From: a bacterium
GTDB taxonomy: Bacteria > Planctomycetota > Planctomycetia > Planctomycetales > Planctomycetaceae
Assembly (NCBI GenBank): GCA_016124895.1
Contig: WGMU01000022.1
Coordinates: 1 to 64,000 of the forward strand
Direction of reading: 5' to 3'
DNA length: 64,000 nucleotides
Of the stretch, positions 1-64,000 are shown piece by piece (within the stretch, counting starts at the first letter, position 1; each line of letters starts with the position of its first letter). The notes under the pieces are model-generated. The model had not been told where the DNA came from and made no database searches. It was given only the letters and a program-made list of their open reading frames with translations. Both the position numbers and the translations under genes were made by a program.

Positions 1-1
1 C

Positions 2-2629
2 ATGTACTCGCACGAGGCTGCTCAGACAGTTGCCGCGTCGGTGACGGTTGCTGCTTCCGCGGCCGATGCGGAGACGGTGACCGGCGTGGAAACGCTGGAT
101 GATTCGGAACTGGAGCGGCTGTTGAGTGATGCGTGCTCCGCGCCGCCAGTGCCGAAGTCGCTGCTCAGCCGGATTGACCGGGCGGTGACTGCCGAATGGG
201 GTGAGTCACCACGGCTGGTGGAACGGCCGTTGACTCGCTGGGTCGGCCGACTGCAGGGACTGATGGCTCGCGGTACGCGGTTGCGTCGGGCGGTTCCAAT
301 CGCCGGAACAGTCGCGCTGCTGGTGGTGCTGGGCATTGTCTTCAGTTCCGGTTCGCCTTCGTACGCGTGGTCGTCAATGCTGACTGCGCTGGAGAAGCAC
401 GGTGTTGTCGAGATATCGAGTGGAGTCGAGACTCGATTGCTGTCTCTGTCGGACGAAGTGGTCAGTGTCCAGACGGCGGACAGTGCGCGGCTGATCGATC
501 TGCGTGAGCGGGTGCAGCTTGAACGGCGAGCCGGGGCGGGTGAGGTCTTCCGCCGGCCGGTGGTCGTGCTGACGGACGATTCACGCGACAGCCTGGCGGT
601 CAGCTTTCTGGTCGGCGATGGCGAGAGTCGCGGCGAGTCGATTGTGTTTCGTCCGGTGCGGGCGATTGATGAGAAATGGACCACGGTCAGTGTCTCGGGA
701 GCTGACCGTGTGGATCTGCGAGTAACGTTCGAGGTTGCTGAGCGGGAACCGCTGACGCTGAGTCTGACGCTCGATCCGGAAACGGAACTGCCGCTGGCCT
801 GTGAAGTCATCGGAGCTGCTGACAAGGCTCAGCCAGTCACACTGTCGTACCCGTCGGTCAGTGTGGCGACAGTGCGGGAACGCGAGTTTCCGTCGAGGCT
901 GGCCGTTATCGAACTCGACGAACGTGGCGAGCGACTGGTGGCGAGTGTGGACTCCGAACCGGAATCCGATAGCGTCTCAGCAGGGCAGGGCGGTTCGAAA
1001 TCGCAGCCGGATGCTCAGATTGCTGTCAACGTTCCAGCGTCTGGACGGGCTGGAAAGCGGGTACCGGTTGCGGCGGTTGTTGCTCCGACCCTGTTTGACG
1101 CACCGTCGAAGTGGCCGATCGTCGAACCGGTTAAGGCGAAGCAGTCAGAGATCGTACAGCGGGTTGACGCCGTGCTGACTGACCTCTGGAAGAAGAACAA
1201 AGTCACTCCAGCCGAACCGGCGGATGAAGAAGAACTGTTGCGGCGCGTGTATCTCGATCTGGCAGGCCGGACTCCGGGGGTTAGCGAAATCCGTGAGTTT
1301 CTGGCGGACAGGTCGCCACAGAAGTACGAGGCTCTTGTCGATCGGCTGCTGCGGAGTCCGGATCACGCGTCGCATCTGGCAACAGTGTGGCGGTCGTTCC
1401 TGATTCCCGAAGGCGTCGACCTGACGGCGTTTGGCGGCGTGCAGGAATTCGATCGCTGGCTGTCCGAGCGGTTCGCGAGTGACGATTCGTATGACGAAGT
1501 CGTCCGCAGTCTGCTGCTCGCGGAAGGGCGTCTGTCGCGTTCCGGACCACTGTTGTTCTACTCGGCCCTGAAACTGAACCCGGATCAGATTGCAGCCCGG
1601 ACATCGCGTGTCTTTCTGGGTATGCGGCTGGAATGTGCTCAGTGTCACGATCACCCGTTCGAGCCGTGGGCGCAGGAAGAGTTCTGGGGCTTCGCTGCGT
1701 TCTTTGCTCAGATTTCGCGGCCGCGCGGCGATCTTGAAAACGTCTCGACAGTCATGCGGGTTCGGGATGTCGACCGTGGTGATGTCATGCTGCCTGACAC
1801 GTCGACTGTGGTGACTCCAGCTTTCCTCAATGGCGCAGCCATTCCGGAAGCCAGTCGCGAGCGAGCTCGCCGGCAGCAACTGGCCGAGTGGCTGACGAGC
1901 CGAGAGAACCCGTACTTCGCCCGGGCAGCGGCCAACCGTGTCTGGGGGCAGATGTTCGGCAAGGGGATCGTCGACCCGATTGACGACTTCGGCACCCAGC
2001 ACACTCCGGTTTCGGCTGAACTGCTTGATCTGCTGGCCGGGCATTTTGTCGGGACGGATTTCAGTCTGCGGGAGCTGTTCCGAACGGTCGCGCTGTCGTC
2101 AGCGTACCGACTGTCGAGCGGTGCGGAGTCGGACGATCCGAAGCGGCTCGAACTGTTCGCTCAGATGAATGTCAAGACGCTGACCGCCGAGCAGGTTTAT
2201 GACTGCATTACGGTCGCGACGCTGCTGGATTCCCAGGGGCCGATGCCGGATGGTTTTACTCTGCAGCGAATTGCCAATGCGTCGCGGGACGAATTTATTC
2301 AGCAGTTCAAGACGCCGGCCGGACGCTCGACCGAGTATCTCGGCGGGATTCCGCAGGCTCTGACGCTGATGAACGGCAACCTGATTTCCGGGGCAACCGG
2401 CCTGTCGACCAGCGGCCTGCTGTCGTCTCTGGAAGCTCCGTTCTTTACGAACGAGCAGCGAATTGAAGTGCTGTACCTCGCCACGCTGTCCCGACGACCG
2501 CATCCGACCGAGTGGGAACTGTTGAAGGGATACATTGCTGACGACGCGCAGGGTGACGAACTTCGCGAAGGCCTGGCTGACATTCTCTGGGCGCTGCTGA
2601 ACAGTGCTGAGTTTACGTTGAATCACTAA
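2..2629 (+). CDS. Anti-sigma-like N-terminus fused to DUF1549/DUF1553 (planctomycete cytochrome-type) protein
   Basis: Open from the first ATG at base 2; the true start may lie before the window. Residues about 30-95 are charged and cytoplasmic-looking, with one membrane helix near 98-116, followed by an extracytoplasmic region (about 130-330) like planctomycete anti-sigma/sensor proteins. A DUF1549 domain begins near residue 385 and DUF1553 occupies about 620-870. The conserved cysteine motif CAQCHDHPF (C545, C548, H549) has the CxxCH form used for covalent haem c, so an electron-transfer role outside the membrane is possible, but the function of these families is not established. The DUF1501 gene follows 105 bases downstream, the usual partner of DUF1549/1553 proteins. 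The fusion to a sensor-like N-terminus is the odd point. Family assignment is firm; function is open. Confidence 0.85.
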   Translation: MYSHEAAQTVAASVTVAASAADAETVTGVETLDDSELERLLSDACSAPPVPKSLLSRIDRAVTAEWGESPRLVERPLTRWVGRLQGLMARGTRLRRAVPIAGTVALLVVLGIVFSSGSPSYAWSSMLTALEKHGVVEISSGVETRLLSLSDEVVSVQTADSARLIDLRERVQLERRAGAGEVFRRPVVVLTDDSRDSLAVSFLVGDGESRGESIVFRPVRAIDEKWTTVSVSGADRVDLRVTFEVAEREPLTLSLTLDPETELPLACEVIGAADKAQPVTLSYPSVSVATVREREFPSRLAVIELDERGERLVASVDSEPESDSVSAGQGGSKSQPDAQIAVNVPASGRAGKRVPVAAVVAPTLFDAPSKWPIVEPVKAKQSEIVQRVDAVLTDLWKKNKVTPAEPADEEELLRRVYLDLAGRTPGVSEIREFLADRSPQKYEALVDRLLRSPDHASHLATVWRSFLIPEGVDLTAFGGVQEFDRWLSERFASDDSYDEVVRSLLLAEGRLSRSGPLLFYSALKLNPDQIAARTSRVFLGMRLECAQCHDHPFEPWAQEEFWGFAAFFAQISRPRGDLENVSTVMRVRDVDRGDVMLPDTSTVVTPAFLNGAAIPEASRERARRQQLAEWLTSRENPYFARAAANRVWGQMFGKGIVDPIDDFGTQHTPVSAELLDLLAGHFVGTDFSLRELFRTVALSSAYRLSSGAESDDPKRLELFAQMNVKTLTAEQVYDCITVATLLDSQGPMPDGFTLQRIANASRDEFIQQFKTPAGRSTEYLGGIPQALTLMNGNLISGATGLSTSGLLSSLEAPFFTNEQRIEVLYLATLSRRPHPTEWELLKGYIADDAQGDELREGLADILWALLNSAEFTLNH

Positions 2630-2734
2630 GCGTCGCCCGCCGGGATCGTCATACAACGGACGGCTAAACGGATTGACGCGGTAATCGAACAGACTGCCGG
2701 CTGATCACTGCATTCAGTCATCAAGGAACGTGAC

Positions 2735-4060
2735 ATGTCAAAGCTCTCACGACGACAGTTGCTCGGCTCGCTGGCAGCCGGGATTGGCGGGGCCAGTGTC
2801 AGTGGCTGGTTTCCGGCCTTTGCTGATCAACTGGCGGCAAATCCGAATCGCAAACGGCACTGCGTGCTGCTATGGATGAGCGGAGGACCAACGCAGACAG
2901 ATACGTGGGATCTGAAGCCGGGGCACGAGAACGGCGGCGAGTTCAAGGAAATTCAGACAGCGTCGCCGGGCCTGCGTTTCAGCGAGCATCTGCCGAAGCT
3001 GGCGGAGATGTCCGACAAGCTGGCAGTCATGCGCGGCCTGAGCACGGGCGAGGGTGATCACGGTCGCGGCACCTACCTGATGCGGACGGGGAAAACTCCA
3101 GGCACTCCGATTCAGTTTCCGAGTATCGGGGCGTCGATTGCGAACCAGCTTTTTGAGCCCGAGATGAAGTTACCTGGCAACGTCTCAGTGGGTGCCTTTC
3201 GAGCATTTAATTCGGAAGCGTTCGGGTCGGGATATCTCGGTCCGCGGTTTGGGCCTCTGTTTGTCGGAGCAGCCGATATTCCTGGCGCGATGACGAATAA
3301 CGCTCAGGGTTTTCCGGAACTCAAAGTTCAGTCGCTTGAACGCTCGGCGGGAATTACGGAAGGCCGGATGAACAAGCGGTTGGAAATCTGGCAGAAGCTG
3401 CAGGCCGACTTCCTGGCGACGCGTGGCGGGGCGGCGAAGACCCACAATTCGATTTATCAGGGAGCCGTCGAGCTGATGAACAGCGAGGACGCGAAGGCGT
3501 TCGACCTGTCCGACGAGCCCGAAAAGCTGCGCGAGGAATACGGTCGGACAGTGTTCGGACAGGGCTGCATGCTGGCTCGGCGACTGATTGAACGCGGAGT
3601 TCCCTTCATCGAAGTTTCGCTGGGAACGAGCAGTGGCGGAGCAGGCTGGGACACGCATTCCGACAACTTCAACGCGGTCCGTGACCTGTCGACTCAACTC
3701 GATGCTGGCTGGGCGACACTGATGCGGGATCTGGATGATCGGGGCCTGCTCGAATCGACAACGATCCTGTGGATGGGGGAATTCGGTCGTACTCCGCAGA
3801 TCAACCCGAACGCTGGCCGGGACCATTTTCCGGCCGCGTGGTCGACGGTGCTTGCCGGCGGTGGAATTGCTGGCGGCCAGGCATTTGGTAAGACAAACGA
3901 AGGCGGCACGGCGGTCGTCGATGGACAGATCGGTGTCGAAGATTTGCTGGCGACACTGATCGAGGCAATTGGGATCGGCGCGAAGGCGGCGAATCGGTCT
4001 CCTGACGGCAGGCCGATGCCAATTGCGGACGGAAGCCCGGTGAAAGAAGTGCTGGCATGA
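2735..4060 (+). CDS. DUF1501 family protein, Tat-exported
   Basis: A 441-residue protein starting with a twin-arginine signal (SRRQLLG at residues 5-11 and a hydrophobic stretch to about 25). The body has the DUF1501 hallmarks: LLWMSGGPTQTDTWDLKP near residues 46-63, the histidine-rich MRGLSTGEGDHGRGTYLMRTG segment, and the WMGEFGRTP and AGRDHFPAAW motifs near 346-370. DUF1501 belongs to the alkaline-phosphatase/sulfatase-like fold group; the substrate is unknown. It follows the DUF1549/1553 gene and overlaps the next gene by four bases (ATGA at 4057-4060), which implies translational coupling. Planctomycetes carry many DUF1549/1553-DUF1501 pairs; a second DUF1501 protein lies at 55857-57239 here. 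Confidence 0.92.
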   Translation: MSKLSRRQLLGSLAAGIGGASVSGWFPAFADQLAANPNRKRHCVLLWMSGGPTQTDTWDLKPGHENGGEFKEIQTASPGLRFSEHLPKLAEMSDKLAVMRGLSTGEGDHGRGTYLMRTGKTPGTPIQFPSIGASIANQLFEPEMKLPGNVSVGAFRAFNSEAFGSGYLGPRFGPLFVGAADIPGAMTNNAQGFPELKVQSLERSAGITEGRMNKRLEIWQKLQADFLATRGGAAKTHNSIYQGAVELMNSEDAKAFDLSDEPEKLREEYGRTVFGQGCMLARRLIERGVPFIEVSLGTSSGGAGWDTHSDNFNAVRDLSTQLDAGWATLMRDLDDRGLLESTTILWMGEFGRTPQINPNAGRDHFPAAWSTVLAGGGIAGGQAFGKTNEGGTAVVDGQIGVEDLLATLIEAIGIGAKAANRSPDGRPMPIADGSPVKEVLA

Positions 4061-5904
4061 GTAGTTTCAAACAGACAACTGGCGGACTTGTCGGTCTGGC
4101 CTTGCTGGTCGCCGCTGTTGCGGTATCGGCGCAGGAAGCCAATGGACCGCTGATTCTGTCGACCGGCGTGCGGTTTGTCGGTGCCCGCCAGCAGCAGGAA
4201 CCGAACGTCGAACAGATGCCTCGAATCGCGACTGCCCCCACAGACGGCACGCGTCCAACGCTGCCGGGCGGCAAGCTGCCTCAGTACCAGCTTGATCACC
4301 GTCGTCGGGAACTGGCGACAGCGGACGACTTAAATGATCCGCGACTGCGTTTTCTGCTGGCTCTGCCGGGACAGGCACTGCTGATCGAGGCGTCGCTGAC
4401 GATCGATGGCGAGCCATTCAGAATGGCTCGCGAGACCCGGATTCAGCAGCTTCTGGAAGACCTGAAACGCGAGCCGGAACCGGCGTCGGATTCTGAGACG
4501 AAATCCGACTCAGTCGCGAAGGCAGAGACTGATTCTGCAGCGGACAGCGGAACGCCACAGGAGAAATCGTCGGAAGGAGAGTCAACTCCGGCGGATCCGA
4601 AGGCTGACTCAGAAGGGGCGAAGCCAGACGAGTCAAAGTCTGAAATCGCCCAGCCGGGAACCGAAGGTCAGACCGAGTCAGGGAGCGAGCCGGCAGAGGA
4701 AAGTAAACCGGCTGAGGAAGCCGAGACGGAAGAAGAGAAGCCGAAAGTCAACCCGCCGAGCGTGCCGGCGTATTCGCTGCCGTCGAACGTGCTTGAGCGG
4801 CTGCGCCGCCAGGTGAAAGCAACGGGCGAAGCGGTTTCGGTTGAGGAACTGCGCTGGCTGCTGGCGAACTGGATCGACGGGCCGACGCTGCTGCTGCTGA
4901 AGGATCACTTTCAGCAGTTTCGAGCGAATCAGCGGCCGGTGTTTACCATTCTTGACCGCAATCGTGACGGCGTAATTTCGGCCGACGAACTGGCTCGGGC
5001 AGTGGCTTCATTTGAAGAATGCGACCTCAACCGCAACGACATTGTCGATTACGCCGAGATCGAACGCTCGGCCGAAGACCCGAGACGCAAGGCCGTCCGG
5101 TATGCCGGCGCCGGGCGTCTGATCTTTCTGCTGCCAGACGAAAAGTCGATGGTCGAGACGTACTCACGACTGGCAGAAGCCTGTCACTGCAATGCCGATG
5201 TTCCAGCCGCCGTGCCGATGGTTCCTCGCTTTGACGCCGATGCGAACGGTCGGTTTGATCCAGTCGAACTGGCGGCGCTGCGCGAGGCAACTCCGGATCT
5301 CAACGTGTCGATTGTGTTCGACTCGAAAGAACCGACGAAGTCTCAATTGACCGTTGAAGTTCCGCGGCCAGATTCCGAGCGTCCATTCGCGCAGGTGGCT
5401 GTCATCGGTGAGCCCGGCAACGATGGCACGTTGGCGCTGTTTGTCGACGGTCAACCGGTCGAATTGTCTGCCGTGCAGGACACCGTCAGCGATCAGGTTT
5501 CGCTGGGTGCCGTCAACGATGGCTACCCGTTGCTGGCTGCGATCGACCCGAACGACGATGGCCGGTTTACGATCCGTGAACGACGAACGCTGACTGAGCA
5601 ACTGGCCCGGTTTGACCGCGACAAAGATGGATCACTCAGCAGCAGCGAAGCTCAGGCGACAATTCGCGTTTGTTTCGGTCTCGGGGCAACGGTGCATCGT
5701 GAACTGGCTCAGTTGCGACGCGTTGACCGCGGCCCGCAAACGCCCGTCACTCCCGGTCCTGGCTGGTTTGTTCGCATGGACCGGAACAAGGACAACGATC
5801 TTTCCCGTAAAGAGTTTCCCGGCACGGATGAGCAGTTTGCGGACCTGGATGCTGATGGCGATCAGCTCGTTAGCGCTGAGGAAGCTCGTAACGCATCACC
5901 GTAG
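4057..5904 (+). CDS. Exported EF-hand calcium-binding protein
   Basis: A 615-residue protein with an N-terminal signal peptide (hydrophobic 10-25, cleavage after VSAQ likely). Residues about 145-230 form an acidic, Ser/Glu/Lys/Pro-rich linker. The rest carries at least seven EF-hand-like loops with Asp at positions 1, 3 and 5, beginning near residues 300, 323, 393, 497, 520, 575 and 598 (for example DRNRDGVIS and DADGDQLVS). It probably binds calcium outside the cytoplasm. Its start overlaps the stop of the DUF1501 gene, so the three first genes look like one transcription unit. EF-hand proteins accompany DUF1501/DUF1549 genes in many planctomycetes, which suggests a shared extracellular assembly, but that link is an inference. 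Confidence 0.88.
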   Translation: MSSFKQTTGGLVGLALLVAAVAVSAQEANGPLILSTGVRFVGARQQQEPNVEQMPRIATAPTDGTRPTLPGGKLPQYQLDHRRRELATADDLNDPRLRFLLALPGQALLIEASLTIDGEPFRMARETRIQQLLEDLKREPEPASDSETKSDSVAKAETDSAADSGTPQEKSSEGESTPADPKADSEGAKPDESKSEIAQPGTEGQTESGSEPAEESKPAEEAETEEEKPKVNPPSVPAYSLPSNVLERLRRQVKATGEAVSVEELRWLLANWIDGPTLLLLKDHFQQFRANQRPVFTILDRNRDGVISADELARAVASFEECDLNRNDIVDYAEIERSAEDPRRKAVRYAGAGRLIFLLPDEKSMVETYSRLAEACHCNADVPAAVPMVPRFDADANGRFDPVELAALREATPDLNVSIVFDSKEPTKSQLTVEVPRPDSERPFAQVAVIGEPGNDGTLALFVDGQPVELSAVQDTVSDQVSLGAVNDGYPLLAAIDPNDDGRFTIRERRTLTEQLARFDRDKDGSLSSSEAQATIRVCFGLGATVHRELAQLRRVDRGPQTPVTPGPGWFVRMDRNKDNDLSRKEFPGTDEQFADLDADGDQLVSAEEARNASP

Positions 5905-5969
5905 AACCTGCGTCAGCAGCGGCCGCTGAGTCGCGACTGATCAGCAACATGTTTCACGAAAGAGTTCTC

Positions 5970-7067
5970 ATGAATCGTCTGGAATCGGAACCGCGGTCAG
6001 TGGTTAACCCCAGAGACAATGGACACGCCCGGCCTGCGGTCCTTTCGCCCGAGGATGTTGCGGCGGCGGTCGATCGGCTGCATGAACAGTTCACCGAATT
6101 GCGCCGACAGCTCGGCGGGATCATCGTCGGTCAGACGGAAGTCGCCGAGCAGTTATTGATCGCGATGCTCTGTCGCGGTCACTGCATCCTGCAGGGGATG
6201 CCTGGCCTGGCGAAGACGATGCTGGTTTCAACGCTGGCCTCGCTGATCGACATGTCGTTTCGTCGAATCCAGTTCACGCCGGACCTGATGCCGGGTGACA
6301 TCACCGGGACGGAGATTCTCGAAGAGGATCACACGACCGGGAAACGCATCTTCCGTTTTGTTGAAGGTCCGCTTTTTGGCAACGTGATTCTTGCGGACGA
6401 AATCAACCGCACCCCGCCAAAGACGCAGAGTGCTCTGCTGGAAGCCATGCAGGAGCACCAGCTCACCGTCTGCGGACAGACTTACAAACTGCCCGATCCG
6501 TTCTTTGTGCTTGCGACACAGAATCCGGTCGAAACCGAAGGAACCTATCCGCTGCCGGAAGCACAGCTCGACCGATTCCTGTTGAAGATTCACGTGCAGT
6601 ATCCGGAACGGAATGAGGAACTCGAAATCGCGCGGCGGCAGACGACGGACTATTCATTCCAGACCAGCACCGTGCTCGATGTTGACCAGATGCACGATAT
6701 GCAGGCGCTGGTTCGCAGCGTCGTCGTATCGGATCACGTTTACGAAGCGGCGCTTGATCTTGTCCGTGGAACCCGGCCCGAAGAGGGCACGCTGCCTGAC
6801 ACGTTGAAGCCGATGGTCCAGTGGGGGGCTGGTCCTCGAGCGACGATCGCTCTGCTGATGGCCGCGAAGGCTCGCGCATTGTTGAACCGCCGCTGTCACG
6901 CAACGACCGGTGATCTGAAAGCGGTCGCGCTGCCCGTCCTGCGGCACCGGATCATCCTGACGTTCAATGCCGAAGCGGCTGGCATTGACGCGGACTCGAT
7001 TCTGACGCGAATCATTCAGGCGACGCCGTCGCTGCAGAAGTCGGAGAAAGGCCAGTCAGCAAAGTAA
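5970..7067 (+). CDS. MoxR family AAA+ ATPase
   Basis: A 365-residue AAA+ ATPase of the MoxR type, thought to act as a chaperone that matures or regulates VWA-domain partners. Walker A is GMPGLAKT at residues 76-83 and Walker B is the ILADEINR segment, followed by the MoxR signature TPPKTQSALLEAMQE and sensor 1 VLATQNPVE. I chose ATG 5970 because AAGAG precedes it at good spacing; an in-frame ATG at 5949 has no clear ribosome site. It is the first gene of the MoxR-DUF58-BatA-VWA module, and the order matches well-known bacterial clusters. It may be transcribed with the upstream EF-hand gene, as the gap is only 65 bases. Confidence 0.93.
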   Translation: MNRLESEPRSVVNPRDNGHARPAVLSPEDVAAAVDRLHEQFTELRRQLGGIIVGQTEVAEQLLIAMLCRGHCILQGMPGLAKTMLVSTLASLIDMSFRRIQFTPDLMPGDITGTEILEEDHTTGKRIFRFVEGPLFGNVILADEINRTPPKTQSALLEAMQEHQLTVCGQTYKLPDPFFVLATQNPVETEGTYPLPEAQLDRFLLKIHVQYPERNEELEIARRQTTDYSFQTSTVLDVDQMHDMQALVRSVVVSDHVYEAALDLVRGTRPEEGTLPDTLKPMVQWGAGPRATIALLMAAKARALLNRRCHATTGDLKAVALPVLRHRIILTFNAEAAGIDADSILTRIIQATPSLQKSEKGQSAK

Positions 7068-7145
7068 ACCGATTCAAATTCGGGCGTTCGCCCTGGCCAC
7101 AGTGTTGATGGCTGTTGATCAGTAAACCGGGCTGGTATCAGACAA

Positions 7146-8108
7146 ATGCTTTCTCTCTTCCGATCAAAACGACCTGTAGAAAACTCGCTTCGGACTGCGA
7201 ATGGTTCCGTGTCGCCGTATCCGTCGGATCTGGTCGATCCGCGGATTATGGACCAGATCGGGCATCTGGATCTGCTGTCCCGAACGGTCGTCGATGGGCT
7301 GCTGGCGGGGAAGCATCGGTCGACGACGAAGGGGGGCTGCTGCGAATTCGCTCAGCATCGGCAGTACGCACCCGGCGACGAAATCCGGTACATCGACTGG
7401 CAGGTTTACGCGCGCAACGACCGTTACTTCATCCGGCAGTTCGAGGAAGAAACGAATCTGCACGGCATCGTCGCCGTCGATACCAGTGGCTCAATGAGAT
7501 TCGGGCTGTCGACAGTCAGCAAGCTGCATTACGCCCGTCAGGCGGCGGCCTGTCTGTCGCGGCTGCTGCTGCATCAACGCGATGCCGTCGGGGCAATCGT
7601 TCTGAACGAGACGCGGCCGTTGTTCGTTCCGCCGAAACAGCACGCCGCGCATCTGCAGGCGATTCTGTCGGCGCTGCAGTCGGCAGAAGCCAGAGACGGT
7701 GGCGACGTTGGGCGGATGATTCAGGCCAGCATTCCGCGGCTGCGTCGGCGGGGCATGTTCGTTCTGTTTTCGGACTGCTTCGGCGACATCGACGAACTCG
7801 GCAAGGCCTTGCGGATTGTTCGGGCACGTGGGCACGACGTTGTCGTCATGCACGTTCTGGCTCCGGAAGAGATTCGCTTCGATTTCCGCCGCTGGTCTTC
7901 GTTCCAGTCACTCGAAGTCAATGGGCAGCGGATCAATCTCGATCCGGCGTCGGTACGCGATGAGTACCTCAGACGGATGCGTGCGTTCCTGGAACGGCTG
8001 GAACAGACAGTCACTGGGCTTGGTGGAGATTACGTGCGGCTGACGACGAATCAGGACCTGGCGGAAACGCTGGGCTGGTTCCTGCGCAGCCGGATGGCTC
8101 GTAAGTAG
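7146..8108 (+). CDS. DUF58 domain protein with VWA-like fold
   Basis: A 320-residue soluble protein with the DUF58 signature: GKHRSTTKGGCCEFAQHRQY followed by PGDEIRYIDWQVYAR. A MIDAS-like DTSGSM motif begins at D112, so the domain probably binds a divalent metal as VWA domains do. DUF58 proteins are standard partners of MoxR ATPases. The gene lies 78 bases after moxR and 33 before the BatA-like gene, consistent with one operon. The molecular role in planctomycetes is not known; in other bacteria such modules have been linked to aerotolerance and envelope stress. No signal peptide or membrane helix is seen. Confidence 0.92.
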   Translation: MLSLFRSKRPVENSLRTANGSVSPYPSDLVDPRIMDQIGHLDLLSRTVVDGLLAGKHRSTTKGGCCEFAQHRQYAPGDEIRYIDWQVYARNDRYFIRQFEEETNLHGIVAVDTSGSMRFGLSTVSKLHYARQAAACLSRLLLHQRDAVGAIVLNETRPLFVPPKQHAAHLQAILSALQSAEARDGGDVGRMIQASIPRLRRRGMFVLFSDCFGDIDELGKALRIVRARGHDVVVMHVLAPEEIRFDFRRWSSFQSLEVNGQRINLDPASVRDEYLRRMRAFLERLEQTVTGLGGDYVRLTTNQDLAETLGWFLRSRMARK

Positions 8109-8141
8109 TTTTCTGATTCAAAAACAGGCGTTGAGCAGATC

Positions 8142-10466
8142 GTGAGTTTTCTCAGTCTCGCATTCCTGGCAGCGTTGCCGCTCGCAGCGGCTCCGATCCT
8201 GCTGCACCTGTTCGATCGGCGGCGACACGTCGTCATCGAGTGGGGAGCGATGCAGTTTCTGCTGGAAGCGGCGACCCGGCGAACGAGTGCCCGACGGCTG
8301 AAGCAATGGCTGCTGCTGTTGCTCCGCGTGCTGGCGATCGCGGCGCTGATCTTCGCGCTCGCTCAGCCGCTGCTGCCCGGCAACTGGTTGGGGAGTACGG
8401 ATCGCGGCGAAACAATCATTGTGCTCGACAACTCGCTGTCGATGCAGCGTAAGGCGGACGGAACCTCGCTGTTTGAGCTGGCGATCGAACGTGCGATCGA
8501 GACGGTCGGGGACGTTCAGCCGGGTGATTCCGTTCGCGTTCTCCTGTCGTCGCCATATCCTGTCTGGGCGCTCGGTGGCAGTATTCGAGTCGATTCCGCG
8601 TCGCGTCCGGTGATTGAGGATCAACTGCAGGAACTGCGGCCGACGACCGGACGCAGCGACCTGCTCTCGTCACTGTTTGAAGCCGTACAGGCCGAGATTG
8701 AACCGACGCAGCGTCGTCGTCGCATTCTGCTGCTGACCGACGGACAGGGCTCGGACTGGAGCATCCCGGACGAGGGCGGCTGGCAGCGGTTCCGCGAAGT
8801 GCTGACGGCGGCCGCGGTACCGACGCAACTCGACATTGTTGAACTGGGCCGCGGCAACCGGCAGAGTGGCAACGTGGCTGTGAACAGCGTGACCGCCAGT
8901 CGAACGGTTGTCGGCGTTAACCAGACGTTTTCGCTGACGGCACAGGTTCAGAATTACGGGCGGTCGACGACTCCCTCGGGCTCGGTGACCTGGTTGGTCG
9001 ACGGCGTCGACGAGTACGACAGTCAGGTGCCGAGTCTCGATGGCGGGCAGGTTCACGACGTTGTGTGGCATCATTCGTTCGGTGAGACCGGCATCTTTGC
9101 TCTGAAGTGTCGCGTCGACGCGAATGACGAACTGACTCCGGACAACGAAGAGACGGTCGTTGTTGAAGTTGTCGACGAAGTGCCGGTGCTCGTGCTGGAG
9201 ACGGCTCCGGAGCTGTCCGAACTGCAGCGAGATGCGTTCTTTGTTCAAGCGGCGCTGGGACGGCTCGGCGATGACGCGACGGCCGGGCAGGGCGTCTTTG
9301 TGCCCCAGCTTGTTGATGAGCAGCGGCTCGATCGTCTTCATCTCGATGATTACCGGGCCGTCGTGATTCCGAATCTGACCGTGCTGAAGCCGGACCTCGT
9401 CGCGAAGCTGCAGGAGTTTGTTTCAGCGGGCGGAGGGCTGTGGATCGCACTCGGGCCGCGCACGGACGTCGAGGCATTCAATCAGCACTTCTTTGCGGAC
9501 AGCGGCGGGCTGTCTCCGCTGGCGCTGGACGGCATTGCCGACGAGGCAGCTCAGCAGACGACGGAGTCGGGTCATTCGGTACAGACGCTGATCGACGCTC
9601 AGGTCAACGAGCATCCGGCGATTGCCGCGCTGGCTGACAGCGAACGGCTCGATACGGGAGACGTCGTTGTCGAGCAGCGGTTTCGATTCGTGCCGCCTCC
9701 GGAGGGCGAGGGCGCTTCGGTCCTGCTGGGGTTGAGCAATGGCGAGATCCTCGCGGCGGAGAAGTACGTCGGCCGCGGACGAGTCATCGTGCAGGGGATT
9801 CCGCTGCGGCTGCAGTGGAGCGACCTCGCGCGGTCGCAGGCGTTCGTTGTGATGATTCAGGACTGGCTGGCCTACCTGACGCAACCGCGAGCGACTCGTC
9901 ACAACCTGTCGCCCGGAGACCCGATCACTCTGCACATTGCCGACGCTGGGAACCGCGACGCGACGCTGCACACGCCGCATGGCGACGAGATCGAACTGAC
10001 GGCCGACGCTGCGGGTGACGGCTTCGTGTTTCGCTCCAGCCGGACGGTACTGCCTGGCGATTACGTGCTCGAGCTGGGAACCCTCGGCGACCGCGTTCCG
10101 TTTCATGTGAGCCGTGATCCGCAGGAGTCGAATCTTGCCTCGCTGACGACGGCCGATCACGAAGTACTGGCTGACCTGTCAGGGCTCAGTCGCACGACGG
10201 CCGAAGCGTCGATCAGTGGGACGAGTTTTGACAATCCACTCTGGCCGCTGCTGTTCATGACTCTGATCGGCATGATCGTGGCCGAGTTGCTGCTGTCCGG
10301 AATGATTGCCCGCGAGCGTTTCGGGTCCGATCCGATTGCCGAAACGACTGAGCAATTCGGTGAGATCTCTTCCATGTCGTTGCCGCCAGTCGGCGCACCA
10401 CTTGTGTCCGCTGAATCGAAACCGGCGGCAACGCGACGTTCTGACTTTGCCGGGGTGGGAAAATGA
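8142..10466 (+). CDS. BatA-type membrane protein with VWA domain
   Basis: A 774-residue protein starting at GTG 8142. Two N-terminal helices (about 1-20 and 55-78), with RRRHVVIEWGAMQFL between them, match the aerotolerance-regulator/BatA N-terminal domain. A VWA domain follows with a DNSLSM motif at D96; the region about 245-340 looks like a CARDB/Ig-type domain (AQVQNYGRSTTPSGSVTWLV), then a glutamine-amidotransferase-like segment (about 345-580), and a final helix near 700-725 anchors the C-terminus. It therefore appears mainly extracytoplasmic. The stop overlaps the next start by four bases (ATGA 10463-10466), showing coupling with the following VWA protein. Confidence 0.9.
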   Translation: MSFLSLAFLAALPLAAAPILLHLFDRRRHVVIEWGAMQFLLEAATRRTSARRLKQWLLLLLRVLAIAALIFALAQPLLPGNWLGSTDRGETIIVLDNSLSMQRKADGTSLFELAIERAIETVGDVQPGDSVRVLLSSPYPVWALGGSIRVDSASRPVIEDQLQELRPTTGRSDLLSSLFEAVQAEIEPTQRRRRILLLTDGQGSDWSIPDEGGWQRFREVLTAAAVPTQLDIVELGRGNRQSGNVAVNSVTASRTVVGVNQTFSLTAQVQNYGRSTTPSGSVTWLVDGVDEYDSQVPSLDGGQVHDVVWHHSFGETGIFALKCRVDANDELTPDNEETVVVEVVDEVPVLVLETAPELSELQRDAFFVQAALGRLGDDATAGQGVFVPQLVDEQRLDRLHLDDYRAVVIPNLTVLKPDLVAKLQEFVSAGGGLWIALGPRTDVEAFNQHFFADSGGLSPLALDGIADEAAQQTTESGHSVQTLIDAQVNEHPAIAALADSERLDTGDVVVEQRFRFVPPPEGEGASVLLGLSNGEILAAEKYVGRGRVIVQGIPLRLQWSDLARSQAFVVMIQDWLAYLTQPRATRHNLSPGDPITLHIADAGNRDATLHTPHGDEIELTADAAGDGFVFRSSRTVLPGDYVLELGTLGDRVPFHVSRDPQESNLASLTTADHEVLADLSGLSRTTAEASISGTSFDNPLWPLLFMTLIGMIVAELLLSGMIARERFGSDPIAETTEQFGEISSMSLPPVGAPLVSAESKPAATRRSDFAGVGK

Positions 10467-13282
10467 ACCTGGCAGTCACGACGACCAATATCGAACACGT
10501 ATCGCTCGACGGGCCAGTCAGTCTGTCGACGGCAGTGGTGACTGGTCTGCTGTTGCTGATTGTGTTCGCCTGGTCGTTGTGGCGCGAGCGGCGGATTCTT
10601 GGCAGGAAACGCACGATCTTCTTCTGGCTGCTGCGGACGGTCACCCTGGGAACTGTGATCTGGCTGCTGCTCTCGCCGTCGCAGGTCAGAGTCGAAACGT
10701 CGACGACACGTCGTGCGGTCGCGATCGTCACTGACGTCAGCGGCAGTATGCAGACGATCGACGGAGCGGGGACGTCGGATGAAGCACGCTGGGTGGTGTC
10801 GCTGGCGGGCGATGCGAAGTATCCGGTTGCGAGATCGGCCGACCGGGCGATCGCGTCAGCGGGCGTTGCAACGCGGCATGTCCGACGAGCGGAAGCCGCG
10901 ATCCGACAGCACGCTCCGGAAAGCGATGTCGTGGCGGAGACGACGGCGGCAAGTCTCGCCCTGCAGCGGGTCCGTCTGCATCTGGAGTCAATCGAGGGGC
11001 AAACCTCGGCGAGTGTCCGGACGCGTGGTCTGGCGCGGCGGCTGATCGAAACGTCCGACGGGTCTGAGTTCCAGACCTTTCAGCGGCTGGCGGCGGATTT
11101 GCAGAAAGGCCGGCGGCCGGACGAAAAGGGCTGGCGCGAAAGTCTGCCGGATCTGGAGCTGCGGCTCGCAGGTCTCAGTCGGTCGCTGCACGAGCTGGCT
11201 CGGTACGCCGTCGAAGATGAATCGAAGCGCGTCGCGCAGCAGGACAGCGAACTGCTGACGGGAATTCGCAGGCAGTCGCGTCTGGCACAGGTGGTCAGCC
11301 TTGTCGGAAAGCTCGACCAGACAGCGTTGTCGGCTGTTCGCGAGCAGGCGGACGTACGCTTGAGCACGTTTGTGAATTCTGTCGAGCCGGTCGCCGGAGA
11401 TTCGGCTGCGGAAGAAACGCTGCGGTCGTTTGTGCGGCGCGAGGACGACGAAGCGCAGGCGGCAGTGGTGGGGACGAACCTCGCAGCGGTGTTTGAGCAG
11501 TTGAACCGGGATCGGCAGGAGCAGCCGCTGGCAGCGGTCTTTCTGTTGACCGACGTTGCCCATAACAGTGGTGAGAGCGACCCGCGTCAGGTCGCGGCGA
11601 CACTCAACGACACGCCGGTCTACGTGATTCCGGTCGGCAATACGCGGCACGTTCGCGATATCGACCTGCAGTCGGTGTTTGCCCCGTCGGTCGCGATGCG
11701 GAATGACGACGTCGTGATCGAGGCTCGCGTGCAGGCGTACGATTGCGAAGGCGAGATCTGCGTCGTGCAGTTGCTGCAGGACGGGCAGGTCATCGATTTC
11801 CGCGAGGTTGTCCTTGATTCCGGGTTCGCCCGGCGCAGCGTGCGGTTCGAGCAGCATCTGCCGGCAGTGGGCAATCAGAAGTTTCAGATTGCCGTCGTAC
11901 CGCTCGAAGGCGAGTCGACCGAGGAGAACAATTACGGCGAAGTCGACGTCAACGTCACGCGGGCGGACGTCAAAGTGCTGCTGGCGGACGAACTGCCGCG
12001 CTGGGAGTACCGCTACCTGTCGCAGTTGTTCCGTCGCGATCCGAAGATCGAATGCGACGAGTTGCTGTTTCAGCCGAGAATGATTGCAACCGGGCGGCGG
12101 GAAGAGACTCAGACATTTCCGATCACTGTCGCCGACTGGGATCAGTACGACGTGATTCTGCTCGGCGATCTGCCGCCCGAGCACCTGCCGGCTGATGTCC
12201 AGGAGTCGCTGATTGACTTCGTCAAACAGCGCGGCGGGACGCTGATCATGATTGCCGGCCATGAAGCGATGCCGCAGCAGTACGTTGATCATCCACTGCG
12301 GGAGATTCTCCCGGTGCAGACGATTGACCAGGCGGAGTGGACGACGAACGGTTACTCGTTCCGCGTGACGAACGAAGGCCGCGACCATCTGGCACTGATG
12401 ATCGGCGAGACGGAAGAAGCGACTCGAACGGCCTGGGACTTCGTCAACCGGTTCTCGCCGCTGCATGAAGTCTCGCCGTGGCGCAAGCCGCTGCCAACAG
12501 CGCATTCGCTGATTGCGGCCGTTCCGCGAGACAGTCTGGACGAGGAAGAGGCCGCGAAGTCGAGTTCGTTCCTGTGCTGGCAACCCGTCGGTAAGGGCAA
12601 AGTGATTTACCTGTCGGGACCGGACACGTACCGGCTGCGGTTTCTGCGCGGCGACCGTCTGCACTACCGGTTCTGGGGACAGCTTCTGCGGTGGACGATC
12701 GCGACGGACCTGTCGTCCGGGACGAAGTTCGTACGCGTGCGGACCGATCGGTCGCGGTATGACTCACGGGACGCGGTCAACATCTCTGTTCGGCTGACGA
12801 ATTCTGAAGGGCAGCCGGTCGATGCAGAGGGCCTTGAAGTTCGTCTGACGTCGGGCGAGGACGAACGGATGGTACTGCTGTCGCGCAGTGAAGATCAGCC
12901 GGGCGAGTACGTTGCCGAAGTTCGATCGCTGTCGCCGGGCGTTTATCGAGTCGAGCCGGTTGGTGGCGTGATCGCCGAGCTGCAGAAGGACGAATCGTTC
13001 GACGAGGCCTCGGCGAGTTTCACCGTGCAGGCCGACCTGCCGACCGAGCTGGTTGATACACGATGCGATCGGACGCTGGCTCAACAGATTGCTGACGTCA
13101 CCGGCGGCCAGGTGCTGCCGCCAACGGCCGTGTCGGAAATTATCGAGCTGACGAATCTGGAGCCGATCGTCGCGGAACGCGTCGAGTCCCGGCCGTTGTG
13201 GCTCGAATGGAAATACCTCTGGATTGTGTTTGGCTGCCTGCAGACCGAATGGGTCATTCGCAAGTGGAAGGGGCTGTCCTGA
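10463..13282 (+). CDS. Large VWA/glutamine-amidotransferase-like membrane protein
   Basis: A 939-residue protein with two N-terminal membrane helices (about 22-40 and 53-72), then a VWA-like domain with TDVSGSMQ (D91 in the MIDAS-like position). A long helical insertion of about 150 residues interrupts the VWA fold before LAAVFLLTDVAHNS. A CARDB-like stretch and a class I glutamine-amidotransferase-like fold (VKVLLADELPRWEYRYL through LIDFVKQRGGTLIMIAGHEA) follow; I see no catalytic Cys in it, so it is probably structural. A membrane-near C-terminus (WLEWKYLWIVFGCLQTEWVIRKWKG) ends the protein. It is translationally coupled to the BatA-like gene and precedes the DUF4175-like gene by 30 bases. 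Confidence 0.85.
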   Translation: MNLAVTTTNIEHVSLDGPVSLSTAVVTGLLLLIVFAWSLWRERRILGRKRTIFFWLLRTVTLGTVIWLLLSPSQVRVETSTTRRAVAIVTDVSGSMQTIDGAGTSDEARWVVSLAGDAKYPVARSADRAIASAGVATRHVRRAEAAIRQHAPESDVVAETTAASLALQRVRLHLESIEGQTSASVRTRGLARRLIETSDGSEFQTFQRLAADLQKGRRPDEKGWRESLPDLELRLAGLSRSLHELARYAVEDESKRVAQQDSELLTGIRRQSRLAQVVSLVGKLDQTALSAVREQADVRLSTFVNSVEPVAGDSAAEETLRSFVRREDDEAQAAVVGTNLAAVFEQLNRDRQEQPLAAVFLLTDVAHNSGESDPRQVAATLNDTPVYVIPVGNTRHVRDIDLQSVFAPSVAMRNDDVVIEARVQAYDCEGEICVVQLLQDGQVIDFREVVLDSGFARRSVRFEQHLPAVGNQKFQIAVVPLEGESTEENNYGEVDVNVTRADVKVLLADELPRWEYRYLSQLFRRDPKIECDELLFQPRMIATGRREETQTFPITVADWDQYDVILLGDLPPEHLPADVQESLIDFVKQRGGTLIMIAGHEAMPQQYVDHPLREILPVQTIDQAEWTTNGYSFRVTNEGRDHLALMIGETEEATRTAWDFVNRFSPLHEVSPWRKPLPTAHSLIAAVPRDSLDEEEAAKSSSFLCWQPVGKGKVIYLSGPDTYRLRFLRGDRLHYRFWGQLLRWTIATDLSSGTKFVRVRTDRSRYDSRDAVNISVRLTNSEGQPVDAEGLEVRLTSGEDERMVLLSRSEDQPGEYVAEVRSLSPGVYRVEPVGGVIAELQKDESFDEASASFTVQADLPTELVDTRCDRTLAQQIADVTGGQVLPPTAVSEIIELTNLEPIVAERVESRPLWLEWKYLWIVFGCLQTEWVIRKWKGLS

Positions 13283-13312
13283 TGGGCTCCCTCGCGAGGA
13301 AGGACTGAGATC

Positions 13313-16300
13313 ATGGCGAGTGTTTTGAACTCCGCTTCGCTGCCGACGACGATGGAAGACAAGCTGCGCTCAATTCGGCGTCGGCTGGTCGTGCTGGCGG
13401 CTGCCCGTGCAGTGGCATTCGGGGTGGCAGCTCTGATTGGCGCGATGGTCGTCGCCATGGCGCTTGACTGGTGGCTGACGCTGTTCAGCACGCCGGTTCG
13501 CGTCGCGCTGACGTCGGCATCGTTGATCTTCGGTGCTGGTGCGCTGCTGGCGGCGGGGGCTCGGCCACTGATCGAGGCGCTGAAGTTTGCGCGGGCGGCG
13601 GCGGATGCTGATGGCGAGGTGCCGCAGCTTGAGGAACGCTGGACGACAGTTGCGTCATTTGCCGTGTCCGAACATCAGCCAACGTCGGCAACAGCTCGCG
13701 CGATGCTGCAGCAGGTAACAAGTGAGGCCGTGACGCTGGGGCGGCTCGTTCGTCCGGCTCAGGTCGCGAAACCGGCGGCGCTCAAGCCGGGAATGGTTGC
13801 TCTGGCAGGCAGCGGTGTGCTGCTGCTGACGTTTCTGACGCTCAACTGGGCTCAGACCTCCGTGCTGCTGCGTCGTTTCTGGGCTCCGACTCAGAACATC
13901 ACGGCGACGCAACTGGCTTCGCAGACTGGTGATCGTGAGGTGCCGCGTGGCGAACTGCTGGAACTGATGGTAGCGCAAGCGGGAGTTCAGCACGAAGCGG
14001 CGTTGCTGGAAGTTGAGGGTCGGGACGGAATTCTCGACGTGTTTGAGATGGGAGCGGACGCAGAGCAGGGCGGAGCGTTTGCGTATGAATTGCCGGTCGA
14101 CAATTCGTTCCGGTACCGGGTCTCAGCAGGCGATGGCCAGACGCCGTGGCATCGCGTGACGGCGATTGATTATCCGGAGCTGGCGGAAGTCCGGTTGACG
14201 GTGACGCCGCCTGAGTATGTGGATCGGCCTCCGTACGAAAAGACAGTCATCCCGAGCCGCGTCAAGGTCGTGCAGGGCAGTCAGCTTGAACTGCTGATGA
14301 AGCCGGTCGAGTCGCTCGAACGTCTGGAATTGCAGCTTATCGAGCATGTTCGCGGGCCGGGCGGCGAGGATCAGTCGACCGAGAGTCTACTGGTGCTCGA
14401 ACCCCAGGCAGACGGCTGGTACCGGTACTCGACGCAACTGATTGAAGACCTTTCGGTCAGCCCGACGCTGCTGAATTCTCACGGGCTGAAGAACGAGGAC
14501 AAACGCGTCTGCCGGTTTCAGGTCGTTGCTGACAAGGCTCCGGTCGCGCGGATTGTCAGCCCGACGGACGAAATGGCGGTCGCCGTTGATGACGTGCTCG
14601 ACATTAAGTTCGAGGCTCACGACGACTTTGGCATCGCGACAGCGGAGCTGGTGATCTACGACGAGTCAGCACAGGACGAAAATGGCGAGCCGAAGATTCT
14701 GGCGGTCAAGGAGATCGAACTCGGCGATCAGCAACTCGCCCGGCACGTCATGGGCAACACGCAGCTCGACCTGAAAGAGCTGGGGCTCAAGGAAGGCACG
14801 AATATCAGTTATGCGATTCGTGTGTCAGACAATCGCGATCTGCAGCTTGATCCGGAAGCGATGGCCGCCCGACGAGCACTGGCAAAAGCAGAGCAAGGTC
14901 AGGAGGCCGGTTCTCTCGACGGTGATTCGGAGGCTGACGATCGCAAGTCGGACGGCCGGCTGCTGGCTGACGCGAACGATGCTCGGTTGATACCGCGTAA
15001 CGGAGACGAGCTGTCAGAGAAGATGCTTGCCGACGCAGCGGATCGCGATGGCGAAACGTCCGACAGGGCGGGAAGTGAGAAGTCCTCCGAAGACGGTAAA
15101 GGCAACTCAGCGAGCGACGGCGAGACTTCGAGGAAGGACGACACGGGCGATGGAAAATCGCCAGCGACCGTGGCGTCGACAGAGTCAGACGGAAAGCCTC
15201 GCAGCGATTCGGATGCTGGTTCGGAGCAGAAAAACGCGGTCGCGCAGACTGTCTCGGCTTCTCCCGCCGGGAAGAAAGCTGACGGCACGAACCGTGCGAA
15301 GTCGGACGAGGGATCGTCTCCGAAGGCTGGCGATGCCGGGGAGTCGCGAAAGCAGGCGGCTGTTGCCGTTGCAAAACGTGGTGACGAAACAGCCTCTGAG
15401 GGAAGTGAGGCTGCAAAGGGTGGCGCTGACGGAAAAGGTGATGCGACGAGTGAGCCAGGGAAGGTCGTTGCGAGCGACGCAAAGGCCGGCTCAAAGGGAG
15501 AGGGTGGCGACACAAAGGACCGTGAGTTTGCTTCGGCTGATCCGTCCAGCGATGAGCCGGGAATGCCGAGTGACGCGTCGACTGAAAAGGCGGCAGGTTC
15601 GGAGAAGTCGGATGGGGCTCAAACGTCGGCAGACGGGAAGGCAGCACGCGGTAGCCCGACAAGTGAAGACAAGGACGCGACGGGTGACAGTCAGTCGGCG
15701 AAGCCTGATGCTGGAAGTGACAGCGATTCGCAAGGGAACTCTGGAAAGTCCGGTGATCAGAACCCTCGGGGCGAAGAGCGGGACAGACAGCGGAACGATT
15801 CGTCGCAGTCGTCGACTGACGACGAGGCGATGCCGGACGACGAGAAACGGAATTCCAGCAACAGTGGCGGTAACGGCCAGAGCGACGGATCGTCGAGACC
15901 TGCAGAGGGTGCGGAGGAGGGCGTGCCGCGTCAGCAGTTAGTCGGTTTGAATCCGCAGAAGGCGACGAGCGCTCAGAATTCGGAAACGGGTCGGCGTCGG
16001 CTGCGGATTACCGAACGGCTGCTGGCGATCGCAGAAGCGGCAGCCGGACGCAGTGAGAATCTGCAGATTCGCGATCGGGTCGTCGAAATCGACCGGATGC
16101 TGAAACTGGTGGAGACAGCGCTGACGCGCGTGGTCGACCGCAACATTCCGGACGCTGATCGCGCCGAGCAGTTCCGGCGGCTCGACACGCAACTGGGCGA
16201 CATCGAGTCGTACATCGGCGAACTGCGGGACGAAACGAAGGAGCAGCAGTTTGCGTTCGTCGGACTGCAGATGGTGCATATCGTAACGACGCACGTGACG

Positions 16301-18274
16301 CCGGCTCGTGACCGTGTGTTTGCCGCGATCCGCGAACCGCTGGGAACGGACAATCCGAAGGTCGCTCTGCATCACATTGCCCGAGCACGCGAGATGCTGG
16401 ACGCGCTGCTGAAACGTTACGACCGCGTCGCACGCGAACGGGCACTCGCCGACGCGATCGATGAATCAGTCGAGATGTACGAGGTCTATGTCGAGAAGAT
16501 GCAGACGCTGATGCGCGAAGCAAGGCAGAACCTCAACCCGCTGCAGCGGAAGATGGGGGTCATCGAGGTCGATCAGGAATATCTCGACCGTTATGCCGAG
16601 GTGGAAACACTGCGGCGTGAGATGATGACCGAATTCGGCCGGATGCTCGGTGACGACCCGCGGCTGCTGGCTCGCTATCTCGACATTCTGCGTCGTCGTC
16701 GCAAGTCGCTGCGGGATCAGTTGACGGAACTCGCGCAACGGCAGGACGAGGTTGCGACCGAACTCAGCGGGTGGCTTCAGGTCGGCGAGGCGCAGCGTCC
16801 GGACCTGTGGACGATCGTCGCCGAGATGCGTCTGCACGCGGCGACACCGCTGGCCAAAGAAGCTGATGGGCTGCTCGAACGCGTTCAGCAGTCACTGCCG
16901 CTGATACTCAAGGAAGACGAAGGCACGGCGGCGCTGGCGCTGCAGCAGGCGGACAAAGTGGCCCGGGCAGCACGTGAGATCACGTTCGACGCACGCAAAG
17001 TGTTGGAGTCAGGTGGGACCGACGAAACGCCGAACCTGACGGCAAATGCGGAGAAGCTTGTCATCCTGTTTGGTGAACTGGATGCCGCACTCGATCAGTT
17101 GAACTTTGAGAACGAAGGCGAGGCCGAAGTCATGGATTATGTCAGCCGGCGTCTGATCGAAAGCCGCACAGTGGCTGATCAGGCCGACGCCTGGGCTGAG
17201 GTCGCTGAGCAGCTCGACGCAAAGCGTTACAGCGGCCTGGCCAGGATTGATCAGCAGACACTGGCGATCGCGACGGAGCTGCTGCGGATTGAAATGCTGA
17301 GCATTGAAGATGATCTCGAAGGCCAGTTTCAGCAGGTGGCAGAGACGGATGTGCCAGGCGAGATCGTTGACATGATTCGCGACCTGCACCGCGTGATGGA
17401 AGCCATCACGTTCAATCAGAATGCGGCGTCGTTTGCACTCGCGCAGGACCGGCAGGAAGTCGCCGAGGTACAGCAGATGAAGGCTCTCGACAATTTCGAC
17501 CGTGCGGAGAAGCTGTTTGATCTGATTCGACGCGCCGTTGTCGCGGAACTTGACCAGTACGACGTCGATAATCCGAACATCGCCGATCTCCAGGACCCGA
17601 CGCTCGACCGGTTTCTTGCGCAGCTTGAGCGAGAGCCGAACATTCAGGCGCTGCTGGGGATTCCAAACCGTCCGAGAAACCTGCGGATTCTCTCTGACTC
17701 GATGCTGTTTCAGCAGGACGGAGGCGGGTTCCTCGGGAGTTCCGGCGAGGCAGCGCGGCAGCGGGCTCGCCAGGCAATGCAGATGCAACTGGCGAAAGAG
17801 GGTCGGAAGCCAGGCGAGGAAGCAACGCAAACACAGAAGCCGGATTCAGAACTGACCGACGAGGAACGCCAGGAACGCGAACGGGCGAAGCAGTTGCAGG
17901 AGACGCTGGAGAAGTCGCTGGCCTCTGTTCAGGAAAAGCTTGAGGATCCGGAGACAACGCCAGAGCAGCGGCAGCGGCTGGAGCAGATGGCGCAGAACAT
18001 GCGGCGGATGCTTGACCAGAACTCGTCCCAGCACAACGCGGCGCAGGAGTGGGAACGGATCGTCGAATCCGACCAGGCAAAGGAAACTCTGCGAGCACTC
18101 GCTGCCGGACAGCGACTGCCGGACAGCCAGTGGAACAAGCTGCTGTCGACGCTCGACGACGGGCTCTGGCAGGTCCGCGGCCGGACACCGCCCGAAGATT
18201 ACCGCAAGGCCATCGAGCAGTATCAGGAGCGGCTGCGGAAGCTGCTCGGTGCGGCAGGTGGTGGAGCGGAGTAA
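13313..18274 (+). CDS. Giant DUF4175-like membrane protein with disordered and coiled-coil regions
   Basis: A 1653-residue protein; GAGGAAGGA ahead of ATG 13313 is a strong ribosome site. Three hydrophobic segments (about 30-55, 63-83, 160-180) suggest a membrane anchor, as in DUF4175-type proteins. Residues 190-520 contain beta-rich, Ig-like segments. Residues about 525-870 are a low-complexity tract dominated by Ser, Asp, Glu, Lys, Gly and Ala that is probably disordered. From about 880 to the end it is almost entirely charged alpha-helix with long coiled-coil potential, ending in a Gln/Glu/Arg-rich stretch. It sits between the VWA protein and the prenyltransferase-repeat protein and probably belongs to the MoxR envelope module. 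Biochemical function is unknown. Confidence 0.82.
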   Translation: MASVLNSASLPTTMEDKLRSIRRRLVVLAAARAVAFGVAALIGAMVVAMALDWWLTLFSTPVRVALTSASLIFGAGALLAAGARPLIEALKFARAAADADGEVPQLEERWTTVASFAVSEHQPTSATARAMLQQVTSEAVTLGRLVRPAQVAKPAALKPGMVALAGSGVLLLTFLTLNWAQTSVLLRRFWAPTQNITATQLASQTGDREVPRGELLELMVAQAGVQHEAALLEVEGRDGILDVFEMGADAEQGGAFAYELPVDNSFRYRVSAGDGQTPWHRVTAIDYPELAEVRLTVTPPEYVDRPPYEKTVIPSRVKVVQGSQLELLMKPVESLERLELQLIEHVRGPGGEDQSTESLLVLEPQADGWYRYSTQLIEDLSVSPTLLNSHGLKNEDKRVCRFQVVADKAPVARIVSPTDEMAVAVDDVLDIKFEAHDDFGIATAELVIYDESAQDENGEPKILAVKEIELGDQQLARHVMGNTQLDLKELGLKEGTNISYAIRVSDNRDLQLDPEAMAARRALAKAEQGQEAGSLDGDSEADDRKSDGRLLADANDARLIPRNGDELSEKMLADAADRDGETSDRAGSEKSSEDGKGNSASDGETSRKDDTGDGKSPATVASTESDGKPRSDSDAGSEQKNAVAQTVSASPAGKKADGTNRAKSDEGSSPKAGDAGESRKQAAVAVAKRGDETASEGSEAAKGGADGKGDATSEPGKVVASDAKAGSKGEGGDTKDREFASADPSSDEPGMPSDASTEKAAGSEKSDGAQTSADGKAARGSPTSEDKDATGDSQSAKPDAGSDSDSQGNSGKSGDQNPRGEERDRQRNDSSQSSTDDEAMPDDEKRNSSNSGGNGQSDGSSRPAEGAEEGVPRQQLVGLNPQKATSAQNSETGRRRLRITERLLAIAEAAAGRSENLQIRDRVVEIDRMLKLVETALTRVVDRNIPDADRAEQFRRLDTQLGDIESYIGELRDETKEQQFAFVGLQMVHIVTTHVTPARDRVFAAIREPLGTDNPKVALHHIARAREMLDALLKRYDRVARERALADAIDESVEMYEVYVEKMQTLMREARQNLNPLQRKMGVIEVDQEYLDRYAEVETLRREMMTEFGRMLGDDPRLLARYLDILRRRRKSLRDQLTELAQRQDEVATELSGWLQVGEAQRPDLWTIVAEMRLHAATPLAKEADGLLERVQQSLPLILKEDEGTAALALQQADKVARAAREITFDARKVLESGGTDETPNLTANAEKLVILFGELDAALDQLNFENEGEAEVMDYVSRRLIESRTVADQADAWAEVAEQLDAKRYSGLARIDQQTLAIATELLRIEMLSIEDDLEGQFQQVAETDVPGEIVDMIRDLHRVMEAITFNQNAASFALAQDRQEVAEVQQMKALDNFDRAEKLFDLIRRAVVAELDQYDVDNPNIADLQDPTLDRFLAQLEREPNIQALLGIPNRPRNLRILSDSMLFQQDGGGFLGSSGEAARQRARQAMQMQLAKEGRKPGEEATQTQKPDSELTDEERQERERAKQLQETLEKSLASVQEKLEDPETTPEQRQRLEQMAQNMRRMLDQNSSQHNAAQEWERIVESDQAKETLRALAAGQRLPDSQWNKLLSTLDDGLWQVRGRTPPEDYRKAIEQYQERLRKLLGAAGGGAE

Positions 18275-18328
18275 GCCATACATTTCTGTCGAAGCTCGGA
18301 CGCGTTTCAGCGGAGGATCGATTGAGTC

Positions 18329-19516
18329 ATGCGGAGCCCTGCGACTGAATCTGGTTTTGCTCGACTTGCGGTTGCTGCCGTTGTTGTTCTGAGTGCGGTT
18401 GAACTCGGACACTCCGCAGATGACGACGACTCGGTCATTGCGAGGGTGACAAATCTCAGTGCCGCGCTGCCGGCTGGAGAGTGGTCCCGCGTCGAGGCCG
18501 GTGTTGATAACGGGCTGGCGTGGCTGGCGAGTCAGCAGGAAGAAGACGGACGGTTTCCGAGTGACGACGCCGCTCAACCGGCCGTCACCTCGATGGCGAT
18601 TATGGCTTTTCTCTCGCGTGGGCATATGCCGGATCAGGGGCGCTATGGCAGGCAGATCTCGGCGGCGATCGACTTTGTACTTTCGACACAGCGGCGTCGC
18701 GGCTATTTCTCTCTGCTGCCGGTGACACCGCCGGCTCAGCATCTGAGTCCCTCGCAGACGGTGACCTATAACCACTCGATCGCCGGTCTGATGCTCGGCG
18801 AAGTTTACGGGACGACATCCGGCGAACGCTCACAGCGGATCAAGGATGCTATTGCGCGGGCTCTGATCTTTCATCGCGAAGTGCAGACGCGGCAGAAGCA
18901 GGTCCCGAGTGACATCGGCGGGTTTCGGTACGGCTATCCCGAAAGCCCGAATGCGTCGTCCGATATGTCTGTCACCGGTTGGGCGCTGATGTTTCTGCGA
19001 TCAGCCCGCAATGCGGAGTTCAACGTGCCGAAGCAGTACTTCGACGAGGGGCTCGACTTCGTCGAGCGCTGCTACGAGTCGGATCCGAGTCAGCACGAGA
19101 AGGGCGTCTTCCGTTACCGGCCGCTGGCTTCCGATCCGAATGGCAATCCGCAGATCACGCTGGCGAATACGGCGTCGGCGATGCTGACGCTGATCCTCGG
19201 CGGGCGGCATCAGAATGCCGGGATCGTCGACGGCGTCCGCTGGTTCCGCTCGCGCGATTATCCGCGGCCGTGGCAGAACGGATACTTTTATCTGTCGAGT
19301 TATTACAGCAGTCAGGCGATGGCTCAGGTCGGCGGTGAAACCTGGAATCAGATCTTCCCACAGATCGCCCGCAATCTGCTGGAAGAGCAGGCGAGCGACG
19401 GAGCCTGGCCGCTGGGCACCGGCAACGAAGGGAAGTTCGGGCAGACGTACACAACGTCGCTGGCAATCCTCGCCCTGACACCTGCTTATCAGTTGCTGCC
19501 GATTTATCAGCGATAG
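18329..19516 (+). CDS. Exported prenyltransferase/squalene-cyclase-repeat protein
   Basis: A 395-residue protein with a signal peptide (FARLAVAAVVVLSAVELGHS, residues 10-29). The mature part has alpha/alpha-barrel repeats like those of squalene-hopene cyclases and prenyltransferases: GLAWLASQQEEDGRFPSDD, AIDFVLSTQRRRGYFS, GFRYGYPES and LLEEQASDGAWPLG. I do not see the DxDD catalytic motif of hopene cyclases, and export argues against terpene cyclisation, so it is more likely a binding or scaffold protein. GGAGG lies about 12 bases before ATG 18329. It follows the DUF4175-like gene by 54 bases and is regularly found at the end of this module in planctomycetes. Confidence 0.82.
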   Translation: MRSPATESGFARLAVAAVVVLSAVELGHSADDDDSVIARVTNLSAALPAGEWSRVEAGVDNGLAWLASQQEEDGRFPSDDAAQPAVTSMAIMAFLSRGHMPDQGRYGRQISAAIDFVLSTQRRRGYFSLLPVTPPAQHLSPSQTVTYNHSIAGLMLGEVYGTTSGERSQRIKDAIARALIFHREVQTRQKQVPSDIGGFRYGYPESPNASSDMSVTGWALMFLRSARNAEFNVPKQYFDEGLDFVERCYESDPSQHEKGVFRYRPLASDPNGNPQITLANTASAMLTLILGGRHQNAGIVDGVRWFRSRDYPRPWQNGYFYLSSYYSSQAMAQVGGETWNQIFPQIARNLLEEQASDGAWPLGTGNEGKFGQTYTTSLAILALTPAYQLLPIYQR

Positions 19517-19565
19517 CAGCGTTCTTGTCTGTGAGGCGACGCGGTGAGTGATTTGCAGGATGGTT

Positions 19566-22500
19566 ATGATGTTTGTACTTGACCGGCATCTTGTGGTGAT
19601 TTGCGTTGCATCGCTCTTGCTGATGCCTGGTCGCAAATCCGTGGGCGATGACAGGGACGGGGTTGACGCATCGGCGGTCGCTCGCGTGTTCGGCGAGTTG
19701 GTCTTTGCGGAGAACGTCCGCGTAATTCGTGCTCAGGCTGCTGCATTGTCTGCGGACGAACGCTTTGAGTTTCTGGCGAAAGCCGTTTGTGGTGTTACGC
19801 CTGCCGACACGATTCGCATGATCGGGGAGTTCCGTCCGGCAGAATCGGTGTCGGTGATCAAGGCGAGAACAGGTAGTGCAGTTCCGTCCGGCGGTGTGCT
19901 TGTTTCTCCGGTCTTTGATCTGCTGGATGCTGCGGCGGAACTGGGGCGACTCCGTGAGTTCCTCGATCGTGTGACGAACCTGCCGGAGACGGTGGATTCG
20001 TATCAGCGGCGGGCGCGTGCCTCGTTGCGTTTGCTCATTTATCTGGAACTGGGCGATCAACAGCAGGCTGATGTAGCTGCTGACGAGCTGTTGAAACTCG
20101 TAATGGCCTCGGCTCCAGCGACGGTTGGTGAATTGTGGCCCGAGACGCTGGCTGTCTCACGCGCGGTGATGCGGCATCACGCGGATATTCTGATCGCCGA
20201 TCTCGCGACGATTCTTCTGACGAGCCCTGCGTACCATTTTCCAACTCCAGAGGCCGATGTGTGGCGCACGCATCTGGCGGCATTGAGTCATCTGAGTTCG
20301 ACGCGAAGCGTTGGGGATCATCAGCATCCTGTGGAGGAGACTGCCGGCGGTCGCCGGTGGCATCCGGTCGAACGCAGATGGTCGCGCAGTCGCGGCAGCG
20401 GTTATCCCGCGGCGGTCTGGTTGAGCACTGACGAGGAAGTGCAGCACGTCAGCGGGCACGAGAACGATTATCTGTTTTACCGCAGTCCGTTACGCGGCAA
20501 CTACGAGGTCGAGGCGGACCTGTTTGTGGCTGGCGAGCCACTGTTTCTTGTGGCCGGTCGGTTACTGGGGATGGCAGAGGGACGACAGGCGGTTCGCGTC
20601 GGCACGTTTCGGGAAGGCGTGACTGGCAAGGCGGTTGATCCGCACTGGGGGCCGCACAACGTGTGGTCGCGGTATCGGGCAGTGGTTCGGGATGGCACGT
20701 TGACTGTCGCGATCGATGGTCGGCCTGTGTTTACTGAGAAACTGAGCGAGCATCACGATCCGTGGGTTGCGATTTACAGCAGCGCCCAGCGATCCACTCG
20801 GATTCGAGATGTGCGGATCACCGGGATGCCGGAAGTCCTGGCAGAGGTGAATCTCTGTGCTGATCCTGGGCTGACTGGCTGGATTGCGTATCACAACGAG
20901 ACGATCAACGTTGCTGGCGGGGACTGGCGGGGGGAACGCAGCGAGCAGGGTGATGGGCTGATCATTGCCGAAAGAACCGAGTCACTCAGCGGGACATCGG
21001 CCGAGAGTCTGCTTTGCTACCAGCGTCCGTTGGTCGAAGACGGTTGTGTGACGTACGAGTTCTTCTACGAGCCGGGACAGAGCGAGGCCCATCCGGCGCT
21101 GGGCCGACTCGCGTTTCTGCTGCAGCCGGACGGCGTGTCGCTTCACTGGGTGACTGATGGGAAATACGACACATCCCTGGCCAGTCCGGCAGACACGTTC
21201 GACGGACCCTCATCCCGCCGTGGACCGAGTCCGATTCCGTTGCGTGCCGGGGAGTGGAACCCCATCAAACTCGCCATAGCCGGTACGACGGTGTCGCTTG
21301 AGTTGAATGGCGTGCTGATCTGCGAGCGCGAACTCGAAGACGCAAACCGTCGAACGTTCGGTCTGTTTCGGTATGCGGACAGCGAACTGCGGGTCCGCAA
21401 CGTTGTCATGCGCGGCGACTGGCCGAAGTCTATCCCCGCGACCGCGGAGCAGGTTTACGCTGATCCGCAGATTGCGAAGCTTGACGCGAAGCTTCCGGAA
21501 CTACGGGAACGATTCGAACACGATTTCGGTACGAGCGGACTTCCGCCTCAGTTCTTTCGATTGACGCCAGGGAAGCCTGCACCGGCCGCAACCGCCAGCG
21601 GCGTTGTTCACAGCGAACGGTCAAACGGTTCTGGCTGGACGTATTCCGTGTTTCACCCCACGGTCGAGATGCACGGCGACTTTGACGTGACGTTGCGCTT
21701 CGACGATCTGCAGGTTCCGTCGGACAACTCCGGCTGCGGGCTCGGTCTTTTCCTGGGCGACCGGCATATGGAGCTGATTCGCCGGCATGGCGGTCCGCTG
21801 GTTGAACGAGTGCTGGCTACTTATGTGACACCGTCGTCGAGTGGAGGCAAGCGGCATCTCGGATTTGATATCACCACCGAAACGCTGGCTGGTACGTTCC
21901 GAATTGTTCGTCGTGGTGACACCGTTTCCGCTCTGTTTGCTGATCACGACTCGTCGGCGTTTCGGCTGGTGGGTGAGCATCAATGGGAAAACTGTGGGCA
22001 ACTGCCAGCGACGCTCGACATTCGAACCAGCGCCCACAATCAAGGCGATGTTCAGGTGACATGGAAGCGGTTCGAGGTAGCGGCGGAACGGTTGATGCGC
22101 CAGTCCGACGGAGATCGGTCGAAGCCGGTGGTTTTCACAATCAACACCGACGGCAGCGAGTTGAAGCAGTTGACCCAGCCGATGCCTCAGTATGTGTGGC
22201 ATGGGTCGCCGAAATGGTCGCCGGATGGCAAACGGATTGCCTACGACGCGTGGACAGGAAGTGGTTCCACATCCCACGTTTACCTCATGGATGCCGACGG
22301 TGGCAATCAGACGGACCTGGGGATCGGGTTCATTCCGACGTTCTCACCCGACAGCAGGCGACTGGCGTTTACCTGGGGGGGCCGTGGTCTCGCTGTGATG
22401 AATGTCGACGGCAGCGAGCGGCAGGTGGTGGCGTCGGACGGCTGGGGTTGCGAGTGGTCTCCGGACGGTCGCTGGCTGGCGTATGGATCCAGCGGCCGGC

Positions 22501-22961
22501 TGCCGAACGGCGGTTTCGGCGCCAACCTGACGCTGATTGATGTTGTCACTCGGGAAAAGCGGGCGCTGCTTCAGGGCGAACTGGCGAAACGCTTCACGAG
22601 CATTCTCTGGAATATGGCGTGGTCGCCGGACAGCCGGCAGATCGTTTTCAAAGGGACTGGTCGCGACGGCTCTCAGATTGCCATCGTTTCTGTCGCTGGT
22701 TCAGACAAGGGGTACCAGGTCGTCACTGACGAGAATATTTCGGGGAACTTCTCGTGGCACCCGGATGGCAGCCGAATCCTGTTGTCCAAAGGCGGCAGGC
22801 TCTGTCTCTACGAGCTGGCGACGAAGCGGATCCTAGTGCTGCCGGGACACCCTGTCGAACCGCCGAACTCGGGCGGCTTCTGGGACACGTCGGGTGAGCG
22901 GATCGTCTTCACGGCCGCTCCGAAAGCGGAGTCGGTTCCGTGGACGCAACTGACGAATTAG
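19566..22961 (+). CDS. DUF1583-type protein with C-terminal TolB-like WD40 (PD40) propeller
   Basis: About 1131 residues from ATG 19566, chosen because AGGA lies five bases upstream; GTG 19548 and ATG 19560 or 19569 are alternatives. An N-terminal hydrophobic leader suggests export. Residues about 50-250 are helical. Two lectin-like beta-sandwich segments (FYRSPLRGNYEVEADLFV with SRYRAVVRDGTLTVAIDGRP, and a second around WNPIKLAIAGTTVSLELNG) match the DUF1581/DUF1583 families defined from Rhodopirellula. The last 280 residues hold PD40/TolB repeats (KWSPDGKRIAYD, TFSPDSRRLAFTW, EWSPDGRWLAYG, AWSPDSRQIVFKG, SWHPDGSRILLS). The next gene is a paralogue without the propeller and overlaps or abuts it. 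Binding target unknown. Confidence 0.83.
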   Translation: MMFVLDRHLVVICVASLLLMPGRKSVGDDRDGVDASAVARVFGELVFAENVRVIRAQAAALSADERFEFLAKAVCGVTPADTIRMIGEFRPAESVSVIKARTGSAVPSGGVLVSPVFDLLDAAAELGRLREFLDRVTNLPETVDSYQRRARASLRLLIYLELGDQQQADVAADELLKLVMASAPATVGELWPETLAVSRAVMRHHADILIADLATILLTSPAYHFPTPEADVWRTHLAALSHLSSTRSVGDHQHPVEETAGGRRWHPVERRWSRSRGSGYPAAVWLSTDEEVQHVSGHENDYLFYRSPLRGNYEVEADLFVAGEPLFLVAGRLLGMAEGRQAVRVGTFREGVTGKAVDPHWGPHNVWSRYRAVVRDGTLTVAIDGRPVFTEKLSEHHDPWVAIYSSAQRSTRIRDVRITGMPEVLAEVNLCADPGLTGWIAYHNETINVAGGDWRGERSEQGDGLIIAERTESLSGTSAESLLCYQRPLVEDGCVTYEFFYEPGQSEAHPALGRLAFLLQPDGVSLHWVTDGKYDTSLASPADTFDGPSSRRGPSPIPLRAGEWNPIKLAIAGTTVSLELNGVLICERELEDANRRTFGLFRYADSELRVRNVVMRGDWPKSIPATAEQVYADPQIAKLDAKLPELRERFEHDFGTSGLPPQFFRLTPGKPAPAATASGVVHSERSNGSGWTYSVFHPTVEMHGDFDVTLRFDDLQVPSDNSGCGLGLFLGDRHMELIRRHGGPLVERVLATYVTPSSSGGKRHLGFDITTETLAGTFRIVRRGDTVSALFADHDSSAFRLVGEHQWENCGQLPATLDIRTSAHNQGDVQVTWKRFEVAAERLMRQSDGDRSKPVVFTINTDGSELKQLTQPMPQYVWHGSPKWSPDGKRIAYDAWTGSGSTSHVYLMDADGGNQTDLGIGFIPTFSPDSRRLAFTWGGRGLAVMNVDGSERQVVASDGWGCEWSPDGRWLAYGSSGRLPNGGFGANLTLIDVVTREKRALLQGELAKRFTSILWNMAWSPDSRQIVFKGTGRDGSQIAIVSVAGSDKGYQVVTDENISGNFSWHPDGSRILLSKGGRLCLYELATKRILVLPGHPVEPPNSGGFWDTSGERIVFTAAPKAESVPWTQLTN

Positions 22962-23008
22962 AGGACCGGACTCACAGAGATTTGAGAACTGTGTGTGAGG
23001 GAAGGGCA

Positions 23009-26000
23009 GTGTTGAATCGGGTACTCGCTGTTTTCGTCGCGTTGATCAGTAGTGCCGTCGCTATCGGCAACGTTGCTGCGCAGCCCGGAGAGAACCCGCT
23101 GGCGCGTGAAGTCCTGTTTGGCGAGGCAGTTCTGGCGTCCAACGCGGCGGAGATGTGTCGGGTTGCGGAAATGCTGCCGCAGAATCAGCGGTTCGATCGG
23201 CTTGCGGAGTGGGTCTTCCCGAATGCTTCGCATCGGCGGTTGCGGCTGGACAGCGAGTTTGGTCCGACTGAAGGCCCAGCCAGCTTAGGACTGCAGACGC
23301 CGCGAGGCTCTGCTGTTGGTGCGCGACTGTTGTCTCCGGTCCTGCTGCTCGTTGATCTGGCGGCCGAGCAAATGCGACTTGATGAACTGCGGCAGCGGCT
23401 GGCGAAATTCGAGGCGAAAGACGAACTCGATCTGCGCAGCGAAACGGCGCTGCGGTTTCTGATCGAACTGGCTGCCGGAAATCGCGCTGCCGCACGCGAC
23501 GAACTGGGGCGGCTGTACGACCAGTTTGCGAAGAGCAGTCACAGTGAGCAGGACGAGCGCTGGCCGGAGACGCTGGTGGCGACTCGCGGGATCATGCAGC
23601 CGCAGACGCAGCGGCTCGCTTCCGAACTGCTCGAAGCGATGAACGTGAGACTCGTCGACAACGTCAATCACTGGCTGTCGAGTTCGAGTCTGGAATGGCA
23701 CCTGCATTTGCGGGCGTTGTCTGGCCTTCGTCTGGAAATCAATGATCAGGGACAGCTCTCCGGCGAGATTGTCGGAGTGGACACGCTGCGCGAATGGGCT
23801 CCGGGCAGCCGCGAATCGGCTCAGAGTCGGGGCGATGGATATCCACAGGCTGTCTGGTTACGAAAGGGCAGCGAGGTGCGGCATCTGACGGGGTCCTGGC
23901 GGGATTATCTGTGGTTCCGATCCCCGCTGACCGGCAACTATCAGGTGGAATGCGAGGTGACGACGCAGGCCTGGCACAACATGCAGTTGATGGTTGCCGG
24001 CCAGTGGTGGGGGATGAACTGGGATGGTCGTGAGATTTCTGAGGGAACGTTTCAGGCGACGGACCCCAGCCAGAAACTCGAAGAACCGATGGCGCGGCTC
24101 GGCCTGTGGTCTCGACTACGTGCCGTCGTTCGTGATGGGATCTGCACGATTTCGTTGAACGGTCGAACGCTCTCTGAGCACCCCGTGACGGAGGAGAATC
24201 ATCCGTGGGTGGCGCTGCGAGGTGTCTCGTCGTCGCATGGAGCGTTTCGCAACGTGCGGATTGACGGCGATCCGGTGATTCCGGAACAGGTCGATCTGAT
24301 CCGCAGTTCGTCACTGTCCGAGTGGACGGCACCGCTGGCCACGGCCACCAGCACGGCCGGTCTCTGGCGGATCGCGAATGGCGAAATCGTCGGTAACCTG
24401 CATCCGGAGGATGCTGGCACGGTGGCGGAGAGCCTGTTGACCTACTGCCGGCCGATGCTGGAAGACGGCGAGATCGAGTTTGAGTTTCTGTACGAACCCA
24501 GCCGCGCCGGCGTTTCGCCAGCGATCGGCCGAACGGTCTTTCTGATCGAAGCGGACGGGGTGCGGCTGCATCGCGTGACGAATGGCCGGTTCGAGCGGAG
24601 TGATCTCGGACCCGGCAACCGCAGCGAAGTGATCGGCGATGGCACACTGCCTCTGCAGGTCGGCGAGTGGAACCGGGTGCGGCTGGTCCTGCGAGGAGAC
24701 GTCGTCACACTCGAACTGAACGGCGAGAATGTCGCCCGACACACGCTGGCGATCCCTGAGCAGCGGTTGTTCGGGTTGTTCCACTTCGCGGATCAGACGG
24801 AAGCTCGCGTGCGGAAGATCGTCTGGCGCGGCGACTGGCCGAAACAGGTTCCGCCGGTCGGTGAGCAGGAACTCGCGGCACCGGACCCTGAATGTCTGGA
24901 AGGGCTGGAGGCCCTGCAGGAAGTCGTCACGTATCAGTTCTCGCAGGCGATTCCGACGAACGACTTCGACGTCTTTGGAACGCTGGATATTCGTCCGCAG
25001 TCAGATGGTCTGCTGCTCTCGCCGCCGGTGAAGGAGAGCTGGTCCTCGGGCCGGTTTTCGATGAAGCAGCTGATTTATGGTGACTTCGATGCTGTGCTGC
25101 GCGTCTCTGGTTTGAAGCAGAAGTACGGGACAAAGGGCACGCTGGTTGTTGAACTGAGCGTTGTGGACGACGCGGGGACGGTGGCTGGCTGTGTGAGATC
25201 GCGTGGAGCGAAGGACAGAGTCAACCTGGTTGCCAAGAAAGCAGTTCTGAATCCGGACGGGACCCGGCAATACTCGGGAGCGAGAATTGAGGACGAACTT
25301 GAAGACGGGACGCTCAGGATCGTCCGGCGCGGCGCCGAGATTCACGCGCTCGCGTCGCACGGTGACTCGCCGAATTATCGGCACGTGGGCAGCAACCGTC
25401 TGCCCTCCGTCGTCAGTCCGGTGAAACTGGAACTGGTCGTGGCGTCGACTGCCGGTGGTCATACGGAAGTTGTCTTTCATGACCTGGTGATCCGGTCGAA
25501 TTCAAAGGCTGTCGAAGAGCGTCTTGATCCAAACGTGCTGGCGCTCGACCAGTACGTTGTCGGTTTCCGGCAGCGGTTCAGTCACGATTTTGCGGATCAG
25601 GGAGTCGCAGGATTCACGGTGACGGGGTCGGTGCCGCCGATTATCGGTCAGCAGGGGCTGATGATTCGGCCGCGTCAGGAGGGATCGCGGGAACCGGTCG
25701 CAGTTCACTTTGGATCGAAGATCGAAGGCGAGTTTGATGTCGCGGCATCGCTGCAGTTGCTGCGACTGCCGCTGACGAACAATGGGGCGTCTCCGGTTGA
25801 GTTGTCGCTGCCGTTGCCAGGCGATGCGTCGAAAACGGCCAGCCTTGCTGTATTCAAGACCTCGGAAGACGCGCTGCGCATCGAAGCGCGATTATCGAAA
25901 CGCAGCAGCGAAGTGCCGACAGCGGACTCGGAAGGTTCCGTGATCGCCAGTGCCGAAGCGTCGTCGATCGAGCAGCTTCGCATAGTCCGGATCCAGCGTT

Positions 26001-26179
26001 CCCTGCTGTTCGTCTTTTCGGAAAGTGGCGTCGCGCGTCTGCTTGGCCAGGTGAGCTGTGACGAGGACGACCTGCCAGGTGGAACGGTATCGCTGGTGAC
26101 CCGACTGCCGAGCGGCTCGGTGCCAGCGGGTGAGGTTCGCTGGAAGTCCTTCTCGGTGAATTCGGCCGGGGCGAAGTAA
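23009..26179 (+). CDS. DUF1583-type exported protein, paralogue of the preceding gene
   Basis: About 1056 residues from GTG 23009. This start follows GAGGGAAGGG at 22998-23006 and gives a good signal peptide (LNRVLAVFVALISSAVAIGNVAAQ); an upstream in-frame GTG at 22940 overlaps the previous gene but lacks both features. The layout parallels the upstream gene: helical N-terminus, then FRSPLTGNYQVECEV and SRLRAVVRDGICTISLNGR, then WNRVRLVLRGDVVTLELNGENV and the shared WRGDWPK motif. In place of the PD40 propeller it carries two further beta-sandwich-like segments. Together the pair looks like a tandem duplication that diverged at the C-terminus. Confidence 0.84.
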   Translation: MLNRVLAVFVALISSAVAIGNVAAQPGENPLAREVLFGEAVLASNAAEMCRVAEMLPQNQRFDRLAEWVFPNASHRRLRLDSEFGPTEGPASLGLQTPRGSAVGARLLSPVLLLVDLAAEQMRLDELRQRLAKFEAKDELDLRSETALRFLIELAAGNRAAARDELGRLYDQFAKSSHSEQDERWPETLVATRGIMQPQTQRLASELLEAMNVRLVDNVNHWLSSSSLEWHLHLRALSGLRLEINDQGQLSGEIVGVDTLREWAPGSRESAQSRGDGYPQAVWLRKGSEVRHLTGSWRDYLWFRSPLTGNYQVECEVTTQAWHNMQLMVAGQWWGMNWDGREISEGTFQATDPSQKLEEPMARLGLWSRLRAVVRDGICTISLNGRTLSEHPVTEENHPWVALRGVSSSHGAFRNVRIDGDPVIPEQVDLIRSSSLSEWTAPLATATSTAGLWRIANGEIVGNLHPEDAGTVAESLLTYCRPMLEDGEIEFEFLYEPSRAGVSPAIGRTVFLIEADGVRLHRVTNGRFERSDLGPGNRSEVIGDGTLPLQVGEWNRVRLVLRGDVVTLELNGENVARHTLAIPEQRLFGLFHFADQTEARVRKIVWRGDWPKQVPPVGEQELAAPDPECLEGLEALQEVVTYQFSQAIPTNDFDVFGTLDIRPQSDGLLLSPPVKESWSSGRFSMKQLIYGDFDAVLRVSGLKQKYGTKGTLVVELSVVDDAGTVAGCVRSRGAKDRVNLVAKKAVLNPDGTRQYSGARIEDELEDGTLRIVRRGAEIHALASHGDSPNYRHVGSNRLPSVVSPVKLELVVASTAGGHTEVVFHDLVIRSNSKAVEERLDPNVLALDQYVVGFRQRFSHDFADQGVAGFTVTGSVPPIIGQQGLMIRPRQEGSREPVAVHFGSKIEGEFDVAASLQLLRLPLTNNGASPVELSLPLPGDASKTASLAVFKTSEDALRIEARLSKRSSEVPTADSEGSVIASAEASSIEQLRIVRIQRSLLFVFSESGVARLLGQVSCDEDDLPGGTVSLVTRLPSGSVPAGEVRWKSFSVNSAGAK

Positions 26180-26257
26180 GGCTTGCACTTCGGTGGCGGA
26201 CCAGGCGGTCGGCCTTCAACGTGACGGAAATGAGTTTGACGGATGCGAGGTCATGCG

Positions 26258-29200
26258 ATGAGACGAGCATTGATTCTGCAGGCGGTTCTGGTTCTGAGTG
26301 CAGGCTGGAGTTCAGCCTGCGCGGCGGGCGATCGTGACAGTAACGATCGCGTTCGGCCATTCGAGTGGAACGTGTTTCTCGATGGCTGGCAGTTGCTGGG
26401 ACCGTTTCCAAAGGTCGAAGCGGATCCGGAAGGTCTGGCGACGCCGTTCGTAAAAGACGAATCTGAGTTGCGAGCCGGACGGGTGGTCTTTTTCGATCGG
26501 AAGCTGTTTACCTGGGCCCCGTACAAGCTGTCGATGATCAACTTCCGCAATGGTCTGAAGGCTCAGAACGCCGCCGGAAACAACAAGGTCGCGTACGCAT
26601 GGACGCAGTTCAGCAGCCCGGTCGCACAGAATGCCCGCCTGGCCATCGGTTACGACGATCAGTTCGTCGCGTGGCTGAACGGGAAAGAGGTTTCGCGCGG
26701 CATGGATAACATGTGGGCATCGCTCGACCAGCAGATCACCGAGGTCGAGTTGCAGGCAGGGACGAACACGCTGCTGCTCAAGGTGGCCAACGGCGCGCAG
26801 GGCTGGGAAGGGCTCGCTCGCCTGCTGCCTGCCGAACCGGCTGCTCCACTGCTCGAATTTCAGATGCAGCCAGCGAGCAACGCCTACCGGTTGCCGGTGG
26901 TCGAAGTCGAACTGCTCGATGCCGGACAGAAGGCGATCGCTCTGCATCGCTGCAGTGGATCACGCGATGCATCGTCGTTTAATTCCGCCTGCTACCGACT
27001 GTTTGCGAACGCGCCGCCGACTGAGCCAGCCTTCGCGCGGTTCCGGGTCGTTGAGCCGGGATTTTCGGCAGCGGAGACGACGCTGCCGTGGCAACGCCTG
27101 CAGACAGGCCAACCAACGATCCCGCTGATGGCGGATCAGCCTGTGGAACTGGCCCTTGTTGATGCGAAGACGCGTCAGCCGATCGAGGGCGCAACGATCT
27201 GGCGCGGCAAGGATCGCGAGACTCCGGTGTCTGATCGCGAGGGGCGGATCTCGCTGCCTGAGTTCAGCCCGGTGATCGATCGCTGCTATGCCGTGGCGCC
27301 GGGCTTCGTGGCGACGACTGTCGATCTGAAGTGGCCGCGCCGGGGCGTCCAGCGCGTTGAGTTGTCAGCGGGCGGCCGCAGTGTCGTCGGCACCGTTGTA
27401 TCGACCAGCGGCGAGCCGATTGCCGGGGCGACGATTACGTCGGGAGTTTCCGGCGGCTACTCGCCGACTGTAGTGACCGACGAGGCGGGTCGGTTTGAAC
27501 TGCACAGTCTGCCGGAGGATCGAACGCAGATTTATCCCGTCATCGAAGCGGCTGGATTTGTAGCCAAAGGTCGTTTTGGAGTCGACGTCAGTCAGCCGGA
27601 AACGACCGTTCGCTGGGAACTCGTGCCTGGTGCGACGATCACCGGACGCATCGTCAATCGCGAGTCAGACAAGCCGGTTGGCGGTGTGACAATCACGACT
27701 GGCGACGATCGGTTTGGCAGCAACAATCCGAAAGCGACAGCGAAGTCGAAGGCCGACGGGACTTACGAACTGATCGGCGTCTCGCCCGGCGAAACTCTGA
27801 TCCACGCTTTCAGTGACGATTTTGCTCCGACGATGCAGCGGGTGACGGCGACGGTTGGTGTTCCGGTGAAACTGGACTTCACGATCGCGGAAGGCAGACC
27901 GGTGTCGGGAGTGATTCGCGACAAGGACGGCAATCCGGTTCCCGACGTGCGCCTGATTACGGATACCTGGAACGGGGCTCGCATGTTTGACCGCGAGGCG
28001 CGGACTGACAGTGAGGGACGATTTGTGCTTGCTCACATGCCGGATTCCGCAGCCGAAGTTCATGTGCTCAAACGCGGCTTTATCAGCCAGCGCGATCTGA
28101 TGGTGACCGGCGGCGACACCGTTGAACTGACTTTACTGCCGACGATCGTCCACACGATCTCGGTCCGTGACGCGGCGAAGGGACAGATCGTTCCGGACCT
28201 GCAGATCGCGAAGGGCTATCTGTGGCAGGGCAACAGTGACTGGTCCTGGCAAAGCAACGAATGGGAAACGACTCGTTATTACGACAAGCTGAAAGGTGAG
28301 ATGCGGATTGAGATCAGCGAACAGACCAGCACGTACGAGACCGCGTACCGGTTCCGGGCGGCGGGATTCGCGGAAGTGATCGTCAATCTGCCACGCGATC
28401 TCTCAGAAGGGAAGTCCTTTGATGTGCGGCTGCGGCCAGCGGAAGTGTTTGAAGGCCGTATCGTCGATGCGTCGACCGGTCAGCCGCTGGAAGGCGTTAT
28501 CGTGGCGGCGGTCAGTCGCGAGGACCGCCTGCGTGCTGATCAGTACTCGAACTTCCAGACGCCGTGGCAGTACATCGAGCAGAATCGTTCGACGGCGGTG
28601 ACATCGACGACGGACGCGGACGGTCTGTTTCGACTGCCGGCTCTGGGCAGATCGGCTGAAGGGGCCGGGCTGGTGCTGCTCTCGAAAGATGGCGGCTTTC
28701 ATTTTGTGGAAGGCGACCTGTTCGTCGCTGCTGACGATGCGAAAGCTGCCATGCTCGAACTGCCGATGCCGGAGTCGGCTTCGCTGTCGGGGCGACTGAC
28801 GATCGCTGGTGAACCGGTCGCTGGAGCGCATGTCCGGATTCAGTGGCAGGGGCACGGCGGTGCCGCTCAGAACGACTGGAACCGGTCGTTCGGAGTGGGC
28901 GGGCAGGTGACGACGGACGCGGACGGCCGATTCTCATTTGCTCGTCTGGGACCGGGGATCTACCAGCTCAATCGCGTCTTCCCGATCCCGCTTGGCGAAG
29001 GCTCGACCATGACGGCATACCTTGACGCGGAAAACGTCACTTTGCTGCCAGGCCAGGACGTCGTGCATGATCTCGTACGGCCGGCGGGACTCAAACTGTC
29101 GGGCATCGCAAAGACGAGTGACGGCGAACCGGTCAGCGGCTGCGTCGTCTACGTTGCGAAAAACGGGGGACGGAACGAGCGACTGGACGCAGCCATTGCG

Positions 29201-31030
29201 GATGCTGCCGGCCATTTCTCGTTCGACCATGTGCCGCCGGGCGACTATCAGCTTTCGGCGGAACTGCATGTTCGGCGGCCCGAGGGCTACTACGACACCG
29301 GATTTACCGGAGCGACTACGGTCAGTCTGGCGGCGCCACGTGACGACGTTCAGATTACGCTGACGGAGGTCAATCGCAACGCGACACCGACAATGGCGAC
29401 GCCGATCACCGGCACGCTGGCTCCTGAGTTCTCGATCGTGCCGTCGGGTCCAGATCAGCCGGTCGTTCTCTCGCAGCAGTCCGGTAAGGTCACCGCAGTC
29501 TGCTTCTGGCAGGCGACCGATGAATTCGTCACGGCGCTCAATACCACTTACCGCCAGTTTCAGCAGAACCAGGACATTGTTTTTGTGCCGGTCTTCACGC
29601 AGGGGCTGCCGATGCTGGAACTGCAGCGCACGCGGCTGGCCGCTCAGCCCGAGTTCCCCGTCTTCGCGAGCGAGGAAATCTACGCGCCGCCGCTGGCCGA
29701 TCTGTTTTCGGGAGCCGCCAGCAGATCGCTGTGCTACGTGATTGGTCGCGACGGCCGGTTCACCAGCGAGCCAGTGGCGCCGACGCAGCTCGCGGCGGCG
29801 ATCGAGCAGGCACTGGCAGCGTCACTCGACGGGAAGCTTTCGATTGATCAGACCGCCGTGCTGGACATCAACCTGACCAGCGACGGATTGGAACGCGGGA
29901 TTCCAGGAGCAAAGCTCAAGTTGCGAGCGATTGGTGCGGATGGCGAAACCGTTCGCGCAGACCAGTACAGCCTGGCGGGCACGCCGCGCCGGATTCACTG
30001 GCGGTATCCGACGCTGGGCGAGGGCGGGAAGCTCGAAGTCGAACTGAGCGGCCAGGGAATCAAGCCGCAGACGCAGTCAATCAGCAATTCGAAGAAGTCA
30101 CAGTCGCTGTCGCTGGAGAACGCGAGTCCGCGGCGCATCACCGGGACCGTCGTCAACCTTGCGACGAAGCAGCCAGAGCCGGACGTCATCATTCTGTTCC
30201 TCGACTGGCAGGGACAGGCATTTTCCGGAAAGTCAGACGCCGACGGAAAGCTCGACGTGCCGAGTTATCCGGGCACGTTCTACGTGACCGTGTCGCAGGA
30301 CGCCCGCTTCGCCGTGACGACGTCGCCGCTGCAGTCCGTCACAGTGGGAGAGTCCTCGGAGCCAGCCCCGATCGAAATCAAGGTGGCTCCGGCTGCGACC
30401 GTCATCGGCCGCGTGCTCGACGCTGCCGGCAAGCCAGTCTCCGGGGCGATGGTCATGCTGCAACTCGGTGGAGTGGTGAGCGCTGACGAAGAAGGGCGGT
30501 TTGAGCTGCGCGGTATCCCGTCGGTCGGGACGACACAGCTCTGGGCGTCGACTGCGAGGCAGGAGTACGGCTCAATTCGCGTGACCGACCCGGCACCCGA
30601 AGATGAAGTCACGATCCGCATCGGACAGGGTCTCAATGACCAGACAGAGTCACGGCCTGCACTGACGATCGGTCAGGCAATTCCGTCACTCGAAGTCACA
30701 ACGCTCGACGGCACGGCGACAAACTGGCAGGCGGCCGGTGATTCCGAGCGGCTGGTCGTCATCGGAGCACTGTGGCATCCGGCCACAAAGAGACTGATCG
30801 AGAAAGCACGAAGCTGGTGCAAAGAAAACGGGAAGCCGCTGCAGGTGCTCAGCCTCGACTGGAGTCTCGAACAGGCAAGCCGCGAAAGTGAGTCGCTGGA
30901 GCTTTCGGGGGAGACCGTCTTTGCCGGGCCTGGCACGTTGAAACTGAAAGACCACTGGTCATTGGCGTCAGAGCGGCTGGCTGTCCTGGTGGCCAAAGAC
31001 GGCACAGCCGTGTCGCAGCCGCTGGAGTGA
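26258..31030 (+). CDS. Giant exported carboxypeptidase-regulatory-like protein with two degenerate redoxin domains
   Basis: About 1590 residues from ATG 26258, which has GCGAGG upstream; ATG 26243 is an alternative. A signal peptide is followed by a PA14/galactose-binding-like segment (WNVFLDGWQLLGPFPK; RLAIGYDDQFVAWLNGKEV). Several carboxypeptidase-regulatory-like beta domains follow, each with the pattern V-x-G-x-V ... G-x-P-(I/V)-x-G-A-x-(V/I) ... T-D-x-x-G-R-F. Near 29410-29830 is a thioredoxin-like domain (APEFSIVPSG ... VTAVCFWQATDEFVT) and near 30670-31010 a second (GQAIPSLEVTTLDG ... VVIGALWHPATKRL); both lack CxxC, so redox catalysis is unlikely. The protein probably binds or displays something at the cell surface. 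It lies 78 bases after the DUF1583 pair and may share their transcript. Confidence 0.82.
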   Translation: MRRALILQAVLVLSAGWSSACAAGDRDSNDRVRPFEWNVFLDGWQLLGPFPKVEADPEGLATPFVKDESELRAGRVVFFDRKLFTWAPYKLSMINFRNGLKAQNAAGNNKVAYAWTQFSSPVAQNARLAIGYDDQFVAWLNGKEVSRGMDNMWASLDQQITEVELQAGTNTLLLKVANGAQGWEGLARLLPAEPAAPLLEFQMQPASNAYRLPVVEVELLDAGQKAIALHRCSGSRDASSFNSACYRLFANAPPTEPAFARFRVVEPGFSAAETTLPWQRLQTGQPTIPLMADQPVELALVDAKTRQPIEGATIWRGKDRETPVSDREGRISLPEFSPVIDRCYAVAPGFVATTVDLKWPRRGVQRVELSAGGRSVVGTVVSTSGEPIAGATITSGVSGGYSPTVVTDEAGRFELHSLPEDRTQIYPVIEAAGFVAKGRFGVDVSQPETTVRWELVPGATITGRIVNRESDKPVGGVTITTGDDRFGSNNPKATAKSKADGTYELIGVSPGETLIHAFSDDFAPTMQRVTATVGVPVKLDFTIAEGRPVSGVIRDKDGNPVPDVRLITDTWNGARMFDREARTDSEGRFVLAHMPDSAAEVHVLKRGFISQRDLMVTGGDTVELTLLPTIVHTISVRDAAKGQIVPDLQIAKGYLWQGNSDWSWQSNEWETTRYYDKLKGEMRIEISEQTSTYETAYRFRAAGFAEVIVNLPRDLSEGKSFDVRLRPAEVFEGRIVDASTGQPLEGVIVAAVSREDRLRADQYSNFQTPWQYIEQNRSTAVTSTTDADGLFRLPALGRSAEGAGLVLLSKDGGFHFVEGDLFVAADDAKAAMLELPMPESASLSGRLTIAGEPVAGAHVRIQWQGHGGAAQNDWNRSFGVGGQVTTDADGRFSFARLGPGIYQLNRVFPIPLGEGSTMTAYLDAENVTLLPGQDVVHDLVRPAGLKLSGIAKTSDGEPVSGCVVYVAKNGGRNERLDAAIADAAGHFSFDHVPPGDYQLSAELHVRRPEGYYDTGFTGATTVSLAAPRDDVQITLTEVNRNATPTMATPITGTLAPEFSIVPSGPDQPVVLSQQSGKVTAVCFWQATDEFVTALNTTYRQFQQNQDIVFVPVFTQGLPMLELQRTRLAAQPEFPVFASEEIYAPPLADLFSGAASRSLCYVIGRDGRFTSEPVAPTQLAAAIEQALAASLDGKLSIDQTAVLDINLTSDGLERGIPGAKLKLRAIGADGETVRADQYSLAGTPRRIHWRYPTLGEGGKLEVELSGQGIKPQTQSISNSKKSQSLSLENASPRRITGTVVNLATKQPEPDVIILFLDWQGQAFSGKSDADGKLDVPSYPGTFYVTVSQDARFAVTTSPLQSVTVGESSEPAPIEIKVAPAATVIGRVLDAAGKPVSGAMVMLQLGGVVSADEEGRFELRGIPSVGTTQLWASTARQEYGSIRVTDPAPEDEVTIRIGQGLNDQTESRPALTIGQAIPSLEVTTLDGTATNWQAAGDSERLVVIGALWHPATKRLIEKARSWCKENGKPLQVLSLDWSLEQASRESESLELSGETVFAGPGTLKLKDHWSLASERLAVLVAKDGTAVSQPLE

Positions 31031-31402
31031 ATCGCAGTCTCTGACCGGCCAGCGTTGAGCCGCAGCACAGCCCGAGCACTTGTGTCGAGTGCGGCAGGCA
31101 CGGAACGACTCACTTTTGAGCTGCGTCCCCTTTTCTGTCTTTTCTGTCTTCCTTTTCTGTCTTCAGTCCTCTGTGTGGTCGTCACCGAAACGACGCAGAA
31201 GGCAGGATAGCGTTGAGCGGTCCGGCAGTCAGTTGCCGACGCGAACTGGCCTGCATTGAGACCGCGCGCGGACTTCGTCAACCTGCACAGCTTCGGTCCG
31301 ACCGGACGGTTCGCGCCGTTTCATTCATTTGTGGCGATTGACTGGCGACGACCTTCCGGATCATCAGCGTTGCGGTTTTCGCTGGCCCTTCCCGAGAAAA
31401 AC
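31031..31402. other. Intergenic stretch with a short pyrimidine tandem repeat
   Basis: About 370 bases between the giant exported protein and the permease, if the permease starts at ATG 31403. It holds a pyrimidine-rich run at 31129-31163 in which TTTTCTGTCTT recurs three times. An open frame from TTG 31256 joins the permease but looks non-coding. A promoter for the downstream genes probably lies here; I could not pick a convincing -35/-10 pair. Confidence 0.5.
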
Positions 31403-32755
31403 ATGAGCGGAAAAGCGGTCAGGCACTGGCTGGCGAATAATGCGTCGATTGTTGTCCTCGTTGCCTTGTGCGCGTACTACAGCGCGGCGACGTGGGAAGA
31501 GTATCACCCGTCGGATGCCTCGGCTGGCCGGGCGCTGGCTCGACGGATTCTCGGCGAATCGGACGGTCGGGCGTCGGTTCTGATTGTCGCTCCGGCCTCG
31601 CGCGATGCAGCGGCGTTTACGGACGCGATTGCTGACGAACTGAGTGCCGGCGGAGCGTCGGTTGCCGGGACACTGCATATCACCGAGCCGATTGAAGCGA
31701 CGCGCGAACTGCGACGTCTCTCGGAGAGTGGTGCCAGGCTGACGGCGATCGCGACGAATCAGCGAGCTTCCCAATGGGGACCTCTGCAGCCGGATCGTAT
31801 CGCTGAGAAGTTTCCGACGCTCGGGACGCCGGAGCTGTACGTGCCGGCGAGCTACCACTGGTCACGATTTCTGACGCGCGACAACCTGCTGAACGTGCTG
31901 GCGAACAACGCCGACGTCGCCATCATCGCGATCGGAATGACGATGGTGATTATCACCGCCGGGATTGATCTGTCCGTCGGCAGCATTCTCGCAATTGCGG
32001 CGGTCATCACCGCGGTCTGCGGCCGCAGGCTGGCGAGTGGCGCGTCTGCCGGGACATTCGACGTGGCTGTCGCGGCGGCACTGGCGCTCGGACTGTGTGC
32101 GCTCAGCGGTCTGTTCAACGGTGTGATGGTGACGAAGTTCCGCGTGCCGGCGTTCATCGTGACGCTCAGCATGATGATGATCGCGCGCGGGGCGGCGTTG
32201 AAACTGGCCGTCGCAAACACGGAGGCAGGAACTCCGGAAACGGTCCGGTTGACGTCGTCGCAGTTTGACTGGATCGGCAACGGGTACGTCGCCGGCATTC
32301 CAAATCCGGTGATTCTGATGGCCGTGCTGTTTGCGGTCGCTCACGTTCTGATGACCCGGACGGCACTGGGGCGGTACATCTACGCGGTTGGAGGCAACCC
32401 CGAAGCGGCTCGGCTGTCGGGCGTCCCGGTGACCGCCGTTCTGCTGTTTGTGTATGCGGCCTGTGGTGCGCTCGCCGGTCTGGCGGGAGTGCTCGACGCG
32501 TCGCGTTTTGGCGGTGGCCGGCCAAACGCGGGCGAGCTTTACGAGTTGCGAGTGATCGCGGCGGTCGTTGTTGGTGGAACGAGCCTCGCTGGCGGGGAAG
32601 GGCGGATTCTCGGGACGCTGACCGGAGCGCTGATCATCGCCGTCATCGCCAACGGTCTGAACATGGCTGGCGTGCAGAGTTACGACCGGATGATCGTCTT
32701 CGGCGTTCTGATTCTGGTTGCTGTGCTGTTCGACCAGGTGAAGCGGAAGATGTGA
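31403..32755 (+). CDS. RbsC-type ABC transporter permease with an N-terminal insertion
   Basis: A 450-residue polytopic protein of the ribose/branched-chain permease family (BPD_transp_2). The diagnostic stretch is GMTMVIITAGIDLSVGSILAIAAV, followed by FNGVMVTKFRVPAFIVTLSMMMIARG, GRYIYAVGGNPEAARLSGV and VVVGGTSLAGGEGRILGTLTGALI. Residues about 14-29 form the first helix. An unusual soluble segment of roughly 120 residues (about 36-155) then separates it from the core and reads like a Rossmann-type beta-alpha unit (ASVLIVAPASRDAAAFTDAIADEL). ATG 31403 was chosen over TTG 31256 because the upstream part is not membrane- or signal-like. No ATPase or binding-protein gene is adjacent, so the transport system is incomplete here and the substrate cannot be named. 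Confidence 0.85.
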   Translation: MSGKAVRHWLANNASIVVLVALCAYYSAATWEEYHPSDASAGRALARRILGESDGRASVLIVAPASRDAAAFTDAIADELSAGGASVAGTLHITEPIEATRELRRLSESGARLTAIATNQRASQWGPLQPDRIAEKFPTLGTPELYVPASYHWSRFLTRDNLLNVLANNADVAIIAIGMTMVIITAGIDLSVGSILAIAAVITAVCGRRLASGASAGTFDVAVAAALALGLCALSGLFNGVMVTKFRVPAFIVTLSMMMIARGAALKLAVANTEAGTPETVRLTSSQFDWIGNGYVAGIPNPVILMAVLFAVAHVLMTRTALGRYIYAVGGNPEAARLSGVPVTAVLLFVYAACGALAGLAGVLDASRFGGGRPNAGELYELRVIAAVVVGGTSLAGGEGRILGTLTGALIIAVIANGLNMAGVQSYDRMIVFGVLILVAVLFDQVKRKM

Positions 32756-32855
32756 GTGCGGAGTGTTCCGTTTTCCGCGTTCAGTTTTCAGCCGGCCGGG
32801 TGGCGGTCAATCTGCGGCAGAGACGATAGCGACGTGACTGATCCGGGGAATCGTA

Positions 32856-34172
32856 ATGCCTGAAATGCAGAGTGGCCGAGTTGATCGGCAGCCGAACTCC
32901 GGGCTGTTCTGCATCTGGGCAATTGCCGCGGCGTTCTGTACGTACTTCTGCATGTACGCGTTCCGCAAGCCGTTTACAGCGGGTGAATACGGCGGCATCA
33001 CGCTGGGCGGAATCGACTACAAAACGGTCCTCGTCGTCGCGCAGGTGCTTGGCTACACGGTGTCGAAGTTTATCGGCATCAAAGTCGTGTCGGAGATCAG
33101 TCCCGGCCGCCGCGGGATCGCAATTGCCGGACTGATCGGCAGCGCGGAAGTCGCGCTGGTTGTGTTTGCTGTGGTTCCGGCACCGTGGAACTTCGCGGCG
33201 CTCTTCTTTAACGGGTTGCCGCTGGGCATGGTCTTTGGCCTGGTGCTGTCGTACCTCGAAGGGCGGCGACTGACCGAAGCGCTGTCTGCCGGGCTGTGCG
33301 CGAGTTTCATTCTGTCGTCCGGCGTTGTGAAGTCGGTCGGCCGGTCACTCGTTCTGGATTATCACGTCAACGAATACTGGATGCCGGCGCTGACGGGGCT
33401 GATCTTTGCGCCGCCGCTCGCTCTGTCAATCTGGATGCTGACACGGATTCCACCGCCAGACGCGGTCGACGTCGAGCATCGCGCTGAGCGGAAGCCGTTG
33501 ACACGGATCGATCGCTGGGCGTTCTTTATGAAGTATTCGGTCGGCCTGTCGCTATTGCTGGGGATCTATATTGTTCTGACGGTGCTGCGGAGCGTGCGTG
33601 ATGATTTCGCCGTCGAGATCTGGACCAGTCTCGGCGTGTCGAAACAGCCGGAAGTCTTTGCTCAGACCGAGATGCTCGTCATGTTCGCCGTGACGGCTCT
33701 GAACGCAGCGGCGATTCTGATTGCCCGCAACCGGACGGCCTTTCTGACGGCACTCGTTCTGGTCGGCAGCGGCTTCGCGCTCGTCGCGCTGGCCTCGCTG
33801 CTGCAGTCAAGCGGCGTGCTGGGACCATTCGCGTTTATGGTGCTTTCGGGAATCGGGCTGTACGTCCCCTACGTCGCCTTTCACACGACCGTTTTCGAGC
33901 GGCTGATTGCGGCGACACGCGACAAAGCGAACCTCGGCTTTCTGATGTACCTCGCCGATTCGACGGGCTATCTGGGCTATGTCGCGGTGATGCTCGCCTC
34001 GACGTACGGGCTCAAGCGGCTGGACATGCTCGACTTTTTCCACACGCTCGCGTACGTCGTGGCGGCAAGTTCGATCGTGGCAGTCACAGTCGCCCTGCTG
34101 TGGTTCAGGCGGAAGATCCCGAGCAGTCACGCCGTATCGCCGGTCGTCGCTCCAGAGGGAGCCACACCATGA
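32856..34172 (+). CDS. DUF5690 family MFS-type transporter
   Basis: A 438-residue membrane protein with about 12 hydrophobic segments, starting WAIAAAFCTYFCMYAFRKPFTAGEY, the typical N-terminus of DUF5690 proteins, which resemble the major facilitator superfamily (compare the YAFRKPF motif of glycerol-3-phosphate-type antiporters). It ends at TGA 34172, overlapping the ATG of the alcohol dehydrogenase gene by four bases (ATGA 34169-34172). That coupling places it in the phosphonate cluster, and an organophosphonate importer is the natural guess. The guess rests on context and the weak resemblance to organophosphate antiporters, not on a seen substrate site. Confidence 0.88.
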   Translation: MPEMQSGRVDRQPNSGLFCIWAIAAAFCTYFCMYAFRKPFTAGEYGGITLGGIDYKTVLVVAQVLGYTVSKFIGIKVVSEISPGRRGIAIAGLIGSAEVALVVFAVVPAPWNFAALFFNGLPLGMVFGLVLSYLEGRRLTEALSAGLCASFILSSGVVKSVGRSLVLDYHVNEYWMPALTGLIFAPPLALSIWMLTRIPPPDAVDVEHRAERKPLTRIDRWAFFMKYSVGLSLLLGIYIVLTVLRSVRDDFAVEIWTSLGVSKQPEVFAQTEMLVMFAVTALNAAAILIARNRTAFLTALVLVGSGFALVALASLLQSSGVLGPFAFMVLSGIGLYVPYVAFHTTVFERLIAATRDKANLGFLMYLADSTGYLGYVAVMLASTYGLKRLDMLDFFHTLAYVVAASSIVAVTVALLWFRRKIPSSHAVSPVVAPEGATP

Positions 34173-35254
34173 CAGCTTCAACCAGTCGCGCCGTGGTGTT
34201 TCGTGTCGCCGGGCAGCCGCTGCAGTTGGAAGAGTTTCCGCTGCCGGAACTCAAGCCGCGCGAAGCGCTCGTCCGTGTCGACTTCTGCACGCTCTGCGGC
34301 AGCGATCTGCACTCGATGCTCGGTCATCGCCGAGTGCCGACGCCATCGGTGCTCGGGCACGAAATCGTTGGCTGCGTTGCCTCGGTCTCCACCGAGCAGA
34401 CGCCGGCCGATGTGACCGGAAGAACGCTGGCCGTTGGCGATCGCGTTGTCTGGTCCGTCGCTGCCTGCTGCGGCGAGTGCGATCGCTGCCGCCGCGGGCT
34501 GACGCAGAAGTGCCGACAACTCTTCAAGTACGGGCACGAATCGACTGATTCCCGATCGCCACTGAGTGGTGGGCTGGCTGAGTTCTGTCTGCTTGTTCCT
34601 GGCACCGCCGTCGTGACGCTCGATGAAACGTTGAGCGATCGCGAGGTCTGTCCGGTCAGTTGCGCGACAGCGACGGTCGCAGAAACCCTGCGAGGCTGTG
34701 GCGAACTCGATGGCCGCTCGGTGTTGATCTTCGGAGCGGGGATGCTCGGCCTGACCGCCGCGGCAATGTCGCGCTGGCTGGGAGCGAGTCGAGTCATTAT
34801 TTGCGATCTCGCCGCCGAACGGCTCGCCAGGGTTCGAGATTTCGGAGCAAGCGAAACGATACTGTGGTCCGACCTTGAATCTCAGCCGACGACAGGCGCC
34901 AGTCTCGACGTGGACTTCGCGCTTGAGATGTCCGGTTCGAGCGACGCAGCCGCTGCAGGACTTCAGCACCTGGCGACTGGCGGTGAGCTGGTGCTCGTGG
35001 GAGCGGTCTCGCCGACGCCTGCGGTACCGATCGAACCAGAGCAGATCGTGCGGCGCTTGCTGAGAATTCGCGGCGTCCACAACTACACGCCGCAATCACT
35101 GCAGCAGGCCGTGAGATTCTTGACCGAAACACATCACGAGTTTCCGTTTTCCGACCTGATTGAGCAGACGTTTCCACTGAGCCGGATCAACGAAGCGATT
35201 GCCTGCGCCGTCGAGTCGCGTGCGTGCCGTATCGGAATTGATCCGCGAAAATGA
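34169..35254 (+). CDS. Zinc-dependent alcohol dehydrogenase, phosphonate-cluster type
   Basis: A 361-residue medium-chain dehydrogenase. ATG 34169 has AGAGGGAG upstream and overlaps the transporter stop. The catalytic zinc site is CGSD at residues 43-46 with GHE at 63-65; the structural zinc site is C101, C104, C107 and C115 (C-x2-C-x2-C-x7-C). The nucleotide-binding fold begins VLIFGAGMLGLTAAAM near 184-200. Its best family match from memory is the phosphonate-catabolism-associated alcohol dehydrogenase model (TIGR03366), which fits the neighbours. The substrate is unknown; oxidation of a hydroxyphosphonate or hydroxyalkyl intermediate would fit. All zinc ligands are present, so it should be active. 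Confidence 0.87.
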   Translation: MTASTSRAVVFRVAGQPLQLEEFPLPELKPREALVRVDFCTLCGSDLHSMLGHRRVPTPSVLGHEIVGCVASVSTEQTPADVTGRTLAVGDRVVWSVAACCGECDRCRRGLTQKCRQLFKYGHESTDSRSPLSGGLAEFCLLVPGTAVVTLDETLSDREVCPVSCATATVAETLRGCGELDGRSVLIFGAGMLGLTAAAMSRWLGASRVIICDLAAERLARVRDFGASETILWSDLESQPTTGASLDVDFALEMSGSSDAAAAGLQHLATGGELVLVGAVSPTPAVPIEPEQIVRRLLRIRGVHNYTPQSLQQAVRFLTETHHEFPFSDLIEQTFPLSRINEAIACAVESRACRIGIDPRK

Positions 35255-35270
35255 GAGCTGGAGCCCAGCC

Positions 35271-35837
35271 ATGTCGACGATTGACGAAATCCAGAAACTC
35301 TTCGACGAACGGGGCGACTCGCAGTACGGCTTTGAAGCGGTTTCGCAGCGGGAGCACGCGTTGCAGGCGGCGGCTCTGGCGGAGCACGACGGCGCATCGC
35401 CGGCGTTGATCACAGCGGCGCTGCTGCACGATGTCGGGCACCTGCTGCACAATCTGCCGGACGATGCGACCGAAAAGGGCATCGACGATCAGCATGAGGA
35501 ACTTGGGCAACGCTGGCTGGAGCGATATTTTGGTCGCGATGTCTGGGAGCCGGTGCTGCTGCATGTAGCAGCGAAACGGTATCTCTGCCAGATCGAGCCG
35601 GACTACGAAGCGACGCTCAGCAGGCCATCGCGGCAGAGTCTCGCGCTGCAGGGCGGTGTGATGTCGGTCGAGGATGCTTCCGAGTTTGTGGCGCACAAAT
35701 TCGCCGACGACGCCGTTCGACTTCGCCGCTGGGACGACGCGGCTAAGGCTGCCGGACTCGAAACGCCGTCGATCGAGCACTTCCTGCAGTTCGTGGCAGC
35801 TTGCTGTCTCGACAGAACGGAGGCGGATTGTGAGTAG
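35271..35837 (+). CDS. phnZ: PhnZ-type HD-domain di-iron phosphonate oxygenase
   Basis: A 188-residue HD-domain protein. PhnZ cleaves the C-P bond of 2-amino-1-hydroxyethylphosphonate to glycine and phosphate with a mixed-valence di-iron centre. From the sequence I place Y19, E22, H29, H53, D54, H57 and H75 at the same spacing as PhnZ Y24, E27, H34, H58, D59, H62 and H80 (PhnZ numbers recalled, not looked up). H98 and K102 match H104/K108 after a one-residue shift. The SRPSRQSLALQGG segment and the RRWDD segment near 152-156 fit the substrate loop and last Asp ligand. The Tyr/Glu pair separates PhnZ-like oxygenases from ordinary HD hydrolases. No phnY hydroxylase is adjacent, so the hydroxylated substrate may be imported or made elsewhere. 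Start ATG 35271, 16 bases after the dehydrogenase. Confidence 0.86.
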   Translation: MSTIDEIQKLFDERGDSQYGFEAVSQREHALQAAALAEHDGASPALITAALLHDVGHLLHNLPDDATEKGIDDQHEELGQRWLERYFGRDVWEPVLLHVAAKRYLCQIEPDYEATLSRPSRQSLALQGGVMSVEDASEFVAHKFADDAVRLRRWDDAAKAAGLETPSIEHFLQFVAACCLDRTEADCE

Positions 35838-36984
35838 TTCGACCCACGAAGAATCGTTTGACGTGGCTGTCGTTGGAGCCGGGATCGTCGGCCTCGCGCA
35901 CGCCTGGATGGCGGCACGGCGCGGGCTGCGGGTTGTCGTCTTCGAACGGTCGCCTCGCGCGATCGGCGCCTCAATTCGGAACTTCGGGATGATCTGGCCG
36001 ATTGGCCAGCCAGCCGGCGAACCATTTCTGGTCGCACTGCGGTCGCGCGCGTTCTGGCTCGAACTGGCCGAGGCTGCCGGACTGTGGCTCAATCCCTGTG
36101 GCTCGATTCATCTCGCACGGCACGCTGACGAACTGGCCGTTCTCGACGAGTTCTGCTCAGTCAGCGCGGCAGGCGATTACTCCGTCCGGATGCTGACGCG
36201 AGATGAAGTGCTGCAGCGGGCGCCGGCTGCGAATCCGGACGGACTGCTTGGCGGGATGTGGAGCGAGACGGAACTGTGCGTCAATTCGCGCGATGTTATC
36301 GCCCGGCTGTCGTGCTGGCTGAGCGAGATGTTTGGTGTTGAGTTTCGATTCGGTTCGCTCGTCACCTCTGTTGAGCCGGGCGGAGTGACGACATCGGCAG
36401 GACAAAGCGTCGTCTGCGAGCGAACAGTGATTTGCAGTGGCAGCGATCTGCAGACACTGTTCCCGTCCGTACTCGCCGAGTCCGGGCTTAAGCTCTGCAA
36501 GCTGCAGATGATGAAAACCGGCCCGCAGCCGGACGACTGGCGCATTGGTCCACATCTGGCCGGAGGACTGACGTTGCGGCACTACCTGGCGTTTGCCGGT
36601 TGCCCGTCACACGCCGCCCTGAGGCAACGGTTCGTCGTCGAGAAGCCTGAACTCGACCGCTTCGGCATTCACGTCATGGCGTCGCAGAACAATTCCGGCG
36701 AAGTCATCCTCGGCGACTCGCATGAGTATGACGATGAAATGACACCATTCGATTCGAGCGAGATCGAGTCACTGATGCTCCGCGAACTGCGCGAGCTGAT
36801 CGTCCTGCGCGACTGGCAGATCGTCGAACGCTGGCACGGTGTCTATGCCAAACATCCCGAACGGCTGATCCTCGAGGCTGAACCTCAACCCGGCGTCCAC
36901 ATCGCTGTCGGCCCTGGCGGTGCCGGCATGACACTGTCATTCGGCCTGGCGGATCGACACTGGACACGCTGGCTCGGAGAGTAA
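35830..36984 (+). CDS. FAD-dependent amine oxidoreductase, phosphonate-associated (TIGR03364-like)
   Basis: A 384-residue DAO-family flavoprotein. The start is GTG 35830, preceded by GGAGGCGG at 35819-35826 and overlapping the phnZ stop by eight bases; longer in-frame readings run back into phnZ. The FAD-binding motif is VAVVGAGIVGLAHAWMAARRGLRVVVFER at the N-terminus, followed by GASIRNFGMIWPIGQPAGEP, a pattern I associate with the phosphonate-cluster oxidoreductase family TIGR03364. Members have been reported to oxidise aminoethylphosphonate or its N-methyl derivative to phosphonoacetaldehyde, which would feed PhnX downstream; that substrate is from memory and context. The C-terminal VGPGGAGMTLSFGLADRH closes the dinucleotide fold. 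Confidence 0.85.
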   Translation: MSSSTHEESFDVAVVGAGIVGLAHAWMAARRGLRVVVFERSPRAIGASIRNFGMIWPIGQPAGEPFLVALRSRAFWLELAEAAGLWLNPCGSIHLARHADELAVLDEFCSVSAAGDYSVRMLTRDEVLQRAPAANPDGLLGGMWSETELCVNSRDVIARLSCWLSEMFGVEFRFGSLVTSVEPGGVTTSAGQSVVCERTVICSGSDLQTLFPSVLAESGLKLCKLQMMKTGPQPDDWRIGPHLAGGLTLRHYLAFAGCPSHAALRQRFVVEKPELDRFGIHVMASQNNSGEVILGDSHEYDDEMTPFDSSEIESLMLRELRELIVLRDWQIVERWHGVYAKHPERLILEAEPQPGVHIAVGPGGAGMTLSFGLADRHWTRWLGE

Positions 36985-37014
36985 ACAGCAATCGTCTATC
37001 AAACTGAATTGCGG

Positions 37015-37073
37015 CGTGCCACTGGATTTGCCAGGGAATCTCGCGGCTCGGGCACTGGCAGAGCCAGTGGCAC
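37015..37073. repeat. Palindromic REP-like element
   Basis: GTGCCACTGG at 37015-37024 is the reverse complement of CCAGTGGCAC at 37064-37073, and inside the second copy CACTGGC-AGA-GCCAGTG (37053-37069) forms a perfect seven-base stem with a three-base loop. The element lies in the 172-base gap between the FAD oxidoreductase and phnX. It resembles short palindromic repeats dispersed in planctomycete intergenic DNA; only one copy is visible in this window. Confidence 0.6.
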
Positions 37074-37156
37074 ACAATTCAGGAACATTCTCATTCCGAC
37101 ACTCTGCGTGGGCACGGGAAGAGTCTCCTGATTTCTTCAACAGGAAACACCTCACG

Positions 37157-37954
37157 ATGGCAGCTCCCTTCAAACATCTTAAAGCCGTTGTCTTCGACTG
37201 GGCGGGCACGACGGTTGATTACGGCAGTCGGGCGCCGGCACTGGTTTTTCGGGAAATCTTCCGGCGAGAAGGTGTCGAGATTTCGTTCGAGCAGGCTCGC
37301 GGCCCGATGGGTCTTGCCAAGCGCGACCACATTGCGGCGATCCTGCAGCTTCCGGAAATCGCTGCCCGCTGGGAGCAGTCACACGGACGGGCCGCCGGGG
37401 ACTCGGACATCGATCGGATGTATCACGAGTTCCTGCCGCTGCAGAAGGAGACGCTGGCGGCGCACTGCGACCTGATTCCCGGCGTGTCGGACGCGGTGGC
37501 GGAGTGCCGGCGTCGAGGTCTGAGGATCGGCTCGACAACCGGCTACACACACGAACTGGTTGACGTTTTCGCCGCCCGGGTTACCGAGCAGGGGTATTCG
37601 CCGGACTGCGTGATCTGCGCCGATGACGTTCCGCAGGGCCGCCCCGCTCCGTGGATGCTGCTCGAAGCGGCCAGGCAACTCGATGCTTACCCACTGCGGC
37701 ATATTGTCAAAGTCGACGACACCGCGCCGGGCATCGAAGCAGCCATCAACGCTGGCTGCTGGGCGGTCGGCGTGACGCGTACCGGCAACGAAGTCGGCCT
37801 GACCGAAGCCGAGTTCGCCGCTCTGCCCGCGGACGCTCAAGCCGCCACCATCCAGTCCGCCACCGAGAAGCTCATGGCCGCTGGTGCTCATTTCACAATT
37901 GAGTCAGTCGCGGACCTCGGCACGATTCTCGATGCGGTCGATTCCCGCCTTTAG
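37157..37954 (+). CDS. phnX: Phosphonoacetaldehyde hydrolase (phosphonatase)
   Basis: A 265-residue HAD-superfamily enzyme that hydrolyses phosphonoacetaldehyde to acetaldehyde and phosphate in the cytoplasm. The nucleophile motif is FDWAGTTVD with D14, and the Schiff-base lysine lies in RGPMGLAKRDHI (K55), matching D12 and K53 of the Bacillus enzyme. GSTTGYT (motif II), the RPAPWM segment and KVDDTAPGIEA (motif III) complete the active site. Start ATG 37157 was chosen because the preceding in-frame sequence crosses a palindromic repeat and is not protein-like. It ends the phosphonate cluster and would use phosphonoacetaldehyde supplied by the FAD oxidoreductase. No PhnW transaminase is present in the window. 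Confidence 0.94.
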   Translation: MAAPFKHLKAVVFDWAGTTVDYGSRAPALVFREIFRREGVEISFEQARGPMGLAKRDHIAAILQLPEIAARWEQSHGRAAGDSDIDRMYHEFLPLQKETLAAHCDLIPGVSDAVAECRRRGLRIGSTTGYTHELVDVFAARVTEQGYSPDCVICADDVPQGRPAPWMLLEAARQLDAYPLRHIVKVDDTAPGIEAAINAGCWAVGVTRTGNEVGLTEAEFAALPADAQAATIQSATEKLMAAGAHFTIESVADLGTILDAVDSRL

Positions 37955-38008
37955 AACGGTGAGTGAGTGTGACACGCAATCTCTCGTGTCGAGCAAGTCG
38001 CCGAGAGC

Positions 38009-39157
38009 CTACTCCGGAACGTTCGCCAGCAGCCAGTCTTCGGCGACGATCTGCTGGAGCAGGGGGGCTCGCAGGAGGGCAGCGTTTTTTGAGAGGTACT
38101 GCGTCAGCCACGGGCGGCTGTGGACGATCGACGAAACCGCACGCATCCCCAGACTGGCAAGATTGCGCTGACTGAGCTGGGCCGTGATATTCATGCTCAG
38201 GCGTTTGAGCGTCGCCGGGATGATGTTCGGTTCCGGACCGAGGTGAATAATACGGTGAATGTCTGACGCGAGCAGCTTCTCGATGACGCTCCAGAGTCTC
38301 TGGGGATGATCGACCCAGTCGTACAGAAGCTGCCGACTGTTGAAGTCGTTGTACGAGTCCGCTCCGGTAATAGCTGAGATGATTGGGATCGAGGGTACTT
38401 GAAATCCGCCGGGGACGGTTTCGAGCATCACGCTGGCGCGATCGGGCACGTTTCTTTGTCGCACGATGGCCGTGTGGATTGGCGGCCAGCGGTCGGGGTT
38501 CTCCTTGACGTGGATCTCGCGCGGAAAGCGAGTTTTGACTTCCTCGCGGAACAGGTCCAGCGAGCGGCCCTGACCGAGAACCAGCACGCTGTTCGGCGCG
38601 AGGTAGCTCGAAATACAGATGGTGCCCTGATTCCGAGCGGTGACTTCGACGCAGAGCTTCTCGATTGCCTGCGTGTCGAGGGCCGGGCCACGCGAGAAGA
38701 CGATACCCATGCGCGTGTTACGGGCCAGTTCGACGCAGTCGTCAGAGAGTTTGAGAATTGGCGTGAGGAGTGCTTCGAGACTGTAGACACCTGTGGCAAC
38801 CAGCGCGCTGACTTCACCGAGACTGTAGCCGACGGCCAGTCGGGCTGCATTGAATTCGACGCCGTAAAGTTCCTTGAGAATCTCAAGCTGGGCGCGTTCA
38901 GTCGCGACAATCAGGCTGATTGCTTCACCGTAGTTTTCGAGAGTGGTCTCCTCTCGCAGCCGCACGCGTTTGACCAGGTCAACCCGTTTGAGCGTGGCTG
39001 AGGAGTAGAGTTCGGCGGCGTCCTTCAGGTTCCGCTCGACGATCGCCCCATAGGCCGGATGCTCCAGCAGTTCGGGAGTACGACCGAGATTCGTGACGTT
39101 GTAACCGCGAAATGCCCAGGCGGTTCCCTTGAGGTCCTGGCGAATGTCAAGTTCCAT
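38009..39157 (-). CDS. FabD-like acyltransferase lacking the GQGSQ motif
   Basis: About 382 residues from ATG 39157, which has GGAAGG nine bases upstream; an in-frame ATG at 39217 is possible. The central part matches malonyl-CoA:ACP transacylase-type acyltransferases: LAVGYSLGEVSALVATG with the nucleophile Ser at 112, a downstream ARNTRMG segment in the position of the carboxylate-binding Arg, and PPIHTAIV with a candidate catalytic His at 228. The N-terminal GQGSQ oxyanion motif of FabD is replaced by WAFRGYNVTNLGR, and the nucleophile elbow has Tyr instead of His. It stands alone, divergent from a large gene of unknown function, with no ACP or ketosynthase nearby. A specialised or altered acyltransferase is likely. 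Confidence 0.75.
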   Translation of the reverse strand: MELDIRQDLKGTAWAFRGYNVTNLGRTPELLEHPAYGAIVERNLKDAAELYSSATLKRVDLVKRVRLREETTLENYGEAISLIVATERAQLEILKELYGVEFNAARLAVGYSLGEVSALVATGVYSLEALLTPILKLSDDCVELARNTRMGIVFSRGPALDTQAIEKLCVEVTARNQGTICISSYLAPNSVLVLGQGRSLDLFREEVKTRFPREIHVKENPDRWPPIHTAIVRQRNVPDRASVMLETVPGGFQVPSIPIISAITGADSYNDFNSRQLLYDWVDHPQRLWSVIEKLLASDIHRIIHLGPEPNIIPATLKRLSMNITAQLSQRNLASLGMRAVSSIVHSRPWLTQYLSKNAALLRAPLLQQIVAEDWLLANVPE

Positions 39158-39459
39158 CGGGCCGGGCCTTCCTGCGATCGGCATCTGATTCATCGGCTGG
39201 GAGAGCTGTCGTCTCATACCAGCGGGCGGAATCGTATCCGGGACTTCTGATGCCGCAAACGGGAGTCTCAGGCGTTCGGTCGCGAGTTTCCGCCCGCCGG
39301 AACAGGTTGGTTGCCCGAGCCTTCGGAACTCTCCAGAATCGAGCCCTTACCCTACTGCAGCAGGCTGTTCACGTCCGCGATGACTGCGGCACTGAGCCGT
39401 CTGCCGACGTGTCGCCGGATGAGCGAATCATCGCCTGTCCGTGAACTCTGGAAATTCGA
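39158..39459. promoter_or_regulatory. Divergent intergenic region
   Basis: About 300 bases separate the minus-strand acyltransferase from the plus-strand 1349-residue gene, so promoters for both must lie here. Short open frames cross it but none has a convincing start or resembles a protein. I found no clear -35/-10 pair or operator palindrome. Confidence 0.4.
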
Positions 39460-42400
39460 ATGTCACAACGGACTGATTCAGGACTTGCGCTTCCATCCGC
39501 TGATCTGGATGCTGCCTTCACCAAGGTTCTCGGCTACCTGAACTTTTCGGGCGGTAAAGCAGATCCGGCTTTCCTGGCGGCTCTGGATCAGGTCGCGGTT
39601 GACTCAGGTTTCGCGGAATCGTGGTCACCTCTGAGCACCGCGTTGCTCGACCGTCTGGCGTCATTGAAAAGCGATAATGCCGCATTCAGCGACAGTTCCC
39701 AGGCGGAGGCGGTGATCAGGTTTGTCTTCGATACTCTGGTGCCCGCTTATCAGTCGTTTCACGCGGACCTGTTGTTTCATCTGCAGCCGGCCGAACTTCA
39801 GAATACGTTCTTCCTGGGCCGGTGCTTCGAAGCGGCACTCGAACAGGGGGGGCCGTGGGGTGACACGGAACGGATGGTAGACGAGTCGCTCGCCCGGCTG
39901 AACGATTACGTCGGCTATCGCCCGATCGCGGTGCTCGAAGACGGCCGCAAGATGACGCCGTATTCACACGAGCGTTTCCGGCCGTTGCCGCTGTTCATTG
40001 CCGGAGCCGGTGTCTGTTCGGGACCGCATCGGGCGATCGTCGAGCGGGCTCTCGAACTGATGGCTGTGGTCCCGTCCGAAGTGCTCGGCGGCGCCTACTT
40101 CGATCTCGATCGGCTGGACGAGCTGGCACTCGATGTTCGCGCCTACGATCACGATCATCCAGCGTTCAAGCGGACAAATTACCTGTTCGGCGAGTGGGAT
40201 CCGCACCTGATCGACAACAGCGGGTATTACCGGCGGTTCGTCGTTCGCAAGATCATTCTCGACGCGCTGGTTGACTGGGTTGACGGGCAGAGGAACAAGG
40301 TTGAGGCCGTCTTCGATGCCGGTTCTGTTCTGTGTGGCACGATGCTGATGGCGTCGTCGATCAGCGGCGACGGACCGGCGACGCACGACTCAACCGTGTC
40401 ATTAACGTCGCTGCTGCCGGTTGTTGCGCGACAGCGGGATGACTTCTATCTGCGACTGATGCAGACCGTCGATGGCGCGCGGGCGAAGCGTCTGCTCAAA
40501 CATGCGCAGCAGACGCAGCAGCCCTTCGGACACGTCCGGCAGGCGCTCAATCTGCATCTCGCCCATTACGGTGCGAGGCAGGTTCAGTATCGGACGCTCG
40601 CCGCTATTTATGCACGCATGGGGCACGCCGAGGCTGCACGGCAGCAGGCATCGATCATCCCATCCACCTCGGCGCGATTCGAATGCGAGATTCTCTGCCG
40701 CATCGCGTCGGCAAAAATTGACCTGGAACGCGGACAGCTTGACGCGGCTGATTCTGCACTGCGGGAAGTCGAGGATCTGCTGCGACGTGGCATCGACTGC
40801 GGCGCGATCGTCGATCCGTGGAACATTCTCGGCTTTCAGGGCAACTTTCCGTTGTTTGCCGCGCGGGAAGACAGCATTCCCGATCAGCGTGTCGAAACGC
40901 TGCTCGACATGATCGAACGGCTGTTCGGCGTTTTTTCGCGGGCGCTCAGCGAAGCGGCGGCTCAGGGGCGGACGGAACAGCTCCGCGATCTGACGCGACG
41001 CTTTGATGAACTGACCACGTGGTGGGACCAGTTTGCGTCACACGTCATCGAAGATCTGCCGACAGTGATCGGCAGCGAGGACCTGGAATCTGCAACGCAT
41101 GTCGCGCAAGCGCTGGCGGAATGGCGGGCGGCTGGCGAAGCGGCTGGCGATATTTCCTTCTGGCGGCGGCACGTTGACGTGTTCCAGTCGGCCAAGTCAT
41201 TCGCCTGCGTGGTTGAGTCGCTCCTCGCGCGGAATGATCACGTCGCCGCAATGGCACTGCTGGTTCAATGGCTGTGCAGTGCTGAAGACGTCGGCATCGA
41301 GTCCGGTCCGTATTCGATTCATGCGCTGCTGATTGAGTGGATGAAACGAGTCACCTCGGTTGATGGCGATGGAAAGACGCCGCGATGTGACTGGCCTTCC
41401 ATTCGGCGTTTGTTCGATTTTCTGGAAGCCAACGCCGGCAGCTACTGGGACGTCCCGCAGCTTGACGCGGTTGCGGCAGGAATCGCCAGTCGCGACAGCG
41501 AAGCCGATCTTGATGCCTGGGACGTGGAACGTGGCGATGACTGGCTGAACGCCGACGATTCGGATGACGATGACGAATCGAATCTGTTTCAGGCGGCTTA
41601 TGACGACATCACATTTAAAGACAGTACGGATGACGGCGTCGAAAGCGAGACGCTCGACAGCGGAACGGCGCCGGGAAATACAGAGTTCGAGATTCTTAAT
41701 CGCGAACTCGAGCCGCGAATCAAGTTCATCATGGCGCTGGCACAACTCTGGCAGATCGCCGCGTCGGCCATGGCGGCTGAGTCGTTCTCCCAGCCGACGA
41801 AAGACGGAGCCAGCTCCGATTTGAATGAAAATCAGGTCGACGCACTGCTGGGCTGGCTGCACCGCGTGCGGGCTCTGCAGAACGACCTGCTGCATCTGAT
41901 GAACGCCGTCTGGGAGCGCGAGGTCGACGAATCTGGTGGCGATCACGATGCCAACGTTGAATACGACATTCAGCTGCAGACGAAATTCTACCTGCTGAAT
42001 ACGATCATCGCGACGCACATCAATTGTCGCGTCGCTGAGGTCGGTCTGCTGTGCCTGCTGCCAGCGAATGCTGCCCAGCAACCTCCGGGCGAGGAAGATC
42101 AGCAGATGGTTGACTTCTATCGGGCGGTGATCAGTCAGGACGTCGATGCCGTCCGCACTCTGCTGCAACAGCAGTTTCGACGGCTCGCGCGAAAGCCGTT
42201 GCTGTATGTACCGCTCGACAGCGGCGGACATCCGATGCAGATCCTCGCCGCACGGTCCGTGCAGACAGATATTCGTTTCCTGCTGACGCATCTGCCGCGT
42301 CTGGGACTGTTTCGTGAAACCTGGCACGTCGCGCGGCTGGCGCATCGAATGGAACGCGAAACGCGGCTCGACGGCATGGCCGTCACCGAGTTTGACCGTA

Positions 42401-43509
42401 TTTTCCGGACGGCTTTGCGGAATACGATCGAGTGTCTGCTGTCGTGCGCGGAGTCCTGGGAGAACGTCGAAGAGCCGGATCACAACCTGCTGTCGCTGAT
42501 CAGCGACGTTCTGGAGCATTACCGGAATCAGTGGCATCGTCACAGTCGAACGATGCGTCTGTCATCGGTGGAAGGGCTGCAGCGGGACGTCATCTGGGAA
42601 GACGTCTGTGAGTTCATCGAGAAATATGGTGAGGACCTGTTTCACGCCCGCAACCTGACGCTCGGCAATGTGCGGACGATTCTGCATAACGGAATAGAAT
42701 GGTTCCTCGCACAACTCGCCGAACTTGAAGACCCGCTGCATCCCATGCCGCTGCTCAGCGATCTCGAAGACGGCGTCCTGGACCTCGACGACACGGCCGA
42801 GATGCTCGAACTGATTTATGGCTCTGTGGTCGACAAGTTCGATCGTTTTCTTGAATACAACACGACGACGACTCAGTCGGATTATGGCAGCAAGTTTTAC
42901 GTGCTGCTGGACTTTCTGCGGGTCGAAGCGGAGTACGATCGGCACGCCTGGGACCGAATTCCCGAAGGTATTGTGCATCGTGCGCTGGCGATGGCTGACC
43001 GGCCGGAACTCCTGCGAATGCTCGAAGAACGGTTTGAAGCCGAGACTCGCCGACAGGCAGACCGGCACGTCGAAGCACTGCAGCAACTGGAAAAGAAGTA
43101 CGGCGTGCATCTCCCCGGTGTCAGTGACCGACTGAATGAACGATTTGTCAAGCCGCTGGCAGTCAACCGGATGCTCGCACTTGTCGAGCCGGCATTGAGA
43201 ACCGCATCCAGCGGCGAGGAATGCGGCGAACGTTTCGAGCAGCTTCGTGCCGAGATCGATTCCTACATGCACGACCAGGCAGGCTCGGCGATTGACATCC
43301 CTCAGTGGCTGCAGGACGTCGAACGCGAAGTCAACCGACTCGAAATGCCCACTGACTATATTCGTCCGCCGGAACTTGACGCCCACATGCCTGTGGCCCG
43401 CGTGGCTCAGGCTGACATCATGCAGCAACTGGCTGTCTGGAGTCAGTCGCTGACGATTTCCGAAAGTGCGCGGCGACGACGGACCAGCCGCAAAAAGAGC
43501 AGTGAATAG
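39460..43509 (+). CDS. Large predicted helical protein of unknown function
   Basis: A 1349-residue protein that I do not recognise. It starts ATG 39460 with a weak GGAAA upstream, has no signal peptide or membrane helix, and is almost wholly alpha-helical in character. A short segment around residues 360-420 (LAAIYARMGHAEAARQQASII ... LERGQLDAADSALREVEDLL) has TPR-like helix pairs. Residues about 685-740 form a very acidic tract (runs of Asp, Glu and Ser) that splits the protein into two helical halves. The C-terminus is basic (ARRRRTSRKKSS). It looks like a cytoplasmic scaffold or repeat protein. It is divergent from the FabD-like gene and followed after 45 bases by an exported propeller. 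Confidence 0.8.
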   Translation: MSQRTDSGLALPSADLDAAFTKVLGYLNFSGGKADPAFLAALDQVAVDSGFAESWSPLSTALLDRLASLKSDNAAFSDSSQAEAVIRFVFDTLVPAYQSFHADLLFHLQPAELQNTFFLGRCFEAALEQGGPWGDTERMVDESLARLNDYVGYRPIAVLEDGRKMTPYSHERFRPLPLFIAGAGVCSGPHRAIVERALELMAVVPSEVLGGAYFDLDRLDELALDVRAYDHDHPAFKRTNYLFGEWDPHLIDNSGYYRRFVVRKIILDALVDWVDGQRNKVEAVFDAGSVLCGTMLMASSISGDGPATHDSTVSLTSLLPVVARQRDDFYLRLMQTVDGARAKRLLKHAQQTQQPFGHVRQALNLHLAHYGARQVQYRTLAAIYARMGHAEAARQQASIIPSTSARFECEILCRIASAKIDLERGQLDAADSALREVEDLLRRGIDCGAIVDPWNILGFQGNFPLFAAREDSIPDQRVETLLDMIERLFGVFSRALSEAAAQGRTEQLRDLTRRFDELTTWWDQFASHVIEDLPTVIGSEDLESATHVAQALAEWRAAGEAAGDISFWRRHVDVFQSAKSFACVVESLLARNDHVAAMALLVQWLCSAEDVGIESGPYSIHALLIEWMKRVTSVDGDGKTPRCDWPSIRRLFDFLEANAGSYWDVPQLDAVAAGIASRDSEADLDAWDVERGDDWLNADDSDDDDESNLFQAAYDDITFKDSTDDGVESETLDSGTAPGNTEFEILNRELEPRIKFIMALAQLWQIAASAMAAESFSQPTKDGASSDLNENQVDALLGWLHRVRALQNDLLHLMNAVWEREVDESGGDHDANVEYDIQLQTKFYLLNTIIATHINCRVAEVGLLCLLPANAAQQPPGEEDQQMVDFYRAVISQDVDAVRTLLQQQFRRLARKPLLYVPLDSGGHPMQILAARSVQTDIRFLLTHLPRLGLFRETWHVARLAHRMERETRLDGMAVTEFDRIFRTALRNTIECLLSCAESWENVEEPDHNLLSLISDVLEHYRNQWHRHSRTMRLSSVEGLQRDVIWEDVCEFIEKYGEDLFHARNLTLGNVRTILHNGIEWFLAQLAELEDPLHPMPLLSDLEDGVLDLDDTAEMLELIYGSVVDKFDRFLEYNTTTTQSDYGSKFYVLLDFLRVEAEYDRHAWDRIPEGIVHRALAMADRPELLRMLEERFEAETRRQADRHVEALQQLEKKYGVHLPGVSDRLNERFVKPLAVNRMLALVEPALRTASSGEECGERFEQLRAEIDSYMHDQAGSAIDIPQWLQDVEREVNRLEMPTDYIRPPELDAHMPVARVAQADIMQQLAVWSQSLTISESARRRRTSRKKSSE

Positions 43510-43554
43510 TCGGGGTTGCAGAGCCAGCCTGCCGGAATACCAGGAGCGTTTACG

Positions 43555-44520
43555 ATGAAAACAACTTTTGTCAGTCCGGGCATTGTCCTGGTCATGTCAT
43601 CGTTCGTTGCTGCGGCCGAATTTGCGCCCGTCGAACACTGGCTCAAGCCAGCCGAGGGGATGCAGACAATCGGTCCGGCACACGGCGACGTCGCAGTCAG
43701 TTCGGCTGGTGACGTTTACGTCAGTGTGGGCGGTCCGCGCGGCGGCGTTCAGGTCTTTGATGCGAGCGGCAAATACCTGCGCAACGTGCCCAACGCTCCA
43801 AACGATTTTCACGGCTTCGTCATCCATCAGGAACCCGCGGGCGAGTTCATCTACGGAGCACGGCTCGGCGGTGGTTCGATTCTGAAGATGCAGCTTGATG
43901 GCAAAGTGGTTCTGGAGATCCCTGGCTCGATGATTCCAGAAGAACTCGTTGCCAAGCGAGACGGTAAGCCGAACCTGCGCCTCACTGCCGTTGACGTCGC
44001 TCCGGACGGCCGCATCTTCGCGGTCGACGGTTACAGCAGCGATCTGATTCACATCTTCGATTCCCAGGGAAAGTATCAGAACAGTTTCGGGGGTAAGGCG
44101 GCTCCATACGGTTTTCGAACGTGCCACAAGATCGCAATCGATACGCGGTTTAACCCGCCGCAGATTCTTTGCTGTGATCGCGAGAACCGCCGCCTCGTCA
44201 ACCTCACGCTGGACGGAAAGGTGCTCGGCACGGTGCCCGATATGAAACGGCCCGCCGCGGTCGCCATTTTCAAAGACTGGGCCGCCGTTGCCGAGATTGA
44301 AGGCCGCGTCAGTCTGCTCGACAGGACAGGCAAGACAGTCCTGACGCTCGGTGCGAATGACGTGAAGGAACAGACGGCGACAAACAAAGTTGTGCCCAGC
44401 GACTGGCGGACTGGAATCTTCACCGCCCCGCACGGCATCGACTTCGACTCGACAGGTAACCTCTTTGTCACCGAGTACAACCAGTTTGGCCGAGTCCTGC
44501 GCTACGATCAGAAGAATTAG
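43555..44520 (+). CDS. Exported NHL/six-bladed-propeller-like protein
   Basis: A 321-residue protein starting at ATG 43555 (CAGGAGCG upstream) with a signal peptide ending near FVAAAEF. The repeats GDVAVSSAGDVYVSVGGPRGGVQVFDASGKYL, VDVAPDGRIFAVDGYSSDLIHIFDSQGKY and IDFDSTGNLFVTEYNQFGRVLRYD are NHL-type beta-propeller blades. It is probably periplasmic and may bind a ligand or act as a lyase-like scaffold. Its TAG at 44518-44520 directly abuts the stop of the convergent methyltransferase, leaving no intergenic base. Confidence 0.85.
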   Translation: MKTTFVSPGIVLVMSSFVAAAEFAPVEHWLKPAEGMQTIGPAHGDVAVSSAGDVYVSVGGPRGGVQVFDASGKYLRNVPNAPNDFHGFVIHQEPAGEFIYGARLGGGSILKMQLDGKVVLEIPGSMIPEELVAKRDGKPNLRLTAVDVAPDGRIFAVDGYSSDLIHIFDSQGKYQNSFGGKAAPYGFRTCHKIAIDTRFNPPQILCCDRENRRLVNLTLDGKVLGTVPDMKRPAAVAIFKDWAAVAEIEGRVSLLDRTGKTVLTLGANDVKEQTATNKVVPSDWRTGIFTAPHGIDFDSTGNLFVTEYNQFGRVLRYDQKN

Positions 44521-45234
44521 TCAGCGGTGTGGAGTCCGCCAGACGGCGATGATCGATCGTCCGGCCCGATAGCGAAGAACCGGATCGAGGCATTGGGAGA
44601 GCGAAATGACGACTCGATCCCAGAACAGAACCTGTCGGCGGGTCGGGTGCGGGCTTCGTATCAGCAGGCGATTGGCGAGTAACAGCAGGGTGCCGATCGC
44701 GTCCAGATAAAACAGGCGTTCGAGCTGCAGCCCCGGCGGCGACAGTGCTGTCAGAGCCGCTCGCGAATACCGCCGGAAGTGACCGACCGCTCGATCGAAC
44801 TCGCTGAACAGCGTCGGATGCGCCGGGCTGAGCACGACCAGAACGCCTCCAGGTTTCAACAGTCTGGCCGCTCGCTGCAGTTCGGCGCGGTCGTCTTCGA
44901 CGTGTTCGAGAACGTCGACATAAATGATCGCATCGAAGGACCGTTCGAATGCCACTGACTCCAGGGAGCCGACAATGACCTCCGGCGAAAACGGACGCGT
45001 CAGCCAGAACTCGTCTTCCTGAATCTGCCGAGCGAGTGCGGCATCAGGTTCGAGACATGTCCAGTTCAACTCGCGGCCGTCGTACAGCAGACGCGTCGTT
45101 CCACCGATACCCGCACCGACTTCGAGCACGTCGCCGGTCAGCCACGGACGGAGATGCCGAGTGAAATACCGTTTCCAATGGACCGCTTCCGCGAATCTCG
45201 GCAGTTCTGCGCCTTCGTACGAGTAGTCGCTCAT
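44521..45234 (-). CDS. Class I SAM-dependent methyltransferase
   Basis: A 237-residue methyltransferase. Start ATG 45234 (MSDYSYEGAELPRF) was chosen because the longer frame to 45429 runs back into the glycosyltransferase and is not protein-like. Motif I is VLEVGAGIGGTT, an acidic residue follows in CLEPD, and AIIYVDVLEHVEDD with LLKPGGVLVVLSPAH gives the remaining SAM-fold motifs. FSEFDRAVGHFRRYS is common in methyltransferases next to glycan or lipid genes. It follows the glycosyltransferase on the same strand by 64 bases, so the two probably act on the same polyprenyl-linked or surface glycan. Confidence 0.87.
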   Translation of the reverse strand: MSDYSYEGAELPRFAEAVHWKRYFTRHLRPWLTGDVLEVGAGIGGTTRLLYDGRELNWTCLEPDAALARQIQEDEFWLTRPFSPEVIVGSLESVAFERSFDAIIYVDVLEHVEDDRAELQRAARLLKPGGVLVVLSPAHPTLFSEFDRAVGHFRRYSRAALTALSPPGLQLERLFYLDAIGTLLLLANRLLIRSPHPTRRQVLFWDRVVISLSQCLDPVLRYRAGRSIIAVWRTPHR

Positions 45235-45298
45235 AAGCGCGTGAATTGCTGAGTTAGCGAAGCGTGAGGCCGCTGACGGACAGCAGCGATCTGCCGTT

Positions 45299-46333
45299 TT
45301 ATCGGCGGGCTTCGGTCGCTTCCTCAAGCGACTCGACAGAAACGCCGCCGACTCGCTGGTCGTGAATCGGTGTTGTGCCGGCGACGAAGTGAACGTGATC
45401 GCGGATGGGCAGGAACCCGGCGTCGTCACGCTTCTGCAGAATTCCCAGCACGTAGACCAGGATCAGTGTCAGCATCTGACCAAACAGCAGAAGCAGCAGT
45501 CCCGACGTATAAGTCGCCCAGCCGGGGACAGCCCAGTCGGTCGTCAACCGGATTGTCGCGATTGTACCCAGCCCCACCAGCGTGATTAGAGCCAGGCAGG
45601 CTCCCGCGATAATCAGACGCACCCCCGTCCGTTCAGAGAAGACCGAGATTGCACTCAGTCCATGAATCACCAGCGAGACGAGATTCATCTTTGACGCCCC
45701 GGCCAGCCGGTTTGCCCGTCGTGTCGGTACGGTTTCAAATGGCAGTCGCGACTTGACCACCGACGCGGCGTAATGATTCCACAGCTCCGAAACGACAACG
45801 ATCCGCGGCAGCATTTCAGACGGCACCGCACTGAAGTTGCCGATGCGGACGGGAATTCCGGTCAGCAGCAGATGAGCAACTCGATAGAGCCAGTAGAAGA
45901 AGCGAAATGTCAGACTTTCGGACCGTTTGGTTCGCTCGGCGAAGATAATGGCATTCCGGTCCCGGCAGTCGAGTTCTCTCAACAACCGCGGTACGTCCTG
46001 CGGAGCGTCTTCACCGTCTGCATCCATCACAACGACTGCAGAGCACGGCAGGTGAGCCGCGACATGACTGAGCCCGACTGCCAGCGCCCGCTGATGCCCA
46101 AGATTCCGCTGCAGTCGCAGAATCTCAACTCGCTGCAGATGCCGGAAGTCGGCACACCGTTCGGCAAGTTCGTCGACGTTGACCAGCTCTGTGGACCCGT
46201 CATCAAGCAGCAATGCGTGAACCCGCGCATCAACACCTCGCAGCTCCCGCTCCAGCAGCGGCAGGAGCAGCCCGACAGACTCCCAGTCATTGAAGACTGG
46301 AATCAATAGAATGACCGGTTCAACATGCATCAA
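45299..46333 (-). CDS. Family 2 glycosyltransferase with C-terminal membrane helices
   Basis: A 344-residue GT-A glycosyltransferase of the DPM1/bactoprenol-glycosyltransferase type. The N-terminus ILLIPVFNDWESVGLLLPLLE and LLLDDGSTE bind the nucleotide sugar, VVVMDADGEDAPQDVPRLL contains the DxD metal motif, and NRLAGASKMNLVSL is in the acceptor loop. Two hydrophobic helices near 238-263 and 275-300 anchor it. It would transfer a sugar from a nucleotide donor to polyprenyl phosphate. The start is ATG 46333 or 46330. A methyltransferase gene follows on the same strand. Confidence 0.9.
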   Translation of the reverse strand: MMHVEPVILLIPVFNDWESVGLLLPLLERELRGVDARVHALLLDDGSTELVNVDELAERCADFRHLQRVEILRLQRNLGHQRALAVGLSHVAAHLPCSAVVVMDADGEDAPQDVPRLLRELDCRDRNAIIFAERTKRSESLTFRFFYWLYRVAHLLLTGIPVRIGNFSAVPSEMLPRIVVVSELWNHYAASVVKSRLPFETVPTRRANRLAGASKMNLVSLVIHGLSAISVFSERTGVRLIIAGACLALITLVGLGTIATIRLTTDWAVPGWATYTSGLLLLLFGQMLTLILVYVLGILQKRDDAGFLPIRDHVHFVAGTTPIHDQRVGGVSVESLEEATEARR

Positions 46334-47083
46334 GATTTGGACCAGAAAATGATGGCTCCTGCAGACTCTCTATGGCGGCCCCGGAAGCAGTCCGAGTACC
46401 GAAACGGCGCAGTTCACCCGATCCGCGCAGGCGTTGAAATGGTGTTTTGAGGTCAATGGGCGGAATTCCTGCCTGTCCGTGACGTATGGCCTGTTTCAAC
46501 ACGACAGATCGCGTCACCAGATGCTGGCGAAGAGTCAGCATTTCGTGTTGATCATGACAAACCTCACCGTTCCGCTCTTCCGTCCCGTGACAGCGCTGCG
46601 TTGATGGGAAGCGGCCATCGTCAGAACTTCGATCCGCTCGTCTGCCGTGAGTGACTGGAGAATCCGTCACAGCCTGCCGGCTTCTGAACAGAACAATTCC
46701 CGTCCCGTCCGCGGTGTTTACCGGCCACTTGTGAGGATTGTGTCGAGCTTGTGGAAGGGTTTGCGCGCCGACGCGGGTCTCCGCCATGTGTGGCGTACAC
46801 AGGAATTTGCTCTGCGGTTGCGGTCCTCGGCTGTTCGATGAAGTGAGTGGAGACCCGCCATTCAAGTCGCACGAAACCGGACATCTCGTCGAGGACGGTT
46901 GTGTGTCGTGGTTGCTGTGCGCTGTTATGGAAAGATCGGCCACCTGGCGAGTGTTTCCCGGGAAAACTGCGTCCGGCCGTGGCCGGGGCGACTGACGGAG
47001 CCGTGCTGGATGACGGCTTCTGCTGCGGATGGATTCGGTCACAACGCTGCCTCTGCAGATTCACCGAGAACCGTCCAGCGCCC
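46334..47083. other. 750-base stretch without a convincing gene
   Basis: Between the glycosyltransferase start (minus) and the transporter start (plus). Open frames exist on both strands, the longest about 240 codons on the minus strand at 46320-47042, but the translations are rich in Arg, Ser, His and Pro without recognisable motifs. Divergent promoters must lie here. A GC-rich hairpin (GGCCGTGGCC) occurs near 46975-46984. I cannot tell whether the region holds a small RNA or a decayed gene. Confidence 0.4.
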
Positions 47084-49333
47084 ATGATTCAGGATTTCTA
47101 CACGCGTCACAGCAAGGCCATCATCATCGCGATGTTTGTGTCGCTGGCTGTGCTGACCCCGCTTGCCGAATCGATTCCGCCGAACAACGACACCGAGACA
47201 TGGCTGTCTGACGAAAGTGTAGCCAGGCAGGTTTACGAAGACTTCCGGTTCCATTTCGGCGGTGAAGAAGTCGTTCTGATCGCTCTTGAACGCGAACGTC
47301 ATTCGGACGAATTCATAGAGGCACTGTGTCGCCGCCTGGAACTTTTGAAGACAACTCGCGCAGTGTGGTCGCCGCAGCGACTTTCGCTGATGATGCAGGA
47401 CTTCGGTGTCGATGCGGATGTCGCTGACGCTCGTCTGAAACGCATCGCGCTGTCGGAAGACGGAAAGCTGGCCGGTATCGCTGTTCTGCTCACAGCAGAC
47501 GGACTACGTGATCGTGCCTCGGTGATCGAGCACATCAACGGTGTTCTCAGCTACTGTCAGCTCGATGCCTCCGAACTGAAGATGACCGGGGCTCCGGTGA
47601 TTATCGCGGAGCTGAACCGACTGGGTGGGAAGGAAGCCAACCAGGCGTACTTTGTTATCACCATGCTGATCTGCTCAGGTGTGCTGTGGCTGACGTTTGG
47701 CGAACTGAAGACAGCGGGTCTGATCCTTGCCGAAACGGTCTGGGCTTTCCAATTCACACTTGCGGTCGTCTACTTCTGCGGCGGCGAGATGAATTTCATT
47801 CTCGATTCACTTCCCGTCATGGTGATGGTTTTCACAATGGCGATTGCAATTCATTACCTATACCACTTCACTGCATATACAGATAAGCCCAACGCAATCG
47901 GAGCCACACTGCGAGAGGTTCTGTGGCCGTGCTTTCTGGCGATGCTGACGACAGCCATTGGCCTCGCCTCGCTTGGGATCAGTGATATCGGCCCTGTGCG
48001 ACAGTTTGGAATTGCTACAGCGGGTGGGACAGTGGCTGCCTTTCTCGCCGGGCTCGGTATCACTCCAGCGATTCTGACGGTTTGCCCGCCGGTGAAGTTT
48101 GAACGTTCCTGCTGGCAGCGTCGCTTTCTCTGGCTGGCCGAAACACTGTATCTGCGGCGCAAACTGGTGACCGCCAGCGTCATTGGAATCGTGGCCGTGT
48201 GTGGCCTCGGAGTTTCGTGGATTCGTGCCGAGTTTGCTCCCTTGAAGTTCTTTCCGGAAACATCGCAGGTGCTTCAGGATACGCGGTTCCTGCAGGAACG
48301 GATGGCGAATACGGACTCGGTGGAAGTCGTCATCGACTTCGGAACAGAGCCGATCCCGGATGCAACGAAAGTCGACATCGTCCGCAGTCTCGAAGAGGAC
48401 CTGCGGGCTGTTGAACGCGTGCCTGATGTCCTGTCCGCGGCGACGTTCCTGCCGGATCCACTGCCGCAGGGACTCGACCCCGCACTTCAGAAGATTCAGC
48501 GTTACGCTGCGGACAGCGACTTTATCGGCGATGGTGGCCATTTGTGGCGAGTGTCAGCTCGCGTGCTCCCGGATGAAGATGAGTCAAAACAACAGATTTT
48601 CGAAGCAATCTCGCAGCAGATGAATGTGCGGTCTGCTCAGCTCGGATATCCGATTATCTGTACTGGAATTGCCCCGCTGATCGAACGAGCGCAGCACGAC
48701 ATCTTCGATGGGTTCTGGAAGAGCGTCTTCACGGCATTCCTGCTGATCACTGCCGTCATGATGGTCTGTCTCCGCTCACCACTGGCTGCCGGCGTCGCGA
48801 TGGTCCCGAACGTCACACCGATTCTACTGGTGTTCGGTTCGCTTGGCTGGATGGGCATTGCGACCGACATTGGTACCATGATGACGGGTAGTATTGCTCT
48901 GGGGATTGCTGTGGATGGAACTTTCCACTTCCTGACGCGCTATCGCGAAGTGTTCGAGCAGACGGGCGACTCACGCAGTGCGACGCGCGATGCCCTGATT
49001 ACAACAGGGCCACCCATCGTTCAGGCAACGCTGATTACAGGGCTCGGAATGCTGGCACTGGGAATGAGCAATTTCGGTCCGACGTATCGCTTTGGAATTC
49101 TGATGGCCGTTTCGCTGGCCGTCGCGCTCGTTGGGGATCTCATCCTGCTGCCTTGCCTGTTGTACCTGCGTCCGAACCGCTCGACTCTGCAGGGCACCAC
49201 TGATGGTCACGTCGACGAGACAGAAGGCGGAACCGTGGCCGCGGACCATCAGGTTGCCACTCCTCACGCCGACTTCGGCCAGAGAGCGGGTACCCTCGAA
49301 CCCAGCGTCCTGAGATTTCGGCGGACGGGCTGA
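47084..49333 (+). CDS. MMPL/RND superfamily transporter
   Basis: A 749-residue exporter-like protein of the HAE3/MMPL type. ATG 47084 (MIQDFYTRHSKAIIIAMFVS) gives the expected cytoplasmic start and first helix; the in-frame extension to 46847 is unlike protein. A periplasmic domain with PPNNDTETWLSDES follows helix 1, then five helices beginning VITMLICSGVLWLTFGELK, and the second half repeats the plan with FWKSVFTAFLLITAVMMV and GSIALGIAVDGTFHFLTRYREV. The GIAVDGTFHFL motif in the fourth helix of the second half fits the proton-relay region of MMPL proteins. It probably moves lipids or hydrophobic molecules using the proton gradient; the cargo is unknown. It stands as a single gene. Confidence 0.9.
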   Translation: MIQDFYTRHSKAIIIAMFVSLAVLTPLAESIPPNNDTETWLSDESVARQVYEDFRFHFGGEEVVLIALERERHSDEFIEALCRRLELLKTTRAVWSPQRLSLMMQDFGVDADVADARLKRIALSEDGKLAGIAVLLTADGLRDRASVIEHINGVLSYCQLDASELKMTGAPVIIAELNRLGGKEANQAYFVITMLICSGVLWLTFGELKTAGLILAETVWAFQFTLAVVYFCGGEMNFILDSLPVMVMVFTMAIAIHYLYHFTAYTDKPNAIGATLREVLWPCFLAMLTTAIGLASLGISDIGPVRQFGIATAGGTVAAFLAGLGITPAILTVCPPVKFERSCWQRRFLWLAETLYLRRKLVTASVIGIVAVCGLGVSWIRAEFAPLKFFPETSQVLQDTRFLQERMANTDSVEVVIDFGTEPIPDATKVDIVRSLEEDLRAVERVPDVLSAATFLPDPLPQGLDPALQKIQRYAADSDFIGDGGHLWRVSARVLPDEDESKQQIFEAISQQMNVRSAQLGYPIICTGIAPLIERAQHDIFDGFWKSVFTAFLLITAVMMVCLRSPLAAGVAMVPNVTPILLVFGSLGWMGIATDIGTMMTGSIALGIAVDGTFHFLTRYREVFEQTGDSRSATRDALITTGPPIVQATLITGLGMLALGMSNFGPTYRFGILMAVSLAVALVGDLILLPCLLYLRPNRSTLQGTTDGHVDETEGGTVAADHQVATPHADFGQRAGTLEPSVLRFRRTG

Positions 49334-49462
49334 CTGATGCTCGCAGGTGGTGCTCCACGCCCCGCGGTGACTGTTACTTTCTGACAGGACGGTCGGAATC
49401 CGGCGATTGACTTGCCAGGATCGGGCGTCGTCAAACCCTGTCATGGAAAGTGAGGAGTTCTC

Positions 49463-50794
49463 ATGTCGCCGTTCAATTCGCATCGTCAGGTCAGCCGTCG
49501 TTTGTTTCAACATTCTCTACTGGCCGTCGCCTTTGGTGGAACGGGAGTGCTCAGTTATCTGCATGGCCAGGACCAGAGAACTCGCAGTGCAGGTTCGTCG
49601 CAGTCGGCAGGCGCTGATGCCCGCTACGGGAACGAGCAGAGAATTGACCATTCGTCAGTTGAGGACATTCCGCATCGCCGCGAGCGGATTCGAGTCACGA
49701 AGTTCGAAACATTTCTCGTCCAGCCTCGCTGGCTGTTTCTGAAGGTTCATACGGATGCCGGACTGGTCGGCTGGGGTGAGCCGATCGTCGAAGGCCGGGC
49801 GAAGACCTGCGCCGCCGCTGTTGAAGAGATCGGTCGCTATCTGATTGGAAAGGACCCGCGCGACATCGTCCATCACTGGCAGGCGATGTACCGGCACGCG
49901 TTCTATCGGGGTGGCCCGGTCCTCACGAGCGCAATCAGCGGTATCGATCAGGCGCTGTGGGACATCAAAGGCAAGGCACTCGGCATTCCCGTTTACGAAC
50001 TGCTGGGTGGGCCGACGCGTAGCCGCGTTCGCGTCTACGCGCACGTGAAAAATGACCCCGAACTTTTGAAGCAGCGGAAGTCCGAGGGCTTTCGAGCATT
50101 TAAGACCGGAGTGCTGAACGGCACGGACGCGGGCATGGTCGCGTCCCGCCAGTTCATTCGCGAAGCTGCCGACAACTTTGCAGCCCTGCGCGAAGCTGGC
50201 GGTGATGATGTCGATATTGGTATCGACTTTCACGGAGCGATTACTCCGCAGACGGCGAAACTGTTGATCAAAGCACTCGAACCCCACCAGCCGTTGTTTA
50301 TTGAAGAGCCGATCGCCTGCCAGCATGTCGATCTGATGGCCGGGATCGCTCGCGGAACGCATCTGCCGATCGCAACCGGCGAGCGCATCTTCACGAAGTG
50401 GGGCTTCCGCGAAATTCTCGAAAAGGGTGCCGCGACTATTCTGCAGCCAGACCTGTGCCACGCGGGTGGGATCACCGAGTGTCGACTGATTGCCGGCATG
50501 GCCGAGGCGTATTACGCCGCCATCGCGCCGCACAATCCACTCGGACCAATCTCACTGGCATCGGGCATCCAGCTCGCCGCGGCGATTCCGAACTTTCTGT
50601 GTCAGGAGCAGGTCAGTCTCGGCGAGGGTTACCTCAAGCAGCCATTTGTCGTGAAAGACGGCTACGTCGAGTTGCCGACCGCTCCGGGTCTGGGTATCGA
50701 AGTCGACGAGGCCGCGCTGCAGGACAAGCTCGGTCACGACTGGATCAACAAACAGACGTTCGACCGGCGTGACGGTTCGGTCCTCGACTGGTAA
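49463..50794 (+). CDS. Galactonate-dehydratase-like enolase-superfamily enzyme with Tat-like leader
   Basis: A 443-residue protein; GTGAGGAG precedes ATG 49463. From residue about 75 it matches D-galactonate dehydratase (DgoD). Metal ligands D255, E281 and E307 and catalytic H257 and H357 have the same spacing as D183, E209, E235, H185 and H285 of the E. coli enzyme (recalled numbering). The reaction would be syn-dehydration of an aldonate to a 2-keto-3-deoxy sugar acid. The first 70 residues are extra and begin SRRLFQHSLLAVAFGGTGVLSYL, which resembles a twin-arginine signal, so the enzyme may be exported. No kinase, aldolase or transporter for the product is adjacent. The specificity within the family is not certain. 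Confidence 0.85.
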   Translation: MSPFNSHRQVSRRLFQHSLLAVAFGGTGVLSYLHGQDQRTRSAGSSQSAGADARYGNEQRIDHSSVEDIPHRRERIRVTKFETFLVQPRWLFLKVHTDAGLVGWGEPIVEGRAKTCAAAVEEIGRYLIGKDPRDIVHHWQAMYRHAFYRGGPVLTSAISGIDQALWDIKGKALGIPVYELLGGPTRSRVRVYAHVKNDPELLKQRKSEGFRAFKTGVLNGTDAGMVASRQFIREAADNFAALREAGGDDVDIGIDFHGAITPQTAKLLIKALEPHQPLFIEEPIACQHVDLMAGIARGTHLPIATGERIFTKWGFREILEKGAATILQPDLCHAGGITECRLIAGMAEAYYAAIAPHNPLGPISLASGIQLAAAIPNFLCQEQVSLGEGYLKQPFVVKDGYVELPTAPGLGIEVDEAALQDKLGHDWINKQTFDRRDGSVLDW

Positions 50795-50889
50795 ACGCGG
50801 ATTGCGTTTGCTTCGTGGCGAAACAAGACTTCCCGCAGTCTTTGAGCGTCTGCCTGCCACGCGGGCTCAGGGCCTGCCAGTATAGGACG

Positions 50890-52554
50890 ATGGAGCGCCG
50901 CATCGTGGAGACGCAGACAACTCGGTTGGATGACTCGACACAGCCGCACGACTCGACACAGCCGCACGACTCGCCGCCGCGCCGACCGCTCACCGAGCGG
51001 TATTGCGGACAGGACGTCCAGCCGGCAAAGCTCCGCGAGATTGTCTCGCTGCTGCTGATCGTTGTTCTTGCCGATCAGACCATCTATCGCGGCCAGGGCG
51101 ACTCAGGTTACGCCGCGCTGTTCGCCGGTCTGCCACTGCTGGTTCTGCTGGGAGCCGTTCGGCGTCGAATGCTCCGCGTCCAGTGGCTGATGGCACTGCT
51201 GCTGGCCGGCGTTGTCTCGCGGCTGGTCTGGTGCGGAAATCCGGGAGCGGTCGTTGTCGGAGGGTTTCTGGTTGTCTGCTTTGGAATGGCTCAATGCGGA
51301 GTGACGCCGTGGGTGCTGCATGCGTTCGTGTTTGCCTCGCGCTTGATCGCTGCCGGGCATCGAGCCCTGTCCGAATACTGGCAGCTTCTGTCGCGCTGGT
51401 CGCCGGCCCTTCCACGCGGCGGGCTGCTCGCTGTTGTTTTTCCAGCCGTGACGCTGGCCCTGTTCGGACTGATCTTCGCACTCGCCAATCCTGATCTGCT
51501 GGCCACGATCAGCAGCAATCTCGAACGCATTGCCCGCGTCTTGAATCAGTGGCTGGTCGATTTCACTCCGAGCCCGTTTGAGATTCTCTTCTGGATCGGT
51601 GCAGCCTGGCTGGCCTCCGGAGTGCTGCGGCCGTCACTTGATGACGCTCAGAACGAGTTTTCGCGCGTCGACGTCAGAGAGTCTGGTCGACCGGCTGAAG
51701 CTCCCTTGTACGCCGCGTTTCGGAACACGCTGGTTTCGGTCATCGCGTTATTTGTCGTGTATCTCGTATTCGAGATTCAGACGCTGTGGTTCCGCGAGTT
51801 TCCACAGGGCTTCCACTATTCGGGTTACGCGCACGAAGGAGCGGCCTGGCTCACAGTTGCTCTGGGGCTGGCGACCGGGTTGCTCTCGCTGATTTTCCGT
51901 GGGCAGGTGCTCTCCGATCCGCGTGTCGGTCGGCTGAGAATCCTCGCCTGGTCGTGGTCTGCACTGAATCTGCTGCTGGCAGTCGCAGTGATTCACCGGC
52001 TGCTGATTTATGTCGACTTCAACGGGATGACCCGGATGCGCACGGTCGGCTTCCTCGGGATCAGCTCGGTCATCGTCGGTTTTCTGCTTGTCGTCGCGAA
52101 GATCGTCCGGCAGCAGACGTTTCGCTGGCTGATCCGTCGGCACCTGTGGACCGTGACGTTCGCCGCGTATCTCTACTGCGTCCTGCCTGTCGACGCCTGG
52201 GTCAATCAGTACAACGTCCGTCGGATTCTGAATGGCGATCCCGCACCCTGCGTCCAGATCAGCGAGCATCCGACAAGTACTGAAGGCGTGCTGCAGTTGT
52301 TCCCGCTGCTGGAGTGCGACAACGCGATCATCCGCGACGGCGTGTCCGCGATGCTCTCGCGCGAGCTGGCAGCGGAGCGTCGACATCGCGAGAAGACCGG
52401 ACTGCTTCATTGGACTGCGTACCAGTGTGCCGACGACCGGCTGCTGGAACGACTCGAACAGCAGGCGGCTCGCTGGCCATTGGACGCCGGCGCTGCCAGG
52501 AAGCGAGTGGATGCTCTTGACCGTTTCCATACCTATGCGTGGCAGTGGTTCTGA
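50890..52554 (+). CDS. Polytopic DUF4173/DUF4153-like membrane protein
   Basis: A 554-residue membrane protein from ATG 50890; an upstream GTG at 50815 is less likely. The first 40 residues are hydrophilic and contain a duplicated STQPHD unit encoded by an 18-base tandem repeat. About ten hydrophobic segments follow, such as REIVSLLLIVVLADQTIY, LLAVVFPAVTLALFGLIFALANP and IALFVVYLVFEIQTLWF. WFREFPQGFHYSGYAHEGAAWL and DAWVNQYNVRR are typical of DUF4173/DUF4153 proteins. The final 100 residues are soluble. The function of the family is unknown; in other bacteria related genes lie near two-component systems. Confidence 0.8.
   Translation: MERRIVETQTTRLDDSTQPHDSTQPHDSPPRRPLTERYCGQDVQPAKLREIVSLLLIVVLADQTIYRGQGDSGYAALFAGLPLLVLLGAVRRRMLRVQWLMALLLAGVVSRLVWCGNPGAVVVGGFLVVCFGMAQCGVTPWVLHAFVFASRLIAAGHRALSEYWQLLSRWSPALPRGGLLAVVFPAVTLALFGLIFALANPDLLATISSNLERIARVLNQWLVDFTPSPFEILFWIGAAWLASGVLRPSLDDAQNEFSRVDVRESGRPAEAPLYAAFRNTLVSVIALFVVYLVFEIQTLWFREFPQGFHYSGYAHEGAAWLTVALGLATGLLSLIFRGQVLSDPRVGRLRILAWSWSALNLLLAVAVIHRLLIYVDFNGMTRMRTVGFLGISSVIVGFLLVVAKIVRQQTFRWLIRRHLWTVTFAAYLYCVLPVDAWVNQYNVRRILNGDPAPCVQISEHPTSTEGVLQLFPLLECDNAIIRDGVSAMLSRELAAERRHREKTGLLHWTAYQCADDRLLERLEQQAARWPLDAGAARKRVDALDRFHTYAWQWF
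50932..50973 (+). repeat. 18-base in-frame tandem repeat
   Basis: The unit GACTCGACACAGCCGCAC occurs at 50932-50949 and 50950-50967, with a third partial copy from 50968. It encodes the DSTQPH duplication near the N-terminus of the DUF4173-like protein and could vary in copy number without shifting the frame. Confidence 0.8.
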
Positions 52555-52807
52555 CCGGCCTGCAGGTTCAGCGCAAAGTGGTCCCGGAAACTCGCGAATA
52601 GACACTGAGGTGCAGAGGTTTGAAGTCGATGAGAGTGCTCTGCGTCCTGGCGTGAGAATTGACGTGCAGCTTTGGAAAGCATCGATCTGTCTGGAAAGAG
52701 ATCAGCTCCGGTCGATGGGAATCCGCCGCCAGCCGCTGCTAGAATCCGCGGCTCTTCGTTTTCGGACCTCACACCGCAGAACCCATCTGACAGAAGGAGT
52801 TCCCGCC

Positions 52808-54316
52808 ATGTCCAGAATCACTCGTCGTCGTTTCGTCAAACAGTCGGCCGCTGCGGCATCCGCCGTGCTGGCTGCTCCGTATATCGCGCGTTCTCAGGAT
52901 GCAAACTCGAAGCTGGGAGCCTGCGTCGTTGGTTGCGGCGGTCGCGGTGGCAGCCACATTGGAGCGTACCTGGGGGACTCGCGAACGGACATCGTCGCCA
53001 TTGTCGAAGTCGACTCGAAGATCGCCGACTCCCGCGCCGACCTGATTGCCGGCAAGCAGGGCTTCAAGCCGAAAGTCTTCACCGATATGCGGGAAGCGTT
53101 CGAGTTGCCCGGCGTCGACCTCGTCAGCACGGCAACTCCGAACCACTGGCACGCGCTGGTCGGTGTCTGGGCGATGCAGGCCGGCAAGGATGCGTATGTT
53201 GAAAAGCCCGTCAGCCATAACGTCTGGGAAGGAGCCGCGCTGGTCGCTGCTTCCCGCAAGTATGACCGAATGTGTCAGGTCGGAACGCAGTGCCGGTCGA
53301 GCACGGCCTGCCGCGACGCGGTGCAGTTCATTGCTGACGGTGGCATCGGCGAAGTGAACTTCGCTCGCGGTCTGTGCTACAAACGCCGCAAGTCAATTGG
53401 TCCGCTGGGCGATTACCCGATCCCGCCGAATGTCGACTTCAATTTCTGGAGCGGCCCGGCGACGTACACTGACCCCAGGCTGACCCGCGAGAAGTTCCAT
53501 TACGACTGGCACTGGCAGCGCCATTACGGCAACGGCGACCTCGGCAATCAGGGGCCACATCAGACCGACGTAGCCCGCTGGGGTCTCGGTATCGACAGCC
53601 ATCCGAACACGATCGTCTCGTACGGCGGCCGGCTCGGTTACCAGGCTGAACGTAAGGACGAGAACTACGTCGACGCAGGCGACACGCCGAATACAATCGT
53701 CACCGTGTACGACTACGGCAAGAAGTCGATCGTGTTCGAGACTCGCGGCCTGAGCGTCGATGATTCGGACGACGAGGAACTCAACACCCTCTTCAAGAGC
53801 ACGAAGGGCAACAAGATCGGCGTCGTTTTCTACGGGTCCGAAGGTTACGTCGTCCAGGTGACATACGGGCACTGCATTGCGTACGACAAGGACTTGAAAG
53901 TGATCAAGGAGTTCAAGGGTGGCGAAAACCATTTCGGAAACTTCGTCAGCGCCTGCATCAGCCGCAACCGCGATGAACTGAACGGCGAAGTCCGCGAAGG
54001 CCACCTGTCCGCGTCGATGGCACACCTGGGAACGATTTCGTACTTCCTCGGTGAGCAGAACAAGGTGTCGATCGCCGAAGCTCAGAAGGTGCTGGAAGGC
54101 GTCAAGAGCCTCGACGACAACGCCGCGACGCTGGATCGAACGGTCAAGCACCTGAAGAAGAACGGAGTCGATCTGGAGAAGTACCCGATCGCGTTCGGCC
54201 CGGCGTTGAAATTCGATCCGGAGAAGGAAGTCTTCATCGACAATCCGAAGGCCGACAAGTACCTGACTCGCGAATACCGCGAGCCCTTTGTCTGCCCCAC
54301 CGCGGACAAGGTCTGA
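52808..54316 (+). CDS. Gfo/Idh/MocA family oxidoreductase, Tat-exported
   Basis: A 502-residue protein; AGAAGGAG ahead of ATG 52808 decides the start over much longer in-frame readings. The N-terminus RITRRRFVKQSAAAASAVLAAPYIARSQ is a twin-arginine signal. The nucleotide-binding domain begins ACVVGCGGRGGSHIGAYL; STATPNHWHALV and AYVEKPVSHNVWEG are the family signature, with the catalytic Lys in EKPVSHN. GNQGPHQTDVARWGLG is the conserved active-site segment of the C-terminal domain. The enzyme would oxidise or epimerise a sugar derivative with tightly bound NAD(P). Exported members of this family are very numerous in planctomycetes. A terminator follows. Confidence 0.92.
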   Translation: MSRITRRRFVKQSAAAASAVLAAPYIARSQDANSKLGACVVGCGGRGGSHIGAYLGDSRTDIVAIVEVDSKIADSRADLIAGKQGFKPKVFTDMREAFELPGVDLVSTATPNHWHALVGVWAMQAGKDAYVEKPVSHNVWEGAALVAASRKYDRMCQVGTQCRSSTACRDAVQFIADGGIGEVNFARGLCYKRRKSIGPLGDYPIPPNVDFNFWSGPATYTDPRLTREKFHYDWHWQRHYGNGDLGNQGPHQTDVARWGLGIDSHPNTIVSYGGRLGYQAERKDENYVDAGDTPNTIVTVYDYGKKSIVFETRGLSVDDSDDEELNTLFKSTKGNKIGVVFYGSEGYVVQVTYGHCIAYDKDLKVIKEFKGGENHFGNFVSACISRNRDELNGEVREGHLSASMAHLGTISYFLGEQNKVSIAEAQKVLEGVKSLDDNAATLDRTVKHLKKNGVDLEKYPIAFGPALKFDPEKEVFIDNPKADKYLTREYREPFVCPTADKV

Positions 54317-54363
54317 ACGGAGTCCGTCTGACGGCTCTCAGTCGACACTGTCGCTGAATGAAG

Positions 54364-54399
54364 AAGTCACCCGGTTGCTGCTGCGGCCGGGTGACTTTT
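54364..54399 (+). terminator. Rho-independent-type terminator hairpin
   Basis: AAGTCACCCGG at 54364-54374 pairs perfectly with CCGGGTGACTT at 54387-54397 (11 base pairs, 12-base loop), and the descending arm runs into TTTT. It lies about 50 bases after the oxidoreductase stop. The uridine tract is short, so it may also work as a transcript-stabilising hairpin. Confidence 0.75.
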
Positions 54400-54580
54400 G
54401 GCTGGGATAGAAGACAATAAGGGAACGAAGGAGACCAGTAGAATCGTTCTTCTTGTCTTCGTTGCCTTCTGATGAGTTGCTTTGACAGGACGAGCTTCCG
54501 TTGCACTGACTCACGCATGGTTTGAGTAAAACGCGGCAAATCCAGCTTCCGACAAACGGGATGCGTTCTCACCCCGCAAA

Positions 54581-55837
54581 TCAGTAAAGCGGCAGAATCG
54601 TCATCGGCAGGTTGAGCCGCTTTCCACCGCGGATCAGATTGATCGTGACGCGGTCTCCGGCGACGTAGTGGCGTCGGACATAGATCTCGAAGTCGTAAGC
54701 CTCCATGTCGAGCTTGCGATCATCGAACCCGAGAATGATGTCGCCGGGTTTGACGCCGGCCGGCTGAGCCTGTCGGTGAATCTTCTCTCGATGCCGAAAT
54801 GCGAGTTGCGTTGGAGTCAGGCCGAGCTGCTTGCGTTCTTTCGCAGTCAGATCGGTGCCGTAAAGGCGTGGGAGGCCGACGTACTGCTGCAGCGACGGCC
54901 GCCAGGAAATGTCCGAGCGTCTCCAGTCGGCAGGCAGATTCAGTTCGCTGGTCATCTCGCGGCCAGCTCGTTGCCAGACGATCGAAATGCGGCCCTGCTG
55001 CGGTGACCTGTCGAGTGCGAACTGAGCATCGGCGATAGAACGCACGCGGAAGCCGTTCAGCGAGTCGATCAGGTCGTCGGTCTGCAGCCCTGATTGCTCA
55101 GCGGGCGAATCGGCCACAATCCGCGTGACTTCGTTGCCGCGATCGATGTTCAGCGAGAATCCGACATTTTCCGTTGGCGGATACCGGAACAGGTCCGACT
55201 GCTTCCAGACGCCTGTGGATTGAGCTTCCTCACGGAGAATCTCTTTGACGTCGTGGCAGTGAATGCAGCCGCGTCGCTCGCGCGAGGCTTCGAGATCGCG
55301 AATCCACAAAGGTTCGTGCTGCGGAGCGACCGGTTGTTCGGCGGCTGCAGGCACGCTGCGACTTCGGTGCAGAGTCTGCGCTGTCTGCATCGCGTATCGC
55401 AGTCCGGCCAGCGACTGTAGCGACTCGGCGCTCAGCGCGTTGCGGGCGCCGTAACGGCCGAGAATCTGCTGCTGTCCGTCGATGAAGAAGATCGCAAACG
55501 TCTGGTCGTAATCGAACTCGAAGATGCGCAGGTCAGAGTGCTCGATCTGGGTCAGGCGAACGAGAACGAAGTCCTCAGCGAGATCGCTGATCTGGTCGAG
55601 ACGAACAACCTGCTCGTCGAATTCACGGCAGTCCAGTCAGGGAACGCAGCGAAAAACCAGCATGATTGGCTTACTCTCCCGCTGAGCCGTCGCCAGAGCA
55701 CCGCGGTAATCGCCGGTCCAGAGACGCTCGGGATTACGTCGCGTCTCAGGCTGTGCAAACGAGGACGCCGGTGTGATCAGTAGAAAAGCAAACAGCAGGG
55801 CGAGCGGCAGTCCGCGCAGAATACGATCGAGAATCAT
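54581..55837 (-). CDS. Trx-like/PDZ selenoprotein candidate with in-frame UGA
   Basis: One frame from ATG 55837 to the stop at 54581 encodes 418 residues if the UGA at 55637-55639 is read as selenocysteine 67. A signal peptide covers about residues 1-28. A thioredoxin-like domain follows (RGALATAQRESKPIMLVFRCVP-U-LDCREFDE); the UGA falls in C64-x-x-U67-x-x-C70, where redox-active Cys is expected. IFEFDYDQTFAIFFIDG and QILGRYG continue the fold after the UGA. CIHCH at 191-195 is a haem c-type motif. PDZ domains cover about 223-300 and 350-412. A SECIS-like hairpin follows the UGA at 55600-55618. I recall a planctomycete Trx7/PDZ (seleno)protein family that fits. The gene lies 19 bases downstream of a DUF1501 gene. 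Read without recoding it would appear as two broken pieces. Confidence 0.8.
55600..55618 (-). promoter_or_regulatory. SECIS-like hairpin after the in-frame UGA
   Basis: Reading the minus strand, GACGAGC (19-25 bases after the UGA) pairs with GTTCGTC (31-37), giving seven pairs with one G-U, around the loop AGGTT. Bacterial SECIS elements have a short stem, a 4-6 base loop containing G and U (AGGUCU in E. coli fdhF), placed roughly 16-37 bases past the UGA. This matches all three points. It would bind SelB. Confidence 0.65.
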
Positions 55838-55856
55838 GATTCAGTGTATGGTGATC

Positions 55857-57239
55857 TTACGAGAACAGCTCGTCGATCGGACGGCCAGAAGGCAGCACCT
55901 TGATCGGACGACCGGCTCGATTGAGATAGTGCGTTTCGGTGTCGACGCCGACGTGCCGGTAAATCGTCGCGAGCACGTCCTGAGGCGTCTTCGGATTCTC
56001 CAGCGGGAAGGCCGCCTTCGAGTCCGAGGATCCGACAACTCGACCGCCCTGAACACCGCCGCCAGCGATTGCTGCTCCAAAAACGTTGGGATAATGATCC
56101 CGGCCAGCGTCCTTGTTGACGCGCGGCGTGCGGCCAAATTCGCCCCAGGCAACGACCAATGTCTTTTCCAGCAGGCCGCGCTGATCGAGATCCTCGATCA
56201 GCGCCGAGTATGCCTGATCGAACCGCGGCAGGAATCCGCGGCGCAGCGAATCGAAGCCCAGCACGTGCGTGTCCCACCAGCGGAGATCGACCGTGACCAG
56301 TCGGACGCCAGCTTCAACGAGTCGCCGCGCGAGCAGCATGCGCTGGCTCCAGGCCGGAGCACCGCAGCGGTTCGAGGCTCCGGGATCGAACCGCGGCATG
56401 AAACCGTACCGTTCCCGGATAGCCTGCGGTTCGGCGTCGAGATCGAAGGCGGCTCGCGCTCGGTCCGTCGAGAGCATCCGCCAGGCCATCTGCTGGAAGT
56501 TGTCCATCCCGTCCATCATTCCCGATTGATCGACGTTGCGTTTGAGCTGGTCGAAGCCGGTCAGCAGATCGCGGCGGTTGCCGAAGCGGTCGAGCGAAAT
56601 GCCGTCGGCGAGTGCGAAGTTCGGCACAGAGAACGGACCTTCGTTGGCCGGATCGTTGAGTGTCTCAAACGGACGGCAGGCGACGCCCAAATAGGCGGAG
56701 TCGGTGCCCGGCACCTGCCGCGGGATCATCACGTACGCCGGCAGTTCGGGCGTCAGATGCTGAAGCTGCTTCGCGACGATCGACCCGCAACTTGGATGAA
56801 TGTTCTCGTCGGGGTTTGTTCCGCGGTCGTAGCCCGTGAAGCAAATCTGGTCGGCGGCCGAATGTCCGGCGTCGTGGTGATGTAGACTGCGGAGGATCGA
56901 CCACTTGTCCTGAATCGCGGCGCAGTGTGGCAGCATGTCGGAGAGTTGAATCCCCGGCACGTTCGTACTCATCGTGCCGAACTCGCCGCGGTACTCGACC
57001 GGCGCCTGCGGTTTTGGATCCCACATGTCCTGATGCGCCGGTCCTCCGCGCATCCAGAGGATGATCACGGAGTTTTCCGTTTTCAATTCGCCACGCGCCG
57101 CTTCCGCTCGCAGTACGTCGGTCAGATTCAGCCCGCAACCGCCGAGCCCGAGCACTCCGGCTTTGAGAAACTCACGGCGACTGGAACCCAGCTTCCGGCG
57201 GAATTGGGAGCAGCCGGCGACAGAACGAGACTTTGACAT
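55857..57239 (-). CDS. DUF1501 family protein, Tat-exported
   Basis: A 460-residue protein from ATG 57239 (MSKSRSVAGC); the frame extends upstream to 57509 but that part is not protein-like and overlaps the promoter of the divergent dehydrogenase. The Tat signal is SSRREFLKAGVLGLGGCGLNL. SVIILWMRGGPAHQDMWDPKP, SLHHHDAGHSAADQICFTGY, WAWGEFGRTP-like VVAWGEFGRTPRVN and AGRDHYPNVF are the DUF1501 signature motifs. It belongs to the alkaline-phosphatase-like fold group with unknown substrate. The selenoprotein candidate follows 19 bases downstream, so they are probably co-transcribed; no DUF1549/1553 partner is adjacent, unlike the first DUF1501 gene in this window. Confidence 0.92.
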   Translation of the reverse strand: MSKSRSVAGCSQFRRKLGSSRREFLKAGVLGLGGCGLNLTDVLRAEAARGELKTENSVIILWMRGGPAHQDMWDPKPQAPVEYRGEFGTMSTNVPGIQLSDMLPHCAAIQDKWSILRSLHHHDAGHSAADQICFTGYDRGTNPDENIHPSCGSIVAKQLQHLTPELPAYVMIPRQVPGTDSAYLGVACRPFETLNDPANEGPFSVPNFALADGISLDRFGNRRDLLTGFDQLKRNVDQSGMMDGMDNFQQMAWRMLSTDRARAAFDLDAEPQAIRERYGFMPRFDPGASNRCGAPAWSQRMLLARRLVEAGVRLVTVDLRWWDTHVLGFDSLRRGFLPRFDQAYSALIEDLDQRGLLEKTLVVAWGEFGRTPRVNKDAGRDHYPNVFGAAIAGGGVQGGRVVGSSDSKAAFPLENPKTPQDVLATIYRHVGVDTETHYLNRAGRPIKVLPSGRPIDELFS

Positions 57240-57421
57240 GAGGGCAGGCCAGCGATGAGGAACGTTGGGGGGAGAGGGCGGGACAGGAATGCAGACGGAA
57301 ACCGTATCGAGCTGAAGTCGCTGGCGACAACAGGGATTCACTTTTCCCTGTCTCGATTCGCTCGACCGCGGTGATTCAAACTGCGACCCTATCAGTTTTT
57401 CGAGGTGTTTTTCGGTGGCTG

Positions 57422-57427
57422 TATACT
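57422..57427 (+). promoter_or_regulatory. Possible -10 box of the dehydrogenase gene
   Basis: TATACT lies 38 bases before ATG 57465 in the region divergent from the DUF1501 gene. The T-rich stretch about 17 bases upstream is a poor -35, so only the -10 match supports it. Confidence 0.3.
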
Positions 57428-57464
57428 GAACTGAAACATTGAGGAAGACGACAGGAAATCTGGA

Positions 57465-58271
57465 ATGCCAGAAAGCAGACCAACTGGAGCCGTCAGCTTT
57501 GATAACCACGGACGAGTGGTGCTTGTCAGTGGCGGGGCGATGGGGATTGGGCGTGCCATCTGTGAGGCATATTTCGAAAGCGGCGCGTCAGTCGTTTGCC
57601 TCGATGTCGACGTGGACGCGGCTGAGTCTCTGCCAGGGGAGATCGCGTTTGTGCGTGGTGATACTTCGGCCGAAGACGACTGTCGGAACGCGGTCGGGTT
57701 CGCTGTCGAGAAGTTCGGGACGATCGACGTGCTGGTGAACAACGCGGCGATTCAGCCAAATGCGTCCTACGTGCCGATGCACGAGTTTCCGACGGACTTG
57801 TGGGAGCGGATGGTCGGGATCAATTTCTCGGGATATGCGTTTCTCGCGAAGCACGGGCTGCCGGTGATGCTCGCTCAGCAGTCGGGCGTGATTGTCAACA
57901 TCGCCAGCGGACAGGGGCACAGGACGGCTCGCGAAGTGGCGGCGTATGGGCCGATCAAGGCCGCCAATCTGATGCAGACGAGGCAGTGGGGCGTCGAGTA
58001 CGCGCGGCAGGGGATTCGCGTTGTGTCAGTCTCGCCAGGCTGCATCAACACGCCGATGGTGCAGGCGACTTTGGCCGAGCAGGGCGGGGAAGCGAAGATC
58101 GCCAACCGGCATCCACTCGGCCGGATTGGCCAGCCGGAGGAAGTCGCGGCGGCCGTACTATTTCTGGCGAGTTCCGCGGCAGCGTTTGTGACTGGGACGG
58201 ATCTCGAAGTCGACGGCGGTCTCGGAGCCTTCGCGGCGTTTGCGGAACCGTATCCAATCACGGACCTGTAG
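57465..58271 (+). CDS. Short-chain dehydrogenase/reductase (SDR)
   Basis: A 268-residue classical SDR. The cofactor motif is SGGAMGIG at residues 22-29 (Ser in place of the usual Thr), CLDVDVDAAESL follows with Asp at the end of beta 2, suggesting NAD preference, and NNAA is present. The catalytic residues are S148, Y161 and K165 (YGPIK), and SVSPGCINTPM with GGLGAF closes the fold. The substrate is unknown. It is transcribed away from the DUF1501 gene and is followed after 35 bases by the SUI1-like gene, perhaps on one transcript. Confidence 0.92.
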   Translation: MPESRPTGAVSFDNHGRVVLVSGGAMGIGRAICEAYFESGASVVCLDVDVDAAESLPGEIAFVRGDTSAEDDCRNAVGFAVEKFGTIDVLVNNAAIQPNASYVPMHEFPTDLWERMVGINFSGYAFLAKHGLPVMLAQQSGVIVNIASGQGHRTAREVAAYGPIKAANLMQTRQWGVEYARQGIRVVSVSPGCINTPMVQATLAEQGGEAKIANRHPLGRIGQPEEVAAAVLFLASSAAAFVTGTDLEVDGGLGAFAAFAEPYPITDL

Positions 58272-58306
58272 GCCGGGCCGAGCGCAGCGTAACTCAAAGG
58301 GACACC

Positions 58307-58648
58307 ATGCGACTGTTTGAGGGAACCGAATTCGACCGGCCGCCGCGGTGTGAGCGATGCGGAGAACTCGAAGCGGACTGTCAGTGCCCGCCGGAAGCGA
58401 CGCCGCAGATTCCGCCCGGGAAACTGACCGCTCGGCTGGCGATCGAGAAGCGGAAGAAGGGGAAAGTCGTCACCGTCATTTACGGCCTGCCGGCTGAGGG
58501 TAACGATTTGCCGACATTGCTGACTCGGCTGAAGTCAGCGTGCGGAGCAGGGGGGACTCTTTCGGACGACGGCATCGAGATTCAGGGACGTCATCTGGAA
58601 CGGATTCGCGAATCACTCGAACAGATGGGCTATCGTGTGAGAGATTGA
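58307..58648 (+). CDS. SUI1/eIF1-like translation factor with N-terminal cysteine knuckle
   Basis: A 113-residue protein; AAAGGGA precedes ATG 58307. Residues 40-113 match the SUI1/YciH fold (RKKGKVVTVIYGLPAEG, LLTRLKSACGAGGTLSDDGIEIQGRH, ESLEQMGYRV), related to eukaryotic and archaeal translation initiation factor 1. The first 30 residues carry C15, C18, C25 and C27 (CxxC-x6-CxC), a probable zinc knuckle. YciH-type proteins influence start-codon choice, but their role in bacteria is poorly defined. Confidence 0.9.
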   Translation: MRLFEGTEFDRPPRCERCGELEADCQCPPEATPQIPPGKLTARLAIEKRKKGKVVTVIYGLPAEGNDLPTLLTRLKSACGAGGTLSDDGIEIQGRHLERIRESLEQMGYRVRD

Positions 58649-58933
58649 AAATACCGACAGCCGAGTTGTCAGCCTTACGCAACGCGAAGGGACACGCTGG
58701 CCGTTGACAGGCATTTTGCCGGCCCGATAGCTTCGCTCTGCGGTCGCGGCGAACCAGTCTACGGAGCCGCGAACTGTTCTTTTCGTCCGGCTGGCGATGG
58801 CCGGACAAGCTGACGCCCCGACGCGGCGTCGATCAGTTCCTTGTCCGTCCTTATTGTTTCCGAGCGGTGACTCAGCGGCGTACTTCTGCGGCGAGTCGTG
58901 ATACCGGCTCTGTCCAGCTACTGGAGTCCGTCC
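58649..58933. other. Intergenic region before the multihaem cytochrome
   Basis: About 285 bases without a recognisable gene. Frames crossing it are Arg-rich and unlike protein. It presumably holds the promoter for the cytochrome gene and the end of the SUI1 transcript; I saw no strong terminator or promoter. Confidence 0.4.
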
Positions 58934-61795
58934 ATGCCCGAGCCCCCTCTGCCGGAGCCGTCTGTGTCTTCTTCGACGTCGATTCTGCCGACTTCGACAT
59001 CGCCCCGCCGGTACACGCCGGCTGTGAGTCCGCGGTTGAAGAAACTGCTGTATGTCGTGTTTGGGCTGGTCGCTCTGCTGGTCGCCAATGCGGCCTATCT
59101 GTCGAGCATCACCGTCATGGAGTGGAGCAGCGGCGAGACATACCAGAACTATTTCTACCAGTACATGTTTCTGGCTCACCTGGTACTCGGGTTGCTGCTG
59201 GCCGTGCCGCTGGTCGTGTTTGGTACGGTTCACATGCTGGCCTCGAAGGATCGCCGAAACCGTCGGGCGGTCCGTATCGGGTACGTTCTGTTTGCGGCAT
59301 CAATCGTCGTGCTCGTCACGGGCGTTCTGCTGATGCGGATTGGCGGCTTCGATCTGAAGCAGCCGATGGCTCGCAGCACGGTCTACTGGCTGCATGTGAT
59401 CGTGCCGATCGTCGCCGCGTGGCTGTACTGGCTGCACCGGCTGGCAGGGCCGCGGATCAAGTGGCGGATTGGCCTGACGTATGGAGCATTCGTCGCGGCG
59501 GTCGTCGGAGGAATGGTCGTGTTTCACTCGGGCGACCCGCGTGGCTGGGGAGCGGTCGGTCCGGAATCCGGCGTCAAATACTTCGAGCCGTCGCTGGCCC
59601 GTACGTCGAGCGGCAACTTCATTCCAGCCCGCTCGCTGATGAACGACCAGTATTGCCTGAAGTGCCATGCCGACGTGCATGCCGGCTGGAAGGACAGCGT
59701 CCACCGCTTCAGTTCGTTCAACAATCCGCCGTACCTGGCCAGTGTGCAGGAAACCCGCGAAATCGCGCTGAAACGCGATGGCAACGTGCAGGCGTCCCGC
59801 TGGTGTGCCGGCTGTCATGATCCGGTGCCGTTCTTCAGTGGCGCATTCGACGATCCGAACTTTGACATGCTGAAGCACGCGACGTCGCAGGCCGGCATTA
59901 CATGCACCGTCTGCCACGCGATCACGAACGTGAACAGCAACCGCGGGAACGCCGACTATACGATCGAAGAGCCCCTGCATTACCCGTTCGCGTACAGCGA
60001 CAACGCCGTGCTGCAGTGGGTCAATAATCAACTCGTCAAGGCGAAGCCGTCGTTCCACAAGAAGACGTTCCTGAAGCCGCTGCACAAGACGGCCGAGTTC
60101 TGTTCCGGCTGCCACAAGGTGCATCTGCCGAAAGAGCTGAACCACTACAAGGAATTTCTCCGCGGGCAGAATCACTACGACCCGTATCTCTTCAGCGGTG
60201 TCTCCGGGCACGGAGCCCGCAGCTTCTATTATCCGCCGAAGGCTCAGCACAACTGCAACGGCTGTCACATGCCGTTGCAGGCTTCGGACGACTTCGGAGC
60301 GAAGTTTTTCGGCGACGCGAAGGAACTGAGCATTCACAGCCATCTGTTTCCGTCGGCGAATACGGGCATTGCCTGGCTGCGTGACCGGCCGGAAGTCATC
60401 GAGGCGCACCGGAAATTCAACGAGGGCGTGATACGCGTCGACATTTTCGGCGTCCGCGAGGGCGGCGAGATCGACGGTAAGCTGACCGCGCCCCTGCGAC
60501 CGGAGGTGCCGACACTCAAGCCAGGCTCGAAAGTGCTGCTCGAAACCGTTATCCGCACGCTGAAGATGGGCCACCTGTTTACTCAGGGCACCGTCGACTC
60601 GAACGAAGTCTGGCTCGACGTGACGGTCCGCAGCGGCGACCGGATCATTGGGCGCAGCGGAGCGATCGACGACGCACGACACCGTGAAGTCGATCCGTGG
60701 TCGCACTTCGTCAACGTCTTCATGCTCGACCGCGATGGCAACCGGGTCGACCGCCGCAACGCGCAGGACATCTTCACGCCGCTTTATAACCATCAGATTC
60801 CGCCGGGCGCCGGCCAGACCGTGCATTATGAGCTGCAGCTTCCAGACGAACTGGTCGCGCCGGTCACAGTCGAGTTGAAGCTCCAGTATCGGAAGTTTGA
60901 CCAGCGTTACATGGAAGTTGTCGCGGAGACGAATGCGAAGCTCGGGCGGATGATCCGAGGGCACAAACCCGGCCAGCCGTACGAAAACGAATTGCCGATT
61001 CTTACGCTGGCTGAAGACCGAGTGACGTTTCCGGTTGAAGGTGTCGAGACCGCCGTCGAAAACCCCGAGGTCAAGTTTCCGGTCTGGCAACGCTGGAACG
61101 ATTACGGCATCGGACTGCTGCTCAAAGGTAAGGCCGAACTGCGGCAGGCGACGGAGGCGTTTACCGAGGTCGAGAATCTGAATCGCTGGGACGGTCCGAT
61201 GAATCTCGCACGGGTTTACAACACGGAAGGCCGGCTCGCTGACGCTGTCGCGGCACTGCAGCGAGCGACGGCGTTTGAAAACGAGTCTGGCTATCCCCGC
61301 TGGACCTGGGCGTGGCTCAGCGGCGACGTCAACCGCCAGCAGGGACGACTGACCGACGCCGTCAACAACCTGCGCAGCGTGCTCGAAGACAGCACTCCGG
61401 ACATGCAGCAGCGAGAGTTTGACTTCAGCCTCGACATCAAGGTCATCAACCTGCTGGGGCAGACGTTGTTCGACCTTGGCCGACTGCGAGCCCGGCAGGG
61501 TCGCGAAGACGAAGCGCAGCAGCACTGGCAGGACGCGGTTGTTCAGTTTGAAAGGACCCTGACGATCGATTCCGAAGACGTCGCCGCCCACTTCAACCTG
61601 CAGCTTCTGTATGCGGAACTCGGTGACGAAGAAAAGTCGACCGAGCACGCGCGCCTGCACGCTCGTTACAAACCTGACGACAACGCTCAGGGCAGGGCGG
61701 TGCGTCTGGCTCGCGAGAAGTACCCGGCGGCGAATCACGCGGCCGAAGCAGTGGTGAAGTACCCACTGCAGCGCGAAGGAGCACCGGGACAGTGA
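58934..61795 (+). CDS. Membrane-anchored pentahaem c-type cytochrome with TPR-like C-terminus
   Basis: A 953-residue protein from ATG 58934, which has GGAG seven bases upstream; GTG 58898 is less likely. Four hydrophobic helices occupy about residues 35-60, 80-105, 115-135 and 150-200, with paired His residues that may bind haem b. Five CxxCH motifs follow at residues 241, 291, 324, 390 and 441 (CLKCH, CAGCH, CTVCH, CSGCH, CNGCH). A beta-rich part lies at about 500-690. The last 250 residues hold TPR-like repeats (AVAALQRATAFENES, AVVQFERTLTIDSEDVAAHFNLQLLYAELGDEEKS). It should move electrons between the membrane and the periplasm. The CRTAC1-type gene follows after 182 bases. Confidence 0.88.
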   Translation: MPEPPLPEPSVSSSTSILPTSTSPRRYTPAVSPRLKKLLYVVFGLVALLVANAAYLSSITVMEWSSGETYQNYFYQYMFLAHLVLGLLLAVPLVVFGTVHMLASKDRRNRRAVRIGYVLFAASIVVLVTGVLLMRIGGFDLKQPMARSTVYWLHVIVPIVAAWLYWLHRLAGPRIKWRIGLTYGAFVAAVVGGMVVFHSGDPRGWGAVGPESGVKYFEPSLARTSSGNFIPARSLMNDQYCLKCHADVHAGWKDSVHRFSSFNNPPYLASVQETREIALKRDGNVQASRWCAGCHDPVPFFSGAFDDPNFDMLKHATSQAGITCTVCHAITNVNSNRGNADYTIEEPLHYPFAYSDNAVLQWVNNQLVKAKPSFHKKTFLKPLHKTAEFCSGCHKVHLPKELNHYKEFLRGQNHYDPYLFSGVSGHGARSFYYPPKAQHNCNGCHMPLQASDDFGAKFFGDAKELSIHSHLFPSANTGIAWLRDRPEVIEAHRKFNEGVIRVDIFGVREGGEIDGKLTAPLRPEVPTLKPGSKVLLETVIRTLKMGHLFTQGTVDSNEVWLDVTVRSGDRIIGRSGAIDDARHREVDPWSHFVNVFMLDRDGNRVDRRNAQDIFTPLYNHQIPPGAGQTVHYELQLPDELVAPVTVELKLQYRKFDQRYMEVVAETNAKLGRMIRGHKPGQPYENELPILTLAEDRVTFPVEGVETAVENPEVKFPVWQRWNDYGIGLLLKGKAELRQATEAFTEVENLNRWDGPMNLARVYNTEGRLADAVAALQRATAFENESGYPRWTWAWLSGDVNRQQGRLTDAVNNLRSVLEDSTPDMQQREFDFSLDIKVINLLGQTLFDLGRLRARQGREDEAQQHWQDAVVQFERTLTIDSEDVAAHFNLQLLYAELGDEEKSTEHARLHARYKPDDNAQGRAVRLAREKYPAANHAAEAVVKYPLQREGAPGQ

Positions 61796-61810
61796 TGTCG
61801 CCAACACGTT

Positions 61811-61853
61811 CCAACGCTCTGCGTTGGACTGCCACAATGGACGCTTCGCGTCC
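61811..61853. repeat. Pair of short palindromes, REP-like
   Basis: CCAACGCTCTGCGTTGG (61811-61827) and GGACGCTTCGCGTCC (61839-61853) are inverted repeats lying 11 bases apart, followed by related CACGCAGAGCGAGG near 61880. They lie between the cytochrome and CRTAC1 genes and resemble short repeats of planctomycete intergenic DNA. They may end or stabilise the first transcript. Confidence 0.65.
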
Positions 61854-61977
61854 TCTGACCTGGGACGTCTCAACGCTTCCACGCAGAGCGAGGGAGCGAG
61901 AATTGACAGTCAGGGTGACTGTTCTGCTTTGAGTCATTGAACAACTTCAACGCTCGCAAGAGCAGGATCGATAAGCC

Positions 61978-63840
61978 ATGACTGACAAACTTCAAGACAC
62001 TTCCCGGGACGTCGAGGACGAGGAACGCGACGACGCCGTTATTGGCGAGGCCCTGCGCTCGTCCCTCTTCGTGCTCGGCGGACTCGCCGTTCTGGCGGCA
62101 CCAGTGGCCTGGTTTCTGACGCGGCCAGAACCGGAACCGGAAGTCGTCGAGACAAAACTGGCCGCTGTTGAAGTTCGCGAGGCATCGGCAATCGAACTGC
62201 CGCAGCTTCCGTTTAAAGATGTCACACGCGCGGCCGGCATCACGTTCCGGCACGAAAACGGGGCGTACGGTAAGAAACTGCTGCCCGAGACGATGGGTGG
62301 CGGCTGTGCCTTCTTCGATTTCGACTCGGACGGCGACCAGGATCTGCTGCTCGTCAATTCGCAACGCTGGGCCTGGGATCCTCGTGGACCAGCGAAACGT
62401 CCGGACCTGATGGCTTTGTACGAAAATGATGGCGCCGGGCATTTCGCAGATGTGACCGCCGGCTCGGGGCTCGATGTCTCGTTTTACGGGATGGGAGCTG
62501 CCGTCGCGGATTACGACGGCGACGGATTGCCGGATGTATTCTTCTCGGCCGTTGGCTCCAACCGGCTGTTTCATAACGAAGGCCGCGGAAAGTTCGTTGA
62601 CGTCACGGAAGCTGCCGGTGTCGCGGGCGATCCGCTGGAATGGAGTACCAGTTGCGGCTGGTTCGACTTCGACCATGACGGCGACCTTGATCTGTTTGTC
62701 TGCAACTACGTGAAGTGGACCCGCGAGTTCGACGAGGTGCAGAACTTTCAATTAACAGGTGGCGGCGAGGCTTATGGACGCCCACAAAACTTTGAAGGGA
62801 CATTTCCCTATCTGTACCGCAACGATGGAGGCGGGAAGTTTACGGAGGTCGCTGACGAGGCCGGACTGCACATCAAAAATCCCGCAACTGGCGTCGCTCT
62901 GGCGAAGTCGCTCGGCGTAACGTTTGCGGATTTTGATCGCGACGGATGGCTCGATGTCATCGTCGCTAACGATACCGTGCAGAACCTGATGTTCCACAAT
63001 CTGCAGAACGGTCGCTTCGAAGAGATGGGAGCCATTGTCGGCGTCGCCTTCGACATGAACGGAGCAGCCCGCGGAGCGATGGGTATCGACGCGGCCACCT
63101 TCCGGAATAACGACGCGGTCGGGATTGCGATCGGCAATTTCTCGAACGAGATGACGGCGTTGTACGTCTCGTCCGGCAGGCAGATGCAGTTTATGGACGA
63201 ATCCGTGTCGACGGGTCTCGGACCGAACACGCGGCTCGAACTCACCTTTGGCGTCCTGTATGTTGACTGCGATCTCGACGGCCGGCTCGATCTGTTCTGC
63301 TCGAACGGCCACCTCGAAGAGGACATTAACCGGGTGCAGCCCAGTCAGCATTATCAGCAGCCGCAGCAGTTGTTCTGGAACTGCGGAGCTGAGCAGGACA
63401 CGGAGTTCATTCCTGTTCCTGAAGAGAAGTGCGGCCGCGATCTGCTGCAGCCGATGGTTGGCCGCGGGGCGGCGTGTGCGGACATCGATAACGATGGCGA
63501 TCAGGATCTGCTCGTCACATCCGTCGGCCGCGGGCCTCGTCTGCTGCGTAACGATCAGCAACTCAGGCACCACTGGCTGAAGTTCAAGCTGGTCGGCAAG
63601 GGAGCGAACCGTGACGCGATCGGGGCCGAAATCGAAGTCAGACTGCCAGACCAGACCCTGCGCCGCAGAGTCATGCCGACTCGCAGCTACATTTCGCAGA
63701 GCGAGCTGCCGGTGATCTTCGGTCTGGGTGACAATACGACTGTCGAATCGGTGACCGTGACCTGGCCGGACGGTTCAACACAGAAAGTGTCTGACGTGGC
63801 CACTGACCGCCTGACAGTGATCAGGCAGCATGTGGAATGA
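61978..63840 (+). CDS. CRTAC1-family FG-GAP/ASPIC-UnbV protein
   Basis: A 620-residue protein with one membrane helix near residues 28-46 (SLFVLGGLAVLAAPVAWFL) and a large outside domain. Repeated FG-GAP/VCBS blades carry calcium-binding loops: FDFDSDGDQDLLLVN, ADYDGDGLPDVFFS, FDFDHDGDLDLFVCN, ADFDRDGWLDVIVAN, VDCDLDGRLDLFCSN and ADIDNDGDQDLLVTS. The C-terminal ASPIC/UnbV domain spans about 535-615 (HHWLKFKLVGKGANRDAIGAEIEV ... TVTWPDGSTQ). Such proteins form seven-bladed propellers of unknown ligand. Pairing with a multihaem/TPR protein is seen in planctomycetes, which hints at a shared process, but none is proven. Confidence 0.92.
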   Translation: MTDKLQDTSRDVEDEERDDAVIGEALRSSLFVLGGLAVLAAPVAWFLTRPEPEPEVVETKLAAVEVREASAIELPQLPFKDVTRAAGITFRHENGAYGKKLLPETMGGGCAFFDFDSDGDQDLLLVNSQRWAWDPRGPAKRPDLMALYENDGAGHFADVTAGSGLDVSFYGMGAAVADYDGDGLPDVFFSAVGSNRLFHNEGRGKFVDVTEAAGVAGDPLEWSTSCGWFDFDHDGDLDLFVCNYVKWTREFDEVQNFQLTGGGEAYGRPQNFEGTFPYLYRNDGGGKFTEVADEAGLHIKNPATGVALAKSLGVTFADFDRDGWLDVIVANDTVQNLMFHNLQNGRFEEMGAIVGVAFDMNGAARGAMGIDAATFRNNDAVGIAIGNFSNEMTALYVSSGRQMQFMDESVSTGLGPNTRLELTFGVLYVDCDLDGRLDLFCSNGHLEEDINRVQPSQHYQQPQQLFWNCGAEQDTEFIPVPEEKCGRDLLQPMVGRGAACADIDNDGDQDLLVTSVGRGPRLLRNDQQLRHHWLKFKLVGKGANRDAIGAEIEVRLPDQTLRRRVMPTRSYISQSELPVIFGLGDNTTVESVTVTWPDGSTQKVSDVATDRLTVIRQHVE

Positions 63841-63911
63841 TCACGGAGAACTGGATCAGAAGACGTTTACTTTCCATAGCGAACGTCGCGCAGACTTTCG
63901 GCAGGCTGGCC

Positions 63912-63932
63912 CGAAACTCTCCGCGAGTTTCG
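63912..63932. repeat. Perfect palindromic hairpin after the CRTAC1 gene
   Basis: CGAAACTC at 63912-63919 pairs with GAGTTTCG at 63925-63932 around a TCCGC loop (eight base pairs). It lies about 70 bases past the stop and lacks a T tract, so it is a REP-like element or a weak terminator. No gene is seen from 63841 to 64000. Confidence 0.55.
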
Positions 63933-64000
63933 TTAGGGGGGAACGCGGTCCCGGTAACGGCGGCTGTTCGCTGCAGCCGGTTTATCGAAACACTCAGGAG

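Follow-up and report, generated by a model that had tools for sequence, protein, structure and literature searches.

The protein that we call P0001 is encoded in a 64,000-nucleotide stretch of planctomycete DNA (the window in what follows) and belongs to a family that we read as Ser-His acyltransferases for ordinary acyl groups, serving the breakdown of long-chain fatty acids; the case for this reading seems to us evenly balanced. The family lacks the part that would grip malonate and tends to co-occur with genes for burning long-chain fatty acids, so an ordinary fatty acyl group is the probable substrate. Catalytic activity itself, and the length, donor and acceptor of the acyl chain, are what we infer for P0001. 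Enzymes of the FabD fold are known as malonyl loaders for fatty-acid and polyketide synthesis, and a conserved branch tied to beta-oxidation would show the fold at work in lipid breakdown. The lipid metabolism of planctomycetes is poorly known, and the family offers a definite gene with which it can be tested; genes of the P0001 type should not be named fabD. The features of the gene and its product are collected in Table 1.

Table 1. Features of P0001 and its gene, in window positions
Feature	Position	Strand	Remarks
Gene for the FabD-fold protein P0001	39157..38009, including stop	minus	382 aa
Residues 17-23, RGYNVTN, replacing FabD PGQGAQ	39089..39109	minus	alignments to own FabD and within the family
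Nucleophile elbow GYSLGE, residues 110-115	38813..38830	minus	Ser112 in 86/86
Residues 137-138, Leu-Ser, at the place of FabD Arg117	38744..38749	minus	alignments
Arg156, family motif FSRG	38690..38692	minus	79/86 rows
His228, at the position of FabD His201	38474..38476	minus	86/86 rows
C-terminal part, residues 349-377, motifs RPWL, LLRAP and LEDWLL	38027..38113	minus	family alignment

Fold, Family and the Separate FabD

By eye, a ribosome site resembling AGGAAGG lies immediately 5′ of the ATG at 39157; from the reading of open frames, a start at 39217 is also possible and would give 402 residues. Comparison with the gene of a relative whose protein is 88% identical (L072) finds 36, 19 and 162 differences at codon positions 1, 2 and 3 over 382 codons, most of them at the third position, so that selection keeps the protein. 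This bias, together with the presence of the gene in 113 of 397 genomes of the class, argues that it is not a chance frame.

By sequence the resemblance to FabD is weak. The Pfam model Acyl_transf_1 (PF00698) scores P0001 at 15.2 bits (E 0.016), under its gathering cut-off of 32.7, and the NCBIfam fabD model (TIGR00128) at 31.8 bits (E 9.5e-8), under a cut-off of 260.9; solved FabDs match at an E of about 1e-6, and P0001 is longer than FabD by some 70 residues. The structure predicted with an alignment of 86 relatives is confident (pLDDT 94.7, pTM 0.92). In a Foldseek search its best PDB matches are FabDs, that of A. baumannii at E 8.2e-17, and VIA-align superposes 304 residues on FabD at 2.9 A (Z 31.2, 20% identity; 18-20% to solved FabDs in this comparison). 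Judged from this predicted fold, the assignment of P0001 to the FabD fold is firm. What it has in common with FabD (TIGR00128) is the fold over about 300 residues, the Ser-His pair and a G-x-S-L-G-E elbow; unlike FabD, the family is without Gln11, Arg117 and Phe200.

The earlier note on this DNA raised the case that P0001 might be the sole malonyltransferase of its genome; since a normal FabD is encoded elsewhere in that genome, the case does not apply. This second protein (C52; 289 bits, above the cut-off) reads FPGQGAQ and GLSLGE, and its gene stands in a plsX-fabD-acpP group, whereas that of P0001 lies outside such a group. A search of the genome with the FabD model finds only these two proteins, and a FabD above the cut-off occurs in 33 of 36 genomes searched.

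The same note suspected a lineage-specific protein and proposed a phylogeny against FabD and polyketide synthase (PKS) acyltransferases. The outcome bears it out: when 23 rows of the family are placed in one tree with 21 FabDs from planctomycetes and 13 acyltransferases of the PKS type, the family forms a single branch, apart from both, with 100/100 support and a length of 3.27. PKS acyltransferase domains have the same fold and catalytic pair as P0001, which differs from them in its separate branch, in being free-standing and in the absence of recurring PKS neighbours. The count of 113 carriers among the 397 Planctomycetia genomes was obtained with P0001 as query at E ≤ 1e-20; nearly always there is one copy, in a few cases split over contigs or frames. 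Across 246 genomes of the phylum, a profile of the family scores members at 518 bits or more and everything else at 62 or less, including every genome outside the class. A scan of genome contigs for which P0001 was the single query, and whose reach is limited to close relatives, returned 6 loci, all in records labelled as planctomycetes, and 72,556 plasmid records held no match to the family. No description of it was found in titles and abstracts of the literature, and the words acyltransferase and fatty acid are absent from the accessible portion of PMC5020050. The family is large and widespread in planctomycetes, uncharacterised and apparently undescribed.

Residues of the Active Site

Residue counts were taken from the family alignment, whose 86 rows differ from P0001 by up to 60%. 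The earlier note had remarked that the Ser nucleophile and a candidate His were retained, and this holds throughout the family: Gly110, Ser112, Gly114, Glu115 and His228 are invariant in all 86 rows. Such constancy of the Ser, the His and the G-x-S-x-G-E elbow, over rows so divergent, speaks against a protein of the FabD fold that has no enzymatic role, for example a scaffold or an acyl-CoA sensor. FabD-fold subunits from mitochondrial ribosome assembly are among the matches (7pua, 8csp) and lend that idea some precedent, but we regard it as highly improbable.

The N-terminal motif is changed as the note had claimed, P0001 reading F-R-G-Y-N-V-T-N against F-P-G-Q-G-A-Q in the FabD of its own genome. 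R17, G18 and N23 are invariant (86/86), and residue 19, at the place of FabD Gln11, is Tyr in 80 rows and Phe in 6, compared with Gln in 21 of 21 planctomycete FabDs. A reading in which loss of Gln11 means loss of the oxyanion hole is not supported. Nor can the GYSLGE elbow be taken as a mark of altered function, and we have dropped it as a clue: the residue before the nucleophile is Leu (GLSLGE) in all 21 planctomycete FabDs. Neither the altered elbow nor the lost Gln argues against catalysis by P0001.

The arginine that in FabD holds the malonyl carboxylate is a different matter. Two alignments put the place of Arg117 at column 138 (Ala, Ser, Thr, Cys) and one puts it at column 137 (Leu, Met), one residue apart; neither column has an Arg in any of the 86 rows, and column 139 has one in 4 of the 86. 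In the alignment used for the tree, Arg stands at this place in 21/21 FabDs, 12/13 PKS-type acyltransferases and 0/23 family rows. The residue before His228, at the place of FabD Phe200, is Leu, Ile, Met or Val in the family (0/23 Phe) and Phe in 21/21 FabDs. On this comparison, the lost Arg117 argues against malonyl as the substrate of P0001, and because the malonate-binding Arg is gone in 86/86 rows, the suggestion of a different acyl donor or acceptor, made in the earlier note, gains support. That note mentioned neither the loss of Arg117 nor the family's connection with genes of beta-oxidation.

A second transferase of malonyl (or alkylmalonyl) groups, which might supply a discrete ketosynthase system, would fit the FabD fold, the Ser-His pair and the genome's five matches to stand-alone ketosynthases. 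We nevertheless consider it very improbable indeed, given that the arginine for the malonyl carboxylate is gone at the aligned place in every row, that a normal FabD is present and that no ketosynthase or acyl carrier protein gene recurs beside the acyltransferase gene (AT, for genes of the P0001 family).

The nearest rival is an acyl hydrolase, a thioesterase acting on acyl-CoA or acyl-ACP that would free trapped CoA or proofread carriers in the manner of PksD-type enzymes; it is indistinguishable from a transferase by sequence, and we rate it as unlikely but worth weighing. PksD-type acyl hydrolases from trans-AT polyketide synthase systems are described as retaining the fold of FabD together with its Ser-His pair while losing the Arg, whose absence is termed diagnostic of a hydrolase in those systems (PMC11775670), and the Arg is likewise lost in all rows of the P0001 family. 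At the place of Gln12 the same hydrolases always retain Gln or His, and at that of the Arg their usual residue is Gln (same source), whereas the family has Tyr or Phe (86/86) at the former and Ala/Ser or Leu/Met at the latter. The setting differs as well. Unlike PksD-type genes, that for P0001 is not in a trans-AT PKS cluster, and the genome has no multidomain ketosynthase frame: its five ketosynthase matches all lie in frames of 421-503 residues, so that no type I PKS is seen, and the FabD model finds nothing there besides FabD and P0001. Four of the ketosynthases (G000:C50, C78, C102 and C146) stand alone, besides the one that adjoins fabD.

For a transferase of ordinary acyl groups there is a partial parallel. 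The malonyl/palmitoyl transferase domain of yeast fatty acid synthase has the FabD fold and transfers long acyl chains to CoA; unlike what we propose for P0001, it also loads malonyl, and it keeps the Arg. Yeast fatty acid synthase structures (8prv, 9d49) are among the fold matches of P0001, with Z about 27.5.

Further residues set the family apart. R17, N23, H305 and R319, together with R156 (79/86), are family-specific and invariant or nearly so, and W350, E373 and L376 in the C-terminal part are invariant in the 86 rows.

Association with Beta-Oxidation Genes

Neighbourhoods were compared at 101 loci, one per genome, drawn from the 113 carriers; f1, f2 and so on denote GTDB-like families. 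An acyl-CoA dehydrogenase of about 650 residues, resembling VLCAD, lies within 7 kb of the AT in 22 of the 101 loci and on the same strand in all 22, joined by FadB in 15 and FadA in 14. The AT precedes the dehydrogenase in 19 loci and follows it in 3; by family, 18 of the 22 belong to f2, 3 to f4 (the reversed order) and 1 to f1. The earlier remark that the gene is not near fatty acid genes is true of this window and untrue of the family. The best structural matches of the dehydrogenase model are human VLCAD (E 7e-20) and other long acyl-CoA dehydrogenases, and loci fetched around the dehydrogenase in other genomes contain FadB in 13 of 20, FadA in 13 of 20 and a FadD-like ligase in 9 of 20. 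A tblastn search with the AcpP of the P0001 genome found no acyl carrier protein gene near the AT in 104 AT loci, no ketosynthase or PKS gene recurs beside it in the loci compared, and none for a PKS lies near P0001 in the window.

The association extends to genomes as wholes. At E ≤ 1e-105, a limit chosen after the scores had been seen and one that drops 14 genomes of f15, the dehydrogenase is present in 198 of 397 genomes; 109 have both genes, 4 the AT only, 89 the dehydrogenase only and 195 neither (p 1e-36). With a looser limit of 1e-80, the dehydrogenase is found in 110 of the 113 carriers. Counted by genus, the figures are 62, 4, 46 and 73 in the same order (p 9e-15). Within f1, f2, f3 and f5 there are 33 joint genera against 19.6 expected (p 3e-8), and the single-family genus tests give p 0.006, 3e-5, 0.07 and 0.014, respectively; in these tests genera count as independent units, although they are not wholly so, and because the two genes adjoin in f2, a single deletion could there remove both. 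Two carriers without a dehydrogenase match, G098 and G213, are true exceptions on these data; in G147 a cut-off copy of the dehydrogenase adjoins the AT at a contig end, and G388 has only a fragment of the AT. The genome of P0001 has, elsewhere, the dehydrogenase at 60% identity and 871 bits as well as a match to FadB at 61%, with one in-frame TAG reported in the matched stretch.

Since 89 genomes have the dehydrogenase and no AT, the AT is, by gene content, dispensable for beta-oxidation and an accessory. In a FastTree tree of 40 dehydrogenase rows, the 10 rows from AT-free genomes require at least 4 label changes, which implies gain or loss several times. Evolutionary distances of the AT and the dehydrogenase are correlated over 26 genomes (r 0.72, with none of 2000 permutations as high); we do not count this mirror test as evidence, because shared ancestry alone yields such a value.

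We suggest that Ser112, activated by His228, would accept acyl groups of the ordinary, monocarboxylic kind from a thioester. With no arginine for a malonyl carboxylate and with smaller aliphatic residues in place of Phe200, the pocket should suit uncharged acyl chains. The family may then work with the VLCAD-like dehydrogenase, FadB and FadA in long-chain fatty-acid breakdown, where it would swap long acyl chains between CoA and a second thiol, most likely that of an acyl carrier protein; chains that are carrier-bound or in surplus could thereby enter beta-oxidation, or the reverse. In its most specific form the proposal is that of a transacylase peculiar to the Planctomycetia, one that would shuttle long acyl chains between ACP and CoA beside the VLCAD-like dehydrogenase and so bring carrier-bound chains to beta-oxidation; this form is tentative, and we think it less likely than not.

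PHA synthesis was considered as a partner pathway and set aside: PhaC_N is without a match in 80 of 80 genomes, namely 40 carriers and 40 non-carriers that have the dehydrogenase.

H4MPT-Synthesis Genes and Other Neighbours

Genes for H4MPT synthesis (SDR, DHPS-like DUF6513, PabB, PabA, MptG) occur near the AT in 34 of the 101 loci, in 8 families and usually divergent from it; these loci outnumber the 22 with beta-oxidation neighbours, which counts against our main reading. The other 45 loci, the window being of the same kind, have neither these nor beta-oxidation genes nearby. A role in H4MPT-linked one-carbon metabolism, such as acylating an intermediate of coenzyme synthesis, might be read from those 34 loci, in which an SDR, the DHPS-like protein (DUF6513/TIGR00284) or MptG lies within 7.5 kb. 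The distribution over genomes makes such a role improbable. DUF6513 occurs as often in carriers of the AT (100 of 113) as in other genomes (255 of 284; p 0.72), 13 carriers, that of P0001 included, are without it (7 have no match and 6 are inferred from its absence among the matches listed), and the SDR is also present in all 14 AT-free genomes among 36 searched. With the dehydrogenase associated and DUF6513 not, the AT follows beta-oxidation and not H4MPT, though it often lies beside H4MPT genes, an adjacency that an old neighbourhood or a promoter region in common would explain.

The SDR, a candidate pterin reductase, was likewise rejected as the true partner of the AT: it follows the H4MPT genes, although the P0001 genome keeps an SDR without DUF6513. 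The run SDR - DUF6513/DHPS-like - PabB - PabA - MptG is conserved in L034, L036, L038, L050, L068 and other loci. In the P0001 genome the SDR (56%) is at G000:C190:21972-22715 (locus L203); there is no DUF6513 match anywhere in that genome, and 18 kb around the SDR contains no match to DHPS, PabB or MptG.

Four loci (L140, L126, L044 and L105) suggested gene fusions, a suggestion that we dropped because the long frames look antisense or of low complexity and no fused domain is visible by eye. In family f11 (L043, L061, L096, L099, L109 and L114) the AT, again by eye, adjoins a CBS-domain-like protein and pilus- or secretion-like genes.

On the plus strand of the window, positions 32856-37954 hold a phosphonate-use run that encodes a DUF5690 membrane protein, which may be a transporter, HpnZ alcohol dehydrogenase (TIGR03366), an HD-domain oxygenase (TIGR03276), HpnW FAD oxidoreductase (TIGR03364) and PhnX phosphonatase (TIGR01422). 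The link to phosphonate use that this neighbour suggested was rejected: the phosphonatase is rarer among the carriers (43 of 113) than among the other genomes (137 of 284; p 0.07) and has no positive association with the AT. On the other side, at 39460-43509 and divergent from the AT, the plus strand encodes a protein of 1349 residues whose only match is a weak one to TPR, with none among the NCBIfam models.

Follow-up and report, generated by a model that had tools for sequence, protein, structure and literature searches.

An in-frame TGA in a planctomycete thioredoxin/PDZ gene that is almost certainly decoded as selenocysteine

Background

Does the single TGA inside a minus-strand thioredoxin/PDZ reading frame of a planctomycete contig end the gene, or is it read as selenocysteine (Sec)? 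The original prediction, made on the 64,000-nucleotide stretch of DNA analysed here (the window), favoured a selenoprotein and pointed to an annotated Trx7/PDZ (seleno)protein family. Genes of this kind may be split or cut short by standard gene calling. NF041199 appears in a 2026 review among the selenoprotein families, with the motif CxxU and one Sec (PMC13188914). Judging from their tables, a 2022 review entry ("PDZ domain-containing protein, pfam13899, CxxU"; PMC9312934) and an entry of the 2008 Global Ocean Sampling study ("putative secreted serine protease MucD", with two selenoprotein sequences; PMC2398784) apparently denote the same family.

Results

A single TGA in an otherwise open frame

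Retranslation of the minus strand from 55837 to 54581 reproduced the predicted frame, with the TGA at codon 67 (55639-55637) as its sole internal stop and a terminal TGA (Table 1). The surrounding residues are R-C64-V-P-U67-L-D-C70. No in-frame ATG, GTG or TTG follows before the ATG at 55390, 83 codons downstream, which agrees with the next in-frame ATG described originally, and beyond the TGA the frame stays intact and coding-like for 351 codons. Screening of both strands of the window (2121 TGAs) for TGAs with at least 60 open codons on each side left 125; judged by how coding-like the codon usage is on either side, the codon-67 TGA came out top. The runner-up (13280, plus strand) proved to be a normal junction between two genes, with the next ATG 30 nt further on, and was rejected.

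Table 1. Features of the locus, in window coordinates
Feature	Position	Strand	Evidence
Trx7/PDZ selenoprotein gene (almost certain)	54581..55837	-	translation, 418 aa with Sec67; NF041199, 414.2 bits against a cut-off of 300
TGA codon 67, almost certainly read as selenocysteine	55637..55639	-	Cys or Sec in 100/100 homologues
C64, invariant Cys, or Sec in double-Sec relatives	55646..55648	-	Cys/Sec in 100/100
C70, usual third thiol of the triad	55628..55630	-	kept in 95/100
Bacterial SECIS hairpin within the coding sequence	55600..55618	-	8 bp, loop GGU at 55610-55608
N-terminal signal peptide, predicted (residues 1-29)	55751..55837	-	MILDRILRGLPLALLFAFLLITPASSFAQ, by eye from sequence
Thioredoxin_7 domain (residues 40-120)	55478..55720	-	Pfam PF13899, 2.5e-14
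CIHCH (residues 191-195), possible haem-c-type or metal motif	55253..55267	-	C191, H193, C194 and H195 invariant in 100/100
PDZ domain 1 (residues 217-290)	54968..55189	-	Pfam PDZ / PDZ_6; DegP-type by sequence
PDZ domain 2 (residues 357-410)	54608..54769	-	Pfam PDZ_2; HtrA-family PDZ match, Z 13.5
DUF1501 gene, directly upstream	55857..57509	-	PF07394, 312.8 bits; stop 19 nt before ATG

The protein matches the NF041199 profile from residue 40 to 413 (profile positions 3-389 of 390), and the Sec or Cys in a CxxU or CxxC of the Trx domain that marks this family is found in C64-V-P-U67. The gene is thus a new member of a known family, since it scores above the cut-off of a profile that the reviews already list, and the Trx7/PDZ family named in the original prediction does exist. 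Over its full length, in its domains and in the position of Sec it shows no essential difference from NF041199. VPGUxxT thioredoxin-like selenoproteins (NF041382/NF041383) and TsoB (NF045694) are also Trx-like proteins with Sec and match weakly over the Trx part, but the protein falls far below their cut-offs and, by name, they have T at the third position or another layout; no NF041383 member above the cut-off was found in the window's genome.

Decoding machinery and conservation of the codon

The genome of the window (8.13 Mb, 99.8% complete) encodes the Sec machinery that the original prediction had named as a check. Profile searches found selA (500 bits), selB (325 bits, or 356 with a second piece joined) and selD (261 bits) above their cut-offs, together with a tRNA-Sec gene (selC; 73.8 bits, also above cut-off) that ARAGORN reports as tRNA-SeC with anticodon TCA.

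We surveyed 392 planctomycete genomes, 110 of which carry at least one member above the NF041199 cut-off, and sampled 80 stretches plus 16 loci from named genomes and the window, giving 100 distinct members. In-frame TGAs occur in these only at codons 67 and 64 (window numbering), and both codons are Cys or Sec throughout; UGA thus alternates with Cys at exactly the codon predicted. The triads are UxxUxxC (36), CxxUxxC (31), CxxCxxC (28) and CxxUxxG (2), with UxxUxxS, UxxUxxF and UxxUxxA once each; five members thus have G, A, S or F in place of C70. The C-x-x-U-x-x-C pattern pointed out beforehand is therefore present, while the conserved unit is the triad C64-xx-U67-xx-C70 and not a pair. 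Sec is found in 72 members, 39 of them with two Sec, and never at codon 64 without Sec at codon 67 (0/100).

The Sec form goes together with the decoding machinery: selA is present in 67 of the 73 genomes with a Sec form vs 10 of the 37 with Cys forms only (Fisher p 5e-12, related genomes not being independent). The six Sec-form genomes that lack selA are MAGs, mostly incomplete. Mapped on the family tree, Sec vs Cys takes 3 changes, and the three states take 17, as single- and double-Sec forms interconvert often. The gene of the window clusters with two MAG sequences (L051 and L052), and the two Cys paralogues of the same genome (in L067 and L068) lie in distant parts of the tree. Among the matches listed for the 28 genomes of the window's taxonomic family, no other member has the TGA, a lone case that may be due to differential loss or to lateral transfer.

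A SECIS hairpin kept in Sec forms and lost in Cys forms

The bacterial SECIS model describes a loop of 3-9 nt with G in the first two positions on a stem of 4-16 bp, 16-37 nt after the UGA (PMC13188914). The hairpin GACGAGCAGGTTGTTCGTC (55618-55600), which begins 18 nt past the TGA, agrees with this model in its GGU loop, which starts 26 nt after the TGA, and its 8-bp stem (-9.9 kcal/mol, z = -2.9). Rfam gave no match at the locus.

Because the hairpin lies in coding sequence, we set each gene against synonymous versions of itself, generated according to its codon usage, with the 19-nt hairpin kept fixed. Single-Sec genes keep 6.3 of the 8 stem pairs vs 4.5 expected (combined z 12) and double-Sec genes 7.05 vs 4.8 (combined z 18), z values that overstate significance since related sequences were taken as independent; Cys forms keep 1.7 of 8 vs 2.0 expected. 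The contrast between Sec and Cys forms is not explained by sequence kinship. Pair 5-15 occurs as G-C, C-G, A-T and G-T, a compensatory change. A few single-Sec genes of one clade (L069, L071, L075, L077, L080 and L087) miss the exact register of the hairpin, and most of them form a shorter hairpin there. In two Cys forms nested in a Sec clade (L055 and L063) the hairpin has decayed, as expected for a recent Sec-to-Cys replacement, which they probably represent. An earlier test on a 45-nt stretch gave no information, probably owing to competition from adjacent bases during folding.

The SECIS also shapes protein sequence: FDGQVVR is a stretch that typifies Sec forms and has largely disappeared from Cys forms. 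In double-Sec genes the same loop stands 35 nt after the first UGA, within the accepted range.

Taken at the level of sequence, this is almost certainly a genuine selenoprotein gene in which the apparent stop at codon 67 is decoded as selenocysteine; the selenoprotein candidacy proposed for the locus is supported by the machinery, the homologues, the SECIS and the co-occurrence with selA. Two other accounts of the TGA have to be weighed. A pseudogene, in which a Cys codon has mutated to a true stop, or a sequencing error at that codon would fit an in-frame stop that splits the gene and the two uninterrupted paralogues in the same genome, but we regard both as very unlikely: TGA stands at codon 67 in 71 other members, the remaining frame is intact as described, and L051 and L052, independent MAGs whose proteins are about 50% identical, have the same TGA codon and the same hairpin, which for practical purposes excludes a sequencing error. 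Reading of UGA by other means, through reassignment of TGA in the genome or unspecific suppression, would equally leave the frame open on either side of the TGA; this has next to nothing to recommend it, as TGA terminates the gene itself and the gene at 13282, a tRNA-Sec with anticodon TCA is encoded, and the SECIS hairpin is specifically conserved.

Domains and fold

The Thioredoxin_7 match spans the TGA, in accordance with the claim that both flanks belong to one thioredoxin-like fold, and both expected PDZ domains were recovered by Pfam (Table 1). Pfam gives Trx and PDZ domains only, with no trypsin-like protease domain. The N-terminus MILDRILRGLPLALLFAFLLITPASSFAQ has, on inspection, a basic beginning, a hydrophobic core and a polar end, and the protein is probably exported.

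An AlphaFold2 model built from 51 sequences of the family loci reached a mean pLDDT of 89 and a pTM of 0.87, and was compared with known folds by VIA-align, a comparison that spans Foldseek's own list. Residues 7-132 resemble AGR2/AGR3, ERp19 (TXNDC12) and an exported DsbD-type C-terminal domain, with Z scores of about 12-13 across 115-120 residues; the last of these, 3f9u, is annotated as cytochrome c biogenesis-related and gave Z 12.7. These proteins have the Trx-like fold and the aligned active site in common with ours, whereas Sec, the upstream C64, the PDZ domains and CxHCH are absent from those compared. In the alignment with AGR2, U67 takes the place of the first, nucleophilic Cys of the classical CxxC/CxxS, as the original prediction supposed, C70 that of the second, and C64 stands just before. 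That the reviews spell the motif CxxU is due to C64, its invariant neighbour.

The second half of the model resembles the HtrA-type PDZ domains of DegP/DegQ/AlgW, in agreement with the sequence. Our protein has two PDZ domains of the same type as DegP/DegQ/MucD but not the protease domain of the HtrA proteases, and the old family name "MucD" is misleading.

Between the Trx and PDZ halves lies CIHCH, in which C191, H193, C194 and H195 are all invariant in the 100 members. Haem c is normally attached at CxxCH, and a plain motif of this type needs no His at the second x; an invariant inner His, as read from the alignment, is unusual for a plain haem c site. The CxxCH in an exported protein by which c-type cytochromes are recognised is found here as CIHCH behind the signal peptide seen by eye. 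Pfam gave no cytochrome profile match up to E = 1, and short haem segments often lack a profile. Among the 100 members no other His or Met is fully invariant as a second haem ligand, H157 being kept in 88%. The haem label comes from the CIHCH motif; haem at this site is possible, and a metal site is a fair rival.

Discussion

Proposed role and alternatives

The protein is likely an exported selenol-thiol oxidoreductase that holds clients via its two DegP-type PDZ domains. SelB and tRNA-Sec, guided by the hairpin 26 nt downstream, almost certainly insert selenocysteine at UGA 67, as the comparative evidence shows; this would place it at the N-terminal nucleophilic position of a thioredoxin-like active site. 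There U67 may alternate between its free selenol state and a selenenylsulfide formed with C64 or C70, and so reduce, isomerise or detoxify substrates outside the cytoplasm. The PDZ domains, with no protease attached, would hold or recruit a client protein, and CxHCH between the halves may bind haem c or a metal and exchange electrons with the selenol site, or serve in redox sensing. Taken as a whole, this account of an exported Trx7/PDZ selenoprotein with selenol-thiol redox chemistry, client holding by PDZ and a CxHCH haem or metal relay or sensor appears to us very probable. A more specific version, a selenol-haem or selenol-metal oxidoreductase in which the triad C/U-xx-U-xx-C and the invariant CxHCH work in one PDZ-tethered exported chain, many lineages having been upgraded to two Sec with one SECIS hairpin, is put forward tentatively and is rather doubtful.

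Quite possibly, the same selenoprotein instead binds Zn, Cu or Fe at CxHCH or uses it to hold its structure, and is a PDZ-tethered selenol-disulfide oxidoreductase or peroxidase with no relay. The invariance of the inner His, the lack of another invariant axial ligand and of a cytochrome profile match argue for this reading; the identity of CxxCH with the standard haem c motif, the probable export, the cytochrome c assembly proteins encoded in the genome and H157, which could serve as sixth ligand, speak against it. A role in cytochrome c biogenesis, in which the protein, like CcmG, ResA or the DsbD C-terminal domain, would maintain in reduced form the CxxCH cysteines of the many cytochromes of planctomycetes, could account for the likeness of the Trx half to 3f9u and for the PSCyt1/PSD1 cytochrome genes near some members. 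It seems improbable to us, given that the neighbourhood is not above background and no partner is conserved across lineages.

Genomic context

The DUF1501 gene upstream ends so close to the start codon that the two genes are probably co-transcribed, and the Cys paralogue in L067 likewise follows a DUF1501 gene. Near family members, DUF1501 was found at 10 of 97 loci and PSCyt/PSD1 at 20 of 97. The 8.1-Mb genome of the window holds at least 127 DUF1501 copies, and one in about a fifth of random 14-kb stretches is expected by chance; the adjoining gene is therefore not evidence of function. With DUF1501 this abundant we claim no enrichment, and the neighbourhood was dropped as a guide to function. 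Other recurring neighbours reflect synteny within one clade, and since neighbours are not conserved past close relatives, the context names no partner. Elsewhere in the window (58898-61795, plus strand) is a protein of 965 aa that has a membrane part at its N-terminus, five CxxCH and TPR-like repeats at its C-terminus, and no NCBIfam match.

The double-Sec form

The selenoprotein family is known; its double-Sec form, its SECIS-shaped protein sequence and its invariant CxHCH are less documented. Unlike NF041199 as published (CxxU, one Sec), 39 of the 72 Sec-form relatives have two Sec, mostly as UxxUxxC, and a literature search for "UxxUxxC" found nothing. A single SECIS within range of each UGA (26 nt and 35 nt away) and a first UGA that never stands alone make a testable statement on the origin of the double-Sec form. 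The genome of the window also carries Cys paralogues, which allows a direct test of what Sec gains over Cys.

UxxUxxC members are about as common as single-Sec members, where the reviews list one Sec. Members with two TGAs nine bases apart include those in L070 (6001-7137), L120, L112, L140, L143 and others; L076 also has UxxUxxC. A contig labelled Verrucomicrobia (L064) carries a member nested among planctomycete sequences, by lateral transfer or misbinning of the contig. Several genomes have two family members in tandem (L140, L143 and L098), and in L098 a single-Sec member is paired with a double-Sec one.
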